Part shown: in pieces, positions 1 through 51,756 of the stretch
How positions within the stretch are numbered: position 1 is the stretch's first letter
How the letters are laid out: every line of letters starts with the position of its first letter
Assembly: GCF_900115975.1 (NCBI RefSeq)
Contig: NZ_FOYM01000029.1
Location: 1-51,756 of the forward strand
Origin: Desulfoscipio geothermicus DSM 3669
Lineage (GTDB): Bacteria; Bacillota; Desulfotomaculia; Desulfotomaculales; Desulfallaceae
Direction: 5' to 3'
Length of the DNA: 51,756 nt
Position numbers and translations under genes: made by a program
The notes under the pieces: generated by a model
What the model was told of the DNA's origin: nothing
Seen by the model: the letters and a program-made list of their open reading frames with translations, nothing else
The model's database searches: none

Positions 1-160
1 AGAGTTTAATCTTTACTCTTGTTTGCTGTTTCCTAGAATTACTCGCTTTTGACGAGTCGCTCGCATCTCAAACACTGTTCAGTTTTCAAGGAACTAACTA
101 TATTTGGTTTCGCTTTTTAGCGACATTTCTCATTATATCGCGCATGGCTTTGCGTGTCAA
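1..160 (-). promoter_or_regulatory. rRNA operon promoter and 16S leader (gene lies left of the window)
   Basis: Read on the minus strand there is a perfect sigma-A promoter: TTGACA (155-160), a 17-base spacer, and TATAAT (132-137). Downstream the leader contains GTTCCTTGAAAACTGAACAG (75-94), a string typical of Firmicutes rRNA leaders and spacers, and it ends at the window edge with AAGATTAAACTCT, the usual sequence just before a 16S gene. The rRNA itself is not in the window, so its presence is inferred. A second TTGACA lies at 225-230, but I see no good -10 at the right spacing. Confidence 0.75.
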
Positions 161-320
161 GAACTTTTTATTTCTTGTCACCGCCTCGCGACGACTTTAT
201 TATGGTAACATCTACATTTTTGTTTGTCAATACTTATTTTATAAAAAATATAATGTTTTAAATGGGCAATCTATCTTGCAAATATTATTTATATAATCGA
301 TGTTTTTATACGTAAAATCT

Positions 321-977
321 TTATTTTAAACCATCTACCCCCAAAATTCCTCCGGGGAAATTGATTACCGCTTCCGGCACATCTCCCACAATGATGCTTT
401 CGGCTACAGGCACCTTGGTTGCTATTTTCACTTCAGCGCTGTAGAGAGGGACAACCACACGCACCATGGTGGTGAAATCCAGGTAAACTTTATGCCTGGT
501 TTGGTTAATGCCTGCTTGTTCAAACCTGTCTATCACATTCACGCTTACCGTACCCATGGGGTGAATGCCGACGCGAATATACGGCCCCATATCCGCAAGG
601 ATATAGCTTCCCAGCACCTGACCGAAGGGTATGGATATTTGCTTGCCCTGCAAATCCCGCAACCTTTGCTGTACATTGAGCGTTATATCAGCAGCCATCC
701 GGTTAATCTGCACGGTGTTGGCTTGCATCAAAGCCACCCGTCCATTGTAATCCCGGTGTACGGTTATAAAATCCTGGTAGTCGATATTTTTCCGGGATAC
801 TTCCTTTTGCACAGTCTTGTTAATAGCGTCCACGGCCATCTGCGTAACTTCAACTTCCGCTATGGAAAATAACGTGGGGCGCACCCGGCGGTCGACAAAA
901 ACAAATAACCCGCTTGCCAGCAAAAGTAACAGGAAGACAGCTAACACTTTACGGTGTGGCTTTCTTCTTTTAAACAT
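321..977 (-). CDS. yunB: Sporulation protein YunB
   Basis: A 218-residue protein with a basic N-terminus (MFKRRKPHRK) and one membrane segment at about residues 11-28, followed by an extracytoplasmic domain. The body resembles YunB, a conserved endospore-former protein made in the mother cell and needed for normal sporulation; its molecular activity is not known. The ATG at 975-977 is preceded by GGGGGTGATCC, a good ribosome-binding site. It lies between the tyrS terminator and the rRNA promoter, so it is probably a single-gene unit. Naming is by recognised family resemblance and length. Confidence 0.85.
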   Translation of the reverse strand: MFKRRKPHRKVLAVFLLLLLASGLFVFVDRRVRPTLFSIAEVEVTQMAVDAINKTVQKEVSRKNIDYQDFITVHRDYNGRVALMQANTVQINRMAADITLNVQQRLRDLQGKQISIPFGQVLGSYILADMGPYIRVGIHPMGTVSVNVIDRFEQAGINQTRHKVYLDFTTMVRVVVPLYSAEVKIATKVPVAESIIVGDVPEAVINFPGGILGVDGLK

Positions 978-1030
978 CGGATCACCCCCATATTTATATG
1001 TATATGGGGAATCTCAATCTACAATTAAAT

Positions 1031-1053
1031 AAACCCGAACTATTTCGGGTTTA
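1031..1053 (-). terminator. Intrinsic terminator of tyrS
   Basis: On the minus strand AAACCCGAA and TTCGGGTTT form a 9-bp stem with a 5-base loop, followed by TTTATTTAATT. It starts directly after the tyrS stop codon and separates tyrS from yunB. Confidence 0.8.
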
Positions 1054-2271
1054 TTACGCAAGACGAATAAACTTTCTCTTACCGGCTTTAATGACCATTC
1101 CGGGTTCGGGCTTGATTTTCCCGTCGGGAGCGTCAAATTTTTCCCCGTTCACCCGCAACGCCCCCTGTTGAATCAGTCGCCTGGCTTCACTGGTACTGCC
1201 GCACATACCTGCTTGCTGCATTACTCGCGGCAGCCAAACCAATCCATCCTCCAGCATATCTTCTGTTATTTGGAATGTGGGAATGTCCTCCGGTAAATCA
1301 CGCTGCTGAAATACACGCTTGAATTCTTCTTCCGCATGTTTCGCCGCATCTTCCCCGTGATAAATCCCTACAATTTCACGGGCCAGGCGCATTTTGGCAT
1401 CACGTGGGTGCAAAATGCCGTTTTGTAAGCCTTCGGCAATTCTTTTCACTTCATCCAGGGGCACTGTGGTAACCAACTCATAGTAACGCAACATTAAGTC
1501 GTCGGGAATGCTCATGGTCTTCCCGTACATTTCACCCGGCAACTCATCAATACCGATGTAGTTACCCAAGCTTTTACTCATCTTTTGTACGCCATCCGTG
1601 CCCTCGATAATGGGCATCATCAATGCAACCTGGGGCTCCTGGCCGTATTCCCGCTGCAATGTTCTACCCATAAGCAGATTAAATTTTTGATCCGTACCGC
1701 CCAGTTCCACGTCTGCCTGCAACGCAACGGAATCATATCCCTGCATCAGCGGGTAAAAAAACTCATGCACGCTTATGGGCAGCCCTTCTTTAAAACGCTT
1801 GGCAAAATCGTCCCTTTCCAGCATCCTGGCCACGGTATACTTGGCAGCCAGCTCAATTACCCGGGCAAAGTTCATGGATGACAACCATTTACTGTTGAAA
1901 GTAATGGTGGTTTTATCGGGGTCCAGCACTTTAAAAATCTGCTTTTCGTATGTCCGGGCGTTTTCCAATACCTGCTCCTCCGTAAGTTGCTTCCTGGTTT
2001 CGGATTTGCCCGTCGGGTCCCCGATACGTGCGGTAAAGTCACCTAATATGATGGTTGTATTGTGCCCCAGTTCCTGGAACTGTCTGATTTTTTGCAGCAC
2101 TACGGTATGACCCAGGTGAATATCCGGCGCAGTGGGGTCCAGCCCCAGCTTGATATGTAAAGGCCGGCCTGTTTTTACGGACCTTTCAAGTTTGGCCACC
2201 AGTTCTTCTTCCGGCACTATCTCCACAACGCCTCTTTTGATTATTTCCAACTGTTTTTCCACAGTGAGCAT
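1054..2271 (-). CDS. tyrS: Tyrosine--tRNA ligase
   Basis: Charges tRNA-Tyr with tyrosine using ATP in the cytoplasm. The 405-residue protein has the class I HIGH-type motif HLGH at 52-55, the KMSKS loop at 230-234 and a C-terminal S4 RNA-binding domain (about 340-405). The length and long C-terminus fit the TyrZ-like branch more than classical 420-residue TyrS. The ATG follows AAAGGGGAA at a good distance. The upstream region is too short for a T-box; it has TATAAT at 2309-2314 (minus strand) with an upstream TG, an extended -10. The gene is transcribed alone, divergently from the penicillin-binding protein. Confidence 0.95.
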
Positions 2272-2308
2272 AAAATGTTCCCCTTTCCCATTCGCCTCAA
2301 TGCTTTAA

Positions 2309-2384
2309 ATTATATCAAATATTAAAGATTGGATACAAGGTGGTAATTTCTGTGTTAATACTTTTCATTGCATTATGATATAAT
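2309..2384. promoter_or_regulatory. Divergent promoters for tyrS (-) and the class A PBP (+)
   Basis: Minus strand: TGATATAAT with its -10 at 2309-2314 and a weak TTGTAT -35 at 2333-2338. Plus strand: TGATATAAT with its -10 at 2379-2384 and TTAATA at 2355-2360 as -35. Both have an extended -10 (TGN), which offsets the poor -35 boxes. Spacers are 18 bases. Confidence 0.65.
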
Positions 2385-2429
2385 TGCGTTGACATACCAA
2401 GGTTAAATCCCTAAAGGGGGCCATATATC

Positions 2430-4721
2430 TTGTCTACAAAAAATAAACGCAGGAAAAGAAAGCTGAATCCTTTTAGGCTTGTATTATTCCTTATTATTTT
2501 GTTTGTCTTGATATCCGCCGGCGCCGCCATGGGAATAATGGTAATCAGCATTAAAGAACTGCCGGCATTTAACGAAAAAAACTTAATACCTTCCACGTCT
2601 ACCCAGATTTTTGATAGTAATGAAAATTTGGTCACTAAAATCGGTCTGGAAAACCGGACGGAGGTCTCCATCGGCAATGTCCCTGATCATGTTAAAGATG
2701 CTTTCCTGGCAGCGGAAGATCACTTGTTTTACGACCACCACGGTATTAGAATCAAGGCCATAATACGGGCCGCCATGAACGACGCCCTGCACATTGTAGG
2801 CGTGGACCGAAATTTCCAGGGCGGTAGCACCATCACGCAGCAACTGGTCAAATTATCCTTTTTAAGCCCGGAAAGATCTATTAAAAGAAAAATCCAGGAA
2901 GTTATATTATCCTTTAAAATGGAGAGAAGATATTCCAAAGATGAAATTTTGGAAATGTACCTGAATCGAATATACCTGGGCGAAGGAGCTTACGGTATAC
3001 AGGCCGCGGCGCAAACTTATTTCGGCAGGGACACTGAAGATTTATCGGTGGCCCAGGCCGCCCTGCTAGCCGGCCTTACCAAGTCACCCAACAACTATTC
3101 TCCGTATCGGGATCCTGAACTGGCTGTTACCCGGCGCAACCAGGTGCTGGACGACATGTACCGTTACCACTTTATCGACAGCCCAACATACCAGGAGGCC
3201 AAATCAGAAAAGTTGGCACTAAAACAAGGCGGCCCTTCGAATACCCGGTATCCATATCCATATTTTATGGATTTCATTACCGACCAACTGGTGGATATGT
3301 TCGGCGATGAAAAAGTATTTAATGGTGGCTTAAGGGTCTACACCACCTTGGACCCGGAAATTCAATCCTACGCGGAAAAGGCGATGGCCAATCCCGCCAA
3401 TTTCCCGGCGTCCCAAAAAGACGCACAGGGCGTACTGCAGCCCCAGGGCGCCATTGTAATCATGGACCCCTCCACCGGCGAGATTAAAGCCCTGGTGGGC
3501 GGCAGGGAACATACCCATAAAAGAGCGCTTAACAGAGCCACCATGTCGCCCAGGCAGCCCGGCTCAGCCATCAAACCAATTTTGGCTTACGGGCCCGCCA
3601 TTGAATTGATGGGCATGGGGCCGGCCAGCGTCATTGATGACGCGCCGGTTACCTATCACCAGTATAACGATTATTCACCACACAACTATGATGGCCGGTA
3701 TCGGGGTTTAATTACCATGCGCACGGCGCTGACCCACTCCGTAAACGTAGTGGCGGTCAAATTGCTTATGGATCATGTCACCATACCGGAAGCCGTAAAA
3801 TTTGCCGCCCGGCTGAACATTAATTTAAAACCCACCGGGCCGGCCATGGCACTGGGCGGCTTGAGCCGCGGCGTCACCCCGATGGAATTAACGGCCGCAT
3901 ATGCGGCTTTTGCCAACCACGGTATTTATAATAAACCGGTGTCCATTTTGCGTGTGGAAGACCAAGACGGCACCACTTTATTTGAAGCCGAACCCGCCCC
4001 GCGCAAAGTAATGAAAGAAACCACCGCCTATTTAATAACCGATATGCTAAAATCGGTAGTCCGATCCGGTACAGGCACCGGCGCGCAAATCGGCCGGCCG
4101 GCGGCCGGTAAAACAGGTACCACGGATGAAGGAAAAGATATCTGGTTTGCCGGTTACACGCCCGACCTGGTGGGCGTGGTCTGGATCGGCTACGATTCAC
4201 CTACTAAAATGCCGCGTAGTTATGGCGGCACCTACCCGGCCAAAATCTGGCGGGAAGTAATGCGGCAGGCGCACCGGAATATTACGCCGCGCGATTTTAC
4301 CGAACCACCCGGCATTGTTACGGCGACTGTGGATAGTAAATCCGGCCTGTTACCCGGTCCAAATACCCCACAGGAGCACCTGGTTACCGACATATTTGCC
4401 GCCGGCACGGTACCGACAGAAACCGACAACGTCCATGTATTAACGGAAGTTTGTGCTACAATGGGCTACTTGCCTAACCAATATTGTCCGGATAGAATAA
4501 CTAGGGTGATGCTAAAACTACCTTATACCGTGGCGCCTTCCGTAGAGGATTATAACCAGAGGGTACCCACTAAAATATGTGACGTGCATGGGCCCCAAGA
4601 CTTAATTGGTACAGGCACAGGCGATGGGGACAACCGGCCGTTGCCGGTGGATATAAACATCAACAAGCCGGACAAAAATAATGATGAAACAGTTTTTGAG
4701 AATATCTTTCAAGGGGAGTAA
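2430..4721 (+). CDS. Class A penicillin-binding protein (PBP1A family)
   Basis: Bifunctional peptidoglycan polymerase of the cytoplasmic membrane. Of 763 residues, about 16-38 form the signal anchor. The GT51 glycosyltransferase domain follows, with catalytic Glu96 in AAEDHLF and the GGSTITQQ motif at 131-138. The transpeptidase domain has the active Ser379 in SAIK (379-382), the SVN triad at 437-439 and KTGTT at 561-565, so both activities look intact. The start is UUG at 2430, preceded by AAAGGGGG; no ATG is better placed. The C-terminal tail after about residue 650 is Pro/Asn-rich and may be a wall-facing extension. It has its own promoter and terminator. Confidence 0.93.
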   Translation: MSTKNKRRKRKLNPFRLVLFLIILFVLISAGAAMGIMVISIKELPAFNEKNLIPSTSTQIFDSNENLVTKIGLENRTEVSIGNVPDHVKDAFLAAEDHLFYDHHGIRIKAIIRAAMNDALHIVGVDRNFQGGSTITQQLVKLSFLSPERSIKRKIQEVILSFKMERRYSKDEILEMYLNRIYLGEGAYGIQAAAQTYFGRDTEDLSVAQAALLAGLTKSPNNYSPYRDPELAVTRRNQVLDDMYRYHFIDSPTYQEAKSEKLALKQGGPSNTRYPYPYFMDFITDQLVDMFGDEKVFNGGLRVYTTLDPEIQSYAEKAMANPANFPASQKDAQGVLQPQGAIVIMDPSTGEIKALVGGREHTHKRALNRATMSPRQPGSAIKPILAYGPAIELMGMGPASVIDDAPVTYHQYNDYSPHNYDGRYRGLITMRTALTHSVNVVAVKLLMDHVTIPEAVKFAARLNINLKPTGPAMALGGLSRGVTPMELTAAYAAFANHGIYNKPVSILRVEDQDGTTLFEAEPAPRKVMKETTAYLITDMLKSVVRSGTGTGAQIGRPAAGKTGTTDEGKDIWFAGYTPDLVGVVWIGYDSPTKMPRSYGGTYPAKIWREVMRQAHRNITPRDFTEPPGIVTATVDSKSGLLPGPNTPQEHLVTDIFAAGTVPTETDNVHVLTEVCATMGYLPNQYCPDRITRVMLKLPYTVAPSVEDYNQRVPTKICDVHGPQDLIGTGTGDGDNRPLPVDININKPDKNNDETVFENIFQGE

Positions 4722-4750
4722 AGGCAGGTAACCCGAACCTGCCTTTTTTT
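4722..4750 (+). terminator. Intrinsic terminator of the PBP gene
   Basis: AGGCAGGT (4722-4729) pairs with ACCTGCCT (4737-4744), followed by seven T. It begins right after the stop codon. Confidence 0.88.
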
Positions 4751-4782
4751 ACTATCAGGAAAGTATACTAAAAAAGGCAGGC

Positions 4783-4868
4783 AAAAAAGGGGACAGGCAC
4801 TTTTTTCAAAAAGCGAAAAAAGAGCCAGTCCCCTTTTTAGCGATTTCGGGCGTTCTGTCCCCTTTTTG
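4783..4868. repeat. GGGGACAGGCAC-type nested inverted repeat, copy 1
   Basis: AAAAAAGGGGACAGGCAC (4783-4800) faces GAGCCAGTCCCCTTTTT (4822-4838), and a second half-site TCTGTCCCCTTTTT follows (4854-4867). The arms are imperfectly complementary and end in A or T tracts, so either strand could form a terminator-like hairpin. A related copy is at 28661-28755. It lies between the convergent PBP and mutS2 genes. Confidence 0.8.
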
Positions 4869-4891
4869 TTTTTTATTTACCCGGCTCTTAT

Positions 4892-7258
4892 TTACGCCAG
4901 TTCAACCACGGTCACCCCGCTGCCTCCTTCGCCCTGTTCACCCAGACGAAATGTTTTCACCCGCCGGTGGTTTTTGAGCATTTGCTGAACTGCCGCCCGC
5001 AGTGCTCCGGTTCCTTTGCCGTGCACCAGAGTAACCACCGGCAGGCCGGCCACGCAGGCGTCATCCAGGTACTTTTCCACCTCCGCAAGCGCTTCTTCCA
5101 CCCGCATGCCGCGCATGTCCAGGCGGGTGGAAATATCCCTGGCCTTTTTCTGCACCAACTGGCCCAGGCCGGCGGCACTCCGGCGATCGTTTTTTTTCTG
5201 CGCCGCTCTGCGTAATTCGGTGCGGGCGATGGTCATTTTAATCATACCCACCTGCACGTGCACCTCATCGCCCTGCCCGGGATCATCAAGCACCACCCCC
5301 CGCTGGCCGTAGCGGGGAATAAACACCTCGTCACCGGGCCTAACATTTGTTACCATTTCATCATTGTCCCCGGGCACATCGTCCGGCGCCCTTTCCTCAA
5401 GGCTGGCTTGCAATTGTTTCAACTGTCGCCGCGCTTTTTGAACAGAAGTTTCCCGTTCCCGGGCGGATTCCTCCTTAAGCGACGCGCGCAGTTCTTCCAC
5501 CAGGTAATCAGCCTCGCGCCTGGCTTTTTTAACCAGATCCCTGGATTCTTCAACGGCCCGGGAAATGATTTCATCTTTCTTAGCATCAATTTTTTTCACC
5601 AGGAAAAGGTACTGTTTCCGGTATTCCTCGGCTTCCCGGCGCAGCATTTCCGCTTCGGCTTTTTCTTTTTCCGCCAGCAGGCGGTCTTTTTCCATTTCAC
5701 GCATCAAATCGGCCACTTTGACCTGTTCTTCGGTCAGAAACTCCCTGGCTTTTTGCACAACCGATTCATCCAGCCCCAATCGCCTGGCAATTTCAAAAGC
5801 ATTACTGCGCCCGGGCCGGCCGATCAGCAGCCGGTAAGTGGGCTGCAGTGTTTCCGGGTTGAATTCCACACTGGCATTTTCCACCCGTGCATGGGCAAAG
5901 GCGTAGCTTTTCAGCTCACCGTAGTGTGTGGTGGCCACCGTTCTGGCCCCCTGCTGCCGCAGGCGGTCCAAAATGGCCCGCGCCAGGGCCGACCCCTCAA
6001 CGGGGTCGGTCCCCGCCCCCAGTTCATCCAGCAGAACCAGGCTTCTGTCGCCGGCCCCGGCCAGGATATTCACAATATTGCTCATATGGGACGAAAACGT
6101 ACTCAGCGACTGTTCGATACTTTGCTCATCGCCGATATCAGCGTATATATCGTCAAATATGCCGATAACCGTACCCTCGTCAGCGGGCACGTGCAAGCCG
6201 GCATGGGCCATAATGACCAGCAAGCCCACTGTCTTCAGCGAAACCGTCTTTCCGCCGGTATTGGGGCCCGTAATGATCAGCATGTCAAAATCTTCACCCA
6301 GGTGAATGCTGATGGGCACGGCTTTGCCGGGCAACAGCGGGTGCCTGCCCCGTTTTATATTCAGCCTGGCTTCGGAAACCATGCCCGGGGCCCAGGCATC
6401 CAGCTTTTCACTGTAGCGGGCTTTGGCCATAACAAAATCAAGCCTGCCCAAATTTTCCAGAGTATACAGCATTTCTTCGGCCCGGCTGCCCACCGCCTCT
6501 GAAAGTTCCCGGAGGATCCTGGCTATCTCCTGTTTTTCTTCGGCCAGCAGTGAACGCACTTCATTGTTGGCCTCGACCACTGACATGGGCTCAATAAATA
6601 AGGTGGCCCCGCTGGCTGACTGGTCATGTACAATACCTGGAATTTGCGCCCGGTATTCCTGTTTGACCGGCACCACGTAGCGGCCTTCCCTGATAGTCAC
6701 AATGGGGTCTTGCAGGTATTTTTGATAGCCGGTTGACCGGATAATGGCGTTGAGCCTCTCTTTAACCCGCTGCTGGGCCGTGGATAATTTGCGCCTGATT
6801 CCGGCCAGCCTGTCGGAAGCCTGGTCGGATATTTCCCCACCCGGGATAACGGCCCGGGCTATTTGTTTTTCCAGTTCCTTAAAATCGCCCAGACCCAGGG
6901 TTATGACGCTCAGACGGGGGTATCTTTCCTGCCGCTCATTGAAAAACGACCTGATCTGGCGGCTTGCTGTCAGGGTTTGCAGGATCAACCACAATTCCCG
7001 GGGATCCAGCACCACCCCCCGGGCACTGCGGCGCACGGCATCCCGCACATCGTTCCAGCCGTCCAGCCGCGCGTTGGGCTCGATGCGCAAGAGTTCCCTG
7101 CCTTCCGTTACTTCGGCCTGCGCTATTTCTATATCCTCCCGGTCCGTGTAGGGAACCAAACTTTGTACCAGTTCCCGGCCTATTTCCGAGGCCGCGTACG
7201 CGGCCAGCTGTTCCTTTACCTTGTCAAATTCCAATCTTTTCAGGTTACGCTCGTCCAT
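4892..7258 (-). CDS. mutS2: Endonuclease MutS2
   Basis: MutS-family ATPase with a C-terminal Smr nuclease domain; family members act on branched DNA and suppress recombination, and in Bacillus also on collided ribosomes. In the 788 residues the MutS core has Walker A GPNTGGKT at 331-338 and Walker B LVLLDELGAGTDP around 405-417. A long charged coiled coil follows at about 520-625. The Smr domain at about 715-788 carries LDMRG and HGKGTG. The N-terminal mismatch-recognition domain of MutS1 is absent, as expected. Start ATG 7256-7258 follows AGGGAGAG. Confidence 0.95.
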   Translation of the reverse strand: MDERNLKRLEFDKVKEQLAAYAASEIGRELVQSLVPYTDREDIEIAQAEVTEGRELLRIEPNARLDGWNDVRDAVRRSARGVVLDPRELWLILQTLTASRQIRSFFNERQERYPRLSVITLGLGDFKELEKQIARAVIPGGEISDQASDRLAGIRRKLSTAQQRVKERLNAIIRSTGYQKYLQDPIVTIREGRYVVPVKQEYRAQIPGIVHDQSASGATLFIEPMSVVEANNEVRSLLAEEKQEIARILRELSEAVGSRAEEMLYTLENLGRLDFVMAKARYSEKLDAWAPGMVSEARLNIKRGRHPLLPGKAVPISIHLGEDFDMLIITGPNTGGKTVSLKTVGLLVIMAHAGLHVPADEGTVIGIFDDIYADIGDEQSIEQSLSTFSSHMSNIVNILAGAGDRSLVLLDELGAGTDPVEGSALARAILDRLRQQGARTVATTHYGELKSYAFAHARVENASVEFNPETLQPTYRLLIGRPGRSNAFEIARRLGLDESVVQKAREFLTEEQVKVADLMREMEKDRLLAEKEKAEAEMLRREAEEYRKQYLFLVKKIDAKKDEIISRAVEESRDLVKKARREADYLVEELRASLKEESARERETSVQKARRQLKQLQASLEERAPDDVPGDNDEMVTNVRPGDEVFIPRYGQRGVVLDDPGQGDEVHVQVGMIKMTIARTELRRAAQKKNDRRSAAGLGQLVQKKARDISTRLDMRGMRVEEALAEVEKYLDDACVAGLPVVTLVHGKGTGALRAAVQQMLKNHRRVKTFRLGEQGEGGSGVTVVELA

Positions 7259-7352
7259 AATCTCTCCCTGCTGAATAATAGTCGTCAGTCGTTAGTGGTC
7301 GGTCGCCGGTTTTTTCATTTATTCAATACTGGTTATAAACATACCTCTATAC

Positions 7353-9890
7353 CTATTCAAGTACACCCCGGTAGTAGTGACCGCGGGTGTAACCGGGCCC
7401 CCTTGCGGTTAATTCCTGCACAACGGTGGTCAGATCCGGTAGATTGCTTGTTTTACTCATTATACTGTCCAGCACCCACCTGTACGTTTCGGTCACCCGG
7501 GCCACGTAAGCATCATCTTCCCGGCGAGCTTCAATTCTCAGCACGGCAGGGCCGGCCCTGGCCAGATACGGTAATGTTTCCAGCAAGCATAATTCACGGG
7601 AATTAAAAATGTGCATCAGACAATTACTGTCGGTTTCCACAGGGAAAACCACCCCTTTGCGGTCCAGCAGCGCGAAGGAACCCTTGCGGCACGGGGCGGT
7701 GCAACCGTCGCCATCCCCTCTGCCGCCCAGCAAGCTGCCTACGGCGCAATACCGGGTAACCATGAGCGGCAAAGTCCCGTGCACGATAACCTCGGTTGCT
7801 GCGGCGGCATCGCCGGCCAAATGCTTAATCTGCTCTCCGGTCAACTCGGGAGACAGGGTAACTCTGCGCACACCTCGTTCCTTTAAAAAGTAAGCGCTTT
7901 GCCGGTTAAAAACATTCAGAGGGAAATCCGTGACCACCGGCAAATCGGTTAATTGCCTCAGTGTAGGGAGCATCCCGTAGCCGGCAACCAGCACACCGTC
8001 CGGTGCCACCTCAAGCAGCGTTTTCAGGTACGACAGGTACTGCTCAAGCTCCCGGTCATGCAGAATGCGCGGGGTGGCCAGGTAAAATTCAGTGCCCGCT
8101 TCCCGGCAAACTTGTCGGACCCGCCGCACTTCCGAGACAGTAATCTTGCCGCGCCTGCGGTAGACATCGCCGCCGAAATAAACCAGCCCGGCACCGCTCT
8201 GCACGGCCGCCCGCGCCGCTTTTGCACTGCTCACCGCCACCGCCAGCAGCGGCGAGCTGCCGGTAACCTTTTCGGTAATGCCGTCATTCATTACCGCGGC
8301 CAGTTTACGTTCAATCACCGCCACCGGCAGCGGGTCGGGCTTGCGCAACCCGGCCCGTCCCGCCGCTATTTGCTCCACCACCCGGCGGCGCACGTCGTTG
8401 ATTTCCCGGACCGGCAGCATTACATTTTCATCCAAATCGCACTCCAGCTTGCCAAGCACAAAGGGTGTGTTCCCCAGCCGGTCCAATTGCCCGGCCAAAA
8501 ATTCGGCCGTCAGAGCACGCTTTTGCGCAGGCTCGCCCGCTGCTTTGGTATAGGCCCCGGCGGTAACCCCCTCCCGGTCATTCGCTTCCAACAGCAACGG
8601 CTCGCCCAGCCTGGCCCGCACCCGAAAATCCAGCGGGATTCGCCTGGTTTCCCGGCTGGACGAAAACGTCTGCACCGCCTTTTCCATCAACTTAACATCG
8701 TGGGTTTTAAATACCCGGTCCCCGGGATGAATATACCCCTCCAGCTTAAGCGCCGCCACTTGCCCCGCGGGGGCGGACTCCACCTTCCGGCCGTTGACAT
8801 AAAGTTCGTTTACCTCGGCGCCTACCCGGCCTCCCCGGGTGACCCATACTTCTATGCCGTCGCCCACCTGCAGCGGGGCCTCCAGTTCAATTTGGGCCCG
8901 CCGGGTTTTCCGGTCGTACCGTCGAATACGGCCCAGCCTGGTTCCCCTGTTGTTCGGGCGTTTGCAACTCATCATTTGCCTGCCCGGCACGTCGAAGAAA
9001 TAACCGGTTGTAAAGTCCCGGTTAAATATCTGGGCCAGTTCATAAGCTTCCTCGTCGCTGACTGTACTATCTTTCCCGGCCGCAGCCCGGTCAATCAAAC
9101 TGCGGTAAATTCTGGTCACAGTGGCCACGTATTCGGGGCGCCGCATGCGCCCCTCTATTTTAAAGGAATCAATACCCGCTTCAATGAGTTCAAAAATATG
9201 CCGGCTCAAGTTCAGGTCCCGCGGGCTGAGCAGATACTCGCCCACCAGTGCTGAATCCGCCACCGGCACTCCCCTGTCGTCCACCAGACGGTATTCCAAA
9301 CGACAGGGCTGGGCGCAGCGACCTCGATTGCCGCTGCGCCCGCCGATCATGCTGGACATCAGGCACTGCCCGGAATAACAGATGCAAAGCGCACCATGCA
9401 CAAACGTTTCCACCTGCACCCCGGTGCGTTCCTTGATCTCCCGCACGGCATCCAAAGCCAGTTCTCTGGCCAGCACGACCCGCCGCAGCCCCGCATCCTT
9501 TAAAAATAACACCCCCGGTACGTTATGGGCCGTCATTTGCGTACTGGCGTGCAGTTCCAATTCGGGAATCACCCTGCGGGCCAGCCTGATCAATCCCAGG
9601 TCCTGAACGATAACCGCATCGGCACCGGCGTTATACACAGTGTGCAGGAAACGCACGGCTTCCCTCAACTCGGTATCGGCCAGCAATATATTTACCGTTA
9701 CATATACTTTCACGCCGCGCACGTGCGCGTATTCAACGGCTTGGGCCAAAGCGGCCCCGTCAAAATTATCCGCGCCCCGGCGGGCGTTGAACTGCCGGCC
9801 GCCCAGGTAAACTGCATCCGCGCCGTTTTGCACGGCTGCCACCAGTGCCTCCCGGCTGCCCGCCGGAGCCAGCAATTCCGGTTTAATCAT
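7353..9890 (-). CDS. U32 family peptidase / RlhA-like protein (two U32 halves, DUF3656 middle)
   Basis: A long U32-family protein of about 845 residues. The N-terminal half starts with IKPELLAPAGS and contains the U32 signature region with GALCICYSGQC and a Cys-rich GRCAQPC. A middle insert resembles DUF3656, and a second degenerate U32 half carries GCTAPC near the C-terminus. In E. coli the related RlhA hydroxylates C2501 of 23S rRNA; other members were called collagenases. RNA modification is the more likely role but is inferred. An upstream in-frame ATG at 9929 would add 13 residues but has no ribosome-binding site; I chose the ATG at 9890 because IKPELLAPAG is the usual N-terminus. It lies just after the NIF3 gene, probably in one unit. 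Confidence 0.82.
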   Translation of the reverse strand: MIKPELLAPAGSREALVAAVQNGADAVYLGGRQFNARRGADNFDGAALAQAVEYAHVRGVKVYVTVNILLADTELREAVRFLHTVYNAGADAVIVQDLGLIRLARRVIPELELHASTQMTAHNVPGVLFLKDAGLRRVVLARELALDAVREIKERTGVQVETFVHGALCICYSGQCLMSSMIGGRSGNRGRCAQPCRLEYRLVDDRGVPVADSALVGEYLLSPRDLNLSRHIFELIEAGIDSFKIEGRMRRPEYVATVTRIYRSLIDRAAAGKDSTVSDEEAYELAQIFNRDFTTGYFFDVPGRQMMSCKRPNNRGTRLGRIRRYDRKTRRAQIELEAPLQVGDGIEVWVTRGGRVGAEVNELYVNGRKVESAPAGQVAALKLEGYIHPGDRVFKTHDVKLMEKAVQTFSSSRETRRIPLDFRVRARLGEPLLLEANDREGVTAGAYTKAAGEPAQKRALTAEFLAGQLDRLGNTPFVLGKLECDLDENVMLPVREINDVRRRVVEQIAAGRAGLRKPDPLPVAVIERKLAAVMNDGITEKVTGSSPLLAVAVSSAKAARAAVQSGAGLVYFGGDVYRRRGKITVSEVRRVRQVCREAGTEFYLATPRILHDRELEQYLSYLKTLLEVAPDGVLVAGYGMLPTLRQLTDLPVVTDFPLNVFNRQSAYFLKERGVRRVTLSPELTGEQIKHLAGDAAAATEVIVHGTLPLMVTRYCAVGSLLGGRGDGDGCTAPCRKGSFALLDRKGVVFPVETDSNCLMHIFNSRELCLLETLPYLARAGPAVLRIEARREDDAYVARVTETYRWVLDSIMSKTSNLPDLTTVVQELTARGPGYTRGHYYRGVLE

Positions 9891-9936
9891 ACTTAAACCC
9901 CGCTTCTCTTCAATTTCAACCGGCCCCATCAGACAT

Positions 9937-10896
9937 TTAAGACTGGTTGCGTTTATGGCGGATCAGCCCCGCACAGGGGATAATCTCCAGCCCCTTTTCC
10001 GCCAGACCGTCCAGCAGCAAATTCATGCCCAGAGAGTCACTGGCCATGTGCCCTGCGATTATTACGTTGACATGGTTTTTCTCAGCTTCCTTGCGGTGTT
10101 TTTCTCCCATGTGCATCACCAGCAATGTACCCACGCCGGCTTGGGCCAGCTTGGCGTATGCATCCTCGGAACCGCCGGTCCCCCCGGTCATGTCCACCAG
10201 AATTTTGCCGGTCCGCCGCTCCTTGCTTCCGACGACAATGGCCGGCCCGGCGTTGTATTTGACAGCCTCGGCATATTCCGGGACGGTTTTCAGCAGCTTG
10301 ATCACATCGCCCAGAGTCCTGGGCTGCTCACTGTCCATCAACTCCTGGACAAAACTGTTGACCTGGTTGTCCGCCACGGTGTGGGCGCTCATTAAAGGTA
10401 TATTCAGTATGCGCGCGGCATCCACCGCCCGGTTGTGGTTGATGGGCATCAGCCCGCGCCTTACTTCGCCGATGCGGGAAGCCATGATCCCTTCGGCAAC
10501 GTTTATGGGCACGCCATACCGGGCCAGTACATCTTCCTGCAAGTGCATAACGTCGTGCAGCGCGGCCAGGGCCTTACCTTCCGGGTGGTGGGACATAATC
10601 AGGTCCACGGGGCTGCCTTTTTCGGCCAGCCGGTCGGCCAGCAGCACCTCGCCCACTTCGATATCAATGCCCACCAGCACCCGTTTGACTTCCGCGGACG
10701 GGTCGCCGTACAGCACCCGGGTGTCGCTGTAGGGGTTGGCCAGCCGGTCGGTATCGAATTCCTTTTTATCCTCCGCCTTCATTTCTTCATACTTTTTCTT
10801 TTCCCTGGCCAGCTGGGCGGCCACGACATCGGCACCCCGGGGGTCCTTCTCAATCCCCCTGGCAATTACATATTCGTAAATTTCACTTATTTTCAC
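9937..10896 (-). CDS. NIF3-family (NGG1p-interacting factor 3-like) protein
   Basis: A 319-residue protein annotated in related clostridia as NGG1p interacting factor NIF3. NIF3/DUF34 proteins are widely conserved, bind a metal pair and have no settled function; a GTP cyclohydrolase type 1-like role is often written without proof. Visible here: a charged N-terminal segment (about 1-60), then GIDIEVGEV, a probable metal site MSHHPEG around residue 103, and a second H-rich segment (HMGEKHRK, GHMASDS) near 260-285. It sits directly upstream of the U32 gene with a gap of about 46 bases to the preferred U32 start, suggesting co-transcription. Confidence 0.75.
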   Translation of the reverse strand: MKISEIYEYVIARGIEKDPRGADVVAAQLAREKKKYEEMKAEDKKEFDTDRLANPYSDTRVLYGDPSAEVKRVLVGIDIEVGEVLLADRLAEKGSPVDLIMSHHPEGKALAALHDVMHLQEDVLARYGVPINVAEGIMASRIGEVRRGLMPINHNRAVDAARILNIPLMSAHTVADNQVNSFVQELMDSEQPRTLGDVIKLLKTVPEYAEAVKYNAGPAIVVGSKERRTGKILVDMTGGTGGSEDAYAKLAQAGVGTLLVMHMGEKHRKEAEKNHVNVIIAGHMASDSLGMNLLLDGLAEKGLEIIPCAGLIRHKRNQS

Positions 10897-10944
10897 TTGT
10901 TTTACCTTCCCTTCAGTAGAAAATCAATACCATATATATATTGG

Positions 10945-11535
10945 TTATTTTCTGGACACATACCTGCAATCCTGCAAATAAAAACGCAAAGGAAGATCCG
11001 TTCCTTCCTTGATCCCGATCCGCGTGGCAGTCACAATGGGCGCACCCGCCTCGCCTTGACAGATATACAGTCGAGCACCGGTTAGGTCCAACCGGTTGTG
11101 CTCGATGCCAATACCCATGGCCTGGGTGAGCTTGGCCGGGCCGGAGCACAGCTCACGCATATTTTTGCGCCCGCGTCGCCGCTGCATCAAAGCAATGCCC
11201 TCGGTAGGCTCCAGCGCCCGGATAAGCACCGCCTCGCCCACCCCTTCAGAGTTTGTCACCGCATTAAAACAGTAATGCATTCCATAAGTAAAGTATACAT
11301 AGGCATAGCCCGGCGGTCCGAACATTACGCTGTTACGCGGCGTCATCCGGCGGGCTGCGTGGCATGCCGGGTCACCCTGCAGATAAGCTTCCGTCTCCAC
11401 TATTTTGCCGGCAGTGGTCCCCTCCGGGGAATGATGCACCAACAAACAGCCCAACAATTCTTTGGCCACGGTCACGGTATCCCGATCGTAATATTGCCGG
11501 GGCAACGGCCGGCAAACGGTTCCCCCGTTACTCAT
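10945..11535 (-). CDS. DNA-3-methyladenine glycosylase (AAG/MPG family)
   Basis: Monofunctional base-excision enzyme that removes alkylated purines. The 196 residues include the family hallmarks [18 protein letters not shown] (the Glu is the catalytic base in human AAG) and [18 protein letters not shown], and a C-terminal PLRFY. An in-frame start further upstream at 11601 would overlap polX; the ATG at 11533-11535 is chosen because it forms an ATGA overlap with the polX stop, which points to translational coupling. The pair therefore makes a small repair operon. Confidence 0.9.
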
Positions 11536-13256
11536 TTGCGCAACACCCGCAGCAGGTCCGGCAGCGGCAGCGTATTTAACACATGCGACGGCTCCAACCA
11601 AGCCCGCCGGGCCACCGAAACGCCGTAAACCATTTCATCCAGTCGTCGCCGGTCGTGGGCGTCTGTATTTATAGCCACCGGCACGCCGCTTTCGCGGGCC
11701 AGTTGCACATAAAACTCGCTCAAGTCCAGCCGGTCCGGCGAGGCGTTGATTTCCAGCACCTTGTTGTGCCGCGCGGCCGCCTCGATGATTTCTTCTACAT
11801 CTACGGCGTAAGGTTCCCGGTGCCCCAAAAGCCGCCCCGTGGGATGCCCGATGATATCCACATGGTCATTTTCAATGGCCGCCAGAATTCTCCGGGTTAT
11901 CCGGTCCTTATCCTGCTTGAAACCGCTGTGTATCGACGCGATCACCAAGTCGACCCGGGCCAGCACCTCATCGGGATGATCCAGGCTGCCGTCCGCCAGT
12001 ATGTCCACCTCCACGCCGGTGAGCACGTAAAAGTCCTCCCACTTTTTATTCAATTCCCGAATCTTTTCATGCTGGGCCAGCAATCTTTCCCGCGAAAGCC
12101 CCCGGGCAATTTTCAGGGACGTGGAATGGTCGGTGATGGCTAAGTACGAATAGCCTTTTTCCCGGGCCTGCTGCACCATCTCCTCAATACTGCACGCGCC
12201 GTCGCTCCAGTCGGTATGTACGTGCAGGTCACCCCGGATGTCGGCCAACTCCAGCAGCCGGGGCAGTTCGCCCCGGGCCGCTGCGTTGATTTCTCCGTAG
12301 TTTTCCCGCAGCTCCGGGGCCACATATTGCAAACCCAGCAAGCGGTATATATCTTCTTCACTGCTTACCGGGGCTGTTTGCCTGTCCCGGCGGGAAACCA
12401 TGCCAAACCGGTCCAAACGCCAGCCCTGCCGCCAGGCCGTCATCTGCAGGCGGCGAAAGTGCTGCTCACTGCCGGTGCTCCAGAGCAAGGTGAACCAGTA
12501 TTGCTCCCGCGGCACCGCGATTAATTCCACCGGCACCCCCCAGCGGCTGACAGCCTGCACCCGGTCCTTGTCACGCCAGGTTGCTTCTCCCAAGCCGGGG
12601 TGCAAAAGAAAGGCGTCCAGTATTTCCGCCGCGTCATCCGGGTTCCGGACAACAGCCAAAAGGTCTATGCTGTCAACCAGCTCGGCCCAGCGCCTGATAT
12701 CCCCGGTAACAGTGACCGCTTCCACTTTAACCATCTGCTCCAGGTACTCGTGCAGCGCCAACGCCAGTTCCCGGGCCGCCCCCAGCGGAAGCCGGCGCGC
12801 CTGTTTTTTCATACGGCTGATATTACGCACTAGCTCCTGTTCGATTTTTGCGCCCATACCGGGCAGTTCCCGAATTTTCCCGGCCCGGGCCGCCTTATCA
12901 AGCTCCGTCACGGTGGTTATTCCCAGCTGTTCATATATCAGCCGGGCCCTTTTGGGTCCCAGCCCGGGCAAGCTCATCATTTCCGTCAGCGATGCAGGTA
13001 TTTCCTCTTTAAGTTCCTTGTGCAGCCGGCATTCTCCGCTGTCCAGCAGTTCACCGATTTTGGCAATGATGTTTTTGCCCAAGCCCGGCACCTCTTTTAA
13101 TGCCCCGCCGGCATAAAGCTCCTTGACGGGACGATCAAGCCCGGCAATGGCCCTGGCGGCCCGCCGGTAGGCCCGTATCTTGAAAAATTCCTCTCCTTTG
13201 AATTCCAATAAGTCGGCTATTTCATAAAAAACCCAGGCAATTTCCATGTTTCGCAC
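11532..13256 (-). CDS. polX: PolX-family DNA polymerase / PHP exonuclease
   Basis: Bacterial PolX joins a family X polymerase to a PHP 3'-5' exonuclease and acts in base-excision repair. N-terminal helix-hairpin-helix segments carry LPGLGPKRA and LPGMGAKIE. The nucleotidyltransferase region (about 180-290) and the PHP domain (about 340-574), with HVHTDWSDG and ITDHS, are in the usual order. The polymerase metal site looks altered: the family GDID is VDSID (Ser at about 196, Asp at 198), and the third Asp position reads VPVELIAV, a Glu. The PHP ligands appear intact. A GTG at 13256 is chosen as start because AGGGG lies 10 bases upstream; an ATG at 13247 and a TTG at 13301 are alternatives. Confidence 0.88.
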
Positions 13257-13357
13257 AGAATATACGCCCCTTTGCACAGGCGGGGCTGTGCTGCGCGGCA
13301 AAGCCCGGCACAGCGTAAAACCCAGCCCCGGCCAAAATTAATGTACCCCGAATAAGA

Positions 13358-13388
13358 TAAAAAAACTCATGAAGCCCTCTCCATGAGT
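13358..13388 (-). terminator. Terminator of zapA
   Basis: ACTCATG (13365-13371) pairs with CATGAGT (13382-13388). On the minus strand it is followed by a run of T (complement of 13358-13364). It lies 7 bases after the zapA stop. Confidence 0.8.
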
Positions 13389-13395
13389 ATATGAG

Positions 13396-13665
13396 TTATT
13401 TTTTTTTCTTTTTGCGTTCCGGTTCCAGCATTTTCACCAGGTTATTGTATTCTTCCCTTAACTCATACAATTCTTCGGTAATGTTCAGTGCCGCCAGTAT
13501 GGCAGCCTTATACAGGGATAGCCTGGGATTGCGCTGCAGCATCATTTTCATTTGTTCGTCCACATGCCGGGCCATCTTGAACATTTCTTCCGGAGCCGCA
13601 TCACCTTTAAGCGTGTAGCGCACCCCGTTAATCTCCACATCCACCCGGTTTTGCTCATCAGACAT
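13396..13665 (-). CDS. zapA: Cell division protein ZapA
   Basis: An 89-residue FtsZ-associated protein that bundles protofilaments at the Z ring. The N-terminal region (VDVEINGVRYTLKGDAAPEE) and the following coiled-coil region with YKAAILAALNITEELYEL match the ZapA family. The basic tail KKKKK at the C-terminus is encoded by an A-rich stretch next to the terminator. It lies between pheT and polX; the pheT terminator upstream implies its own promoter. Confidence 0.9.
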   Translation of the reverse strand: MSDEQNRVDVEINGVRYTLKGDAAPEEMFKMARHVDEQMKMMLQRNPRLSLYKAAILAALNITEELYELREEYNNLVKMLEPERKKKKK

Positions 13666-13784
13666 GGGCCGGCCTCCCCAGCGGTTATTGGCACATTTTG
13701 TAGTGTATTCTGCGTAAAATGTCTGATTCCTGCTAAAGAAAGGGTAATTTTCATTTTTTTTGCTGTTATTCGGAAGGTAGTATT

Positions 13785-13818
13785 AAAAAGGTTGCCGCCA
13801 TCCTGGACAACGACAACC
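13785..13818 (-). terminator. Terminator of pheST
   Basis: On the minus strand GGTTGTCG pairs with CGGCAACC (13811-13818 with 13790-13797), followed by TTTTT. It lies about 20 bases after the pheT stop. Confidence 0.78.
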
Positions 13819-13838
13819 CTGGTTATAAATAAATGTCT

Positions 13839-16262
13839 TTACTTCCTCAACACGGCCCCGAATTCCTTTTCCAGAGTCCCGGTAATGGATTCAATTTTTT
13901 TGCCCACTTCCTCATCGGTCAGCGTCCGGTCCTCGGCCTGGAACTTGAGAGCAAAGGCCACGCTCCGGTATCCCGATTCGATATTCTGACCACGGTATAC
14001 GTCAAATAACCGCACGTTACGTAAAATAGTACCGCCGGCGCGTTCAATCGCCTTGATCAGTTCGCCGGCCGGTATGTCTTGGCGCACCACCACGGCCAGG
14101 TCCCGGTCCACCCCGGGGAACTTGGGCAGAGGGGTGTACCGGCGCGGCGCGCCGGATACCTGAATCAGGCGGTCAAAGTTAATTTCCAGTACGGTCACCT
14201 TTTGATCCAGGTCATAAGCCTCCTGTACGTCGGGGTGCAGTTCCCCGATTACCCCCAGTTCCTGTTCCCCGGCCCGCACGACGGCCGTACGCCCCGGATG
14301 GAACCCCGGCACATCCCCGGCGGGAACATAAGATACATCTTGTACGCCCACCCTCTCCAGCAACGCTTCCAATATACCTTTAAGGAAGTAAAAATCCATA
14401 ACCATGGGCCGGGTATTCCAGCCGCCCGGCGTTTCCCCGGTTACAGCCGCAGCCAGCATGGTCACTTCTTCGGGCAGAGGCTCGCCTTCCCTGGGGTAAA
14501 ACACCCGGCCCAGTTCAAAGACGGCCCCATCTCTGACCCGCCGGTTGCTGTTGCGCTGCAACACTTCCAGCAGCCCGGGGAACAGCAATGTGCGCATCAC
14601 CGATTGTTCTTCGCTTAACGGGTTATGCAAGGCTACCACGTTTCGGTACGGGCTGTCGGCGGGCATGGCCAGCCGGTCAAACACCCGGGGACTGATGAAG
14701 CTGTAAGTAATTACCTCACTGAACCCGCCCCGGGAAAAATAATTTTTCACCCGCAGGGCCAGTTCCTGGGGATAGGTCCTGGCACCCCGGGTAATGGCGC
14801 CGACAGGCAACGTACCGGCCACCTTATTAAACCCGTACAGCCTGGCCACTTCTTCAATCAAATCCACTTCAATATTTACGTCAGGCCGGTGGCCGGGCAC
14901 GGTAACCATTATGCCCTTTTCGTCATCCTGTACCTTAAAATGCAGGCGGGCTAACAAAGCGCTTATTTCCGTTCCGGTAAGCTGCAAATCCAGCAGGTGA
15001 TTCACCCGTTCCGGGCGCAGTAATATGGTCTTCTCCGACGCCGGCTCGGGATAGTTATCCACCACAATTTCTGTCACATCCGCCGCGCCCATCTCGGCCA
15101 GCAGCGCGGCGGCCCGGTCCGCGGCCCGCCGGCAGCCGGTGATGTCAATACCCTTTTCAAACCGGGAGGACGACTCGGAGCGCAAACCCAGGTCCCGGGA
15201 AGTGCGCCGAACACTTACAGGCTTGAAATAGGCTGATTCCAGCAGTACGGCGGTGGTCTCTTCGGTTACCTCGGAATAGAGCCCGCCCATCACACCGGCC
15301 ACCGCCACGGGACCGTCCGGATCGGCAATGACCAGCATATCGGTGGATAGCTTTCTTTCCGCTTTATCCAGGGAAACAATTACTTCTTCCCGGACCGCCC
15401 GGCGCACAATAATATGGCCGTCCCGCAATTTGTGGTAATCAAAGGCGTGCAGCGGCTGGCCCAGTTCCATCATGACATAGTTGGTCACGTCCACCACGTT
15501 GCTGATGGGCCGCATCCCCGCCGCCCGAAGCCTTTGCTGCATCCAGGCCGGCGACGGACCCACCCGGACATTTTTCAGCAGCCGGGCAACGTAGCGGCGG
15601 CACAGGTCGGGTTCTTCGATATCCACCTGCACCCTATCCTCCGGAGCCGGCGCAGGTTCGTTCAAGTTGACCGGGGGCATTTTCAGGGGCTTTTTCAAAA
15701 TAGCCGCCACTTCCCGGGCCACACCGATCATGCTCATACAGTCGCCCCGGTTCGGGGTCAGTTCCAGCCCCAGAATCACATCATCCAGGCCGATTAAGGG
15801 TTTGACATCCAGCCCGACGGGCGTATCCGGGGGCAAAATCATGATGCCGTGGGCCTGGTCCGCCGGCATGGTATCCGGGTCCAACCCCAGCTCCTGGCCG
15901 GAACAAAGCATCCCCCGCGATTCCACCCCGCGCAATTTGGCCTTCTTGATCGCCAGCCCGCCTGCCAGTTTGGCGCCCACCACCGCCACCGGGACCACCT
16001 GCCCCTCCCGGACATTGGGCGCCCCGGTGACAATTTGCAGGTTCTCTTCGCCACCCACGGTAACCTGGCAAATAACCAGTTTGTCGGCATTGGGATGGTT
16101 TTCAATTTTCAATATTTTACCGGTATAAACCTTTTGAATATCTTTGCCTGGCTCTTCGATGCTCTCCACCGCCAGGCCCGTCAGCGTCAATGCTTCAGCC
16201 AGTTCATACGGAGATATATCCACCTCAACATATTCCTGCAGCCATTTATAGGAAACACGCAA
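13839..16262 (-). CDS. pheT: Phenylalanine--tRNA ligase beta subunit
   Basis: The beta chain of the heterotetrameric PheRS. At 807 residues it has full length. It carries an N-terminal EMAP/tRNA-binding domain (about 40-150, ILKIENHPNADKLVICQV), the B3/B4 editing domain (about 210-400), the B5 domain, a catalytically inactive class II core, and the C-terminal anticodon-binding fold (FPGVDRDLAVVV to the end). It is 64 bases downstream of pheS and shares its Phe T-box control. Nothing looks broken. Confidence 0.96.
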   Translation of the reverse strand: MRVSYKWLQEYVEVDISPYELAEALTLTGLAVESIEEPGKDIQKVYTGKILKIENHPNADKLVICQVTVGGEENLQIVTGAPNVREGQVVPVAVVGAKLAGGLAIKKAKLRGVESRGMLCSGQELGLDPDTMPADQAHGIMILPPDTPVGLDVKPLIGLDDVILGLELTPNRGDCMSMIGVAREVAAILKKPLKMPPVNLNEPAPAPEDRVQVDIEEPDLCRRYVARLLKNVRVGPSPAWMQQRLRAAGMRPISNVVDVTNYVMMELGQPLHAFDYHKLRDGHIIVRRAVREEVIVSLDKAERKLSTDMLVIADPDGPVAVAGVMGGLYSEVTEETTAVLLESAYFKPVSVRRTSRDLGLRSESSSRFEKGIDITGCRRAADRAAALLAEMGAADVTEIVVDNYPEPASEKTILLRPERVNHLLDLQLTGTEISALLARLHFKVQDDEKGIMVTVPGHRPDVNIEVDLIEEVARLYGFNKVAGTLPVGAITRGARTYPQELALRVKNYFSRGGFSEVITYSFISPRVFDRLAMPADSPYRNVVALHNPLSEEQSVMRTLLFPGLLEVLQRNSNRRVRDGAVFELGRVFYPREGEPLPEEVTMLAAAVTGETPGGWNTRPMVMDFYFLKGILEALLERVGVQDVSYVPAGDVPGFHPGRTAVVRAGEQELGVIGELHPDVQEAYDLDQKVTVLEINFDRLIQVSGAPRRYTPLPKFPGVDRDLAVVVRQDIPAGELIKAIERAGGTILRNVRLFDVYRGQNIESGYRSVAFALKFQAEDRTLTDEEVGKKIESITGTLEKEFGAVLRK

Positions 16263-16326
16263 GTTTGTTTACCTCCTCGCTTGGTATCCTCGTGATTGCT
16301 TAAAAGGTATATTCATAACCCTGAAT

Positions 16327-17349
16327 TTAAAACTGGGCCAGGAAGCGCAGGTCGTTTTCAAACAGTAAACGCAGGTCATCAATACCGTACTTGAGCATGG
16401 TAATGCGTTCCACCCCCATGCCGAAGGCAAAGCCGGTTACTTCCTCGGGATTATACCCGGACACTTCCAGCACCCTGGGGTGCACCATCCCGCAGCCCAG
16501 AATTTCCAGCCAGCCCGTCTGGGAGCATACCCGGCAACCACTGCCGCCGCACATAACACAGGATATATCCACCTCGGCGCTGGGCTCGGTAAAAGGGAAA
16601 AAGCTGGGCCGGAACCTGGTTTTCGTCTCCGGTCCGAACATTCTTTCCACGAAGGCCTGCAGCGTGCCCTTCAAGTCGGCAAAGGTGACCCGCCTGTCGA
16701 TGGCCAAACCCTCCACCTGGTTGAACATGGGCGAGTGGGTGGCATCGTCATCCCGGCGGTACACCCGGCCCGGGGCGATTATGCGCACCGGCAAGGCGGG
16801 GGCGGTCCGCTCCATGGTCCGCACCTGTACGGGCGAAGTGTGGGTGCGCAAAAGCACCTCAGGGTTAATGTAAAATGAATCCTGCATATCCCGGGCGGGA
16901 TGGTCTTTCGGTAAGTTAAGCGCCTCGAAGTTGTAAAAGTCCAGTTCAATTTCCGGGCCTTCTTCAATGCTGTACCCCATGCCCAAAAAGATATCTTCAA
17001 TTTCCTCCTGTATCATTGAAAGCGGGTGTTTGCGCCCGGCCATAAAAGCAACGCCGGGCAGCGTGACATCGATCTTTTCCGCCTCCAGCCGTACTTTTTT
17101 GACCTCTTCCTTGATTTCAGCCGTGCGCCGGGCCAGGATGTCCTCAATCTCGGAGCGCACTTCGTTGGCCAGCCGGCCGATTTTGGGCCTTTCCTCCGCG
17201 GAAAGGGAGCCCATGCCGCGCAGAACGCCGGTCAGCAGCCCTTTTTTACCCAAAAAACGTACCCTGATTTCATTCAACTGATCCAGGTCGCCGGCCTGGG
17301 CCAGCACCTGCCCCGCTTCAGCTAAAATTTGCTTCAACTTTTCTTCCAC
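16327..17349 (-). CDS. pheS: Phenylalanine--tRNA ligase alpha subunit
   Basis: Catalytic alpha chain of PheRS, 340 residues from the chosen start. An N-terminal coiled coil is followed by the class II core, with [19 protein letters not shown], the motif 2 region [17 protein letters not shown], and motif 3 [14 protein letters not shown] near the C-terminus. The GTG at 17347-17349 is used because GAGGGGG lies 8 bases upstream and the length then matches the family. The longer reading from a GTG at 17400 would add 17 residues without family support. It is the first gene of pheST, under T-box control. Confidence 0.95.
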
Positions 17350-17640
17350 AGTTACATCCCCCTCAGAATAACTAGTGCCTTGACTAATAAATCCTTGCAC
17401 ACTTTTTGCAAAGTATTTAGTTCATATCTTGTTTGGGAAAACAGCCGTTTTAAGACGGCACTAGTATGATTTTCAAACCGTGCAGCTTTGACACAAAAGT
17501 CCTGGCAAAGATTTAGAAATTAACCACATTACTACCTTATAAATTACTTATACTTTTTCGGCTATCAATTTTTGTACAAGGACTTTTGTGTCGCTGCACT
17601 AACAATTGCTCCTATTATTCCCATTGCATAAAACAAAATA
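17350..17640 (-). other. Long untranslated stretch between the Phe T-box and pheS, with an inverted repeat
   Basis: About 290 AT-rich bases with no reading frame. GACACAAAAGTCCT (17490-17503) faces its exact complement at 17579-17592, and both arms extend as GTGCAGC/GCTGCAC with a 3-base bulge (17480-17486 and 17593-17599); the loop is about 75 bases. A small hairpin GCCGT/ACGGC lies at 17444-17459. Transcripts that pass the T-box terminator would carry all of this. Confidence 0.7.
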
Positions 17641-17901
17641 AAAAACCGCCCCAAGGGACGGATTTATCCGCGGTACCACCCTGATTTTGCACCATTACGG
17701 TTCAACAACTCAGTCCGGGCGACATGCCGCCCGGGTCCCGGTAACGGCGGGAATCCGGCTACACCTACTTGTCAAACGTTCAGCTGCAGTTCCGGGGTGA
17801 ATTTCAGCGGAATTGCGCTTAAAGGAACTCCCAGTCTTTAAGGTTCCTTCTCCCTGGAAGGCAATTTGCAACGCCTACTTATCCCCATCATTACCGTTGG
17901 T
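17640..17901 (-). promoter_or_regulatory. T-box riboswitch, Phe-specific, controlling pheST
   Basis: The T-box sequence GGGTGGTACCGCGG lies at 17668-17682 (minus strand). The competing terminator is CCGTCCC-TT-GGGGCGG (17646-17661) followed by a run of T. Stem I starts near 17898 with GATAAGTAGG. Aligned to the thrS leader, the triplet after CTGAAA is TTC (17799-17801), followed by ACC as in thrS; TTC is a Phe codon, which fits the regulated genes. Uncharged tRNA-Phe would stabilise the antiterminator. Confidence 0.93.
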
Positions 17902-18091
17902 AAATATCTGTGCGTGCATCGTCTAGTGTAAAGCCAGCCTTCTGTACAACATATACGCCCGGATGGAACCGGTAGCTTCAAACAGTTTCCAGAAAAAATC
18001 GGCGGTTAAAAACATTTAACCACAACCTTTCCCTCATTCTTCGGGAACCTTTATCGAGACTGATTATATCACAAGGCAGTTTTTAAAACAA
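17902..18091 (-). promoter_or_regulatory. Promoter and extra 5' leader ahead of the Phe T-box
   Basis: An extended -10 TGATATAAT (-10 at 18063-18068) lies 17 bases from TTGTTT (18086-18091). Start of transcription would be near 18056, leaving about 150 bases before the T-box stem I. That extra leader has TTCCC/GGGAA and GGTTAAA/TTTAACC hairpins, the latter followed a few bases later by six T. No closer promoter is obvious. Confidence 0.55.
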
Positions 18092-18096
18092 GGAAG

Positions 18097-18942
18097 TTAA
18101 CTAAAAAATGAGGGCCAGGTCCTTGCAATTTCTTTGCCAGCATCCATCCGCTGGCGCACTGTTTCGTATAACATAATGCCGGCCGCCACCCCGGCATTCA
18201 ACGATTCCGCCCGCCCGGGCATGGGTATCCGCACCCTTTCCCGGGCCGCTTGCAGAACAGCTTCGGATACTCCGTCGGCCTCGCTGCCCACGGCCAGCGC
18301 CACCCGACCGGTCAAATCACACTGATGTACCAGCTTTTCCGAGCTGAGATCGCCCACCACCAGACTCCAGCCGCCCGCATGCAATTCCTCCAGCAGCCTG
18401 TCCCGGTCCGGCGCAGTAAACAGCGGCACATGGAACACTGACCCCATGGTTGCGCGCAACGTCTTGGCATTATACGGGTCTACGACGCCCTTTAAAAGTA
18501 TAACGGCGTCCACACCGGCGGCGTCCGCACAGCGAATGATGGTGCCCAGGTTACCCGGGTCGCGGATTCCGTCAACCAGCACAAGTAAATCACGGCTCTC
18601 CCCGCCCCGGGCCGCCGGATCAAATGCCCCCCGGCGGGGCATTTTTACCACCGCCAGCACCCCCTGGGGAGTATCGGTATCCGCCAGTTCCGCAAATATC
18701 CCTTCCGCTACTTCCCGCACGGGAACCCCGCGTTCCGCCAGCAATTCCAACAGCCTAGCGGCCCGCAGGCTGCCGGCCGCCCGGGGGGTATGCAGGACCA
18801 TTTCAACCGGCCAGTCCACCTTCACCGCCTCCTCCAAAAAGCGGACGCCCTCGATAACAAACTTGCCTTCGCTTTCCCTGAACTTGCGCTGCACCAGTCG
18901 GCGTACATATTTTATACGCGGGTTTTGTTTGCTTTGCAGCAT
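18097..18942 (-). CDS. TrmH-family (SpoU) RNA 2'-O-methyltransferase
   Basis: SPOUT-class methyltransferase that methylates ribose 2'-OH in rRNA or tRNA using S-adenosylmethionine. The 281 residues contain an N-terminal substrate-binding domain (SKQNPRIKYVRRL, FVIEGVRFLEEA) and the knotted catalytic domain with DGIRDPGNLGTIIRCADAAG, the ATMGSVFHVP loop, and the C-terminal knot LAVGSEADGVS...IPMPGRAESLNAGVAAGI. The exact target base cannot be told from sequence. It lies downstream of the rplT terminator and just upstream of the pheST promoter. Confidence 0.9.
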   Translation of the reverse strand: MLQSKQNPRIKYVRRLVQRKFRESEGKFVIEGVRFLEEAVKVDWPVEMVLHTPRAAGSLRAARLLELLAERGVPVREVAEGIFAELADTDTPQGVLAVVKMPRRGAFDPAARGGESRDLLVLVDGIRDPGNLGTIIRCADAAGVDAVILLKGVVDPYNAKTLRATMGSVFHVPLFTAPDRDRLLEELHAGGWSLVVGDLSSEKLVHQCDLTGRVALAVGSEADGVSEAVLQAARERVRIPMPGRAESLNAGVAAGIMLYETVRQRMDAGKEIARTWPSFFS

Positions 18943-18954
18943 ATGGTTTCTCCC

Positions 18955-18997
18955 ATCATAAAAATAAGCATGGCCGGATATACACCATGCTTATTTT
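18955..18997 (-). terminator. Terminator of infC-rpmI-rplT
   Basis: AAAATAAGCATGG (18961-18973) pairs over 13 bases with 18985-18997. On the minus strand the stem ends in a T-rich stretch. It separates rplT from the methyltransferase gene. Confidence 0.75.
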
Positions 18998-19027
18998 ACC
19001 GCTGTAAGTCTGTTTTAATGTTACCAA

Positions 19028-19387
19028 TCAAGAGTTTACCTTACTTTTGGCCATATCCACCAGCTGGCCGAAAGCCTTGGCATCATTAACAGCCAGATCC
19101 GCCAGCATCTTGCGGTTGATTTCCACGCCGGCCTTTCTCAGGCCGTTCATAAAGCGGCTGTAGGATATCCCGTTATTGCGCGCCGCAGCGTTGATACGGG
19201 CAATCCATAGTTTTCTGAAATCGCGTTTTCTGGCTTTCCGGTCCCGGTAAGCATACATCAGGGATTTCATTACCTGCTGGTTGGCTACCCGGAACAGTTT
19301 ACTTTTCGATCCCCGATATCCTTTGGCCAGTTTTAAGATTTTTTTATGTCTTTTACGTGAAACCACACTGCTCTTCGCCCGTGGCAT
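19028..19387 (-). CDS. rplT: 50S ribosomal protein L20
   Basis: A 119-residue basic ribosomal protein, full length, with the typical N-terminus [20 protein letters not shown] and the C-terminal globular part [19 protein letters not shown]20 binds 23S rRNA early in assembly and in Firmicutes represses its own operon by binding the leader. The ATG follows AAAGGAGGAATTACC, an excellent ribosome-binding site. Last gene of infC-rpmI-rplT. Confidence 0.97.
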
Positions 19388-19428
19388 GGTAATTCCTCCT
19401 TTTTTGCGGAAACTCTAACTTCTACAAC

Positions 19429-19620
19429 TTAAGGGAGAAGACGTTGCAGTTTACCGGCATCAGTTTTATGAACAATTAAGGATTTGCGCAGATTACGCTT
19501 GCGCTTGGCCGACTTCTTCCCCAAAATATGACTGTGAAATGCATGTGACGCCTTGAATTTCCCTGTCCCCGTCTTTTTGAAGCGTTTGGCGGCACCACGA
19601 TGTGTTTTGATTTTCGGCAA
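19429..19620 (-). CDS. rpmI: 50S ribosomal protein L35
   Basis: A 63-residue basic protein, [21 protein letters not shown] onward, matching L35. The start is TTG at 19618-19620, with AAGGAG about 10 bases upstream; an ATG at 19653 would add 11 residues not found in the family and overlap the infC stop. Middle gene of the operon. Confidence 0.95.
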
Positions 19621-19652
19621 GATATCTTCACTCCTTCCTAATATAAATGGCA

Positions 19653-20171
19653 CTAATCCTGTTGTTGCTTGGGTGCCAAAATCATAATCATATTTTTGCC
19701 CTCAAGTTTGGGCTGTCTTTCCACGTTGGCCAGGTCAGCCACTTTTTCGGCCAGCCTGACTAAAAGCTTTTTGCCCAGATCAGGGTGCACTATCTGCCGG
19801 CCCCGGAACATGATGGTAGCTTTTACCTTGTTGCCGTCCTTGAGAAAACGGACAGCGTTTTTGGCCTTGACTTCAAAATCATGGTCCTCGATGTTGGGTC
19901 TCAGTTTAACTTCCTTTATACTGATGACTTTCTGGTTCTTCCTGGCTTCTTTCTCGCGCTTGCTTTGCTCATACCTGTATTTGCCGTAATCCATTATCCG
20001 GCATACCGGCGGCCTGGCCTGGGGGGCCACTTCCACCAGGTCCAGTTCCCGTTGTTCCGCCAAACGCAAGGCTTCGCGTACGGGAATCACTCCCAGTTGA
20101 TTACCGTCAACGTCTATAACCCTGACTTCTTTAACCCGGATTTGCTCATTAATCCGATGGTCCCTGGTAAT
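19653..20171 (-). CDS. infC: Translation initiation factor IF-3
   Basis: IF-3 binds the 30S subunit and checks start codon and initiator tRNA. Read from the first in-frame ATG (20090) the protein is only 145 residues and lacks the conserved N-terminus. Extending to an ATT at 20169-20171 gives 172 residues beginning [19 protein letters not shown], the usual IF-3 start. GGAGGTG lies about 9 bases upstream of that ATT. An AUU start is the well-known autoregulatory feature of infC, since IF-3 itself rejects it. The frame continues without a stop between 20171 and 20090. Confidence 0.93.
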
Positions 20172-20379
20172 TGTGTTTCACCTCCAAAAAAAATAAAAAA
20201 ACGGGCAGTCCACCCGCTATAAAACCAAATGTAATCCACAATAAATTTAATTTATCGTAGAACTTATCAATGACCCTTGGACAGTCCAATTGACGTCGTA
20301 AGGTGAGAAGCGAGTGGCTTCTACTTGGGTATAGTATACAATTCTAAGTCATTATAACACCACAGCCCGGGGCCGTCAA
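20172..20379 (-). promoter_or_regulatory. infC operon promoter and L20-leader-type attenuator
   Basis: TTGACG (20374-20379), a 17-base spacer and TATAAT (20351-20356) form a strong promoter on the minus strand. The leader of about 170 bases includes an AGAAGC...GCTTCT hairpin (about 20298-20322). It ends in CGGG/CCCG (20202-20216) followed by a T-rich run, just ahead of the infC ribosome-binding site. This layout matches the Rfam L20 leader of Firmicutes, where L20 favours termination; the assignment is by position and layout, not by alignment. Confidence 0.75.
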
Positions 20380-20398
20380 CTATTTCCGGAAAAGCATA

Positions 20399-22306
20399 CT
20401 AAATCGCCTTCTCCTTAATCTCCTTCTCCAGGTACGCCATAAACTCATCCAGCACGATCGCGCCCAGGTCACCCTTGCTGCGGTGGCGCACCGCCACGGC
20501 ACCGGCCTCGGCTTCCCGGTCGCCCACCACCAGCATATAGGGAATCTTCTGCGCCTGGGCTTCCCTGATCTTGTAATTCACCTTTTCGTTACGGGCGTCC
20601 AGTTCCACCCGGATATCCTTTTCCGCCAGCCTGTCAACCACTTTGTGCGCGTATTCCAGGTGCCGGTCAGTGATGGGCAGCACCTTCACCTGCACCGGGG
20701 CCAGCCAGGTGGGGAAGGCTCCGGCAAAGTGCTCGGTTAATATGCCGATAAACCGCTCGATACTGCCGAATACCACGCGGTGAATCATCACCGGGCGGTG
20801 TTTCTGGCCGTCCTCGCCCACATAAGTCAAATCAAATTTCTCCGGCATTTGGAAATCCAGCTGGATGGTGCCGCACTGCCAGGTTCTACCAAGGCAGTCT
20901 TCCAGGTGAAAGTCAATTTTGGGCCCGTAAAAAGCGCCATCTCCTTCATTTACCTTGTAGGGCAGGCCACGGGTTTCCAGAGCCTCCCGCAGGGCATCCG
21001 TGGCCAGTTCCCAGATTTCGTCCGAGCCCATGGCCTTTTCCGGCCTGGTGGACAGCTCCACGTGGTAGTCAAAACCAAATACCCGGTAGAAATCGTTTAC
21101 CAGATCAATAACCCCGAGAATCTCATCCTTCACCTGGGATGGCAGCATGAAGATGTGCGCATCGTCCTGGGTGAAGCAGCGCACGCGCATCAACCCGTGC
21201 AGCACACCGGATAGTTCGTGCCGGTGCACCAGGCCCAACTCCGCCATGCGAATGGGCAATTCGCGATAACTGTGCAACCGGCTCTTGTATACCAGCATAC
21301 TGCCGGGACAGTTCATGGGCTTAATGGCGTAATCACCTTCATCAATCTTGGTAAAGTACATATTTTCCCGGTAATGGTCCCAGTGGCCGCTTTGCTCCCA
21401 CAGCGCGCGGCTGAGGATTACCGGGGTGCGTATTTCATCATAACCCCGCCGCTTGTGCTCTTCGTGCCAGAATTTTTCCAGCTCGTTACGCAGTATCATC
21501 CCTTTGGGGTGGAAGAAGGGGAACCCGGGTCCTTCCTCTTGAATGCTGAACAGGTCCAGTTCCGCGCCCAGTTTGCGGTGGTCCCGGCGCCTGGCTTCTT
21601 CCAGTCGGTGCAGGTGCTCCTCCAACAGCGATTTTTTGGGGAACGCGGTGCCGTAAATGCGCTGCAGCATTTTGTTGCGCTCGTCTCCCCGCCAGTACGC
21701 CCCGGCCACGTTGAGCAGTTTCACTGCCTTGAGCCGGCCCGTGGACGGCACGTGCGGACCGGCACACAGGTCCTCGAAATCGCCCTGCCGGTAGCAAGAT
21801 ATGGCCGAGTCCTCCGGAAGGTCGTTAATTAACTCAATTTTATAATGTTCCCCTCTTTCGTTGAACTTTTGCAGCGCTTCTTCCCGGGACAGTTCCACCC
21901 GGCTGAATGGCAGGTCTTGCTTGATTATTTTGTTCATTTCCGCCTCAATTTTTTCCAGCTGCTCGGGTGTAAAGCTTTGCGGCGCATCAAAGTCATAATA
22001 GAAGCCATTGGCAATAGCCGGGCCGATGGCCAGCCTGCTGCCCGGGAAAAGCTTTTGCACGGCCTGGGCCATTACGTGCGCGGCGCTGTGCCGAAATACG
22101 TCCCTGCCTTCCTCACTGTCAAAGGTGAAGAACTCTACCTCGGCATCTTCGCCGAGTTTGGCGTTTAAATCGGTAAGCTTGCCGTTAACCCTGGCCACCA
22201 GAACTTCCTTGGCCAGCCTGGGACTGATATCTTTGGCTATTTCCAATAGTGATGTACCTGGCTCGTACCGTCGCACCGAACCATCCTTCAAGGTAACATT
22301 GATCAT
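20399..22306 (-). CDS. thrS: Threonine--tRNA ligase
   Basis: Full-length 635-residue ThrRS: TGS domain (1-60), editing domain with HSAAHVMAQA (about 74-83) and the later Cys/His residues (HYKIEL, CAGPHV), the class II catalytic core with the zinc Cys in MNCPGSM and motif 2 and 3 regions (LVHRHELSGVLHGLMRVRCFTQDDAH, PVMIHRVVFGSIERF), and the anticodon-binding domain (about 535-635). It is preceded by a Thr T-box. Confidence 0.97.
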   Translation of the reverse strand: MINVTLKDGSVRRYEPGTSLLEIAKDISPRLAKEVLVARVNGKLTDLNAKLGEDAEVEFFTFDSEEGRDVFRHSAAHVMAQAVQKLFPGSRLAIGPAIANGFYYDFDAPQSFTPEQLEKIEAEMNKIIKQDLPFSRVELSREEALQKFNERGEHYKIELINDLPEDSAISCYRQGDFEDLCAGPHVPSTGRLKAVKLLNVAGAYWRGDERNKMLQRIYGTAFPKKSLLEEHLHRLEEARRRDHRKLGAELDLFSIQEEGPGFPFFHPKGMILRNELEKFWHEEHKRRGYDEIRTPVILSRALWEQSGHWDHYRENMYFTKIDEGDYAIKPMNCPGSMLVYKSRLHSYRELPIRMAELGLVHRHELSGVLHGLMRVRCFTQDDAHIFMLPSQVKDEILGVIDLVNDFYRVFGFDYHVELSTRPEKAMGSDEIWELATDALREALETRGLPYKVNEGDGAFYGPKIDFHLEDCLGRTWQCGTIQLDFQMPEKFDLTYVGEDGQKHRPVMIHRVVFGSIERFIGILTEHFAGAFPTWLAPVQVKVLPITDRHLEYAHKVVDRLAEKDIRVELDARNEKVNYKIREAQAQKIPYMLVVGDREAEAGAVAVRHRSKGDLGAIVLDEFMAYLEKEIKEKAI

Positions 22307-22329
22307 TTCCCAAACCCCTTTCTAAAAAT

Positions 22330-22620
22330 TAAAAACCCCCGGCATTGCGCCAGGGGCGAGATATTCTATCCCACGGTTCCACCCTGTTTAAGCCCAATAA
22401 TCAGGGCTTCTCTCATAGCGGGTAACGGTGCCGGCCGGCCGTGCCTACTTCCATTTCAACACAGCAGTTCAAAGGTGGTCTTCAGTTCTCCCGCAAACAA
22501 AGGCGCTTTCAGCCGCCGGCGCCTTCTCTCTGTGAACCGGCAAGAACCTACTATCCTCATCATTACCATTTGCACATGTATTTCAAAAGTTATTATATTT
22601 AACCGGCCCGCAATTGTCAA
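22330..22620 (-). promoter_or_regulatory. T-box riboswitch, Thr-specific, with promoter, controlling thrS
   Basis: Promoter TTGACA (22615-22620), 17-base spacer, TATAAT (22592-22597). Stem I carries GATAGTAGG and CAGAGAG elements. The T-box GGGTGGAACCGTGG lies at 22371-22385. The terminator is CCCCTGGC/GCCGGGGG (22336-22356) with a T run. The specifier position after CTGAAG reads ACC (22477-22479), a Thr codon, in agreement with the gene. The promoter overlaps the region just after the ytxC stop. Confidence 0.93.
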
Positions 22621-22633
22621 CATAAGACAATAT

Positions 22634-23497
22634 TCAGTTGTTATTGCTACTGCATAAGGCGCAGCCTTCACACCGGGAAACCCGCCCGGCGAATACCTTG
22701 CTGATGGTGTCCATGGTCCCCGCAGGTATTTTACCGCTACCCGGGTGAATTTTAATATGGCCGGGAGCAATGGTAATTAATGCACTGATCAGTAAATCTT
22801 CGTAATTTATCTCATTATCGGTAAGATCCATCATGAAATCATGCAGGTAGTCGCTGTTAATGACCTCGCCCTTTTCATCGTATAGCTTGAAAACACCGTC
22901 GCAGCATAAAACAACATTGATCAAATCCACCCGGGGTTCCTGTATCTCCACAAAATACCTTAATAGCTGGATAAATTCATTATATTCCCGCTCGCTTAAA
23001 AAATCGTCAACGGCCTCATCGGCCACATCATATAGCGAATTAACATATTCCTTGAGCCTGAAACGGATAAAGCCGTCAATAACAATGTCACTATTGGAAG
23101 TAAGATATTCGGTCAGCCTGTTCAGTATCCACAGCTTATTTTTTTCCTTTTTTTGGACATTAAAATTTAATTTTTGCTGGGCATGCTTATAAATAGTGCA
23201 TTTTTCATCATCGTCAAAATAATAATAATGCGTTCTAATGATATCCCTGAGCAGCTTATCTTCCCACTCACTTATTATCAGGTTCGTTATCACGCCGGCT
23301 ATTTGCTGCTTGAACACCGGTTCCACCTGGCCTGTGCCGGAAATGCAGCAGGCCAAAAAAGTGAGCCCGCCCCCCGCCGGGCTTTCTTCCAGACGAACGG
23401 CTGCTCCTTTATTTTTTAACGCCCAGAGTTCCCGGCACAGATTATCTTTCAGCAGATCCTTCCGGTATGCGGTGCCGATGGATATGCACTGCGCCAT
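22634..23497 (-). CDS. ytxC: Sporulation protein YtxC
   Basis: A 287-residue protein of the YtxC family, which is limited to endospore formers and often sits by thrS, as here; its biochemical role is unknown. Visible features: a central helical acidic region (YYFDDDEKCTIYKHAQQKLNF) and the conserved FIRFRLKEYV segment. The C-terminal CEGCALCSSNNN has three Cys in a short tail, which could bind metal. ATG at 23495-23497 is preceded by AAGGGAG at a good distance; an earlier in-frame start would add 9 residues. Confidence 0.85.
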   Translation of the reverse strand: MAQCISIGTAYRKDLLKDNLCRELWALKNKGAAVRLEESPAGGGLTFLACCISGTGQVEPVFKQQIAGVITNLIISEWEDKLLRDIIRTHYYYFDDDEKCTIYKHAQQKLNFNVQKKEKNKLWILNRLTEYLTSNSDIVIDGFIRFRLKEYVNSLYDVADEAVDDFLSEREYNEFIQLLRYFVEIQEPRVDLINVVLCCDGVFKLYDEKGEVINSDYLHDFMMDLTDNEINYEDLLISALITIAPGHIKIHPGSGKIPAGTMDTISKVFAGRVSRCEGCALCSSNNN

Positions 23498-23702
23498 TAC
23501 GAGCTCACTCCCTTTATGTAACATTATATGTGCGGCTGAAAAACGATATACGGCAACCTGTTTGTGCTACAAGTATGGTCAAAAAACAACGTGAACATGC
23601 CCGGTAATTTAATAATCGCCAGCCAAGGGGCGGCGTTTATGAGAGAACATGATATTCTGTCCCGAAAAAGACAATTTGCCTGTCCTCACCCTGACATTGG
23701 AA

Positions 23703-23732
23703 TTGGCAATTATCTGTTATTTTTTTGATAAT
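23703..23732 (+). promoter_or_regulatory. Candidate promoter of the molybdoenzyme operon
   Basis: TTGGCA (23703-23708), an 18-base spacer rich in T, and GATAAT (23727-23732), each one base from consensus. It lies 60 bases ahead of the operon start. Confidence 0.5.
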
Positions 23733-23791
23733 GGTTGATTATAAACGAGATAACAGCCGGTTATACACAAGGGGGGGGAGGAAGACAGCCC

Positions 23792-25876
23792 ATGCAGGAT
23801 GTATTCAGTATTTGTTTGATGTGTACGGTAAGATGTCCAATTAAAGTTATGGTAGAAAATGATGATGTGAAACTGATAGAAGGCAATCCCCACGCTCCGG
23901 GGATTGAAGGCAGCATCTGCCCCAAAGGGGCCGCCGGAGTAAGCCTTTTAAACGATAACCAAAGGCTTGAGAAACCCTTGCTACGCACAGGTCCACGGGG
24001 CTCCGGACAATGGCGCGAGGTCACCTGGGAGGAAGCGCTGGACTACGTAGCTGAAAAACTACAAGAGATCAAAGACAATTACGGGGCCCGCGCCATAGCC
24101 CTAACGGAAAGGGCGCACCTCAACTCGCATATCAGCAAAACTTTCATGCGCGCCATCGGGTCCCCGAACTATTTCACCCATGATGCCTGCTGCAAGGGAT
24201 CGTTGAATACGGCCTTCCGGTCCTTGACCGGCTATACCGATGCCGGCGTGGGAGTGGACCTGGCCAGGACCAAACACGTGATTTTATACGGGCGCAATTA
24301 CTTTGAATCCTTTGAATTGAAAGCGGTTAAACAACTGACTAAAGCCATGGAGAAAGGCGCCAGGCTCACTTACATTGACCCCAGGATAACCGTTACCGCC
24401 ACAAAAGCTGATAAATATTTAATGATCCGGCCCGGTACCGACCTAGCCCTGAACTATGCGCTGATGCATGTAATCATCAAGGAAGGTCTTTACGATAAGG
24501 AGTATGTCAGCCGATGGGTAATTGGTTTCGAGGCACTGAAAGATTTTGTGCAGCCCTACACCCCACAGTGGGCGGAACAGGAAACCGGCATCCCGGCCCG
24601 GGAAATTGTGTCGCTGGCCCGCGCGGCCGGCACGGCCAAACCCGCGGTAATCTTTCATTATGGCTACCGCTCGGCCCATTACACAAACGAAATTTATGTC
24701 AGAAGATCAATTATCATGTTAAACGCCCTGATGGGCAGCATCGAAGCCCCCGGCGGGATATTTTTCAAAAAGGGAGCCAAAGATGCCGGCAAATTGCCGC
24801 TGCGCAAATTAACCGACCAGCAATTGCCTCCGGTAAACGAAGCAAGGTGCGACGGAGCGGGGACACCTCAACTGCCCACCCCCGACCCGGCGAACGGCGT
24901 GGTACAGTTGCTTCCGAAAGTCATTCTGGAGGAAGACCCTTACCCCGTCAAGGGTTTGATCGTCTGGCGGCACGATCCGCTGCTCTCCATTCCTGACTAC
25001 GAATATACCAAGCGAGCCTTCAACAACCTGGACTTTATCGTCGCCATTGACATCAACTTCAGCGAAACGGCCTGGCAGGCCGACGTTATCTTACCTGAAT
25101 CCATCTACCTGGAAAGAGGGGATTCCATCCAAGAGGTCAATGGTTTAAAGCCCGCCCTGTTTATGCGAAAACCGGCGGTTTCGCCCCGCCATGACACCAA
25201 ACCGGGCTGGGAAATTATCAAGAAACTGGCGGAAAGACTGGGTATCGGGCAGTTTTTCCCATACAATTCCCTGGAGGACCTGTGGGCTTACCAGCTGGAG
25301 GGCACCGGCATTACCGTGGAGGATTTTGCGACCACGGGATTTGTAACTCTGACCGAGGAACCCATTTTATGGGAGCGTAGAAACGGCCTTAAATTTAAAA
25401 CACCGTCCGGTAAAATTGAATTTATATCCAGCCTGCTGGAGGAAAGCGGTTTCCCTTCTTTACCCGTATATGAGCCGGTCAACCCCCCGGCGGAGGGCCA
25501 TTTCCGCCTGATGATCGGGAGAAACATCGCCCATACGCATGTTTCCACGCAGAATAACCCTTTGTTAAATGAATTGATGCCTGAAAACCTGCTGTGGATC
25601 AACTCCCGGGCGGCGGAAAAATTAAACATTCAAAACGGCCAAACGGTGGAAGTCATTTCTTCCCGTGGGAAAGATACCATCCGGGCCTTCGTGACGGACC
25701 TGATCCATCCCGAGGCGGTGTTTATGGTCCACGGTTTCGGCCGCCGGGTGCCCGCCCAAACCAGGTGTTTCAGCAAGGGTGCCAGCGATACCCTGTTGCA
25801 AGAAAACATCAGCGACATGATCGGGGGTAGTCCGGCCCTGCAGCATGTATATGTCACCGTCCGGCCAGTTAATTAA
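23792..25876 (+). CDS. Molybdopterin-dependent oxidoreductase (DMSO reductase superfamily), catalytic subunit
   Basis: A 694-residue Mo/W-bis-PGD enzyme. The N-terminal 4Fe-4S motif uses Cys8, Cys11, Cys15 and Cys43 (C-x2-C-x3-C-x27-C). The metal-ligand region reads HDACCKGS with adjacent Cys133-Cys134; a Cys ligand places it near thiosulfate/polysulfide-reductase-like enzymes. The C-terminal dinucleotide-binding domain (about 575-694) is present. No Tat or other signal peptide precedes the first Cys, so it should be cytoplasmic. The ATG at 23792 has GGAGG 10 bases upstream; a TTG at 23735 without such a site is rejected. The following genes supply an electron-transfer chain. Substrate unknown. 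Confidence 0.9.
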   Translation: MQDVFSICLMCTVRCPIKVMVENDDVKLIEGNPHAPGIEGSICPKGAAGVSLLNDNQRLEKPLLRTGPRGSGQWREVTWEEALDYVAEKLQEIKDNYGARAIALTERAHLNSHISKTFMRAIGSPNYFTHDACCKGSLNTAFRSLTGYTDAGVGVDLARTKHVILYGRNYFESFELKAVKQLTKAMEKGARLTYIDPRITVTATKADKYLMIRPGTDLALNYALMHVIIKEGLYDKEYVSRWVIGFEALKDFVQPYTPQWAEQETGIPAREIVSLARAAGTAKPAVIFHYGYRSAHYTNEIYVRRSIIMLNALMGSIEAPGGIFFKKGAKDAGKLPLRKLTDQQLPPVNEARCDGAGTPQLPTPDPANGVVQLLPKVILEEDPYPVKGLIVWRHDPLLSIPDYEYTKRAFNNLDFIVAIDINFSETAWQADVILPESIYLERGDSIQEVNGLKPALFMRKPAVSPRHDTKPGWEIIKKLAERLGIGQFFPYNSLEDLWAYQLEGTGITVEDFATTGFVTLTEEPILWERRNGLKFKTPSGKIEFISSLLEESGFPSLPVYEPVNPPAEGHFRLMIGRNIAHTHVSTQNNPLLNELMPENLLWINSRAAEKLNIQNGQTVEVISSRGKDTIRAFVTDLIHPEAVFMVHGFGRRVPAQTRCFSKGASDTLLQENISDMIGGSPALQHVYVTVRPVN

Positions 25877-25945
25877 TTTTGGGGTTATTACCTAATTTAC
25901 CAACAGTTGACCGAAATTCGGAACTTTTTCAGGGAGGCTGTATAA

Positions 25946-26470
25946 ATGAGCATTTATGCCCTTTTCCAGGATGAGAAAAAATGTATCTCCTGCCGCAGTT
26001 GCCAAGTCCAGTGTAAAATCAACAAAGGTTTGGGCACAGGCCCCAAACCCAGCCAAATAATTGACGTGGGACCGGTAAAAACAGACGGCACGCCCAAAGC
26101 AAGCTACATTTTCATTTCCTGTTTCCACTGTGCGGACCCCTGGTGCGTGCCCGCATGCCCCAACGGCGCCATCCAACAGCGAGCCGAAGACGGCGTGGTA
26201 TATATTGATCACAGCCGCTGCGCCGGCTGTAAGAGCTGCATTATAGCTTGTCCCTGGAGCGCGCCCCAGTGGGATGCCCAAAGGGGAAAAGCGGTAAAAT
26301 GCGATTTCTGCATGGATCGCATTGACGCCGGAATGAAGCCGGCCTGCGCTACCGCCTGTCCCACCGGCTCTTTAAGCTTCGGCCTGGCAGAAAACGTACC
26401 GGAAACTAAACGCGTCCGGTATGCGCATGACCTGGTTGCCAACCAAAACCGCCGTAAGGAAGTGTCTTAA
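25946..26470 (+). CDS. Four-cluster 4Fe-4S electron-transfer subunit (DmsB/PhsB type)
   Basis: A 174-residue ferredoxin-like protein with the four Cys groups of the DmsB/PhsB/HybA family: CISCRSCQVQC (13-23), CFHCADPWCVPAC, CAGCKSCIIAC and CDFCMDRIDAG...CATAC. It should pass electrons between the molybdoenzyme and a partner. In respiratory enzymes that partner is a membrane anchor; none is encoded here, and the next gene is a soluble flavoprotein instead. AGGGAGG precedes the ATG. The stop overlaps the next ATG (TAATG). Confidence 0.92.
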   Translation: MSIYALFQDEKKCISCRSCQVQCKINKGLGTGPKPSQIIDVGPVKTDGTPKASYIFISCFHCADPWCVPACPNGAIQQRAEDGVVYIDHSRCAGCKSCIIACPWSAPQWDAQRGKAVKCDFCMDRIDAGMKPACATACPTGSLSFGLAENVPETKRVRYAHDLVANQNRRKEVS

Positions 26471-28653
26471 TGACTATGAAAGGTTGCCCGGTTAAACAAG
26501 CGGAATATTGGTTAAGAACATTTATTGCTGAACAAAAATATTGCAGTGTATGCCGCCGTTATTTCCATGCCATGCTGGACTACATTGCCGGGATTAGAGA
26601 AGGAAAGGCATCCCCCAGCGCGCTGGATGTCATTAACGAACTGACAGATAAAGTCAACAACTTGTGCCAGTGCGGCCGGGGCAAGGGGCTGGCCGAAAAA
26701 GTTAAAGAATATTTGCAGCAATATAAAGATGATTTTACGGTACATATCGAAAACAGGGTCTGCCCCGCCGCGGAATGCCCCCGGCTGGTTCTGGCACCAT
26801 GCCAGGCGGCCTGCCCCGCCGGCCTTGACATCCCCAACTATGTAACCCTGGTGGGCATGGGAAAATATGCGGATGCATTAAATGTAATTTTGGCTGACGT
26901 GCCCCTGCCGGGGAGCCTCGGGCGCATCTGTGAACATCCCTGCGAAAGGGCCTGCCGGAGGTCGGCAATTGACGAGCCGGTTTCCATTTGCACATTGAAA
27001 AGGGTAGCTTACGACAGGGCAATTGAAAACGGCAGCGTTACCCCTTCCCCACAAGAAAAAAGATATGGTGAAAAAATCGCCGTTATCGGAGCCGGCCCGG
27101 CCGGGCTTTCCGCCGCCTATTTCCTGGCCCGCCAGGGGTACGGTGTCACTATATTTGAAGCCATGCCCGAGCCCGGGGGGATGCTGGCTTACGGCATACC
27201 CCCCTATAGGCTCCCCCGGCAGGTGCTCCGGGATGAAATTGACAAAATAAAAGCCTTGGGAGTGGAAATTAAGCTTAACACCCCCATTGCCGGGGAAAAT
27301 GGCCTAATGAAATTAAAAGAACAGGGCTATGCCGCCGTATTCCTGGGCACGGGGGCCTGGAAAGGAACGCTGCCCGTCCCCAATCCCCGGAAGTTGGAGG
27401 GCGTGCTGGACGGCATCTCTTTCTTGACCTCAGTCAACCGGGCTTTGAACCGGAACGTCAATCTTAAAGAAGTAGACCTCAACGGCAAGCAAGTGCTGGT
27501 GGTCGGCGGCGGAAACGTGGCCATTGACGCGGCCCGCGTCTCCCTGCGCCTGGGGGCCCGGGCAGTGCGGGTCGTTTACCGGCGGACCCGGGAAGAAATG
27601 CCGGCACTGCCGGAAGAAATAATAGATGCAGAAAAAGAGGGCGTTGCTTTTGATTTTCTTGTCTCCCCCACAGCTCTGGAGGGAGCCGACAGCAGGGTTA
27701 CCCACCTGGTATGTTTGCGCAACACTTTGAGCGCGCCCGATGCCGGCGGCCGGCGCAAACCGGTACCGGTGGACGATTCAAAGTTCAAAATGGAAGCGGA
27801 TATGATTATTTTCGCCACCGGCCAGCAACCCGACCTGTCTTTTCTAACCGGAGATGACCGGGCCGCAGCAATAAGCGTCCAGAAAAACCGCATCATGGTG
27901 AACCCGGACACCATGGAAACTTCCCTGCCGGGAGTTTTTGCCGGGGGCGACGCGGTAACGGGACCTGCCTCCGCCATCAAGGCCATTGCCGCCGGGAAGC
28001 GAGCCGCCGCCGCCATCCACGCCTACTTACGGGGACAAAAGCCCTCGGCCGGCATCAAATATCCTGTAAAAAGGCCTAGCCTGCCGCCTCTGCAAACCAC
28101 TGCCAGGCAGAAATCTTCCGCCGGACAGGTTGACGTGCACAGCCTGTATGACAAGGATAAGCAGGGCACCTTCGCGGAAATCGTCCGGTGCGCCGGCGAT
28201 GAGGCCGCCTCGGCTGAAGCGGCCCGGTGCCTGCGCTGCGACATGTGTACCGCCTGTGGCAACTGCGTGAACACCTGCCAAAGCCAGGTAGGGGTCCAGG
28301 CCCTGAAATTAGGTTATGTCTGCGGCAGCGAAGAAGCTGAAACCGATTTCCATTACCCGGAAGAACGGTGCCTGGGCTGCGGCACCTGCTCCGTAAACTG
28401 CCCCACCGGCGCCATTACCCTGGAAGACAGGGACGGTTTCAGGGAGATGCGCATGTGCGGCAGCTTGATGAGCCGCCTGGAGCTGGTTTCCTGCCGGGTG
28501 TGCGAGCGGGCTTTTGCCACTGCCAAACATCTCGATTTCATAAGCGGGCAAATAAAAGACAACCTGCGCCCGGCTTATCACGGTAAAGACGTATGCCCTG
28601 ATTGCGCACGCCGGGCGTGGTCACATAACGTGTTCGGGGTCAGAATCGGCTAA
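26470..28653 (+). CDS. NAD(P)H-dependent FAD/Fe-S oxidoreductase, NuoF-CT-like/GltD-like/ferredoxin fusion
   Basis: A 727-residue multi-domain protein. Residues about 20-95 resemble the NADH_4Fe-4S C-terminal domain of NuoF, but the Cys pattern is C25-x2-C28 with C66 and C68, and the usual third Cys of the first group is missing. Residues 98-185 match the Fe-S domain found ahead of GltD-type flavoproteins. FAD-binding GAGPAG is at 207-212. NAD(P)H-binding VVGGGNVAIDAA is at 344-355, with VVYRR after it, which favours NADPH. Two ferredoxin motifs (CDMCTACGNCVNTC, CLGCGTCSVNC) and a final CRVCERAF...CPDCA pair follow. The layout recalls SfrB of Geobacter and NfnB. Likely feeds NADPH electrons to the two upstream proteins. 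Confidence 0.88.
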   Translation: MTMKGCPVKQAEYWLRTFIAEQKYCSVCRRYFHAMLDYIAGIREGKASPSALDVINELTDKVNNLCQCGRGKGLAEKVKEYLQQYKDDFTVHIENRVCPAAECPRLVLAPCQAACPAGLDIPNYVTLVGMGKYADALNVILADVPLPGSLGRICEHPCERACRRSAIDEPVSICTLKRVAYDRAIENGSVTPSPQEKRYGEKIAVIGAGPAGLSAAYFLARQGYGVTIFEAMPEPGGMLAYGIPPYRLPRQVLRDEIDKIKALGVEIKLNTPIAGENGLMKLKEQGYAAVFLGTGAWKGTLPVPNPRKLEGVLDGISFLTSVNRALNRNVNLKEVDLNGKQVLVVGGGNVAIDAARVSLRLGARAVRVVYRRTREEMPALPEEIIDAEKEGVAFDFLVSPTALEGADSRVTHLVCLRNTLSAPDAGGRRKPVPVDDSKFKMEADMIIFATGQQPDLSFLTGDDRAAAISVQKNRIMVNPDTMETSLPGVFAGGDAVTGPASAIKAIAAGKRAAAAIHAYLRGQKPSAGIKYPVKRPSLPPLQTTARQKSSAGQVDVHSLYDKDKQGTFAEIVRCAGDEAASAEAARCLRCDMCTACGNCVNTCQSQVGVQALKLGYVCGSEEAETDFHYPEERCLGCGTCSVNCPTGAITLEDRDGFREMRMCGSLMSRLELVSCRVCERAFATAKHLDFISGQIKDNLRPAYHGKDVCPDCARRAWSHNVFGVRIG

Positions 28654-28660
28654 AAAAGCA

Positions 28661-28755
28661 AAAATAGGGGACAGGCTCCGTAAAAGGGGGACAGGCACCA
28701 ATTCACAAAACGAATCGGAGCCAGTCCCCTTTTACCGGAGCCAGTCCCCTTTTTG
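28661..28755. repeat. GGGGACAGGCAC-type nested inverted repeat, copy 2
   Basis: Two tandem GGGGACAGGC half-sites (28667-28698) face two CCAGTCCCCTTTT half-sites (28720-28754), making nested complementary arms that end in A and T tracts. It has the same core as the element at 4783-4868. It sits between the convergent flavoprotein and lysR genes and could terminate both. Confidence 0.82.
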
Positions 28756-28766
28756 CTTCCTTATTT

Positions 28767-29671
28767 TTAGGCCAAAATAGGTGTCAGGTCCTGATCCAGA
28801 ATGAATTTGGCGAATTCCGCGCAGGCCCGGGATTGGAATTTTTCTTTGTGGAGCAGCAGGTAAAAACCACGGGTTATGGGGTTACAGCACCTGATCGGTT
28901 TGATGGAACCCAGTTTTAATTCCTTGCGCAGTGTCCACTTGGACAACATGGTGATGCCCAGGTTGGCCTCCACCGCCTCTTTGATGGCCTGGGTGCTGCC
29001 CAGGGTTATGGTATTGGACGGATTAAAATGCAACCTTTCCAGGGCTTGTTCCACCGCCAGCCTGGTCCCGGAGCCCTCCTCCCGGATAATAAACGGCACA
29101 TCCTTTAATTTAACGGCTATTTCTTCCGGGTTTATCGAAGCGCCGGCCAGAGGATGATTTTTGGATACAATCAAAATCAATTCATCATCCAAAAACTTGG
29201 TTATTTCCAGTTGCGGGTCCTCAACCAGACCTTCTACCAGCCCGATATCGATGCTGTTTTCCCTGGCATGTTCGTGCACGTATTCGGTATTGCCGATATT
29301 GACGGAAAACTTGACGTCCGGGTATTTCCTGGTAAAGGCGGCCAAAAGCCTGGGCAATACATATTCCCCCACGGTAAAACTCGCCCCGATGGTCAACTTC
29401 CCGGTGACCAGTTCCACCAGGTCCGACACGGCCCGCTTGGCTATCCTGTGTAATTCCAGAATTTCCGTAGCGTAGCTGTACAGGGTGGCACCCGCCTGGG
29501 TTAATTCAACTTTTTTGCTGGACCGCTCAAAAAGCTTGGCCCCGTAATAATCTTCCAGAGCGTGGATATTCTGGCTAATGGCCGGTTGCGAAATGTTCAA
29601 AGTTTCCGCTGCCCGGGAAAAGTTTTTTTTTCCGCAACGGTGACAAAAATCATTAGCTGGTTGTCAAGCAT
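28767..29671 (-). pseudogene. LysR-family transcriptional regulator, frame split at a poly-A run
   Basis: The long frame (to a TTG at 29600) begins NISQPAISQNIHALEDYYGAKLF, which is the middle of a LysR winged helix-turn-helix, and continues through a complete effector domain. The missing N-terminus is present in another frame: ATG at 29669-29671 with GGGGG upstream encodes MLDNQLMIFVTVAEKKNFSRAAETL once one base is added. The two frames meet at nine A (T at 29623-29631); ten A would give a normal 301-residue protein. It could be a real mutation, slippage-dependent expression or a sequencing error. It faces the molybdoenzyme operon and may regulate it. Confidence 0.85.
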
Positions 29672-29694
29672 ATTTTTTACCCCCAGGGTATTAG

Positions 29695-29916
29695 TTATTT
29701 AAATTTTAACACGAACTTGGTGAAAGGCAAAACTTTGTTGCTTCCTTCCCATTCCAGTATGTCCAAGTACCAAAAAATTTTTAAGCGAAGTTCCTTGAGC
29801 CTGCACCTGAGTTCCCAAGCTTCTACGAAATCAGCGCATTGCATCAGCTGAATTCTAACCTGGTAGAGTTCTTGCCGTGTATAGGTTATGATTTCATTTA
29901 TTTCTTTCCGATGCAT
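29695..29916 (-). CDS. Small hypothetical protein
   Basis: A 73-residue frame from an ATG at 29916 (MHRKEINEIITYTRQELYQ onward), helical and charged, possibly a coiled coil; a TTG 27 codons upstream is also in frame. GGTGAG lies close before the ATG, a poor but possible ribosome-binding site. I do not recognise the family. It sits between lysR and the tRNA-Val gene, and the composition looks like a true coding sequence rather than a shadow. Confidence 0.35.
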   Translation of the reverse strand: MHRKEINEIITYTRQELYQVRIQLMQCADFVEAWELRCRLKELRLKIFWYLDILEWEGSNKVLPFTKFVLKFK

Positions 29917-30006
29917 GCCACTCACCCAGAAGGTATTTCGACAATATTTTGCCAATACCTGCCTGATAATTGCACTATCTACAAATTGAGACCCCAATCA
30001 GTCATC

Positions 30007-30043
30007 AAAAAAAGGTTTTAGAGAATTTTTATTCTCTAAAACC
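30007..30043 (-). terminator. Terminator after tRNA-Val
   Basis: GGTTTTAGAGAAT (30014-30026) pairs perfectly with 30031-30043 around a 4-base loop. On the minus strand seven T follow (complement of 30007-30013). Confidence 0.92.
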
Positions 30044-30053
30044 CGTTTTTGAT

Positions 30054-30128
30054 TGGTGGGTGCAGTAGGAATTGAACCTACGGCCCCTTCCGCGTCAAGG
30101 AAGTGCTCTCCCCCTGAGCTATGCACCC
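30054..30128 (-). tRNA. tRNA-Val(GAC)
   Basis: Minus-strand cloverleaf: acceptor GGGTGCA/TGCACCC, D arm GCTC/GAGC, anticodon stem CTTCC/GGAAG with loop TTGACGC (anticodon GAC, Val), T arm GTAGG/CCTAC with loop TTCAATT. The CCA end is encoded (30054-30056). The terminator is 10 bases downstream. Confidence 0.96.
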
Positions 30129-30245
30129 GTAAAATACAGGCAAGCGTTCTGTTTGAACAGCCTGCCGTTGTCCGCTGCAACACTTATTATGCAACAAAGC
30201 GCACCAAATGTCAAGGACTAATAATCACAGAACAGCCTGGTATTT

Positions 30246-31253
30246 TTAACCCAGCCTGGACGCGGCCTCCGCCAGCATCCGGCGGATGGGCAGGTTGTAG
30301 GGGCATTTTTCTTCGCACTCACCGCATTCAATACACGCATCCGCTTTAGTTTTCATGCCGCGGTAACGCTCCATGGCCCAGCCCTGCAGGCCATACCTGG
30401 TATAATAGCCGTCCAACAGAAACACCGTGGGGATGTCAATGGCCTGGGGGCAGGGTTGGCAGTATTCACAGCGTCTGCAAAAAGCATCCCCCAGTGTCCC
30501 GGTCTCTTCTTCCAACACCTTTCTTTCATCGGCGGTCAAAGGCCGCAGTTCCCGGCCGACCTGCGCGTTTTCCTCCACTTGCTGCACGGAATCCATGCCC
30601 GGAATTACGGTGGATACGGCGTGCTCCAGTAAATAGCGCAAAGCCGGACCCGCCTCCCTGATGGCCCCCCCGGCCAGCGGTTTCATAACAATAATGCCGG
30701 CATTTTTTTCCCGGGCTAGGTTGATCAACTCTTCCGCCCCGCTCGTTTCCACGGCATTAAAGGGGAATTGCACGGTTTCCAACTCCCCTGTCTCCAGCGC
30801 CTCCACAAGAAAGTTTTTCAGGTGCCCCGTAATGCCGATATGTTTGACTACCCCGTCCTTTCGGGCTTCTTTAAGCGCGGCCAAAGCGCCATCCGGGGCA
30901 AGTACCTGTTCCAGCGCTTCTTTGTCCTTGACGTTGTGCAACTGGTACAGGTCAATATAGTCCACACCCATAGTCTCCAGGCTTTTTTGAATGTCAGTGG
31001 CCATTCCCTCCCGGGTCCTGGCCATGGATTTGGTGGCAATTATTACTTCGTTCCTTCTCGCTTTTAAAGCCTCGCCCAGCTTGGCTTCGCTGTCCGTATA
31101 CCCCCTGGCCGTATCAATAAAGTTAATCCCCAGGTCCAAGGCCCTGTTTACTATTGCGTAAGCATCACCCACCGAAACCCGCTGAATGGGGATGCCGCCG
31201 AACCCGATGACCGAAACCTTTAACCCTGTTTTACCCAACAGCCTGTATTGCAT
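30246..31253 (-). CDS. Aldo/keto reductase with C-terminal 4Fe-4S domain
   Basis: A 335-residue protein. The N-terminal TIM-barrel (MQYRLLGKTGLKVSVIGFGG, NFIDTARGYTDSEAKLG with the catalytic Asp/Tyr) is an NAD(P)H-dependent aldo/keto reductase. The C-terminus adds Cys motifs CRRCEYCQPCP and CIECGECEEKCP, typical of the Fe-S aldo/keto reductases common in anaerobes. Lys and His of the catalytic tetrad appear in VIIATKSM and LYQLHNV. The ATG is preceded by GGAGG. Physiological substrate unknown. Confidence 0.9.
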   Translation of the reverse strand: MQYRLLGKTGLKVSVIGFGGIPIQRVSVGDAYAIVNRALDLGINFIDTARGYTDSEAKLGEALKARRNEVIIATKSMARTREGMATDIQKSLETMGVDYIDLYQLHNVKDKEALEQVLAPDGALAALKEARKDGVVKHIGITGHLKNFLVEALETGELETVQFPFNAVETSGAEELINLAREKNAGIIVMKPLAGGAIREAGPALRYLLEHAVSTVIPGMDSVQQVEENAQVGRELRPLTADERKVLEEETGTLGDAFCRRCEYCQPCPQAIDIPTVFLLDGYYTRYGLQGWAMERYRGMKTKADACIECGECEEKCPYNLPIRRMLAEAASRLG

Positions 31254-31351
31254 ATTATAATAACCTCCATATTATTAAGCAGTTATCATATTGATCCCTC
31301 CCATAGTTTATCACCCCTGTTTGCTCATGACAACTGGGTCCGCAAATAGCT

Positions 31352-32488
31352 TTAATCCGATAACCAGTACATAATCCTCGCGAAGAGCGGCCTGGGGGGT
31401 ACTTCCCGGGATGCTACCAGAGGCACCTTGCTCAGCCTGTAGCCGTTGATGGTAAAAACGGCATGCCCGAGCAACTGCCCTTCCCGCACCGGCGCGACGG
31501 GCGCATCATTGATAAACTTTATGTTCAGTCTGATGTTCTTAAATTGGTCTTTAGCCATGTGCACCCGGACCGGCTCTGCAACAATCACCGGCACCGTCCC
31601 GGCCAGTCCGTTTTTAACGGGCACTTCAGCCATTTTTTTCCCGGACGGGAAAATTACCACCGGCTGAACCGCCGAAAAACCGTACTCCAACAGCTTGGCG
31701 GCCTCCCGGTAGCGGTTTCCCGCATGCAGCACCACCGCGATAAGCCGCCTGTCCCCCCTGGTGGCCGAAGCAATAAGGCAGTTTCCCGCCCTGGCCGTAC
31801 TGCCCGTTTTAACCCCGTCAATGCCTTCCACATCCTCGCTGAAAAGCAGCCGGTTCGTATTTTTAACCTCTTTTTCCCGCTCCGGCTCTATCCACCTGAC
31901 TACCGCTTCCCTGGTGGAAACCAGCTCGTTTATCTGCGGTATTTGCAAGGCGTAGCGGGTAATCAGCCCCAAGTCATAAGCAGTGGAATAATGTTTGGGG
32001 TTAAAATAACCGTTGGTATTGATGAACCGGGTATCCTTAGCGCCCAGCAAAGCAGCCTTTCTGTTCATTTGGTGCACAAAATTATCATGGTTGCCGCCAA
32101 CATGTTCGGCAATGGCCACTGTGGCGTCATTGGCCGAGGTAATCAGCGCCGCCTTGAGCAAATTGCCCAGGGTAATGCGGTCGCCCTTACGCAACCCGAT
32201 GGTGGAACCCACGGAAACCGAAGCCGCCCGGCCGCTGACTACAACCACGTCGTTAAGATTGCCGTTTTCCACCGCCAGGATGGCCGTCATTAATTTGGTT
32301 AAACTGGCGGGCGACCTGCGCTTGGCGGCGTCCTTGGCAAAATAAACCTGGCCGGTTTCAGCGTCCATTAAAATCGCCGCCCGGGCATTGATTTTCAATT
32401 CATCGGCCGCCGCCGGCCAAATCAGGCACATAACAGAGACAACAGCAAAAAATATGGTAAAAGCAATCTTGATAATTTTCTTGATCAA
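31352..32488 (-). CDS. D-alanyl-D-alanine carboxypeptidase (DacF/PBP5 type, peptidase S11)
   Basis: A low-molecular-weight penicillin-binding protein that trims stem pentapeptides. After a signal peptide (IKKIIKIAFTIFFAVVSVMC...AAA) come the active-site SLTK in SPASLTKLM, the SAN triad in TSANDATVA and KTGS in GVKTGSTARAGNC. The C-terminal PBP5-type beta domain ends in a helix (PLFARIMYWLSD) that may anchor it to the membrane. The start is taken as TTG at 32488 because AAGGTGGGG lies just upstream; the ATG at 32533 has no ribosome-binding site. Divergent from pdaB, so a DacF-like sporulation role is plausible. Confidence 0.9.
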   Translation of the reverse strand: MIKKIIKIAFTIFFAVVSVMCLIWPAAADELKINARAAILMDAETGQVYFAKDAAKRRSPASLTKLMTAILAVENGNLNDVVVVSGRAASVSVGSTIGLRKGDRITLGNLLKAALITSANDATVAIAEHVGGNHDNFVHQMNRKAALLGAKDTRFINTNGYFNPKHYSTAYDLGLITRYALQIPQINELVSTREAVVRWIEPEREKEVKNTNRLLFSEDVEGIDGVKTGSTARAGNCLIASATRGDRRLIAVVLHAGNRYREAAKLLEYGFSAVQPVVIFPSGKKMAEVPVKNGLAGTVPVIVAEPVRVHMAKDQFKNIRLNIKFINDAPVAPVREGQLLGHAVFTINGYRLSKVPLVASREVPPRPLFARIMYWLSD

Positions 32489-32606
32489 CAATAATCCCCA
32501 CCTTAGGTATATTTTACCTTGGAAAAGCAACATATTAAATACATAACAACCGTTAATTACAAATATCCATAGTTATAGAACTTGCTCGTTTGTGAGGTGA
32601 AAAATA

Positions 32607-33359
32607 TTGCGCATTTACCTGCTGAACCTTAAGAAAATCAAACGCAACGTTTTTTTGGGCGCCCTTCTTTTGCTGTCCGCCGGACTGTTCATGATCATGC
32701 TGCAGCAAAATACCGTACCCACTGAAGTTGAACCTAAACTGCACGCCATCTATAAAGTACAGACGGACGAAAAGGTTGCGGCGCTGACCTTCGACATCAG
32801 CTGGGGGACCAAAGTGCCCGGTCCGGTACTGGACATATTAAAAGAGAAAAACGTTAAATCCACATTTTTTCTCAGTGGACCCTGGGTGGAGAAGCACCCG
32901 GAGTTTCCCAAGCGCATCGCTGCTGAAGGGCACGAAATCGGCAGTCACGGAAATGAGCACGTCAACTACAGCGGGCTTACCCCGGAAGGGATAAAAAAGA
33001 ACGTGATGACTGCCCACGAATCAATCAAAAAAGTAACCGGCATTGAGCCCAACCTTATTCGCACCCCCAACGGCGACTGGAACGACATGGTGCTCAAAAC
33101 CCTCAATGACTTGGGATACAAATCAATTAAGTGGAGCGACGACTCCCTGGACTGGAAAAAGGAAAAATCAGTTCAGCAAATAATTGACCGGGTCCTGGAT
33201 AAGATACACCCGGGCGCCATAATCCTGATGCACGCCAGCGACACCTGCGACCGCACGCCGGCGGCGCTGCCCACCGTTATTGACGGCCTGCGGGAAAAGG
33301 GCTACAAACTGGTCACAGTATCCGAACTGCTGAAATACGGGCCCGGGGTTACCGATTAA
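32607..33359 (+). CDS. pdaB: Polysaccharide deacetylase family sporulation protein PdaB
   Basis: A 250-residue NodB-fold protein with an N-terminal membrane anchor (about 15-33). Motif 1 reads ALTFDISWGT, the PdaB variant of TFDDG, and motif 2 is SHGNEH (H-x3-H zinc ligands). RTPNGDWN and ILMHASD follow. PdaB is needed for spore cortex maintenance in Bacillus. The start is TTG at 32607, preceded by GAGGTGA. It shares the short upstream region with the divergent carboxypeptidase gene. Confidence 0.92.
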   Translation: MRIYLLNLKKIKRNVFLGALLLLSAGLFMIMLQQNTVPTEVEPKLHAIYKVQTDEKVAALTFDISWGTKVPGPVLDILKEKNVKSTFFLSGPWVEKHPEFPKRIAAEGHEIGSHGNEHVNYSGLTPEGIKKNVMTAHESIKKVTGIEPNLIRTPNGDWNDMVLKTLNDLGYKSIKWSDDSLDWKKEKSVQQIIDRVLDKIHPGAIILMHASDTCDRTPAALPTVIDGLREKGYKLVTVSELLKYGPGVTD

Positions 33360-33383
33360 AAGTATTATGAGGCAAAGGGCCGG

Positions 33384-33427
33384 AAAAAATACGAAGGGAT
33401 GCACCATGCACCCCTTCGCATTTTTTT
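33384..33427. terminator. Bidirectional terminator between pdaB and dedA
   Basis: GAAGGGATGCA (33393-33403) pairs with TGCACCCCTTC (33407-33417) with one mismatch. There are seven T on the right for the plus strand and AAAAAAT on the left for the minus strand. The genes converge here. Confidence 0.85.
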
Positions 33428-33433
33428 AATTAA

Positions 33434-34054
33434 TCAATATTTGCGTCGCCTGTTCATAACGTACAGCCATATCAGTCCACCTAAAATAACCACCACAATT
33501 AGAATATCAAAACGGTGGAACCAGGGTTTCAGGGCTATCCAGTTTTCACCCAGTTTAACCCCCAGGTATGTAAGGAAAAAACACCAGGGCAGCGAGCCGA
33601 TAAAGGAGTAAATCACAAACTTGTAAAAATTCATGCCCGATATACCGGCCGGCAGGGATATGAAAGTGCGCACCACCGGCATCAACCTGGTGAAAAACAC
33701 CGTGGCTTCACCGTAGCGGTGAAACCATTCCTCCGCCTGTATGAAATGTTTTTGCGAAAAACCGATGTAACGGCCGTACTTCTGCAGAAAAGGCCTGCCC
33801 CCCCGGTAGCCGATGTAATATGAAATTATCGAGCCGGCCAGGCCACCCAGCGTCCCCGCCATGGCGGCCCAAAAAAAATTAAGTTGCCCGGTGGAAACCA
33901 GGTACCCGCCAAACGGCAAAATCACCTCGCTGGGCAGGGGTATGTTGGCGCTTTCAATGGCCATGCCCAGGGCAATCCCCCAGTAACCCAGCGAGGATAT
34001 AAATGCGGTAACCTCATGTACTATAAATTCCAGTATAATATTAATTATCTCCAG
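33434..34054 (-). CDS. DedA family membrane protein
   Basis: A polytopic membrane protein of the DedA/VTT superfamily; members act as lipid (undecaprenyl-phosphate or phospholipid) flippases or scramblases. The conserved core ESANIPLPSEVILPFGGYL, the FTRLMPVVRTFISLPAGISGM motif with its essential Arg residues, and the C-terminal helix are intact. The first usable ATG (33964) would remove the N-terminal helix. In frame upstream lies CTG GAG ATA ATT (CTG at 34052-34054) with AGGGGTG 7 bases before it, giving 206 residues, the usual DedA length. I take CTG as the start. Confidence 0.85.
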   Translation of the reverse strand: MEIINIILEFIVHEVTAFISSLGYWGIALGMAIESANIPLPSEVILPFGGYLVSTGQLNFFWAAMAGTLGGLAGSIISYYIGYRGGRPFLQKYGRYIGFSQKHFIQAEEWFHRYGEATVFFTRLMPVVRTFISLPAGISGMNFYKFVIYSFIGSLPWCFFLTYLGVKLGENWIALKPWFHRFDILIVVVILGGLIWLYVMNRRRKY

Positions 34055-34076
34055 AAAGTAACACCCCTCGCAAGTT

Positions 34077-35492
34077 TTATGCTTTTAAATCGGCCAGGAT
34101 GCGCGCCAGAAACGATTCTTTTTCCGGCGCTTCTATTTCCCCCTTGCTGCCATTTATATGCAAAACGTGACAGATATCCCGGTAATTGTTGGAGATAGTA
34201 GATATTGAGATATCATACATGGCGGCCAGTTCGTTTTGGTTGACTGTTTTGTCGCCCAGCAACCTGGTCACGGTATATATTACCGCCGCCGCCCAAGCTT
34301 CCGGCTTTTTAAACGTGGGACGTTCCATTTGACAGTACCGCTGCCAGATTTCCACCGCGCTTTTTACCTGACGCGGCCGATACCCCAATTTTTGCAACCC
34401 GTCCCGGATCAACCCGGCCACCCGGGCATAACCGGCATCAGCCCGGCCACCTTTTCGTTCGGATTTGGGCAACGCCGGTTCATTGGAAAGGCGCAGCCTG
34501 CGCCATAACCTGGATAGGTCGTAAAAGGGTTCGCCCTTACTCTTTCTTAAATTTTCTACCTTTTGCAGTTCACTCAACAATGTCTGCAACTTCCGACGCC
34601 CTGACTTGGTCCGGGATGCCTCAAGCGGCGTCTTCCCCTGTAACACATCCATTGGCTCATTAACCCAACGATCATAGAAATAATCCAGAAAGATGTCGGT
34701 AACCTTTTGGGCCAGTTTGGATGAAAGTTCTTCCGGACTTGACAGGCTATCTGCATCATGGGCATTGACCGGAAGATCCCAGATAATGGAACCCGTCTCC
34801 AGGATTAAAGCATTGAGCACATGGGCCCGGTCACGTAAATAGGCGTCCCAGTTACCCCGCCCGCCGTGCGTGCTCCAGTACAATTCGGCGTCCAGCTTTA
34901 TGCGGCTGGTAATGTATTTTTTAGTAAAAGACGGCAATATCAGCCCGCCGGTGGAAAATTCATGATCATCACCCACCGGCAGCACCCGCATCAGCAGTAT
35001 GTGTCCCGGTTCAAGTTCCCGGGCGGCGTTGCGGTCGTGGACCGCTGTTTCACAGCCCGACAACAAATCCTTTAGCGCAACCACACCGCCGTTTTCAATG
35101 CGCAAAACTTGATAAACGGAGCTTCTGGCTTTTATCCATTTATTTAATAATTCTTTTTCCTCCGGGCTGGTTTCTTCTGCCATGCCGTAGTATTCCAGTA
35201 AAGTCCGTCCCCGGATACGGTAATCAAATATAAACCACTCAAAAAACCGTTCGATCAGAAAATCGTCTTCTTCATCGGCCAGTTCCGGGTCCATAACGCT
35301 GAAAAAACCTTCCCTGGCAACCGCCGCCTCGTCCAGAAACGCTTCGCTGTCGGCAAATTCGGCCAGTTTTTTACGCAGGCGCTGCCCCGCGCGCCACCAG
35401 CGATACCTGTTAAAATCGATTACGTTATCTTTTCCTCCGCAGCACCCGTTTACTTTCTTGCCGCTACCGCATGAACATTGCTTATCCGGCAC
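34077..35492 (-). CDS. SEC-C motif protein with C-terminal cyclin/TFIIB-like region
   Basis: A 471-residue cytoplasmic protein. The N-terminus is a SEC-C zinc motif (CSCGSGKKVNGCCGG). The middle is acidic and unassigned. The C-terminal part, AWAAAVIYTVTRLLGDKTVNQNELAAMYDISISTISNNYRDI (about 400-441), has the pattern of a TFIIB cyclin repeat or a helix-turn-helix. I do not know a function. The GTG at 35490-35492 is preceded by AAAGGAGGTG; a TTG at 35516 would overlap that site. It lies between the S41 protease and DedA in one apparent operon, with gaps of 41 and 22 bases. Confidence 0.75.
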   Translation of the reverse strand: MPDKQCSCGSGKKVNGCCGGKDNVIDFNRYRWWRAGQRLRKKLAEFADSEAFLDEAAVAREGFFSVMDPELADEEDDFLIERFFEWFIFDYRIRGRTLLEYYGMAEETSPEEKELLNKWIKARSSVYQVLRIENGGVVALKDLLSGCETAVHDRNAARELEPGHILLMRVLPVGDDHEFSTGGLILPSFTKKYITSRIKLDAELYWSTHGGRGNWDAYLRDRAHVLNALILETGSIIWDLPVNAHDADSLSSPEELSSKLAQKVTDIFLDYFYDRWVNEPMDVLQGKTPLEASRTKSGRRKLQTLLSELQKVENLRKSKGEPFYDLSRLWRRLRLSNEPALPKSERKGGRADAGYARVAGLIRDGLQKLGYRPRQVKSAVEIWQRYCQMERPTFKKPEAWAAAVIYTVTRLLGDKTVNQNELAAMYDISISTISNNYRDICHVLHINGSKGEIEAPEKESFLARILADLKA

Positions 35493-35533
35493 TGCAAAAC
35501 ACCTCCTTTCGCTCAAAACCGTGCCACTGGAAT

Positions 35534-36988
35534 TCAGAAAAGTCTTCTGGTTAAAACTATTTTATTTCCTTCTTTATTAATATCAATATTCAATTGGGGT
35601 AAAATTTTCTCGGGTAAATAACTAATTCCTTGCTCGATAAACGCGCCGGGTTGAATATTCCACCTGCTGTTGAAGGTATTCAAAGTTAGTATTTCTTCTC
35701 GGCCGGAAAAAATTTTTATCACCCCGTCCTGCCAGGCCACCTGGTACAGCATAGCCTCCAGCACCGGGCGCAGGGGCAAGTATCTTTCATTGCCCAGTTG
35801 CAAAAAATCAATGCTTACATCCAGTTCCCGGCTATTTAGCGCCGCTTTACCGGAACCCGGCACAAACCCCAAGTCGGGGTCGTCTTCCGGGTGCAGTAAC
35901 TGCCAGGCGATTTCTTTTTGCAGATCATGCACCAGCACAAAGTGATCAGGGGTCAAGCCCACGATATCAATGTCCCTGCCAGCAGGCGTCAAATACCTGG
36001 ACACCGTTAGTTTAAGCGCCCCGCCGGTACTCAGCGGAATCACCGCCTGCATTACACCCTTGCCGTAAGTGGTGTCCCCCACCAGAGTGGCTTTACCGTG
36101 ATCCTGCAAGGCCCCGGCTAAAATTTCCGAAGCGCTGGCCGTCAAACCGTTGACCAGAACAACCACGGGCAGGTCTTTGAAGGCGGGTTTTCCCTGGGTG
36201 TGGATTTCATCTTGGTGCCCCAGCCCGTCATCAATAATGAAGGCCAGGGAATCATCAGCAATGAAATTATCCAGTATATCAATGGCTTCCAGCACGTACC
36301 CGCCACCGTTAAAACGCAGGTCAACGATTAAACTCCGCATGCCGTCCGCCTTTAACCTGGCCATGGCGGCGTCAAATTCCTCGGCCGTACGCGTACCGAA
36401 AGAAACAATCTTGATATAGCCCGTGCCGCCATCCAGCATGTCCTGTTCCACCAGCGGCACGTGAATGGCTGCCCGGTGTAAAATCAGGTCAAACTCCTGT
36501 GCGCCGCGTCTTAAAGTAAGCGTCACCGCCGAGTCGAGCACACCGCGAATTCGCGTCACCACCTCGGCCAATGGCAGATCCTCCGTACTTTCCCCGTTGA
36601 CGGCCACGATCAGGTCACCCGCTGCAATACCGCCTTTAGCGGCGGGCGTTCCGGGTATGACATCCACCACAAAGGGATATTGTTCACCTGCGCGAATTTC
36701 TATACCCACTCCTACCAGGTCCCCGTTCAGGGAATCGGCAAAACCCTGCAATTCTTCCGCACTGAAATATTCGGCATAGGGGTCGTCCAGGCTGTCCAAC
36801 ATGCCCTGAATGGCTCCATCCGTAAGTTTGGCGGGATCCGGATGGGAAAGATGATGTGTCTCCAGTAATTCCATTGTCTCCTGAATCAAAGCAGGCCCGC
36901 TTTGCGCGTCTTCAACGGCCCCGGCCGGACGCATCCATGTAAACAGGATAAAAAAAGTTAAAGCCAGGAACACCAAACGCCTGGACAT
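35534..36988 (-). CDS. S41 family C-terminal processing protease with PDZ and copper-amine-oxidase-like domain
   Basis: A 484-residue exported protein. A signal peptide (SRRLVFLALTFFILFTWMRPAGA) is followed by a helical region, a PDZ domain (about 75-160, GDLVGVGIEIRAGE...AAGDLIVAVNG) and the S41 core with catalytic Ser in TASASEILAGAL and Lys in TTYGKGVMQ. The C-terminal 100 residues (RELDVSIDFLQLGNERYLPLRPVLEAML) look like a copper amine oxidase N-terminal-like domain, common in clostridial surface proteins. ATG 36986-36988 follows GAGGGG. Upstream start at 37036 is rejected for lack of a site. First gene of an operon with the SEC-C protein and dedA. Confidence 0.9.
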   Translation of the reverse strand: MSRRLVFLALTFFILFTWMRPAGAVEDAQSGPALIQETMELLETHHLSHPDPAKLTDGAIQGMLDSLDDPYAEYFSAEELQGFADSLNGDLVGVGIEIRAGEQYPFVVDVIPGTPAAKGGIAAGDLIVAVNGESTEDLPLAEVVTRIRGVLDSAVTLTLRRGAQEFDLILHRAAIHVPLVEQDMLDGGTGYIKIVSFGTRTAEEFDAAMARLKADGMRSLIVDLRFNGGGYVLEAIDILDNFIADDSLAFIIDDGLGHQDEIHTQGKPAFKDLPVVVLVNGLTASASEILAGALQDHGKATLVGDTTYGKGVMQAVIPLSTGGALKLTVSRYLTPAGRDIDIVGLTPDHFVLVHDLQKEIAWQLLHPEDDPDLGFVPGSGKAALNSRELDVSIDFLQLGNERYLPLRPVLEAMLYQVAWQDGVIKIFSGREEILTLNTFNSRWNIQPGAFIEQGISYLPEKILPQLNIDINKEGNKIVLTRRLF

Positions 36989-37224
36989 ACATCCCGCCCC
37001 CTCAACTTTTACTGTAATATTTCTACCGATCGGCATAAAGTCCTGCTGCCGATGGTTAAGTAATTAAAACAAATATAAAGCACACCCGCACGTTACTTGA
37101 GTCCGCGGGGTGCTGACAGCTGTTTTTCTGCTGCATAAATATGGTACAATGATTGGGATTAAAACAAAAAGACAGGAAGTATAATTTTTCAAGAACAATA
37201 CTAAAGCAAAGGCAGGTGCCGGGA

Positions 37225-39873
37225 GTGTCCCGCAAATTATTGCTGATTATAGATGGAAACAGCTTGACCCACCGTGCTTTTCACGCTTTGCCCCCGCTTT
37301 CCACCAGCGACGGCACGGTCACCAACGCAGTACTTGGTTTTACCAACATGCTCTTTAAAGTGCTGGAAAAAATCGAGCCCAACTATATTGCCGTGGCCTT
37401 CGACAAGAGTAAAACCACCTTCAGGCACGCAAGCTACGCGGATTACAAAGCCAAGCGCAAGGCCACCCCGGCCGAACTGCGGTCCCAGTTCCCGCTGGTA
37501 AAAGAAATTTTGCGGCACATGCGCATCCCCGTTCTGGAACTGGAAAATTACGAAGCCGACGACATTATCGGCACCTTAACCCGCATGGCTGAAGAAAACC
37601 GTATGGAAGCAATCGTGCTTACCGGCGACCGCGATGCGCTGCAACTGGTGTCCCCGCGGGTGCGGGTACTGCTCACCCACAAGGGCATTTCGGAAATGGA
37701 AGAATACGATGAGGGCAAAGTATGGGACCGCTACGGCGTCAGCCCGCCGCAATTAATTGATATCAAGGGCCTGATGGGGGACGCCTCGGACAATATCCCC
37801 GGCGTCCCCGGCATTGGCGAAAAAACAGCCTTGAAACTGATTCAGGAGCACGGTACCCTGGAAGACGTAATTGCGGATGTAGAAAAATTGCCCGCGCGCT
37901 GGCGCAACAAGCTGGAGCAGTACAAAGACCAGGCGGCATTGTCCAAGGAGTTGGCCACCATTGACTGTCGGGTCCCTCTGGATGTAAAACCTGAAAATCT
38001 ACGCTGGCCCGGTCCGGATTACCAGGCCCTGCTGGCCGCATTCAGCAAATTGGAATTCAAAGCCCTCAGCCGCGCCATTATTGAAAAGGCGGGCGCAACC
38101 GGCGCGCCGGATGACAAACCGGGCCGGCAGGACGCCGGAGAACAGCCCGGGCTGGCAACCTATTGCGTGGAGTACCGGACTTTATTCACCGCAGCGGAAT
38201 TAAAAGACCTAAAAAACCAGGCCGGCGAAGCAGGGGCGGCGGCCGTGGCCGTCACGGGCACCCGCAGCAAGGGCGTTGATGGCGCCGCCATGGCCTTATC
38301 AAACGGTGCTGTATACCTTCTGCCGGTTCAGGAGCAACCCCGGGCCATTGATGCCCTGGGGGATATCTGCGCCGCCCCGGGGATTAAAAAAATTTGTCAT
38401 GACGGCAAAGAAGCCATCTGGCTGCTGCACCGCCACAACCGGCGCATGGAAAGGCTGCATTTTGATGTCCGGGTGGCCGCCTACCTGTTGAATCCCGGCT
38501 CGGCAAAAAACAGCCTGTCCGACCTGGCCCTGCGTTATTTAAACCTGGTATTGCCACCCCAAGGCCCGGATGCCCTACCCGCCGGAGCAGATGTGATAAT
38601 GCGTTTGGCGGATATCCTGCATCAAAAATTGGTGGACTTCGATATGGACAGGCTATATTACGAAGTGGAGCTGCCGCTGGTATCCGTGCTGGCGGAAATG
38701 GAAACCGAGGGAGTGGCCGTCGATCCCCAAATATTGACCGATATGTCCGGAGAAACCGGGCGGCAGATTGATATGATTGTGAAGGAAATATATGCCCTGG
38801 CCGGCGAGCAATTCAACATCAATTCGCCCAAGCAATTGGGCTATATATTGTTTGAAAAATTGAAACTGCCGGTGCTCAAGCGCACCAAAACGGGTTATTC
38901 CACCGACGCTTCGGTGTTGGAGGAACTGGCCCCCGCCCACGCCATAGTGCAAAAAATCCTGGAATACCGCCAGTTGGCCAAGTTAAAATCTACCTATATA
39001 GACGGACTGTTCGGGCTGATCAACACCTCCACCGGCAGAATTCATACCACCTTTCACCAGGATGTCACCGCCACGGGCCGCCTGTCCAGTTCCAACCCCA
39101 ACCTGCAAAACATTCCCATCCGGTTGGAACAGGGGCGACGGATCAGAAAAGTATTTGTACCCCGCCGGGAGGGCAACCTTATTCTGGCAGCGGATTACTC
39201 ACAGATCGAACTGCGCATCCTGGCCCATATGTCCGGCGACCCCAACCTGGTGCAGGCCTTTAACGAGGGACAGGATATTCACACCCGCACCGCCGCCGAG
39301 GTCTTCAACTTGCCAATGGAACAAGTGACGCCGGAACTGCGCGGCAGGGCCAAGGCCGTGAACTTCGGCATCGTGTACGGCATCAGCGATTTCGGCCTGT
39401 CCCGTGATATCAAAGTGAGCCGGGCCGAGGCCCGCAAATACATCAAAAGCTATTTTGACCGCTACTCGGGAGTAAAAAAGTTTATCGATCGAAAAATTAC
39501 CGAAGCCAAAGACAACGGCTATGTCACCACCCTTTTAAACCGGCGACGCTACCTGCCGGACATATTGAGCCCCAACCGGGTGACCAGGGCTTTCGGGGAG
39601 CGCACCGCCATCAATACGCCCATTCAGGGCAGCGCCGCAGACATAATTAAGCTGGCCATGGTAAGAATAAATAATGAACTTAAAAACAGGGGCCTGCAAA
39701 CCAAAATGATCCTGCAGGTACACGACGAACTGATCTTTGACGTGCCGCCCGAAGAACTGCCGACAGTGAAGGATATGGTTAAGGAATACATGGAAAACGC
39801 TCTGCAGCTTGACGTGCCCCTGGTGGTGGACCTGAAAGTGGGTCCCAATTGGTATGACGTGAGAAAGGTGTAA
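37225..39873 (+). CDS. polA: DNA polymerase I
   Basis: An 882-residue PolA. The N-terminal 5'-3' exonuclease domain (about 1-290, IDGNSLTHRAFHALP, the Asp cluster, GDASDNIPGVPGIGEKTA) is intact. The middle 3'-5' exonuclease-like domain lacks the DxE metal motif (the region reads AAAVAVTGTRS), so proofreading should be absent, as in other Bacillota. The polymerase domain has DYSQIELRILAHMSGD, the O-helix RGRAKAVNFGIVYG and VHDELIFDV. The GTG at 37225-37227 follows AGGTG; a TTG at 37153 would add 24 unusual residues. TAATG joins it to mutM. Confidence 0.95.
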   Translation: MSRKLLLIIDGNSLTHRAFHALPPLSTSDGTVTNAVLGFTNMLFKVLEKIEPNYIAVAFDKSKTTFRHASYADYKAKRKATPAELRSQFPLVKEILRHMRIPVLELENYEADDIIGTLTRMAEENRMEAIVLTGDRDALQLVSPRVRVLLTHKGISEMEEYDEGKVWDRYGVSPPQLIDIKGLMGDASDNIPGVPGIGEKTALKLIQEHGTLEDVIADVEKLPARWRNKLEQYKDQAALSKELATIDCRVPLDVKPENLRWPGPDYQALLAAFSKLEFKALSRAIIEKAGATGAPDDKPGRQDAGEQPGLATYCVEYRTLFTAAELKDLKNQAGEAGAAAVAVTGTRSKGVDGAAMALSNGAVYLLPVQEQPRAIDALGDICAAPGIKKICHDGKEAIWLLHRHNRRMERLHFDVRVAAYLLNPGSAKNSLSDLALRYLNLVLPPQGPDALPAGADVIMRLADILHQKLVDFDMDRLYYEVELPLVSVLAEMETEGVAVDPQILTDMSGETGRQIDMIVKEIYALAGEQFNINSPKQLGYILFEKLKLPVLKRTKTGYSTDASVLEELAPAHAIVQKILEYRQLAKLKSTYIDGLFGLINTSTGRIHTTFHQDVTATGRLSSSNPNLQNIPIRLEQGRRIRKVFVPRREGNLILAADYSQIELRILAHMSGDPNLVQAFNEGQDIHTRTAAEVFNLPMEQVTPELRGRAKAVNFGIVYGISDFGLSRDIKVSRAEARKYIKSYFDRYSGVKKFIDRKITEAKDNGYVTTLLNRRRYLPDILSPNRVTRAFGERTAINTPIQGSAADIIKLAMVRINNELKNRGLQTKMILQVHDELIFDVPPEELPTVKDMVKEYMENALQLDVPLVVDLKVGPNWYDVRKV

Positions 39874-39878
39874 TGGAT

Positions 39879-40706
39879 ATGCCGGAATTGCCGGAAGTGG
39901 AAACGGTCAAAAAAACGCTGGAAAAAAAATTGGTTGGTTTAACCATCACCGGCGTGGAAATATTTATGCCCAAAATCATCCGGGATCCCGCGCCGGACAA
40001 ATTTGCCATGGAAGTTACGGGAAACAAAATTTCCCGGCTGGGGCGCCGGGGCAAATATCTTTTGATCCATCTAACCGGTGAAAAAGTGCTGATCATCCAC
40101 CTGCGCATGACCGGGCGGCTGGTTTATTCAGAACCCGTGGACCCGCTGCCCCGCCATACGCACGTAGTCTTCCGGCTGAGCAATGACCGTGAACTGCGCT
40201 TTATCGACATGCGCCAGTTCGGGCGCGTTCAGCTGTCCACGGTACGCTATTTGGGCCAGGTCAAAGGACTCAAGGATTTAGGCCCGGAACCACTGGGAGA
40301 AGAGTTTTCGAGAGACTTTTTGCGCCGGGAACTGAAACGCAAGCGCGTCCGCATCAAATCCCTGTTGCTGGACCAGACCTTTTTGGCCGGCCTGGGGAAT
40401 ATCTATGCCGACGAGGCCCTGCACCGGGCACGTATCAATCCCAAACGCATGGCCTGCACCCTCACGCCCCGGGAAATCGCCAACCTGTACCGCTCCATCG
40501 TGGAGGTGCTGCAGGAAGGCATCGAAAACCGGGGCACCTCGATCCGGGACTACGTGGACGGCGACGGCAGAACGGGCAGTTACCAGGCGTTGCTCCGGGC
40601 CTATAACCGCGAGGGACAAAAATGCCTGTACTGCGGCACCCCCATTGCCCGCCTCAAGGTGGGGGGCCGCAGTTCGTATTTCTGCCCCGCCTGCCAAAAA
40701 GAGTAA
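39879..40706 (+). CDS. mutM: Formamidopyrimidine-DNA glycosylase
   Basis: Removes 8-oxoguanine and FapyG, with AP lyase activity. The mature N-terminus must be Pro, the catalytic nucleophile, and PELPEVETV begins right after the ATG at 39879; the ATG at 39873, which overlaps the polA stop, would leave Met-Asp ahead of it and block the chemistry. AAAGGTG upstream is also better spaced for 39879. The 275 residues end in a zinc finger CLYCGTPIARLKVGGRSSYFCPAC. Coupled to polA, giving a repair pair. Confidence 0.95.
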   Translation: MPELPEVETVKKTLEKKLVGLTITGVEIFMPKIIRDPAPDKFAMEVTGNKISRLGRRGKYLLIHLTGEKVLIIHLRMTGRLVYSEPVDPLPRHTHVVFRLSNDRELRFIDMRQFGRVQLSTVRYLGQVKGLKDLGPEPLGEEFSRDFLRRELKRKRVRIKSLLLDQTFLAGLGNIYADEALHRARINPKRMACTLTPREIANLYRSIVEVLQEGIENRGTSIRDYVDGDGRTGSYQALLRAYNREGQKCLYCGTPIARLKVGGRSSYFCPACQKE

Positions 40707-40807
40707 GCGCGCCGGGGAGCTGCCCGGGCGCGTACACAAGCACACTTCGACTTTCCCCGCCATAGTATTTAAAGAAGCAAAGTCACGGTAACAGGGGGGA
40801 AAGTCGA

Positions 40808-41467
40808 ATGGAGTTTGTCGCTCTAATAATGTTCGCACTGGCGCTGAACATGGACTCCTTTGCAGCGGGCGTAGCATACGGGGTACGCAACATAAAATTA
40901 CCCGTCACCTCGCTGGCCATCATCAGCATGATGTCCATGGCGGCAATAACCATCTCCATGGTGCTGGGCCACGCTGTGGCCGGTTATTTTTCCGCCACCT
41001 TCGCCCACCGGCTGGGCGGGGCGATTTTACTTTTCATCGGTCTTTGGGTTTTGATTCAATCGTTGCAGGAAAACCGGCAGAAAAATAAAGAAGCGCCGAA
41101 AAGCGAACCGGAACAGGAAGCGCCCGGACCCGTGCTGCAAATCCACATCCGGGCACTGGGACTGGTGATTCAGATCCTCCGGGAACCGTCCCGGGCCGAC
41201 CTGGACCGGTCCGGCACCATCTCACCCCGGGAAGCGGTTTTACTTGGATTGGCGCTGGCAATGGACGCCTTTGCCGCAGGATTTGCCGTTTCCATGCTCG
41301 GTTTTAACATATTGTTTACTGCCCTGATGGTGGGGCTGGGACACTTTATCCTCACCTACCTCGGACTGCAGGCGGGAATGAAGATAGGAGCCTCGCGGCT
41401 CAGCCAAAAGGTGGCCGCTTTACCCGGGTTCATCCTAATCGCCCTGGGTTTGTTGAAAATTCATTGA
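40808..41467 (+). CDS. ytaF: Sporulation membrane protein YtaF
   Basis: A 219-residue membrane protein of the MntP/YtaF superfamily with two sets of three helices around a polar, acidic linker (about 95-140). The repeated ALAMDSFAAG-like segments (ALALNMDSFAAGVAYG and GLALAMDAFAAGFAVS) mark the internal duplication. YtaF is found next to mutM/coaE in many endospore formers; a role in sporulation is accepted but the transported species is not known. AGGGGGG precedes the ATG. Confidence 0.9.
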   Translation: MEFVALIMFALALNMDSFAAGVAYGVRNIKLPVTSLAIISMMSMAAITISMVLGHAVAGYFSATFAHRLGGAILLFIGLWVLIQSLQENRQKNKEAPKSEPEQEAPGPVLQIHIRALGLVIQILREPSRADLDRSGTISPREAVLLGLALAMDAFAAGFAVSMLGFNILFTALMVGLGHFILTYLGLQAGMKIGASRLSQKVAALPGFILIALGLLKIH

Positions 41468-41499
41468 CATTGATATAGCAAAGTGTATCATTGATAAAC

Positions 41500-41524
41500 T
41501 GTCCGGCACCTGCCGGACAAAAAT
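41500..41524 (+). terminator. Possible terminator after ytaF
   Basis: TGTCCGGCA (41500-41508) pairs with TGCCGGACA (41511-41519), followed by AAAAATTTTT. The T run is short and offset, so termination may be weak and leave coaE partly co-transcribed. Confidence 0.5.
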
Positions 41525-41597
41525 TTTTCCCGCCTGGCGGCAGGACAGAGGAGATAACCTGAGAATTATTAATAATTGCCTTTTGGGGGGAATAAAA

Positions 41598-42212
41598 ATG
41601 CTGGTAGTGGGACTAACCGGAAATATTGGCAGCGGCAAAAGCAGCGTGGCCCGCATGCTGCAAGAAATGGGGGCCACGGTTATCGACACCGACCGGGTCG
41701 CCCGGGACGTGGTGGCGCCGGGAACGCCGGGGCTGCAAAAGACAGTGGCCTGTTTCGGGCGGCAAGTTTTAAAAAATGACGGCACGCTCAACCGCCCCCT
41801 GATGGCGCAAATAGTTTTTAACGACCCGGCTGCCTTGGCCCGGCTCAACGCCATTGTGCACCCGGAGATTCGCTCCCGGGTCGCCGCAGCGATAGCCGAT
41901 TACAAAAGGTCCGGCAGCACCCCCCTGCTGGTCATTGAAGCCCCACTGCTCATTGAGACGGGTATGCATAAAATGGTCGACCGGGTATGGCTGGTGACCG
42001 TCGATCCCCGGATACAAGTGCAAAGAATCATTGCGCGCAACCATACCACCGCCGAGCAGGCGCGCAAGCGCATATCCGCCCAGATGCCGCAGGAAGATAA
42101 GATCCCCTACGCAGACAGAATTATTGACAATAGCGGTTCCCCTGAAAAAACCCTGCAACAAGTGCGGCAAATATGGAGTGATGATATTGAACGCCCGGAG
42201 GCGCAGGCTTAA
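41598..42212 (+). CDS. coaE: Dephospho-CoA kinase
   Basis: Last step of coenzyme A synthesis: phosphorylation of the 3'-OH of dephospho-CoA. The 204 residues start with LVVGLTGNIGSGKSSVARML (P-loop) and contain the conserved DTDRVARDVV and HPEIR...EAPLLIETGM segments. ATG 41598 is preceded by TTTGGGGGGAA. The 3' end overlaps the next gene by 26 bases, which implies coupling. Confidence 0.95.
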   Translation: MLVVGLTGNIGSGKSSVARMLQEMGATVIDTDRVARDVVAPGTPGLQKTVACFGRQVLKNDGTLNRPLMAQIVFNDPAALARLNAIVHPEIRSRVAAAIADYKRSGSTPLLVIEAPLLIETGMHKMVDRVWLVTVDPRIQVQRIIARNHTTAEQARKRISAQMPQEDKIPYADRIIDNSGSPEKTLQQVRQIWSDDIERPEAQA

Positions 42213-42756
42213 TAAATTCAGATTTATTTTCTTACTTTTGCTGGTTGCCTCAGTTTTAAATTTTACTTCGATAATGAAAATCTTCTACCCCTTGCCCTAC
42301 AGGGACATGATATTTGAGTATTCCGCCAAGGCCAGCATAGACCCGTTTTTCATGGCCGCCGTCATAAAAGCGGAAAGCAGCTTCGACCCTGACGCCGTTT
42401 CCCCCAAGGATGCCCGGGGGCTGATGCAAATAATGCCCGAAACGGGGCAATGGATCGCCCAGCAGATCAACCTGCACCCCTTTCACCCGGACCTGTTGTT
42501 TGACCCCGAAACCAATATCCGCCTGGGTGCCTGGTACATCGCCAACCTGGAGGACGAATTCGCCGGCAACAAGATAATGGTGCTGGCCGCCTATAACGGC
42601 GGGCGCGGCAATGTGCGCAAGTGGCTGAAGGAAAACAAAATCTCCGGGGGCATCGGAGATATCGATGCCATCCCTTTCCCTGAAACCAAGCATTTCGTGA
42701 AAAAAGTACTCTGGAATTATAAAATATACACATGGATTTATGGAGATAAAAAATAA
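42187..42756 (+). CDS. Lytic transglycosylase (SLT family)
   Basis: Cleaves the glycan backbone of peptidoglycan to 1,6-anhydro ends. The 189 residues have an N-terminal membrane anchor (FRFIFLLLLVASVLNF), then a soluble-lytic-transglycosylase domain with catalytic Glu in IKAESSFDPDAVSPKDARGLMQIMPETG and AAYNGGRGNV. GGAG (42175-42178) is 8 bases from TTG 42187 and only 2 from ATG 42181, so TTG is preferred. It follows coaE with an overlap; this order is common in related genomes. Confidence 0.9.
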   Translation: MNARRRRLNKFRFIFLLLLVASVLNFTSIMKIFYPLPYRDMIFEYSAKASIDPFFMAAVIKAESSFDPDAVSPKDARGLMQIMPETGQWIAQQINLHPFHPDLLFDPETNIRLGAWYIANLEDEFAGNKIMVLAAYNGGRGNVRKWLKENKISGGIGDIDAIPFPETKHFVKKVLWNYKIYTWIYGDKK

Positions 42757-42834
42757 ACCATGGTGAAAATGGGTTGATTTACACCCTTGACAAACCGGAG
42801 GCAAAATCATATAATTTTACTTGCATGACACAAT

Positions 42835-42917
42835 GTCGGAGTGGCGGAATCGGCAGACGCGTACGTTTGAGGGGCGTATGGGCAACCGTGCGGGTTCAAG
42901 TCCCGCCTCCGACACCA
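42835..42917 (+). tRNA. tRNA-Leu(GAG)
   Basis: Acceptor GTCGGAG/CTCCGAC, anticodon stem TACGT/GCGTA with loop TTGAGGG (anticodon GAG), a class II variable arm, T arm GCGGG/CCCGC, and an encoded CCA (42915-42917). Its last 21 bases are repeated at 44401-44421. Confidence 0.95.
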
Positions 42918-43198
42918 GTTAAAAACCGCACATTATTGTGTGTTGAAATTTCGGTGCTTTGAACCTGAACCGGGTCCGCATACCAGTAAATCGTAATACG
43001 GCTTGCAGTAGGATCAAATTCCATTCGGCGTATAAATGTACGTATGAATTCTCTGCGTTCCCGGTTGGTTCCTTGTGCTAGAACTTGGTCAAGACTTTCA
43101 ATGTATTCTTTTAATCGTAATACATCAATTTTTTCGAGAACTGGCTTATTAATGGTCAGTTTTTCTTTTTCCTGCTCAAGCTCATCGAAGTGAAGCAT
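42896..43198 (-). pseudogene. C-terminal remnant of a large serine recombinase
   Basis: One hundred codons whose product (KEYIESLDQVLAQGTNRER, then EFIRTFIRRMEFDPTASRI) resembles the C-terminal coiled-coil/tail of large serine recombinases. The catalytic Ser domain and zinc ribbon are missing: the frame stops resembling a gene at 43198, right beside the hicB fragment on the other strand. The last codons (VGGGT, stop) are read from the tRNA-Leu repeat itself, so the gene end lay on the attachment site. Family call is by pattern only. Confidence 0.6.
42897..42917 (+). repeat. attL-like direct repeat (3' end of tRNA-Leu)
   Basis: A 21-base segment from CAAGTCCCGC through CGACACCA, identical to 44401-44421. 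It covers half of the T arm, the acceptor 3' strand and CCA. Confidence 0.9.
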
Positions 43199-43200
43199 AC

Positions 43201-43389
43201 ATGAATATTAAATACCCTGTTGTTATAACCAAGTTGGCCGGCGGGGAATGGCTGGCCGAGCATAAGGATTTGCCTGGCTGGAAAATTCACGGGTCTACTC
43301 CCGAAGAAGCCATAACCAGGTTGGAAGAGGTAAAGCTGTTGTATAGGCGGTTAGTTAATTATTGTTTTCATTTTATCTTGACAAGTTAA
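43201..43389 (+). pseudogene. Truncated HicB-family antitoxin
   Basis: MNIKYPVVITKLAGGEWLAEHKDLPGWKIHGSTPEEAITRLEEVKLL matches the N-terminal HicB fold (partial RNase H-like, with the D-LPG segment). After that the frame runs into unrelated sequence and stops. The C-terminal DNA-binding part and any hicA partner are absent. Confidence 0.7.
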
Positions 43390-43404
43390 GTAAGGCTAAT
43401 TTTA

Positions 43405-43579
43405 ATACATGATTGTTGTGTTTTTGGATATCCCCATCTCCCGCATGTATTTTTGTACCGTGGGCCTGCTAATGCTAAAGAATGCCGTACTCCGAAGCAA
43501 TTTGAGAAATGGTTTTTTCTTCCTTGAAAATTTCCAGTACAACCTTTGCTTTAAACTCTCCTGAATATGTTTTTCTCAT
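43405..43579 (-). pseudogene. IS3-family transposase relic (orfA start joined to an orfB fragment)
   Basis: On the minus strand an ATG at 43577-43579 encodes [20 protein letters not shown] then [13 protein letters not shown], a typical IS3 OrfA N-terminus, and stops. A second frame directly after reads ISRPTVQKYMREMGIS, an IS3 OrfB segment. The middle of the element has been deleted. No inverted repeats are visible. Confidence 0.75.
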
Positions 43580-43781
43580 GGCATCATTGTACACCTTAAA
43601 AAAGGCCGTTTTATTGTTCAAATTTCTTTATCCATTATATCTTGGCTTGATCAACCATTATAAGACACTCCTTCGATTTCGATATATATGGGAAAATAAA
43701 AACAACAAAGCGTAAGCCTTGTCGTTATTGTTCTAAATTACAGGATATGGTATAATATTTTAACTATGAGAGGTGTTGTTG

Positions 43782-44018
43782 ATGGCCGCTAATATCGAAC
43801 GACTAATTAAGGAAATTAAAAGTTTGTCGCCAACCGAAAAAATTGAGCTTGCCCGAAGACTGGATGAGGAAGCTATATTCAGCAATCAATCCTGGTACTG
43901 GACACCCGAATGGCAAGCTGCAGAAAAAGAGGCTGACGAAGATATAGCCGCAGGTCGGGTTCACCGGTTCAAAAATGTTAATGATGCCCTAAAATTTTTA
44001 CATGAGCAAGCAGAATAA
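43782..44018 (+). CDS. Antitoxin of a RelBE-type pair
   Basis: A 78-residue acidic protein starting with a helical segment (NIERLIKEIKSLSPTEKIELARRLDEEA) and ending in a charged tail. Small proteins of this kind (the addiction-module component family) neutralise the RelE/ParE toxin encoded just downstream. AGAGGTG lies 6 bases before the ATG at 43782; the TTG at 43773 is less well placed. The toxin starts 17 bases after its stop. A TATAATATT upstream (about 43752) may be its -10. Confidence 0.75.
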   Translation: MAANIERLIKEIKSLSPTEKIELARRLDEEAIFSNQSWYWTPEWQAAEKEADEDIAAGRVHRFKNVNDALKFLHEQAE

Positions 44019-44035
44019 GCTAGCGGAGAGAAAAA

Positions 44036-44302
44036 ATGTTCAATCTTGAGCTAACTAATAGATTTGTTCGGTCGTATAAAAAACTTGATCGAGCGATACG
44101 TTTACAAGTAGACAAAACTCTCCAAGTTATGGTTATAAACCCCAGCCACCCTTCATTACGTCTAAAAAGAGTACAAGGAACGAAAGATATTTGGGAAGCC
44201 AGTGTGAATATGTCTATTAGGATTACGTTAAGTTTTTCGGAAGATACTATTCAACTGAGAAACGTCGGTACTCACGAACAGGTTTTCAGACCGCCATATT
44301 GA
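44036..44302 (+). CDS. RelE/ParE-family toxin
   Basis: An 88-residue basic protein with the RelE/YafQ fold signature: TNRFVRSYKKLDRAIRLQVDKTL, then LRLKRVQGTKDIWEASVNMSIRITLSF and a C-terminal LRNVGTHEQVFR. Family members cut mRNA on the ribosome or poison gyrase; the conserved Arg and His near the C-terminus (RI, GTHEQVF) are present. The frame is complete and followed by a strong terminator, so the pair looks functional. Confidence 0.8.
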   Translation: MFNLELTNRFVRSYKKLDRAIRLQVDKTLQVMVINPSHPSLRLKRVQGTKDIWEASVNMSIRITLSFSEDTIQLRNVGTHEQVFRPPY

Positions 44303-44320
44303 GTTTTTTCAAAATCGACA

Positions 44321-44356
44321 AAAGAAATACCGGAGCTAGTCCGGTATTTCTTTAGT
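44321..44356 (+). terminator. Terminator of the RelBE-type operon
   Basis: AAAGAAATACCGG (44321-44333) pairs perfectly with 44341-44353 around a 7-base loop. The stem itself ends in TTTCTTT. Confidence 0.85.
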
Positions 44357-44400
44357 AAAACTATAAGTTTAAATCCATTTCAGTAGTGAGGCTTTTAGGA

Positions 44401-44421
44401 CAAGTCCCGCCTCCGACACCA
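44401..44421 (+). repeat. attR-like direct repeat
   Basis: Exact copy of the last 21 bases of tRNA-Leu (42897-42917), including CCA. The base on either side differs, so the identity is exactly 21 bases. No tRNA body accompanies it. Confidence 0.9.
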
Positions 44422-44477
44422 CACCGAATACCACACATAGTGATGATGATATACAAACTGAATTTAACTTTTGAAGG

Positions 44478-44509
44478 ACTCGGCTGACTGGCCGAGTTAT
44501 TTTATTTTT
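44478..44509 (+). terminator. Probable original tRNA-Leu terminator
   Basis: ACTCGGC (44478-44484) pairs with GCCGAGT (44491-44497), followed by TATTTTATTTTT. It lies after the right repeat, where the tRNA terminator would be if the island were removed. Confidence 0.75.
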
Positions 44510-44693
44510 CCTTGCGCCGGTCCATCTCTTTGAACAGGTCCTGTAATAATCGCATACCCTCTTTCATGGCGAAAAAAGCAGAAGAGGGAAACCCATAGGC
44601 CTCCACAGCCAGTTTCCCTCTTCCCTTATGACTTTCGTCAAGACAATCATAATGGGTTGGCAAACCAATGTCCAGACATATGGCAGTCTTCAG
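44502..44693 (-). pseudogene. Unidentified gene remnant
   Basis: A 63-codon open frame that starts abruptly after a stop codon, with no start codon or ribosome-binding site: LKTAICLDIGLPTHYDCLDE onward, ending FFAMKEGMRLLQDLFKEMDRRKEK. The amino-acid pattern looks like real protein, so I read it as the C-terminal end of a disrupted gene. I do not recognise the family. Confidence 0.4.
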
Positions 44694-44762
44694 TTATTGT
44701 CTTTTAGCAAAGGGTTAGGATACAATATAGTAAATAAATGTTATTAGATGGGAGGGGTAATT

Positions 44763-44987
44763 ATGGAGTCAGCAGTATTAAAAGAAATTCAAAATCATTT
44801 ACTAACGCTTACCCCTGAACAACAGAAAAAAGTGTTGCAGTATATTAAATCATTTAGCTCACCTTCTAAAGAATTCAGTGGTAAAGAATTACTGAAGTTC
44901 ATTGGAGCTATTGATAAAGAAGACCTGGAAAAAATGACTTTGGCAATTCAAGATGGATGTGAAAAAATAGATTATGCCGAATGGTAA
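44763..44987 (+). CDS. Antitoxin of a VapBC-type pair
   Basis: A 74-residue protein with a helical N-terminus (VLKEIQNHLLTLTPEQQKKVLQYIKSF) and a short acidic C-terminal tail, as in antitoxins paired with PIN-domain toxins. GGGAGGGG precedes the ATG at 44763. It overlaps the following toxin frame by 14 bases. The partner is broken, so this antitoxin is now probably an orphan. Confidence 0.65.
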   Translation: MESAVLKEIQNHLLTLTPEQQKKVLQYIKSFSSPSKEFSGKELLKFIGAIDKEDLEKMTLAIQDGCEKIDYAEW

Positions 44988-45201
44988 ATATTTATTGGAT
45001 ACCAATATTGTCATTGCTTTAATGGCCGGTGATAAAATCATTAGGCAACGCCTGGAAGAAACGGAAGCAGTGTATTTATCAACCGTGGTATTCGGAGAAC
45101 TTTGCTATGACGCTCAAAATTCCGCGCGAGCGGAGAGCAACATGGGTTTGTCCACTAATCTTTCCTCAACCCCCGCAGGTCGGGTCGGGTGCACCTCCTG
45201 A
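44974..45201 (+). pseudogene. Truncated VapC-type PIN-domain toxin
   Basis: The first 57 or so residues, KYLLDTNIVIALMAGDKIIRQ to VVFGELCYDAQNSARAESNM, match a PIN-domain toxin with the first acidic residues (Asp of LDTN, Glu of GELC). From about 45147 the reading frame runs into GC-rich unrelated sequence, and the remaining acidic residues of the active site are missing. Confidence 0.75.
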
Positions 45202-45305
45202 CCTCATCCAACAGGCTTGCCGGCTTCGCCCGCGGCCCCTAATCCCCGGGACGGCAGTAACGCCTGCCAGGGGCGCAAAGAGTGCCGCGTTTGCACCAAG
45301 GTAAG
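45147..45305. other. GC-rich segment of foreign composition inside the vapC locus
   Basis: About 160 bases much richer in G and C than both flanks, with CAACCCCCGC, GCTTCGCCCGCGGCC and CTAATCCCCGGG-type strings. I see no coding signature, no tRNA and no clear terminal repeats. It begins exactly where the vapC frame loses similarity. Confidence 0.55.
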
Positions 45306-45724
45306 TTAAATAACAACAAGCTTTTAGTTAACTGGAATATTGTCATACGCCACAAATTAATATTTAACTATTGACACCAGATAATTGAATAATGCAAGAA
45401 CTTTTCACTTATAAATATTATATGGATAATGGGAAGCTGAATTGACTCAAATTGGACAATATATTATATCTGGCTGAGCCTTATTCTATTCGGCATTTGC
45501 TTATCTCCTTTGTCAAATCAAATTATGATAATGCGGAATAGTTGCTATGCTCACATTTTCCGCAAAAATCTTATAACATACAAATCTTTTAAAATTTATT
45601 TGAATTCTATTATGTAGCTTGATATTGCAAGATAACAGATTATCATTTAGTTATATGATTTTCGGAATATAGATAATTCGATATAAGGTTGCAAACCTTT
45701 TCACCTACCAAACCTGACCGTCAC
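45306..45724. other. AT-rich region without recognisable genes
   Basis: About 420 bases, strongly AT-rich, with no frame of protein-like composition. Isolated promoter-like words occur (TTGACA near 45373) but nothing convincing. Confidence 0.5.
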
Positions 45725-47407
45725 TTATGCTTGCAATTGCCGTAATATAGTTTGTAATTGTTCTATTTTTAAATGTGGAGAGTTCTGCAAAAGATCTATG
45801 CTTCGTCCAAATTTATTAAATACATCTCCATTTGCCTTTCTCAACATGAATTTTCCCAGTCTATTCTGAGAAGCAGTTGGAACAGTTCGTCCAAACAAGT
45901 CTATTACACTGGGGCAAGCAGTTCTATCATCACGATATAAAAATGAGTATTCAATTTCTTTTCTCTTATTATGAAATTTTTCCTGTATCTCAACATGGTT
46001 ATTACTTGCCAGTGTATTTAACCAATCAATAATTTCATCCCTACTTACTCCAATTACATAAGCTAAGTGCGAAGGATCAATAAAATATGCTTCAATATCT
46101 GATCCATCAGTCACAAACGGTATAGTATTGTGCCCAGATATCTTTTCATTAACTCTTGATACTTCCTCATCGGTCATGAAATCACGATCCCGATGAATTA
46201 TGACTTTGCAGTTTGGCGCACTTCGATGGATAAAGTCAGATAACTGTATTGCGGTTTCGGTGTTGCTACAACCTTTATACGGAACAATTAGTGTATTGTT
46301 CATATTAAAACTATTATAAGTTAAAAGTCGTTTTGCCATCTTTACTTTTTCATCTTCAGTTAAAAAAACGCACGAATACGTACCATTAATTACTTTATCA
46401 AAAGTATCCAATGCTCCAATATCCATTAAAACACTATACATATATGGTGAATCATTGCTTTGATTTACTCTTCCATTCTTAAGCCAAATAAATTTCGCTT
46501 CATCGTCCAATGCTGTAAGCATATGCCTACTGTGAGTACAAATAATTATTTGTGTATTTAATTTATCAGCCAGTAGTTTTAGGGCATCTACCAACAACAA
46601 CTGATTATTGGGGTGTAAATGTTCATCTGGTTCATCAAGTAGCAAAAGCTTGGGTTTAAACAATAGAACATACGCCATTATTTGCACTATTTGCAAAAAC
46701 CCCGTACCACTCAATTCTATCGGTAAAGATGTTCCATTTTCATTAATTGTTACTTTGATGTTTAAATCTTGTTCTGGGTTATAAGGCAACATAATAGAAG
46801 TCGAAGGAAATATCTTATTTATTAATTCATTTAATTTAGGTAAATCCCCATTTTCTTTTATGTAATATAATATGTTACGCAAGTAAAGATTTGCATCACC
46901 ATTTGCTGTTGCACTTCTGATTACGGCTTTTGTTTGTAGCTTTTCCTCTAATGGTATGCCGGAAAGACCGGGGACATAAACAGAGTATAAATCTGTGTAT
47001 GAGGTAACCAATTGACGAAATGGATTATTGGGGCGGCATTTTATACTAATATTTTCAAAATTTCTGCCCTTACTAATTGTAATGGAAAAAGAGTCTGCAT
47101 TTTCTCCATCGCTAAAAGTATCGCTAGTTAAAGTAAGTTTACTTGTATTTCCAGAATAATTCGTATAAGGAGTACCGTGGCGCAAAACTGTAAAATCTGA
47201 AGATGGTAAATATAGAAGACTGTGTTGCGAAACAGTTTCTCTCCCAGAGTTGCGACGAACAGCTTCTGCTAAAATATTAAAATGAATGCCTTGTAATACA
47301 CTACTCTTTCCCGAGTTGTTAGCTCCAACTATTACATTTATTTTATCCAAATCAGTATCAAAATCTACTGCATTTTTGAAGTTTTCTAATTTAACGTGCT
47401 TTATCAT
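45725..47407 (-). CDS. AAA/ABC-type ATPase with C-terminal Toprim domain (OLD-family nuclease)
   Basis: A 560-residue protein of the OLD (overcoming lysogenization defect) type. The N-terminal ATPase has Walker A GANNSGKSS (about 28-36), a signature ELSGTGFLQI, Walker B KLLLLDEPDEHLHP and the H-loop ICTHSRHML. The C-terminal part has CVFLTEDEK and VIIHRDRDFMTDEEV, then SDIEAYF, as in Toprim nucleases of this group. Relatives include GajA of Gabija and phage P2 Old, which defend against phages. No UvrD-like GajB is beside it; the neighbour is a recombinase. Start ATG has AGAAGGA upstream. Confidence 0.82.
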   Translation of the reverse strand: MIKHVKLENFKNAVDFDTDLDKINVIVGANNSGKSSVLQGIHFNILAEAVRRNSGRETVSQHSLLYLPSSDFTVLRHGTPYTNYSGNTSKLTLTSDTFSDGENADSFSITISKGRNFENISIKCRPNNPFRQLVTSYTDLYSVYVPGLSGIPLEEKLQTKAVIRSATANGDANLYLRNILYYIKENGDLPKLNELINKIFPSTSIMLPYNPEQDLNIKVTINENGTSLPIELSGTGFLQIVQIMAYVLLFKPKLLLLDEPDEHLHPNNQLLLVDALKLLADKLNTQIIICTHSRHMLTALDDEAKFIWLKNGRVNQSNDSPYMYSVLMDIGALDTFDKVINGTYSCVFLTEDEKVKMAKRLLTYNSFNMNNTLIVPYKGCSNTETAIQLSDFIHRSAPNCKVIIHRDRDFMTDEEVSRVNEKISGHNTIPFVTDGSDIEAYFIDPSHLAYVIGVSRDEIIDWLNTLASNNHVEIQEKFHNKRKEIEYSFLYRDDRTACPSVIDLFGRTVPTASQNRLGKFMLRKANGDVFNKFGRSIDLLQNSPHLKIEQLQTILRQLQA

Positions 47408-47604
47408 TGGTACTCAATCCTTCTAATTTAATTTAATAAAAAGTTTACTGCTTTCCTAAAAAATAATTATAAAAAATTATATAATTTTTTTATAATTGCC
47501 ACCCTAGTATTATATAATTCACAATATCATTAATGATCTTCCCATTATAGACAATCGTTATCTCCTGCAAATTATGTCAAAACTATTTGCAAGGAGATGA
47601 TTTC

Positions 47605-48540
47605 ATGCAATCTAATAGAACCTGTCCGCTAATTGAGCAATACTTGGGGTATCTTACAGTAATAAAGGGTCGTTCTGAAAACACAATTAAGGAGTATCGA
47701 ACAGATTTGCTTATGTTTTTCGACTTTGTGATGCTTTCTCGCAATAAACCTATACATAACAAAAATTTTGCTAGGGTAGATTTGGAATTCATACAAACTA
47801 TTTCGCTTAACGATATGTATGCTTTCATTGCCTATTGCCAAACTGAACTGAATGCTTCTGCCGGTACGCGAGCAAGAAAAATTGTATCTATCCGTCAATT
47901 TTGGAAATACCTCAAAACCAAGGCTCATCTTATAGATAACAATATTGCAGAAGAATTGGAAACACCAAAACTTCCAAAAAGGATACCCAAATACCTTAGC
48001 CTTGAGGAATCCGTCAAGCTGTTAATCGCTTGTAATAATTCCCCTCGGGATCATTGTATCATCACAATTTTCCTCAATTGTGCTTTGCGGTTATCTGAAC
48101 TGGCTAGTTTAAACATAGACCAAGTAGATAATGAGGTAATCAGTATCGTTGGCAAGGGAAATAAGGAGCGTAAGGTCTTTTTGACCCCAGCAGCTAAAAG
48201 GTCAATTAACGGTTGGCTTCAAATTAGAAATTCTCTTGATGTCCCGTCAAAGGCGTTGTTTATCTCAAGGAACAATAGACGTATAACGACCAGGGCCATC
48301 CAAAACGTCGTTAAGAAATATGTGATAGCTTCGGGGCTTGATCCTAAATATATATCTACGCATAAACTTCGTCATACGGCTGCTACGCTTATGTACAAGT
48401 ATGGCAGAGTCGATATACGGTCACTTCAACAAATACTGGAGCATGAGAGTGTTGCTACAACTGAAATCTATACACATATTGATGAACATCAATTGCAATC
48501 AGCCGTTAATTCAAATCCGCTTGCAATGATGTTTAATTAA
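47605..48540 (+). CDS. Tyrosine recombinase (XerC/D-like integrase)
   Basis: A 311-residue phage-integrase-family protein. An N-terminal SAM-like core-binding domain (about 1-110, EYRTDLLMFFDFV) is followed by the catalytic domain: Arg in CALRLSELASL, Lys in GKGNKERKV, HKLRH, then LEHESVATTEIYTHI with His and nucleophile Tyr. All catalytic residues are present; the usual LGH is LEH. The ATG at 47605 has AAGGAG 8 bases upstream. Divergent from the OLD nuclease; likely mobilises or moved the surrounding segment, or acts in an invertible switch. Confidence 0.88.
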   Translation: MQSNRTCPLIEQYLGYLTVIKGRSENTIKEYRTDLLMFFDFVMLSRNKPIHNKNFARVDLEFIQTISLNDMYAFIAYCQTELNASAGTRARKIVSIRQFWKYLKTKAHLIDNNIAEELETPKLPKRIPKYLSLEESVKLLIACNNSPRDHCIITIFLNCALRLSELASLNIDQVDNEVISIVGKGNKERKVFLTPAAKRSINGWLQIRNSLDVPSKALFISRNNRRITTRAIQNVVKKYVIASGLDPKYISTHKLRHTAATLMYKYGRVDIRSLQQILEHESVATTEIYTHIDEHQLQSAVNSNPLAMMFN

Positions 48541-48572
48541 TTTTTCCAACTCATATTTTATAACCCTATAAA

Positions 48573-48767
48573 TCATGGTCGCCCCCCTTGACAATTGGGG
48601 CACTTTCGTTGCCAAATATCCGTTCCATTTGCCTTGTACTTAAAATTACAATTTCTACATTCCATTAAGTAAAACCATTGCATATAATCTGATCCTGGCT
48701 CACCTGTTCGTCCAATGTTCATTTGATTGTTTTTGTTTATATATCCTGGTTGAGTAATTTTTTTCAA
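48573..48767 (-). CDS. Small zinc-ribbon protein
   Basis: A 64-residue protein with two CxxC pairs: CRNCNFKYKANGTDIWQRKCPNCQGG. The pattern NGTDI-QRKCP-CQGG is shared by a group of short proteins seen near defence and mobile genes, function unknown. TTG start at 48765-48767 with GGGGG 8 bases upstream. Confidence 0.65.
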   Translation of the reverse strand: MKKITQPGYINKNNQMNIGRTGEPGSDYMQWFYLMECRNCNFKYKANGTDIWQRKCPNCQGGRP

Positions 48768-48865
48768 TTTATTTGCCCCCCTACCTCAACCTATCTAAAA
48801 AGCTAAATCTATGGTTTTATATTCTTTTCCTGCCCCCATTTTGGAGTTTTATGAATAATATGAAG

Positions 48866-49636
48866 TTACACTACCCCCGCATAGCAATAAAGGCAGCCGG
48901 ACTGGCAACGCATGTTGTACCAACCAATATCAATGCTCTTGGTGCAGCCGCATAGTTCACGCTGGCCGGAAGCCTTTTCCTGGCTGCACGGTTCCTTGCA
49001 AGGGTGTAGCTCTTGCAACAGCGCTCCGTCAATGCATTTTGACTTAGCAAACCCTGGCACCGCACAGGTATATAGCACCCCACCCCGCTTTTGGGTCACC
49101 TGTATCAGGCGTTTTATCACCTTTATCCTTTGCTCTTGACTGAGTGTAATAATTTCGTAGCCATGCCCGGCTAACCTACGTTTTACTCGAGGATATTCTT
49201 CCATAAACGAAGTAGTAAAAGAGCGAATTCCTATTTTCGCTGCTTGCTCGATTATTTGTTCTGCAATAGGTATATTGCTTATTAACGTACCGTTTTTTTT
49301 GATCGCGACCAGAGGATCAACCCGTAGCCGGATTCTTTCCGGTGAACCCAAAAAATCCACTAACCCCGACAGTTTTTCAGTTGCATCCCTCCAGCCGGGC
49401 ACGTTCGGCTCCAGTGGTGTTCCGCCAAGCCCCGTGATGGTCACATGGGCAAAAACATGATCATATTTTTTCAGCACCTCTGCATAGGGTTCGTTATAAA
49501 TACAGCCTGGAAACTTGGTTATACAAACAACCGTGTGCACCTTCTCCGGGGGGTATTTCTCCGATAACACCAGTTTCATTTTCTCTGCAAACCAGCGCAT
49601 ATCGGTACGTCTCGACATGGTTATAACTTTTTTCAT
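48866..49636 (-). CDS. DUF1848 domain-containing protein
   Basis: A 256-residue protein of the DUF1848 family. It starts KKVITMSRRTDMRWF and has the conserved HVTITGLGGTPLEPNVP and RVDPLVAIK segments. It ends in a Cys-rich tail: CIDGALL...CKEPCSQ, ELCGCTKSIDIGWYNMRCQSGCLYCYA. The terminal CxxxCxxC resembles a radical-SAM-like cluster site; the family is thought to bind Fe-S and has no established function. Start ATG 49634-49636. It looks intact. Confidence 0.85.
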   Translation of the reverse strand: MKKVITMSRRTDMRWFAEKMKLVLSEKYPPEKVHTVVCITKFPGCIYNEPYAEVLKKYDHVFAHVTITGLGGTPLEPNVPGWRDATEKLSGLVDFLGSPERIRLRVDPLVAIKKNGTLISNIPIAEQIIEQAAKIGIRSFTTSFMEEYPRVKRRLAGHGYEIITLSQEQRIKVIKRLIQVTQKRGGVLYTCAVPGFAKSKCIDGALLQELHPCKEPCSQEKASGQRELCGCTKSIDIGWYNMRCQSGCLYCYAGVV

Positions 49637-49691
49637 GCGTACATTATACCGTGAACATATTTGTTGTGGTCATTTTTTCATCCATTCACCA

Positions 49692-50372
49692 TCAGGAGTG
49701 GTAATCAAGGTAATACTCTATGTAATTCCGGACTTTTTCAGCCGGTTTGTAGATCCCAAAGTGGCCCTCGCAAAGGATGTCCGCATTTAAATTGATAAGC
49801 TTACGCATGGAGTCCCGCCATAGTTCCATATTCGACCCCCAGGAGGGATCAAATGGCCCGTGGATGTCCTGGCCAAATAAAATTCTGGTCCCCCTTACAT
49901 CTAGGTAGGGGCTGATTCCCCCCGGAGTGTGGCCGGGAGTATGTAGGCAATGTAAAACCGTATTTCCCACGACAACATCCTGCATCTCACCATTTAATAA
50001 TCTATCCACCGGTACGTGACGGTAATTGACCCGGTAGTACCATGCCGCAGTAAGTTTAGGATTTTCCCCAGAAACTGCGTTGCGCTCCAGTTCGTGGCAC
50101 ACCACCTGCGCTCCCCGCTCCCGAAAATAATGCAAACCCCCTATGTGATCAATGTGTCCGTGGGTGACGATGACATACTTCAACAGGGAATTGTCCAGGC
50201 CAAGTTTTTCGATGTTCTCTAAAATAGCCCGGGTAGAATAACCGAGTCCTGCGTCCACCAGAGCTAGCTCGGTGCCGCCGTCTACAAGGTAGACACAACA
50301 ATCACGTTCATCCGTTATTTGAGGCCCCCCTATGATATACACACCTTCAGTAACTCGCTCAGGTTTGTTCAT
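49692..50372 (-). CDS. MBL-fold metallo-hydrolase
   Basis: A 226-residue metallo-beta-lactamase-fold protein with the zinc motif THGHIDHIGG (HxHxDH), the downstream His in HTPGHTPGG, and the late His in CEGHFG. The substrate cannot be told; many relatives are glyoxalase II-like or lactonases. ATG at 50370-50372 is preceded by a weak GAGTGG. Follows DUF1848 on the same strand, 55 bases upstream of it, so they may be co-transcribed. Confidence 0.88.
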   Translation of the reverse strand: MNKPERVTEGVYIIGGPQITDERDCCVYLVDGGTELALVDAGLGYSTRAILENIEKLGLDNSLLKYVIVTHGHIDHIGGLHYFRERGAQVVCHELERNAVSGENPKLTAAWYYRVNYRHVPVDRLLNGEMQDVVVGNTVLHCLHTPGHTPGGISPYLDVRGTRILFGQDIHGPFDPSWGSNMELWRDSMRKLINLNADILCEGHFGIYKPAEKVRNYIEYYLDYHS

Positions 50373-50703
50373 TAAAAAACCACTCTTTCTTCCATGAGGA
50401 TTATTCGGGTCATGATCAATTATATCTAAAAATATAGTGATCCTGCTATTATAGCCAACACGCGGTTCCCATAAAAATCTGGTTAATCAATTTATATCCG
50501 ATATAGATTCTTTACGAAAACAAATATGGATTAGGAGAAGTTACTAACCGAAAAATGCTACATTATTTTTATTGATTGTTAATAGTAGAACAGCTTGATG
50601 TATTTTCTCACTCATTTTATCAAAATACTTACGGAAAAAAACTAAGCAAACAAACTTTTTATTATATGACGTATGTGACGTGGATTTGTATCAAAAAAGA
50701 ACT
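50373..50703. other. AT-rich intergenic region
   Basis: About 330 bases with no frame of protein-like composition on either strand and no clear structured element. Confidence 0.5.
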
Positions 50704-50997
50704 TTATTTTATACTCTTTCTTATTTCTACACTTACTTTTTTTATTTCTGTATTTAATGCTTCAATATATTCTTGACAAACTTCTTTATAAAGACTCTTG
50801 GTATAGTTGGATGATATTGACAATTCTAGCACAATGTCATCGATTATAGACTTTTCAAGAAGCTTAGAAAACACTCTTTTTAAGTCTTGTTGACCGGACT
50901 CGCTATTAAGATTCACAGCTATATCGGGATCAGTTTTAAACAATAAGACATCGTTCTCTCCTTGAATAGTAAGTTCAACGCTAATTGCCTGACTCAT
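50704..50997 (-). CDS. Small hypothetical protein coupled to a truncated ATPase
   Basis: A 97-residue acidic protein (MSQAISVELTIQGENDVLLF onward, ending in a helical KKVSVEIRKSIK). AAGGAAGG lies 6 bases before the ATG at 50997. Its start overlaps the end of the upstream ATPase frame by 17 bases, indicating translational coupling. I do not recognise the family. The context suggests a two-gene system. Confidence 0.6.
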   Translation of the reverse strand: MSQAISVELTIQGENDVLLFKTDPDIAVNLNSESGQQDLKRVFSKLLEKSIIDDIVLELSISSNYTKSLYKEVCQEYIEALNTEIKKVSVEIRKSIK

Positions 50998-51446
50998 ATA
51001 TGACCTTCCTTTCGTAAAATGCTTCCTTACCACCCTCGAGTGTATGCATACTTTCTTCTGTCCAGTTTTTAGTGTCATTTATGTCATCAATATTTTTCAA
51101 CTCGTCAATAAACGGATTTCCAACATATGTCGAATATTGACCATTCTTATGAACTCTATATATTGATTGGTAAGGACGAGTACGTACTGCAATATTTGCA
51201 TTATGTGTAGCAACAACAATAATTTTATGTCTTTTTGATAAATTGATGATTTGAGGCCGTATAATACTATCTATATATGAATTCCCCATACCCATTTCTG
51301 GCTCATCTAAGATATAGGCATCAGCTTCTTGTTGTAAAGCATTTTGGAGTAGAAGAATACCCTTTTCTCCACTTGAAGGTTGATACTCTTGGTCATCTTG
51401 TGTAACAATTATTTTTGATAATCCTAGAAAGCTACTTGTGTTTGTA
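50981..51446 (-). pseudogene. C-terminal part of an ABC-type ATPase, cut by an insertion sequence
   Basis: Minus-strand frame encoding an ABC signature-like QPSSGEKGILLLQNAL, Walker B AYILDEPEMGMGN and H-loop IVVATHNANIAVRTR, followed by a C-terminal tail. The order fits an SMC/RecF-like or defence ATPase. The frame is lost at about 51446, where the insertion sequence begins; the Walker A half is beyond it, outside the window if it survives. Confidence 0.75.
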
Positions 51447-51756
51447 GAGTCTGTTCGAAAAGTTAAAACTTTAGGCAGCCATAAATAGGAAATGCACCGT
51501 CACTTGTCGAATTAGGTAGTAATTTACGAGAAAACTACCAATTACCAAGCGAGGTGCATACTTATGGCGAAGATGCAGTTGGATCTATTTCCAATGTCAT
51601 ATTATAACACACTTGGCTTTGATAGAGAACTCATTGACTATATTGATATTGTGGATGATTCAATTATTTATGATTTGGTTTTACCGTTATACAGGCAAGG
51701 CGGACGCAATCCACACAACCCGGTAACTATGTTCCGGGCTCATTACTTGTATTTTG
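51447..51756 (+). mobile_element. Insertion sequence, left end (runs off the window)
   Basis: The element probably starts at GAGTCTGTTCGAAAAG (51447), a typical IS terminus, within the ATPase gene. It includes a 116-base leader and the 5' end of a transposase. The right end and target duplication are outside the window. Confidence 0.65.
51564..51756 (+). CDS. Transposase N-terminus (IS4/IS5/IS1182-like), partial
   Basis: ATG at 51564 with GAGGTG upstream encodes MAKMQLDLFPMSYYNTLGFD onward, then LVLPLYRQGGRNPHNPVTMFRAHYLYF, the N-terminal DUF772-like helical domain found in these transposases. The catalytic DDE part lies beyond the window. Confidence 0.75.
   Translation, partial: MAKMQLDLFPMSYYNTLGFDRELIDYIDIVDDSIIYDLVLPLYRQGGRNPHNPVTMFRAHYLYF

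Follow-up and report, generated by a model that had tools for sequence, protein, structure and literature searches.

The window, a 51,756-nucleotide stretch of Desulfoscipio geothermicus DSM 3669 DNA, contains a three-gene operon (CAT-FES-FLV) encoding a molybdoenzyme module of the polysulfide/thiosulfate reductase (Psr/Phs) kind, in which an NAD(P)H flavoprotein takes the place of the quinol subunit. The module is real and conserved, and it is plausible as a catalyst. We consider the chances about even that it serves a dsr-bearing bacterium as a soluble enzyme of the cytoplasm that reduces thiosulfate (sulfane sulfur) with NADPH; we infer NADPH as the donor, thiosulfate as the substrate and a direction of reaction that is probably reductive.

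Three ORFs were found where the first-pass annotation had placed one tight operon (23792-28653; Table 1). FES and FLV overlap by 1 base, and GGGGGGGAGGAAG precedes the CAT ATG. The annotated absence of a signal peptide from the catalytic subunit was confirmed: CAT carries no Tat signal, and an alternative in-frame TTG start at 23735 would add 19 residues with no RR motif. Analysis by Pfam identified Molybdop_Fe4S4, Molybdopterin and Molydop_binding in CAT, Fer4_11/Fer4_7 in FES, and NADH_4Fe-4S, Fer4_20, Pyr_redox_2 and a Fer4 dicluster in FLV. The 16 cysteines of FES are sufficient for four 4Fe-4S clusters, in accord with its description as a four-cluster ferredoxin subunit. No transmembrane helix-like stretch was detected in CAT, FES or FLV (19-residue Kyte-Doolittle maxima of 1.51, 0.98 and 1.35, respectively), and neither the ORFs nor the Pfam matches of the operon in the window included an NrfD/PhsC membrane subunit, which supports the proposal of a cytoplasmic enzyme without an anchor. 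Promoter and terminator scans gave numbers at chance level. Inverted and direct repeats of the GGGGACAGGC type, resembling a small repetitive element, separate the FLV stop from a convergent gene for a LysR-family regulator. The top match of this regulator was a selenium-metabolism LysR (214.5 bits vs. a cut-off of 250), and some loci of family f1 (F21, L049, L053 and L055) have a relative next to the module.

Table 1. Coordinates of the operon, its functional sites and related loci. Positions preceded by an L number are those of the locus named; all others are window positions.
Feature	Position	Strand	Remarks
CAT, Mo/W-bisPGD catalytic subunit, PsrA/PhsA branch	23792..25876	+	694 aa, no Tat signal
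CAT N-terminal 4Fe-4S ligands C8, C11, C15, C43 (CxMCxxRCP)	23813..23920	+	Invariant in cytoplasmic homologues
CAT Cys134, predicted Mo ligand, followed by Lys135	24191..24193	+	Alignment counterparts: PsrA Cys, FdhF Sec
FES, four-cluster ferredoxin subunit, PhsB/PsrB/DmsB-like	25946..26470	+	174 aa, 16 Cys
FLV, NAD(P)H flavoprotein	26470..28653	+	727 aa, four modules
FLV module 1, NuoF-type NADH_4Fe-4S	26539..26745	+	No FMN/NADH domain; CxxC...CxC; PF10589, 5.6e-8
FLV module 2, Fer4_20 (GltD/DPD N-terminal 4Fe-4S domain)	26761..27033	+	Pfam
FLV module 3, GltD/NfnL-type FAD and NAD(P)H domain	27073..27996	+	Invariant YRRxR (370-374), NADPH-type site
FLV module 4, 4Fe-4S dicluster and C-terminal CxxC/CxxC	28246..28605	+	Similar to FHL subunit HycF
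GGGGACAGGC-type repeats	28658..28755		
LysR-family regulator	28767..29600	-	
Group B PhsA-like and PhsB-like genes heading nuoABCDH... operons	L182 8430-12079; L187 8643-14727; L188 5056-10312; L068 5220-10107; L196 7952-11750		
NuoF-GltD-dicluster fusions beside CAT-FES	L164 4067-7462; L168 10840-14235; L173 11518-15213		1131-1231 aa
Flavoprotein with C-terminal MCP signalling domain, Desulfofundulus	L012 11649-14447		PF00015, 1.5e-19
Full methyl-accepting chemotaxis protein gene	L012 14530-16410		3' of the MCP-bearing flavoprotein
Second four-cluster ferredoxin, Desulfofundulus	L012 5141-5740		64% identical to FES
TauE/SafE and small membrane protein (and Crp/Fnr) without CAT	L206 6044-8975; L208 7330-9222; L215 7417-9323		

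Full-length homology and the predicted cysteine Mo ligand place CAT within the Psr/Phs branch of the DMSO reductase superfamily, where its sequence falls in a separate clade of the family. The best NCBIfam profile was thiosulfate reductase PhsA at 609.5 bits, below the curated cut-off of 694 bits, which was exceeded in 0 of 113 class genomes. Identity to characterised PsrA/PhsA was 34-36%, and the best PDB sequence match was PsrA of T. thermophilus. The AlphaFold model of CAT (pLDDT 92.9) gave PsrA (2vpw) as its top fold match (Z 44.9, rmsd 2.0, 678 residues), ahead of acetylene hydratase (Z 38.3) and FDH (Z about 33). In a tree calculated by a quick method without bootstrap, 60 cytoplasmic sequences formed one clade (SH-aLRT 99) with PhsA as its sister (SH-aLRT 95) and Tat-bearing Psr-like proteins outside, although the exact place of PhsA is unsure because it sits on a long branch. 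Close clustering of CAT with a characterised enzyme, which the first-pass annotation had named as evidence against its reading, was not found. Among the Psr/Phs-like sequences examined, the Tat signal was absent at 40% identity or above, where the homologues start at CxMCxxRCP (7 residues from the N-terminus in CAT), and present below 39%, where the Psr-like proteins have SRRxFL.

Two groups were distinguished, group A with the flavoproteins and group B consisting of CAT homologues that are 40-52% identical and also Tat-less. Cys134 is invariant in both. The residue after it is Lys in group A, as against His in formate dehydrogenase. A formate dehydrogenase had been considered because the partners are NuoF-like; this reading was ruled out by the Cys134-Lys135 pair, which lacks the His, and by the profile scores (300.8 bits vs. 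a cut-off of 666 for the Fdh-alpha profile TIGR01591). The active-site GHR of PhsA is GYR in group A and GWM or similar in group B, and the two groups may therefore differ in substrate.

We surveyed 113 genomes of the class and 395 genomes of Desulfobacterota. CAT homologues at E 1e-100 or better were present in 22 of the class genomes and close orthologues (72-100% identity) in 20, all 20 of which also had an FLV orthologue. The genes were found to stay together, a point that the first-pass annotation had left to such a survey: CAT and FLV were clustered in 19 loci, wherever the contig was intact, and in the exception (G064) the two genes are on different contigs, with CAT at the end of its own. 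FES was located between them where listed in the class regions examined, being masked by overlapping ORFs in the ORF listing of some loci. FLV was broken into two frames in L057 and was matched without the N-terminal module in L067. In Desulfobacterota, we detected about 37 CATs at 59-64% identity and about 70 further CATs at 40-52%, and most of the 59-64% loci examined carried FES together with an FLV of about 720 aa or 1131-1231 aa. The trio is thus conserved in a second phylum as well as across about ten class families, and its occurrence is therefore not due to chance. CAT neighbours in the 20 class loci were FLV, or a TSUP protein and a small membrane protein. A membrane anchor or Tat-bearing paralogue consistently in the operon of relatives had been named as evidence to look for; none was found beside CAT in the 20 class loci and about 20 Desulfobacterota loci. 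In one Desulfofundulus locus (L012), the second four-cluster ferredoxin stands alone near the operon.

FLV was annotated as a three-part flavoprotein of 727 residues. The flavoprotein and its length were correct, whereas Pfam showed at least four modules, because FLV begins with a NuoF-derived 4Fe-4S domain. The best matches of its model (pLDDT 87.8) were the GltD-like subunits, with 4Fe-4S and FAD, of the bifurcating NfnABC and Stn (Z 40-41), and FLV residues ~107-650 correspond to their Fer4_20-GltD-dicluster core. Unlike these enzymes, the window has no NuoF-type FMN subunit or domain (Complex1_51K had no Pfam match in its FLV), and FLV is attached to a catalytic Mo enzyme. A NuoF-like FMN/NAD domain occurs only in some Desulfobacterota FLV fusions; in the 1131-aa form, a full NuoF (Complex1_51K, SLBB and NADH_4Fe-4S) is fused to GltD and the dicluster. 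Because this form carries the full NuoF, the window FLV looks like one that has lost the NADH/FMN part and kept a 4Fe-4S remnant. NuoF-GltD-dicluster fusions were seen beside CAT-FES in three loci, and the N-terminal cysteines are missing from the Desulfobacterota FLVs of ~720 aa, which have lost them. L016 has a separate NuoF-like protein as the partner in place of FLV. The annotated NAD(P)H linkage is supported by the GltD/Nfn core, and we infer a preference for NADPH because there is no variation in the YRRxR motif, where the 2'-phosphate of NADPH is expected to bind. The MCP-bearing flavoprotein in L012 adjoins a complete chemotaxis receptor gene, and redox sensing is a possible role for it.

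In the proposed reaction, hydride would be transferred from NADPH to the FAD in the GltD-like domain of FLV, and single electrons would then pass through the FLV 4Fe-4S clusters to FES, and from FES via the N-terminal 4Fe-4S cluster of CAT to its Mo/W-bisPGD centre. Cleavage of S2O3(2-) at this centre would yield HS- and SO3(2-), the latter feeding into the DsrAB pathway as sulfite. The standard potential of thiosulfate/sulfide plus sulfite is about -0.40 V, so that NADPH would be only marginally suited as a donor without removal of the products. Because CAT belongs to the Psr/Phs branch, the substrate that we favour is thiosulfate or sulfane sulfur. Accordingly, of the annotated cytoplasmic NAD(P)H-fed reductase with an unknown substrate, the location and the NAD(P)H link are supported, whereas the substrate is now narrowed by the branch; PMC13047784 cautions that substrate in the Psr/Phs family is not readable from sequence alone.

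In line with a sulfur substrate, dsrA is present in the window's own genome, and it was detected in 19/20 CAT carriers vs. 56/93 non-carriers (p 0.003 by Fisher's test, with shared ancestry ignored). The sole carrier without dsrA (G032) is an 88% complete genome. The module is an accessory one, because only about a quarter of the dsrA genomes have it. In families f4 and f9, and in the majority of the Desulfobacterota loci examined, CAT has a TauE/SafE family protein (TSUP, PF01925) and a small membrane protein as neighbours, and strong TSUP copies co-occur with CAT in 10 genomes (p 0.0006, with shared ancestry ignored). This linkage was downgraded as substrate evidence because the trio of TSUP, membrane protein and Crp also occurs without CAT and the window's genome has no strong TSUP copy; the adjacency is likewise absent from the window's family. 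The CAT-less TSUP sets often adjoin hydrogenase- or complex I-like genes.

The genome matched to D. nigrificans DSM 574 (G054) carries a CAT orthologue that is 79% identical and is its only Psr/Phs-like gene; the four remaining superfamily members of this genome show 28-31% identity, and most contain an in-frame TGA, a feature of selenocysteine formate dehydrogenases. CAT was absent in the class survey from the genome matched to D. ruminis (G057), a species that uses thiosulfate. D. nigrificans reduces thiosulfate and sulfite, not elemental sulfur (PMC4149029), and Nakatsukasa and Akagi isolated a thiosulfate reductase from it in 1969, as cited in PMC4243691; we found no gene assignment for this enzyme in the literature. 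The enzyme could be something else, because DsrAB itself reduces thiosulfate in vitro (PMC4215793). As D. ruminis lacks CAT and DsrAB can reduce thiosulfate, the use of thiosulfate probably does not require the CAT module.

The view of an undescribed system proved too strong. PhsAB without subunit C has been described in Desulfolithobacter, with D. nigrificans listed among the orthologue holders and with no functional analysis to date according to PMC9751629, and likewise in Desulfobulbaceae (PMC13047784). In D. alaskensis G20, the fitness effect of PhsAB (Dde_1076:1075), which we liken to CAT by name, was specific to thiosulfate but weak (PMC4215793), a weakness that would tell against thiosulfate as the substrate if that PhsA is homologous to CAT, and our likening of Desulfolithobacter PhsA-1/PhsA-2 is by description. 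In Desulfofundulus salinus, PMC11206085 ties a single KEGG-annotated phsA (D7024_03870) to thiosulfate disproportionation; this gene is probably a CAT orthologue, because one PhsA-like gene was found per genome in the surveyed Desulfofundulus-type genomes (family f9). The relevant terms were absent from a D. reducens proteomics paper (PMC4759654). We found no description of an NAD(P)H flavoprotein partner of anchorless PhsAB in the literature, parts of which were available as excerpts. Compared with PhsABC/PsrABC, CAT and FES are homologous over their whole length to the catalytic and four-cluster subunits, and the R of PhsA GHR is kept in GYR; the Tat signal and the PhsC/PsrC quinol subunit are absent, and the partner is a flavoprotein. 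By description, NSR of Thermotoga maritima is also a cytoplasmic NAD(P)H-dependent thiosulfate/polysulfide reductase, but it was purified as a flavoprotein from a single ORF with no Mo subunit reported (PMC9431562).

Group B CAT-FES genes lie directly before complex I genes in L182, L187, L188 and L068, and near NuoB in L196. The pair is placed at the operon head as if replacing NuoEFG. The same order is seen in Desulfolithobacter, with PhsA-1 (GF1_30490) and PhsB-1 (GF1_30500) followed by the Nuo proteins GF1_30510 and GF1_30520, both of which were detected only under thiosulfate disproportionation (PMC9751629). Thermosulfurimonas dismutans has a complex I without NuoEFG (PMC4911364). No description of a PhsA-like sister branch heading complex I operons was found in the literature. 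From this arrangement, CAT-FES may dock on complex I. We tentatively suggest, while holding it to be rather doubtful, that an unrecognised cytoplasmic Psr/Phs branch in sulfate reducers serves as a plug-in thiosulfate (sulfane) cleaving unit, with group A on NADPH/NADH flavoproteins and group B on an 11-subunit complex I, where it would stand in for NuoEFG and where proton motive force and quinol could drive cleavage during disproportionation and supply the missing energy coupling.

Other functions were weighed against thiosulfate reduction. With the same electron path, the Mo centre could reduce polysulfide or protein persulfides in the cytoplasm (sulfane sulfur as S0 or persulfide). The nearest solved structure is annotated as PsrA, and Psr and Phs activities overlap (PMC13047784), but GYR is nearer to PhsA than to PsrA, and D. 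nigrificans, the likely holder of an orthologue, reportedly does not use elemental sulfur; we regard this function as unlikely. The closeness of FLV to NfnABC and StnC, and the full NuoF ahead of the GltD domain in Desulfobacterota versions, would suit an Nfn/Stn-like FAD at which electrons from NADPH divide, some going to the Mo branch and some to ferredoxin or NAD, or at which the two streams join when the reaction is reversed. Since one flavin domain is evident in the window and the non-bifurcating GltD and DPD share the fold, simple NADPH oxidation is favoured, and bifurcation or confurcation is quite unlikely.

Reduction of an organic substrate or one without sulfur (as by an SfrAB-like NADPH oxidase, or a metal or oxyanion reductase) has a comparably small chance, marginally the lesser. 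Many superfamily members have changed substrate, and the likeness to Geobacter SfrAB, by description, lies in a soluble NADPH-linked enzyme whose SfrB is the NADPH oxidoreductase subunit; reports on other organisms describe SfrB as GltD-like or NADPH-linked (PMC9888536, PMC3543383). However, the Psr/Phs branch is far closer to CAT than the ArrA, DMSO and FDH branches, and the gene context is sulfur-related. It is very unlikely that the module runs as an oxidase, reducing NADP+ with low-potential electrons from sulfide plus sulfite (forming thiosulfate) or another donor: redox modules of such kind are reversible and a low-potential donor is thermodynamically sensible at the complex I operons headed by group B, but the operon contains no donor gene, and in dsr-bearing cells DsrAB normally uses up the sulfite.

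Because anchorless PhsAB in sulfate reducers comes with electron partners of its own, thiosulfate reduction or disproportionation could draw on NADPH, NADH or complex I rather than on menaquinol. CAT-FES-FLV is a concrete candidate gene set for the D. nigrificans thiosulfate reductase of 1969, and group B might explain why the complex I of some thermophilic sulfur disproportionators lacks NuoEFG.

What the first reader, a model, noticed from the sequence alone, without database searches (positions are those of the whole stretch)
42897..44421. 1.5-kb mini-island in tRNA-Leu(GAG) bounded by 21-bp repeats and kept by a toxin-antitoxin pair
The exact tRNA 3' end is repeated 1.5 kb downstream, and the likely original tRNA terminator sits right after the second copy. 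Inside, everything but the RelBE-type pair is broken. This looks like a collapsed integrative element that survives because loss would release the toxin.
Basis: partly seen in the sequence, partly recalled or inferred. Interest (0 to 1): 0.6.

Follow-up and report, generated by a model that had tools for sequence, protein, structure and literature searches.

The report
Collapsed serine-integrase island in a tRNA
A 1.5-kb stretch after a leucine tRNA gene is the worn-down remains of a mobile element whose integration enzyme, of a kind not thought to target tRNA genes, took its last amino acids and stop codon from the tRNA it invaded.

Summary
The last 21 bp of tRNA-Leu(GAG) recur exactly at 44401-44421, the only two copies in the genome. 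The 1.5 kb between is a collapsed integrative element. The last 49 bp of the window's island, repeat included, match G046's far end at 92%. In three relatives without the insert the tRNA runs straight into the flank that follows repeat 2 here. In this LSR clade the gene runs into the target: at 14 of 22 distinct LSR/RNA-gene junctions the stop is a TGA ending 22 nt inside the tRNA, antisense of the T-loop. Rejoined element ends predict a longer tail in the free form, so integration should swap the enzyme's C-terminus. A source I read says serine integrases are not known to target tRNA genes. The toxin-antitoxin pair is intact and conserved; that it keeps the island is unproven.

The parts
42835..42917 (+). 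tRNA-Leu(GAG), target gene; its 3' part is the restored end at attL
   Evidence: ARAGORN
42897..42917 (+). 21-bp repeat, copy 1, from the T-loop to the 3' CCA
42896..43198 (-). C-terminal 100 codons of a large serine recombinase; the stop codon TGA (42896-42898) and the last codons lie inside the tRNA gene
   Evidence: 74% identity to P0001 of G046; in-tRNA stop
43201..43389 (+). 62-aa ORF, probably a gene fragment; no family assigned
   Evidence: no Pfam match; weak MutT matches far below cut-off in NCBIfam
43402..43621 (-). fragments of an IS3-like transposase in two frames
   Evidence: HTH_Tnp_1 E 2.6e-4 and HTH_21 E 0.008, both below the curated cut-offs; 75% DNA match to a transposase in L052
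43782..44018 (+). antitoxin-like gene, 78 aa, intact
   Evidence: conserved beside the toxin in 7 of 7 loci compared
44036..44302 (+). RelE/ParE-like toxin gene, 88 aa, intact
   Evidence: RelE_StbE E 0.0014, ParE-like E 0.001, below cut-offs; family constraint
44318..44356 (+). 17-bp inverted repeat, likely terminator of the pair
44373..44400 (+). element side of attR (28 bp)
   Evidence: with copy 2, 49 bp at 91.8% identity to the far end of the G046 element
44401..44421 (+). 21-bp repeat, copy 2: displaced original end of the tRNA (attR)
44422..44510 (+). ancestral downstream flank and terminator of the tRNA
   Evidence: same flank directly after the tRNA in G022, G092, G073

Best explanation
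This is the relic of an integrative element driven by a large serine recombinase (LSR) that inserted at the 3' end of tRNA-Leu(GAG). Shown by sequence: recombination left a restored tRNA (attL) and a displaced 21-bp copy (attR); the LSR gene runs antisense into the tRNA and stops at the TGA opposite the T-loop; both element ends match a full 15.4-kb LSR element in a relative. Inferred: deletions and a transposon insertion removed all but the last 100 codons of the LSR and about 28 bp at the other end, so the remnant can no longer excise itself; that alone explains its persistence. An intact toxin-antitoxin operon remains; whether it came with the element or later is unknown. Inferred for the clade: the attachment site is part of the recombinase coding sequence, so the integrated form makes a protein ending in tRNA-encoded residues (here GVGGGT) and the circular form a protein with roughly 10-20 further residues.
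For: Exact 21-bp repeat unique in the genome. LSR end 74% identical to G046's LSR, which has Resolvase and Recombinase domains and abuts the same tRNA with an exact 21-bp second copy 15.4 kb away. attR arm 49 bp at 91.8%. Empty sites in G022, G092, G073. LSR stop inside the RNA gene at 14 of 22 distinct junctions and the same reading frame in 20 of 22 (L073).
Against: No excised circle of this remnant can be expected, so its mobility cannot be tested. The middle 1.2 kb has no match to an LSR element, so its origin is unknown. In G002 a related LSR fragment lies away from any tRNA. At 2 of 22 junctions the frame differs (L105, L129), and L135 ends 31 nt before its tmRNA.
Confidence: 0.92

Rival explanations
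1. One reading: the island persists because the toxin-antitoxin pair is addictive, and deletion between the repeats would release the toxin.
For: The pair is the only intact unit; both genes are full length in 7 of 7 loci compared, with pN 0.10-0.27 against pS 0.60-0.88; the toxin has no second homologue in the genome.
Against: The recombinase is truncated, so there is no excision to guard against; spontaneous deletion between 21-bp repeats 1.5 kb apart should be rare anyway (general knowledge). No toxicity has been tested, and the pair may have arrived after the collapse.
Confidence: 0.25
2. The repeat marks a tyrosine-integrase island, the usual kind at tRNA genes, and the LSR fragment is an unrelated later arrival.
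For: Relatives carry a second class of repeat at this tRNA, 49-58 bp from the anticodon loop to the 3' end; in G003 a phage-integrase-like ORF follows the tRNA, inside the first such repeat unit (assigned by eye, not by a family search).
Against: The window's repeat is the 21-bp class, which in G046, G083 and (with one mismatch) G050 flanks LSR elements; the attR arm matches G046's LSR element.
Confidence: 0.03
3. The shared reading frame and tRNA-encoded stop are a passive relic of where the attachment site lies in the ancestral gene; the C-terminal swap has no function.
For: In that frame the antisense of the T-loop is TGA whenever base 57 is A, so one inherited frame explains all. Free-form tail lengths are what random sequence gives. 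The window/G046 and G050/G050-internal tail pairs show no significant coding constraint (P 0.23 and 0.19).
Against: The frame is kept in proteins as low as 25-30% identical, with linkers of different length and with different targets: Leu-GAG, Leu-TAA, Cys, Thr, tmRNA. G083 and G050 tails keep 7 of 10 residues despite 10 nucleotide changes (P 0.005; small sample, not independent).
Confidence: 0.6

Closest known systems
tRNA-gene genomic islands (Islander class: tRNA gene, displaced fragment, integrase between)
   Same: Restored tRNA, displaced 3' fragment as direct repeat, integrase gene next to the tRNA, empty sites in relatives
   Different: The integrase is a large serine recombinase, while the Islander paper (passages) says only tyrosine-family integrases are known to target these genes; and here only the integrase's end is left
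Large serine recombinases / phage serine integrases (phiC31, Bxb1, TP901-1, A118; names recalled and seen in listings)
   Same: Full relatives have Resolvase and Recombinase domains, most a zinc-ribbon match
   Different: Targets are 3' ends of tRNA or tmRNA genes; the attachment site lies within the last codons and the target supplies the stop codon. [quoted passage not shown]
Type II toxin-antitoxin modules of the RelE/ParE superfamily
   Same: Two small adjacent genes, antitoxin first, toxin weakly matching ParE-like and RelE/StbE models
   Different: Scores lie below the curated cut-offs; the antitoxin is unassigned
Integration-dependent change of a phage protein by an att site inside its gene (Brujita-type mycobacteriophage repressor; recalled, no call)
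   Same: Recombination at an att site inside a coding sequence changes the C-terminus of the product
   Different: There the immunity repressor changes and the integrase is of the tyrosine type; here it is the serine recombinase itself, and the stop comes from a tRNA gene

Membership tests
tRNA-gene genomic island | intact tRNA gene plus displaced 3' fragment as a direct repeat | tested here: met
tRNA-gene genomic island | empty site in relatives, with the right flank directly after the tRNA | tested here: met
   G022, G092, G073
tRNA-gene genomic island | an integrase gene on board | tested here: inconclusive
   only the last 100 codons of a serine recombinase remain; full length in relatives
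tRNA-gene genomic island | integrase of the tyrosine family, as the Islander paper restricts the term | tested here: not met
   the integrase next to the tRNA is a serine recombinase; restriction quoted from passages
Large serine recombinase | Resolvase and Recombinase domains | tested here: met
   met in 7 of 7 full relatives scanned; the window remnant has lost both domains and matches no model itself
Large serine recombinase | catalyses attP x attB recombination | not testable with these tools
   needs an assay
RelE/ParE toxin | score above the curated cut-off of a family model | tested here: not met
   PF15781 19.4 bits against 28; TIGR02385 19.0 against 27.9
Type II toxin-antitoxin pair | conserved two-gene operon under constraint | tested here: met
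   7 of 7 loci compared, L145-L151
Type II toxin-antitoxin pair | toxicity neutralised by the partner | not testable with these tools
   needs an expression assay

The most novel reading that the evidence does not exclude
In this serine-recombinase clade the host tRNA acts as a sensor of integration state. The target's nearly universal T-loop supplies the stop codon, so the integrated element makes a short-tailed recombinase and the excised circle a long-tailed one, and the tail change sets the direction of recombination (integration-competent when circular, locked when integrated), in addition to or in place of a separate directionality factor.
Probability: 0.2. Interest if true: 0.85.

Novelty: new variant of a known kind. 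Interest (0 to 1): 0.6.

Why it matters
Serine integrases are widely used tools, and a source I read states that they are not known to target tRNA genes (PMC4383910). Here a clade does so, at tRNA-Leu, tRNA-Cys, tRNA-Thr and next to tmRNA genes. The most constrained part of the target provides the end of the enzyme, so the protein sequence should change with integration. That is a simple, testable idea for directionality control, and it means that gene callers record only the integrated form of these enzymes. Such integrases could also be of use for insertion at conserved RNA-gene sites.

Tried and rejected
Tyrosine-integrase origin of the window's repeat: rejected (repeat class and attR arm). 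Chance repeat: rejected. Phages and plasmids: the LSR has only distant hits, 11 and 4 records, all under 60% identity, so no free relative was found there. PDB search with the remnant: no credible hit. A far copy was looked for (16 of 20, 15 of 21, or a 9-10-bp seed) and not found for G069, G034, G013 (one 10-bp match, probably chance), G342, G032, G268, G100, G076, G008, G079 (one 9-bp match) and G484, several because the contig ends. The class search drew the same 113 genomes as the order search and added nothing. Structure prediction was not run.

Full report
The observation. The window holds tRNA-Leu(GAG) at 42835-42917. Its last 21 bases recur exactly at 44401-44421. At up to three mismatches only these two copies exist in the window, against a mean of 0.00 in 100 shuffles, and only these two in the 83-contig, 3.65-Mb assembly. 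GC content drops from about 0.5-0.6 to 0.36-0.43 at the tRNA, but the low-GC stretch continues downstream, so composition does not mark the island's right edge.

Empty sites. A DNA search with the tRNA and its upstream bases matched 97 of 100 genomes, own included. In G022, G092 and G073 a single tRNA is followed directly by the sequence that follows repeat 2 in the window: 83% over 54 bp, 94% over 16 bp, 79% over 48 bp. None of the 29 loci L004-L032 shows a second copy within the stretch fetched. So copy 2 is the displaced original tRNA end, and the DNA between is an insertion.

What inserted. The minus-strand ORF 42896-43198 has no credible Pfam or NCBIfam match but finds longer proteins in relatives: 78, 73, 67 and 71% identity in G002, G046, G069 and G032; 16 of 100 genomes searched, own included, matched at E 0.001 or better. 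G046's protein (P0001, 560 aa) has Resolvase and Recombinase domains, as do the six other members scanned. In G046 and G069 the gene abuts the same tRNA. G046 has a second exact 21-bp copy 15.4 kb away. G083 has an exact copy 5.8 kb away and G050 one with a single mismatch 9.8 kb away, each with a more distant LSR, 38-39% identical to P0001. The window's bases 44373-44421 match G046's far end at 91.8%. The two ends of the mini-island therefore belong to one kind of element, of which only the ends survive. G002 holds a degenerate copy of the gene that is not at a tRNA. Relatives also carry a second class of repeat at this tRNA, 49-58 bp long, so the gene is a hot spot.

Inside. Besides the LSR end there are transposase fragments, an unassigned 62-aa ORF, and an intact two-gene pair followed by a hairpin. 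The toxin has no second homologue in this genome. Homologues occur in 47 of 113 genomes of the order, own included. Of those loci I compared seven, L145-L151 (two from one genus); all had the antitoxin next to the toxin and no stops in either, with pN 0.10-0.27 against pS 0.60-0.88. The pair is real and constrained as a family. That it holds the island in place is not shown, and loss of the recombinase is enough to explain persistence.

The recombinase ends in the tRNA. I examined 49 LSR loci, some duplicates. Twenty-three rows had no convergent RNA gene within 250 nt, several at contig ends; 26 rows had one, four of them duplicates. Among those 22 distinct loci the reading frame at the RNA gene is the same in 20 (19 directly; L073 from its coordinates), and L105 and L129 differ. 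In 14 the stop is a TGA ending 22 nt inside the gene: eight at tRNA-Leu(GAG) (window, G046, G069, G050, G083, G418, G484, G100), four at tRNA-Cys (G004, G044, G008, G076), one at tRNA-Leu(TAA) (G034) and one at tRNA-Thr (G268). This TGA is antisense to the T-loop TCA. In five junctions (L073 by its tRNA-Leu, L088, L094, L102, L129) the T-loop has G at that place and no TGA is possible. In L088, L093 and L100 the frame stops before the RNA gene. L135 stops 31 nt before its tmRNA. The junctions are related by descent, so these counts are not independent events.

A tail that depends on integration. Rejoining the element ends, or reading outward from the far copy, gives longer tails: window GVGGGT-CPKSLTTEMDLNL, G046 GVGGGT-CVKNLTTEMDVY, G083 GVGGGT-WVEMLTKISL, G050 GVGGGN-WAEMNIKISL, with a second, internal copy GVGGAN-WAEMNVEISL. 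G044 also extends, with its far copy about 94 kb from the tRNA. G418 and G432 extend too but share only 12 bp with the tRNA; a 12-mer is expected 0.001 times per 20 kb. G083 and G050 keep 7 of 10 tail residues despite 10 of 30 nucleotide changes (P 0.005), G083 and the internal copy 6 of 10 (P 0.002); window/G046 and G050/internal are uninformative (P 0.23, 0.19). These tests are small and not independent. In G038 (an LSR near the tmRNA gene) the assembly itself joins the LSR end to the far-end sequence, reading ...GGGGAYRAISTVPKRT, with a run of N before the tmRNA: probably a sequenced circle or tandem junction, though an assembly fault is possible.

Known work. Passages of PMC4383910 say that only tyrosine-family integrases are known to target tRNA genes. 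Passages of PMC10654092 give 23 tyrosine and six serine attB sites in M. abscessus and mention RNA-gene overlap for 16 of the tyrosine ones. PMC12884075 and PMC12424338 (passages) report island targets in tRNA or tmRNA genes without, in the passages seen, splitting serine from tyrosine. PMC4068962 (passages) says attP normally lies upstream or downstream of the serine integrase gene. The listings held no title or abstract start that describes a serine integrase ending in a tRNA. Two likely relevant papers (2002 integration sites; 2020 island mapping) are not held, so priority is not settled.

Verdict. The new parts are the identity of the integrase and the tRNA-supplied stop codon; the toxin-antitoxin maintenance claim is open.

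Noticed in passing
L056, L058, L059, L060, L061, L062, L064, L065, L067, L068, L069: Relatives carry 49-58-bp partial copies of tRNA-Leu(GAG), anticodon loop to 3' end, near or away from the full gene: a second class of island, probably from tyrosine integrases, uses the same tRNA.
   Followed up: partly
44748-45201: A small ORF followed by a truncated PIN-domain (VapC-like) ORF just outside the island: a broken second toxin-antitoxin pair.
   Followed up: no
45725-47407 (-): 560-aa AAA ATPase resembling OLD/AriA-type defence ATPases.
   Followed up: no
47587-48540 (+): Intact XerC/D-like tyrosine recombinase about 3 kb past the island, perhaps part of another mobile region.
   Followed up: no
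L073 (G342), L102 (G079): Where the T-loop has G at position 57 no TGA is available and the recombinase frame reads on through the antisense of the RNA gene, in G342 past several tRNA genes.
   Followed up: partly
L177, L178 (G038:C31): The assembly joins the recombinase end to the far-end sequence of the same element (more than 90 identical bases) with N before the tmRNA gene: a likely sequenced circle junction.
   Followed up: partly
L052 (G032): An IS3-like transposase interrupts the recombinase at the same tRNA in G032, and a related fragment sits beside the remnant in the window; such insertions may drive the collapse.
   Followed up: no
L054 rc position 11833 (G050): A third, internal attachment-like copy with the same coding tail lies inside the G050 element, suggesting two elements in tandem.
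   Followed up: no
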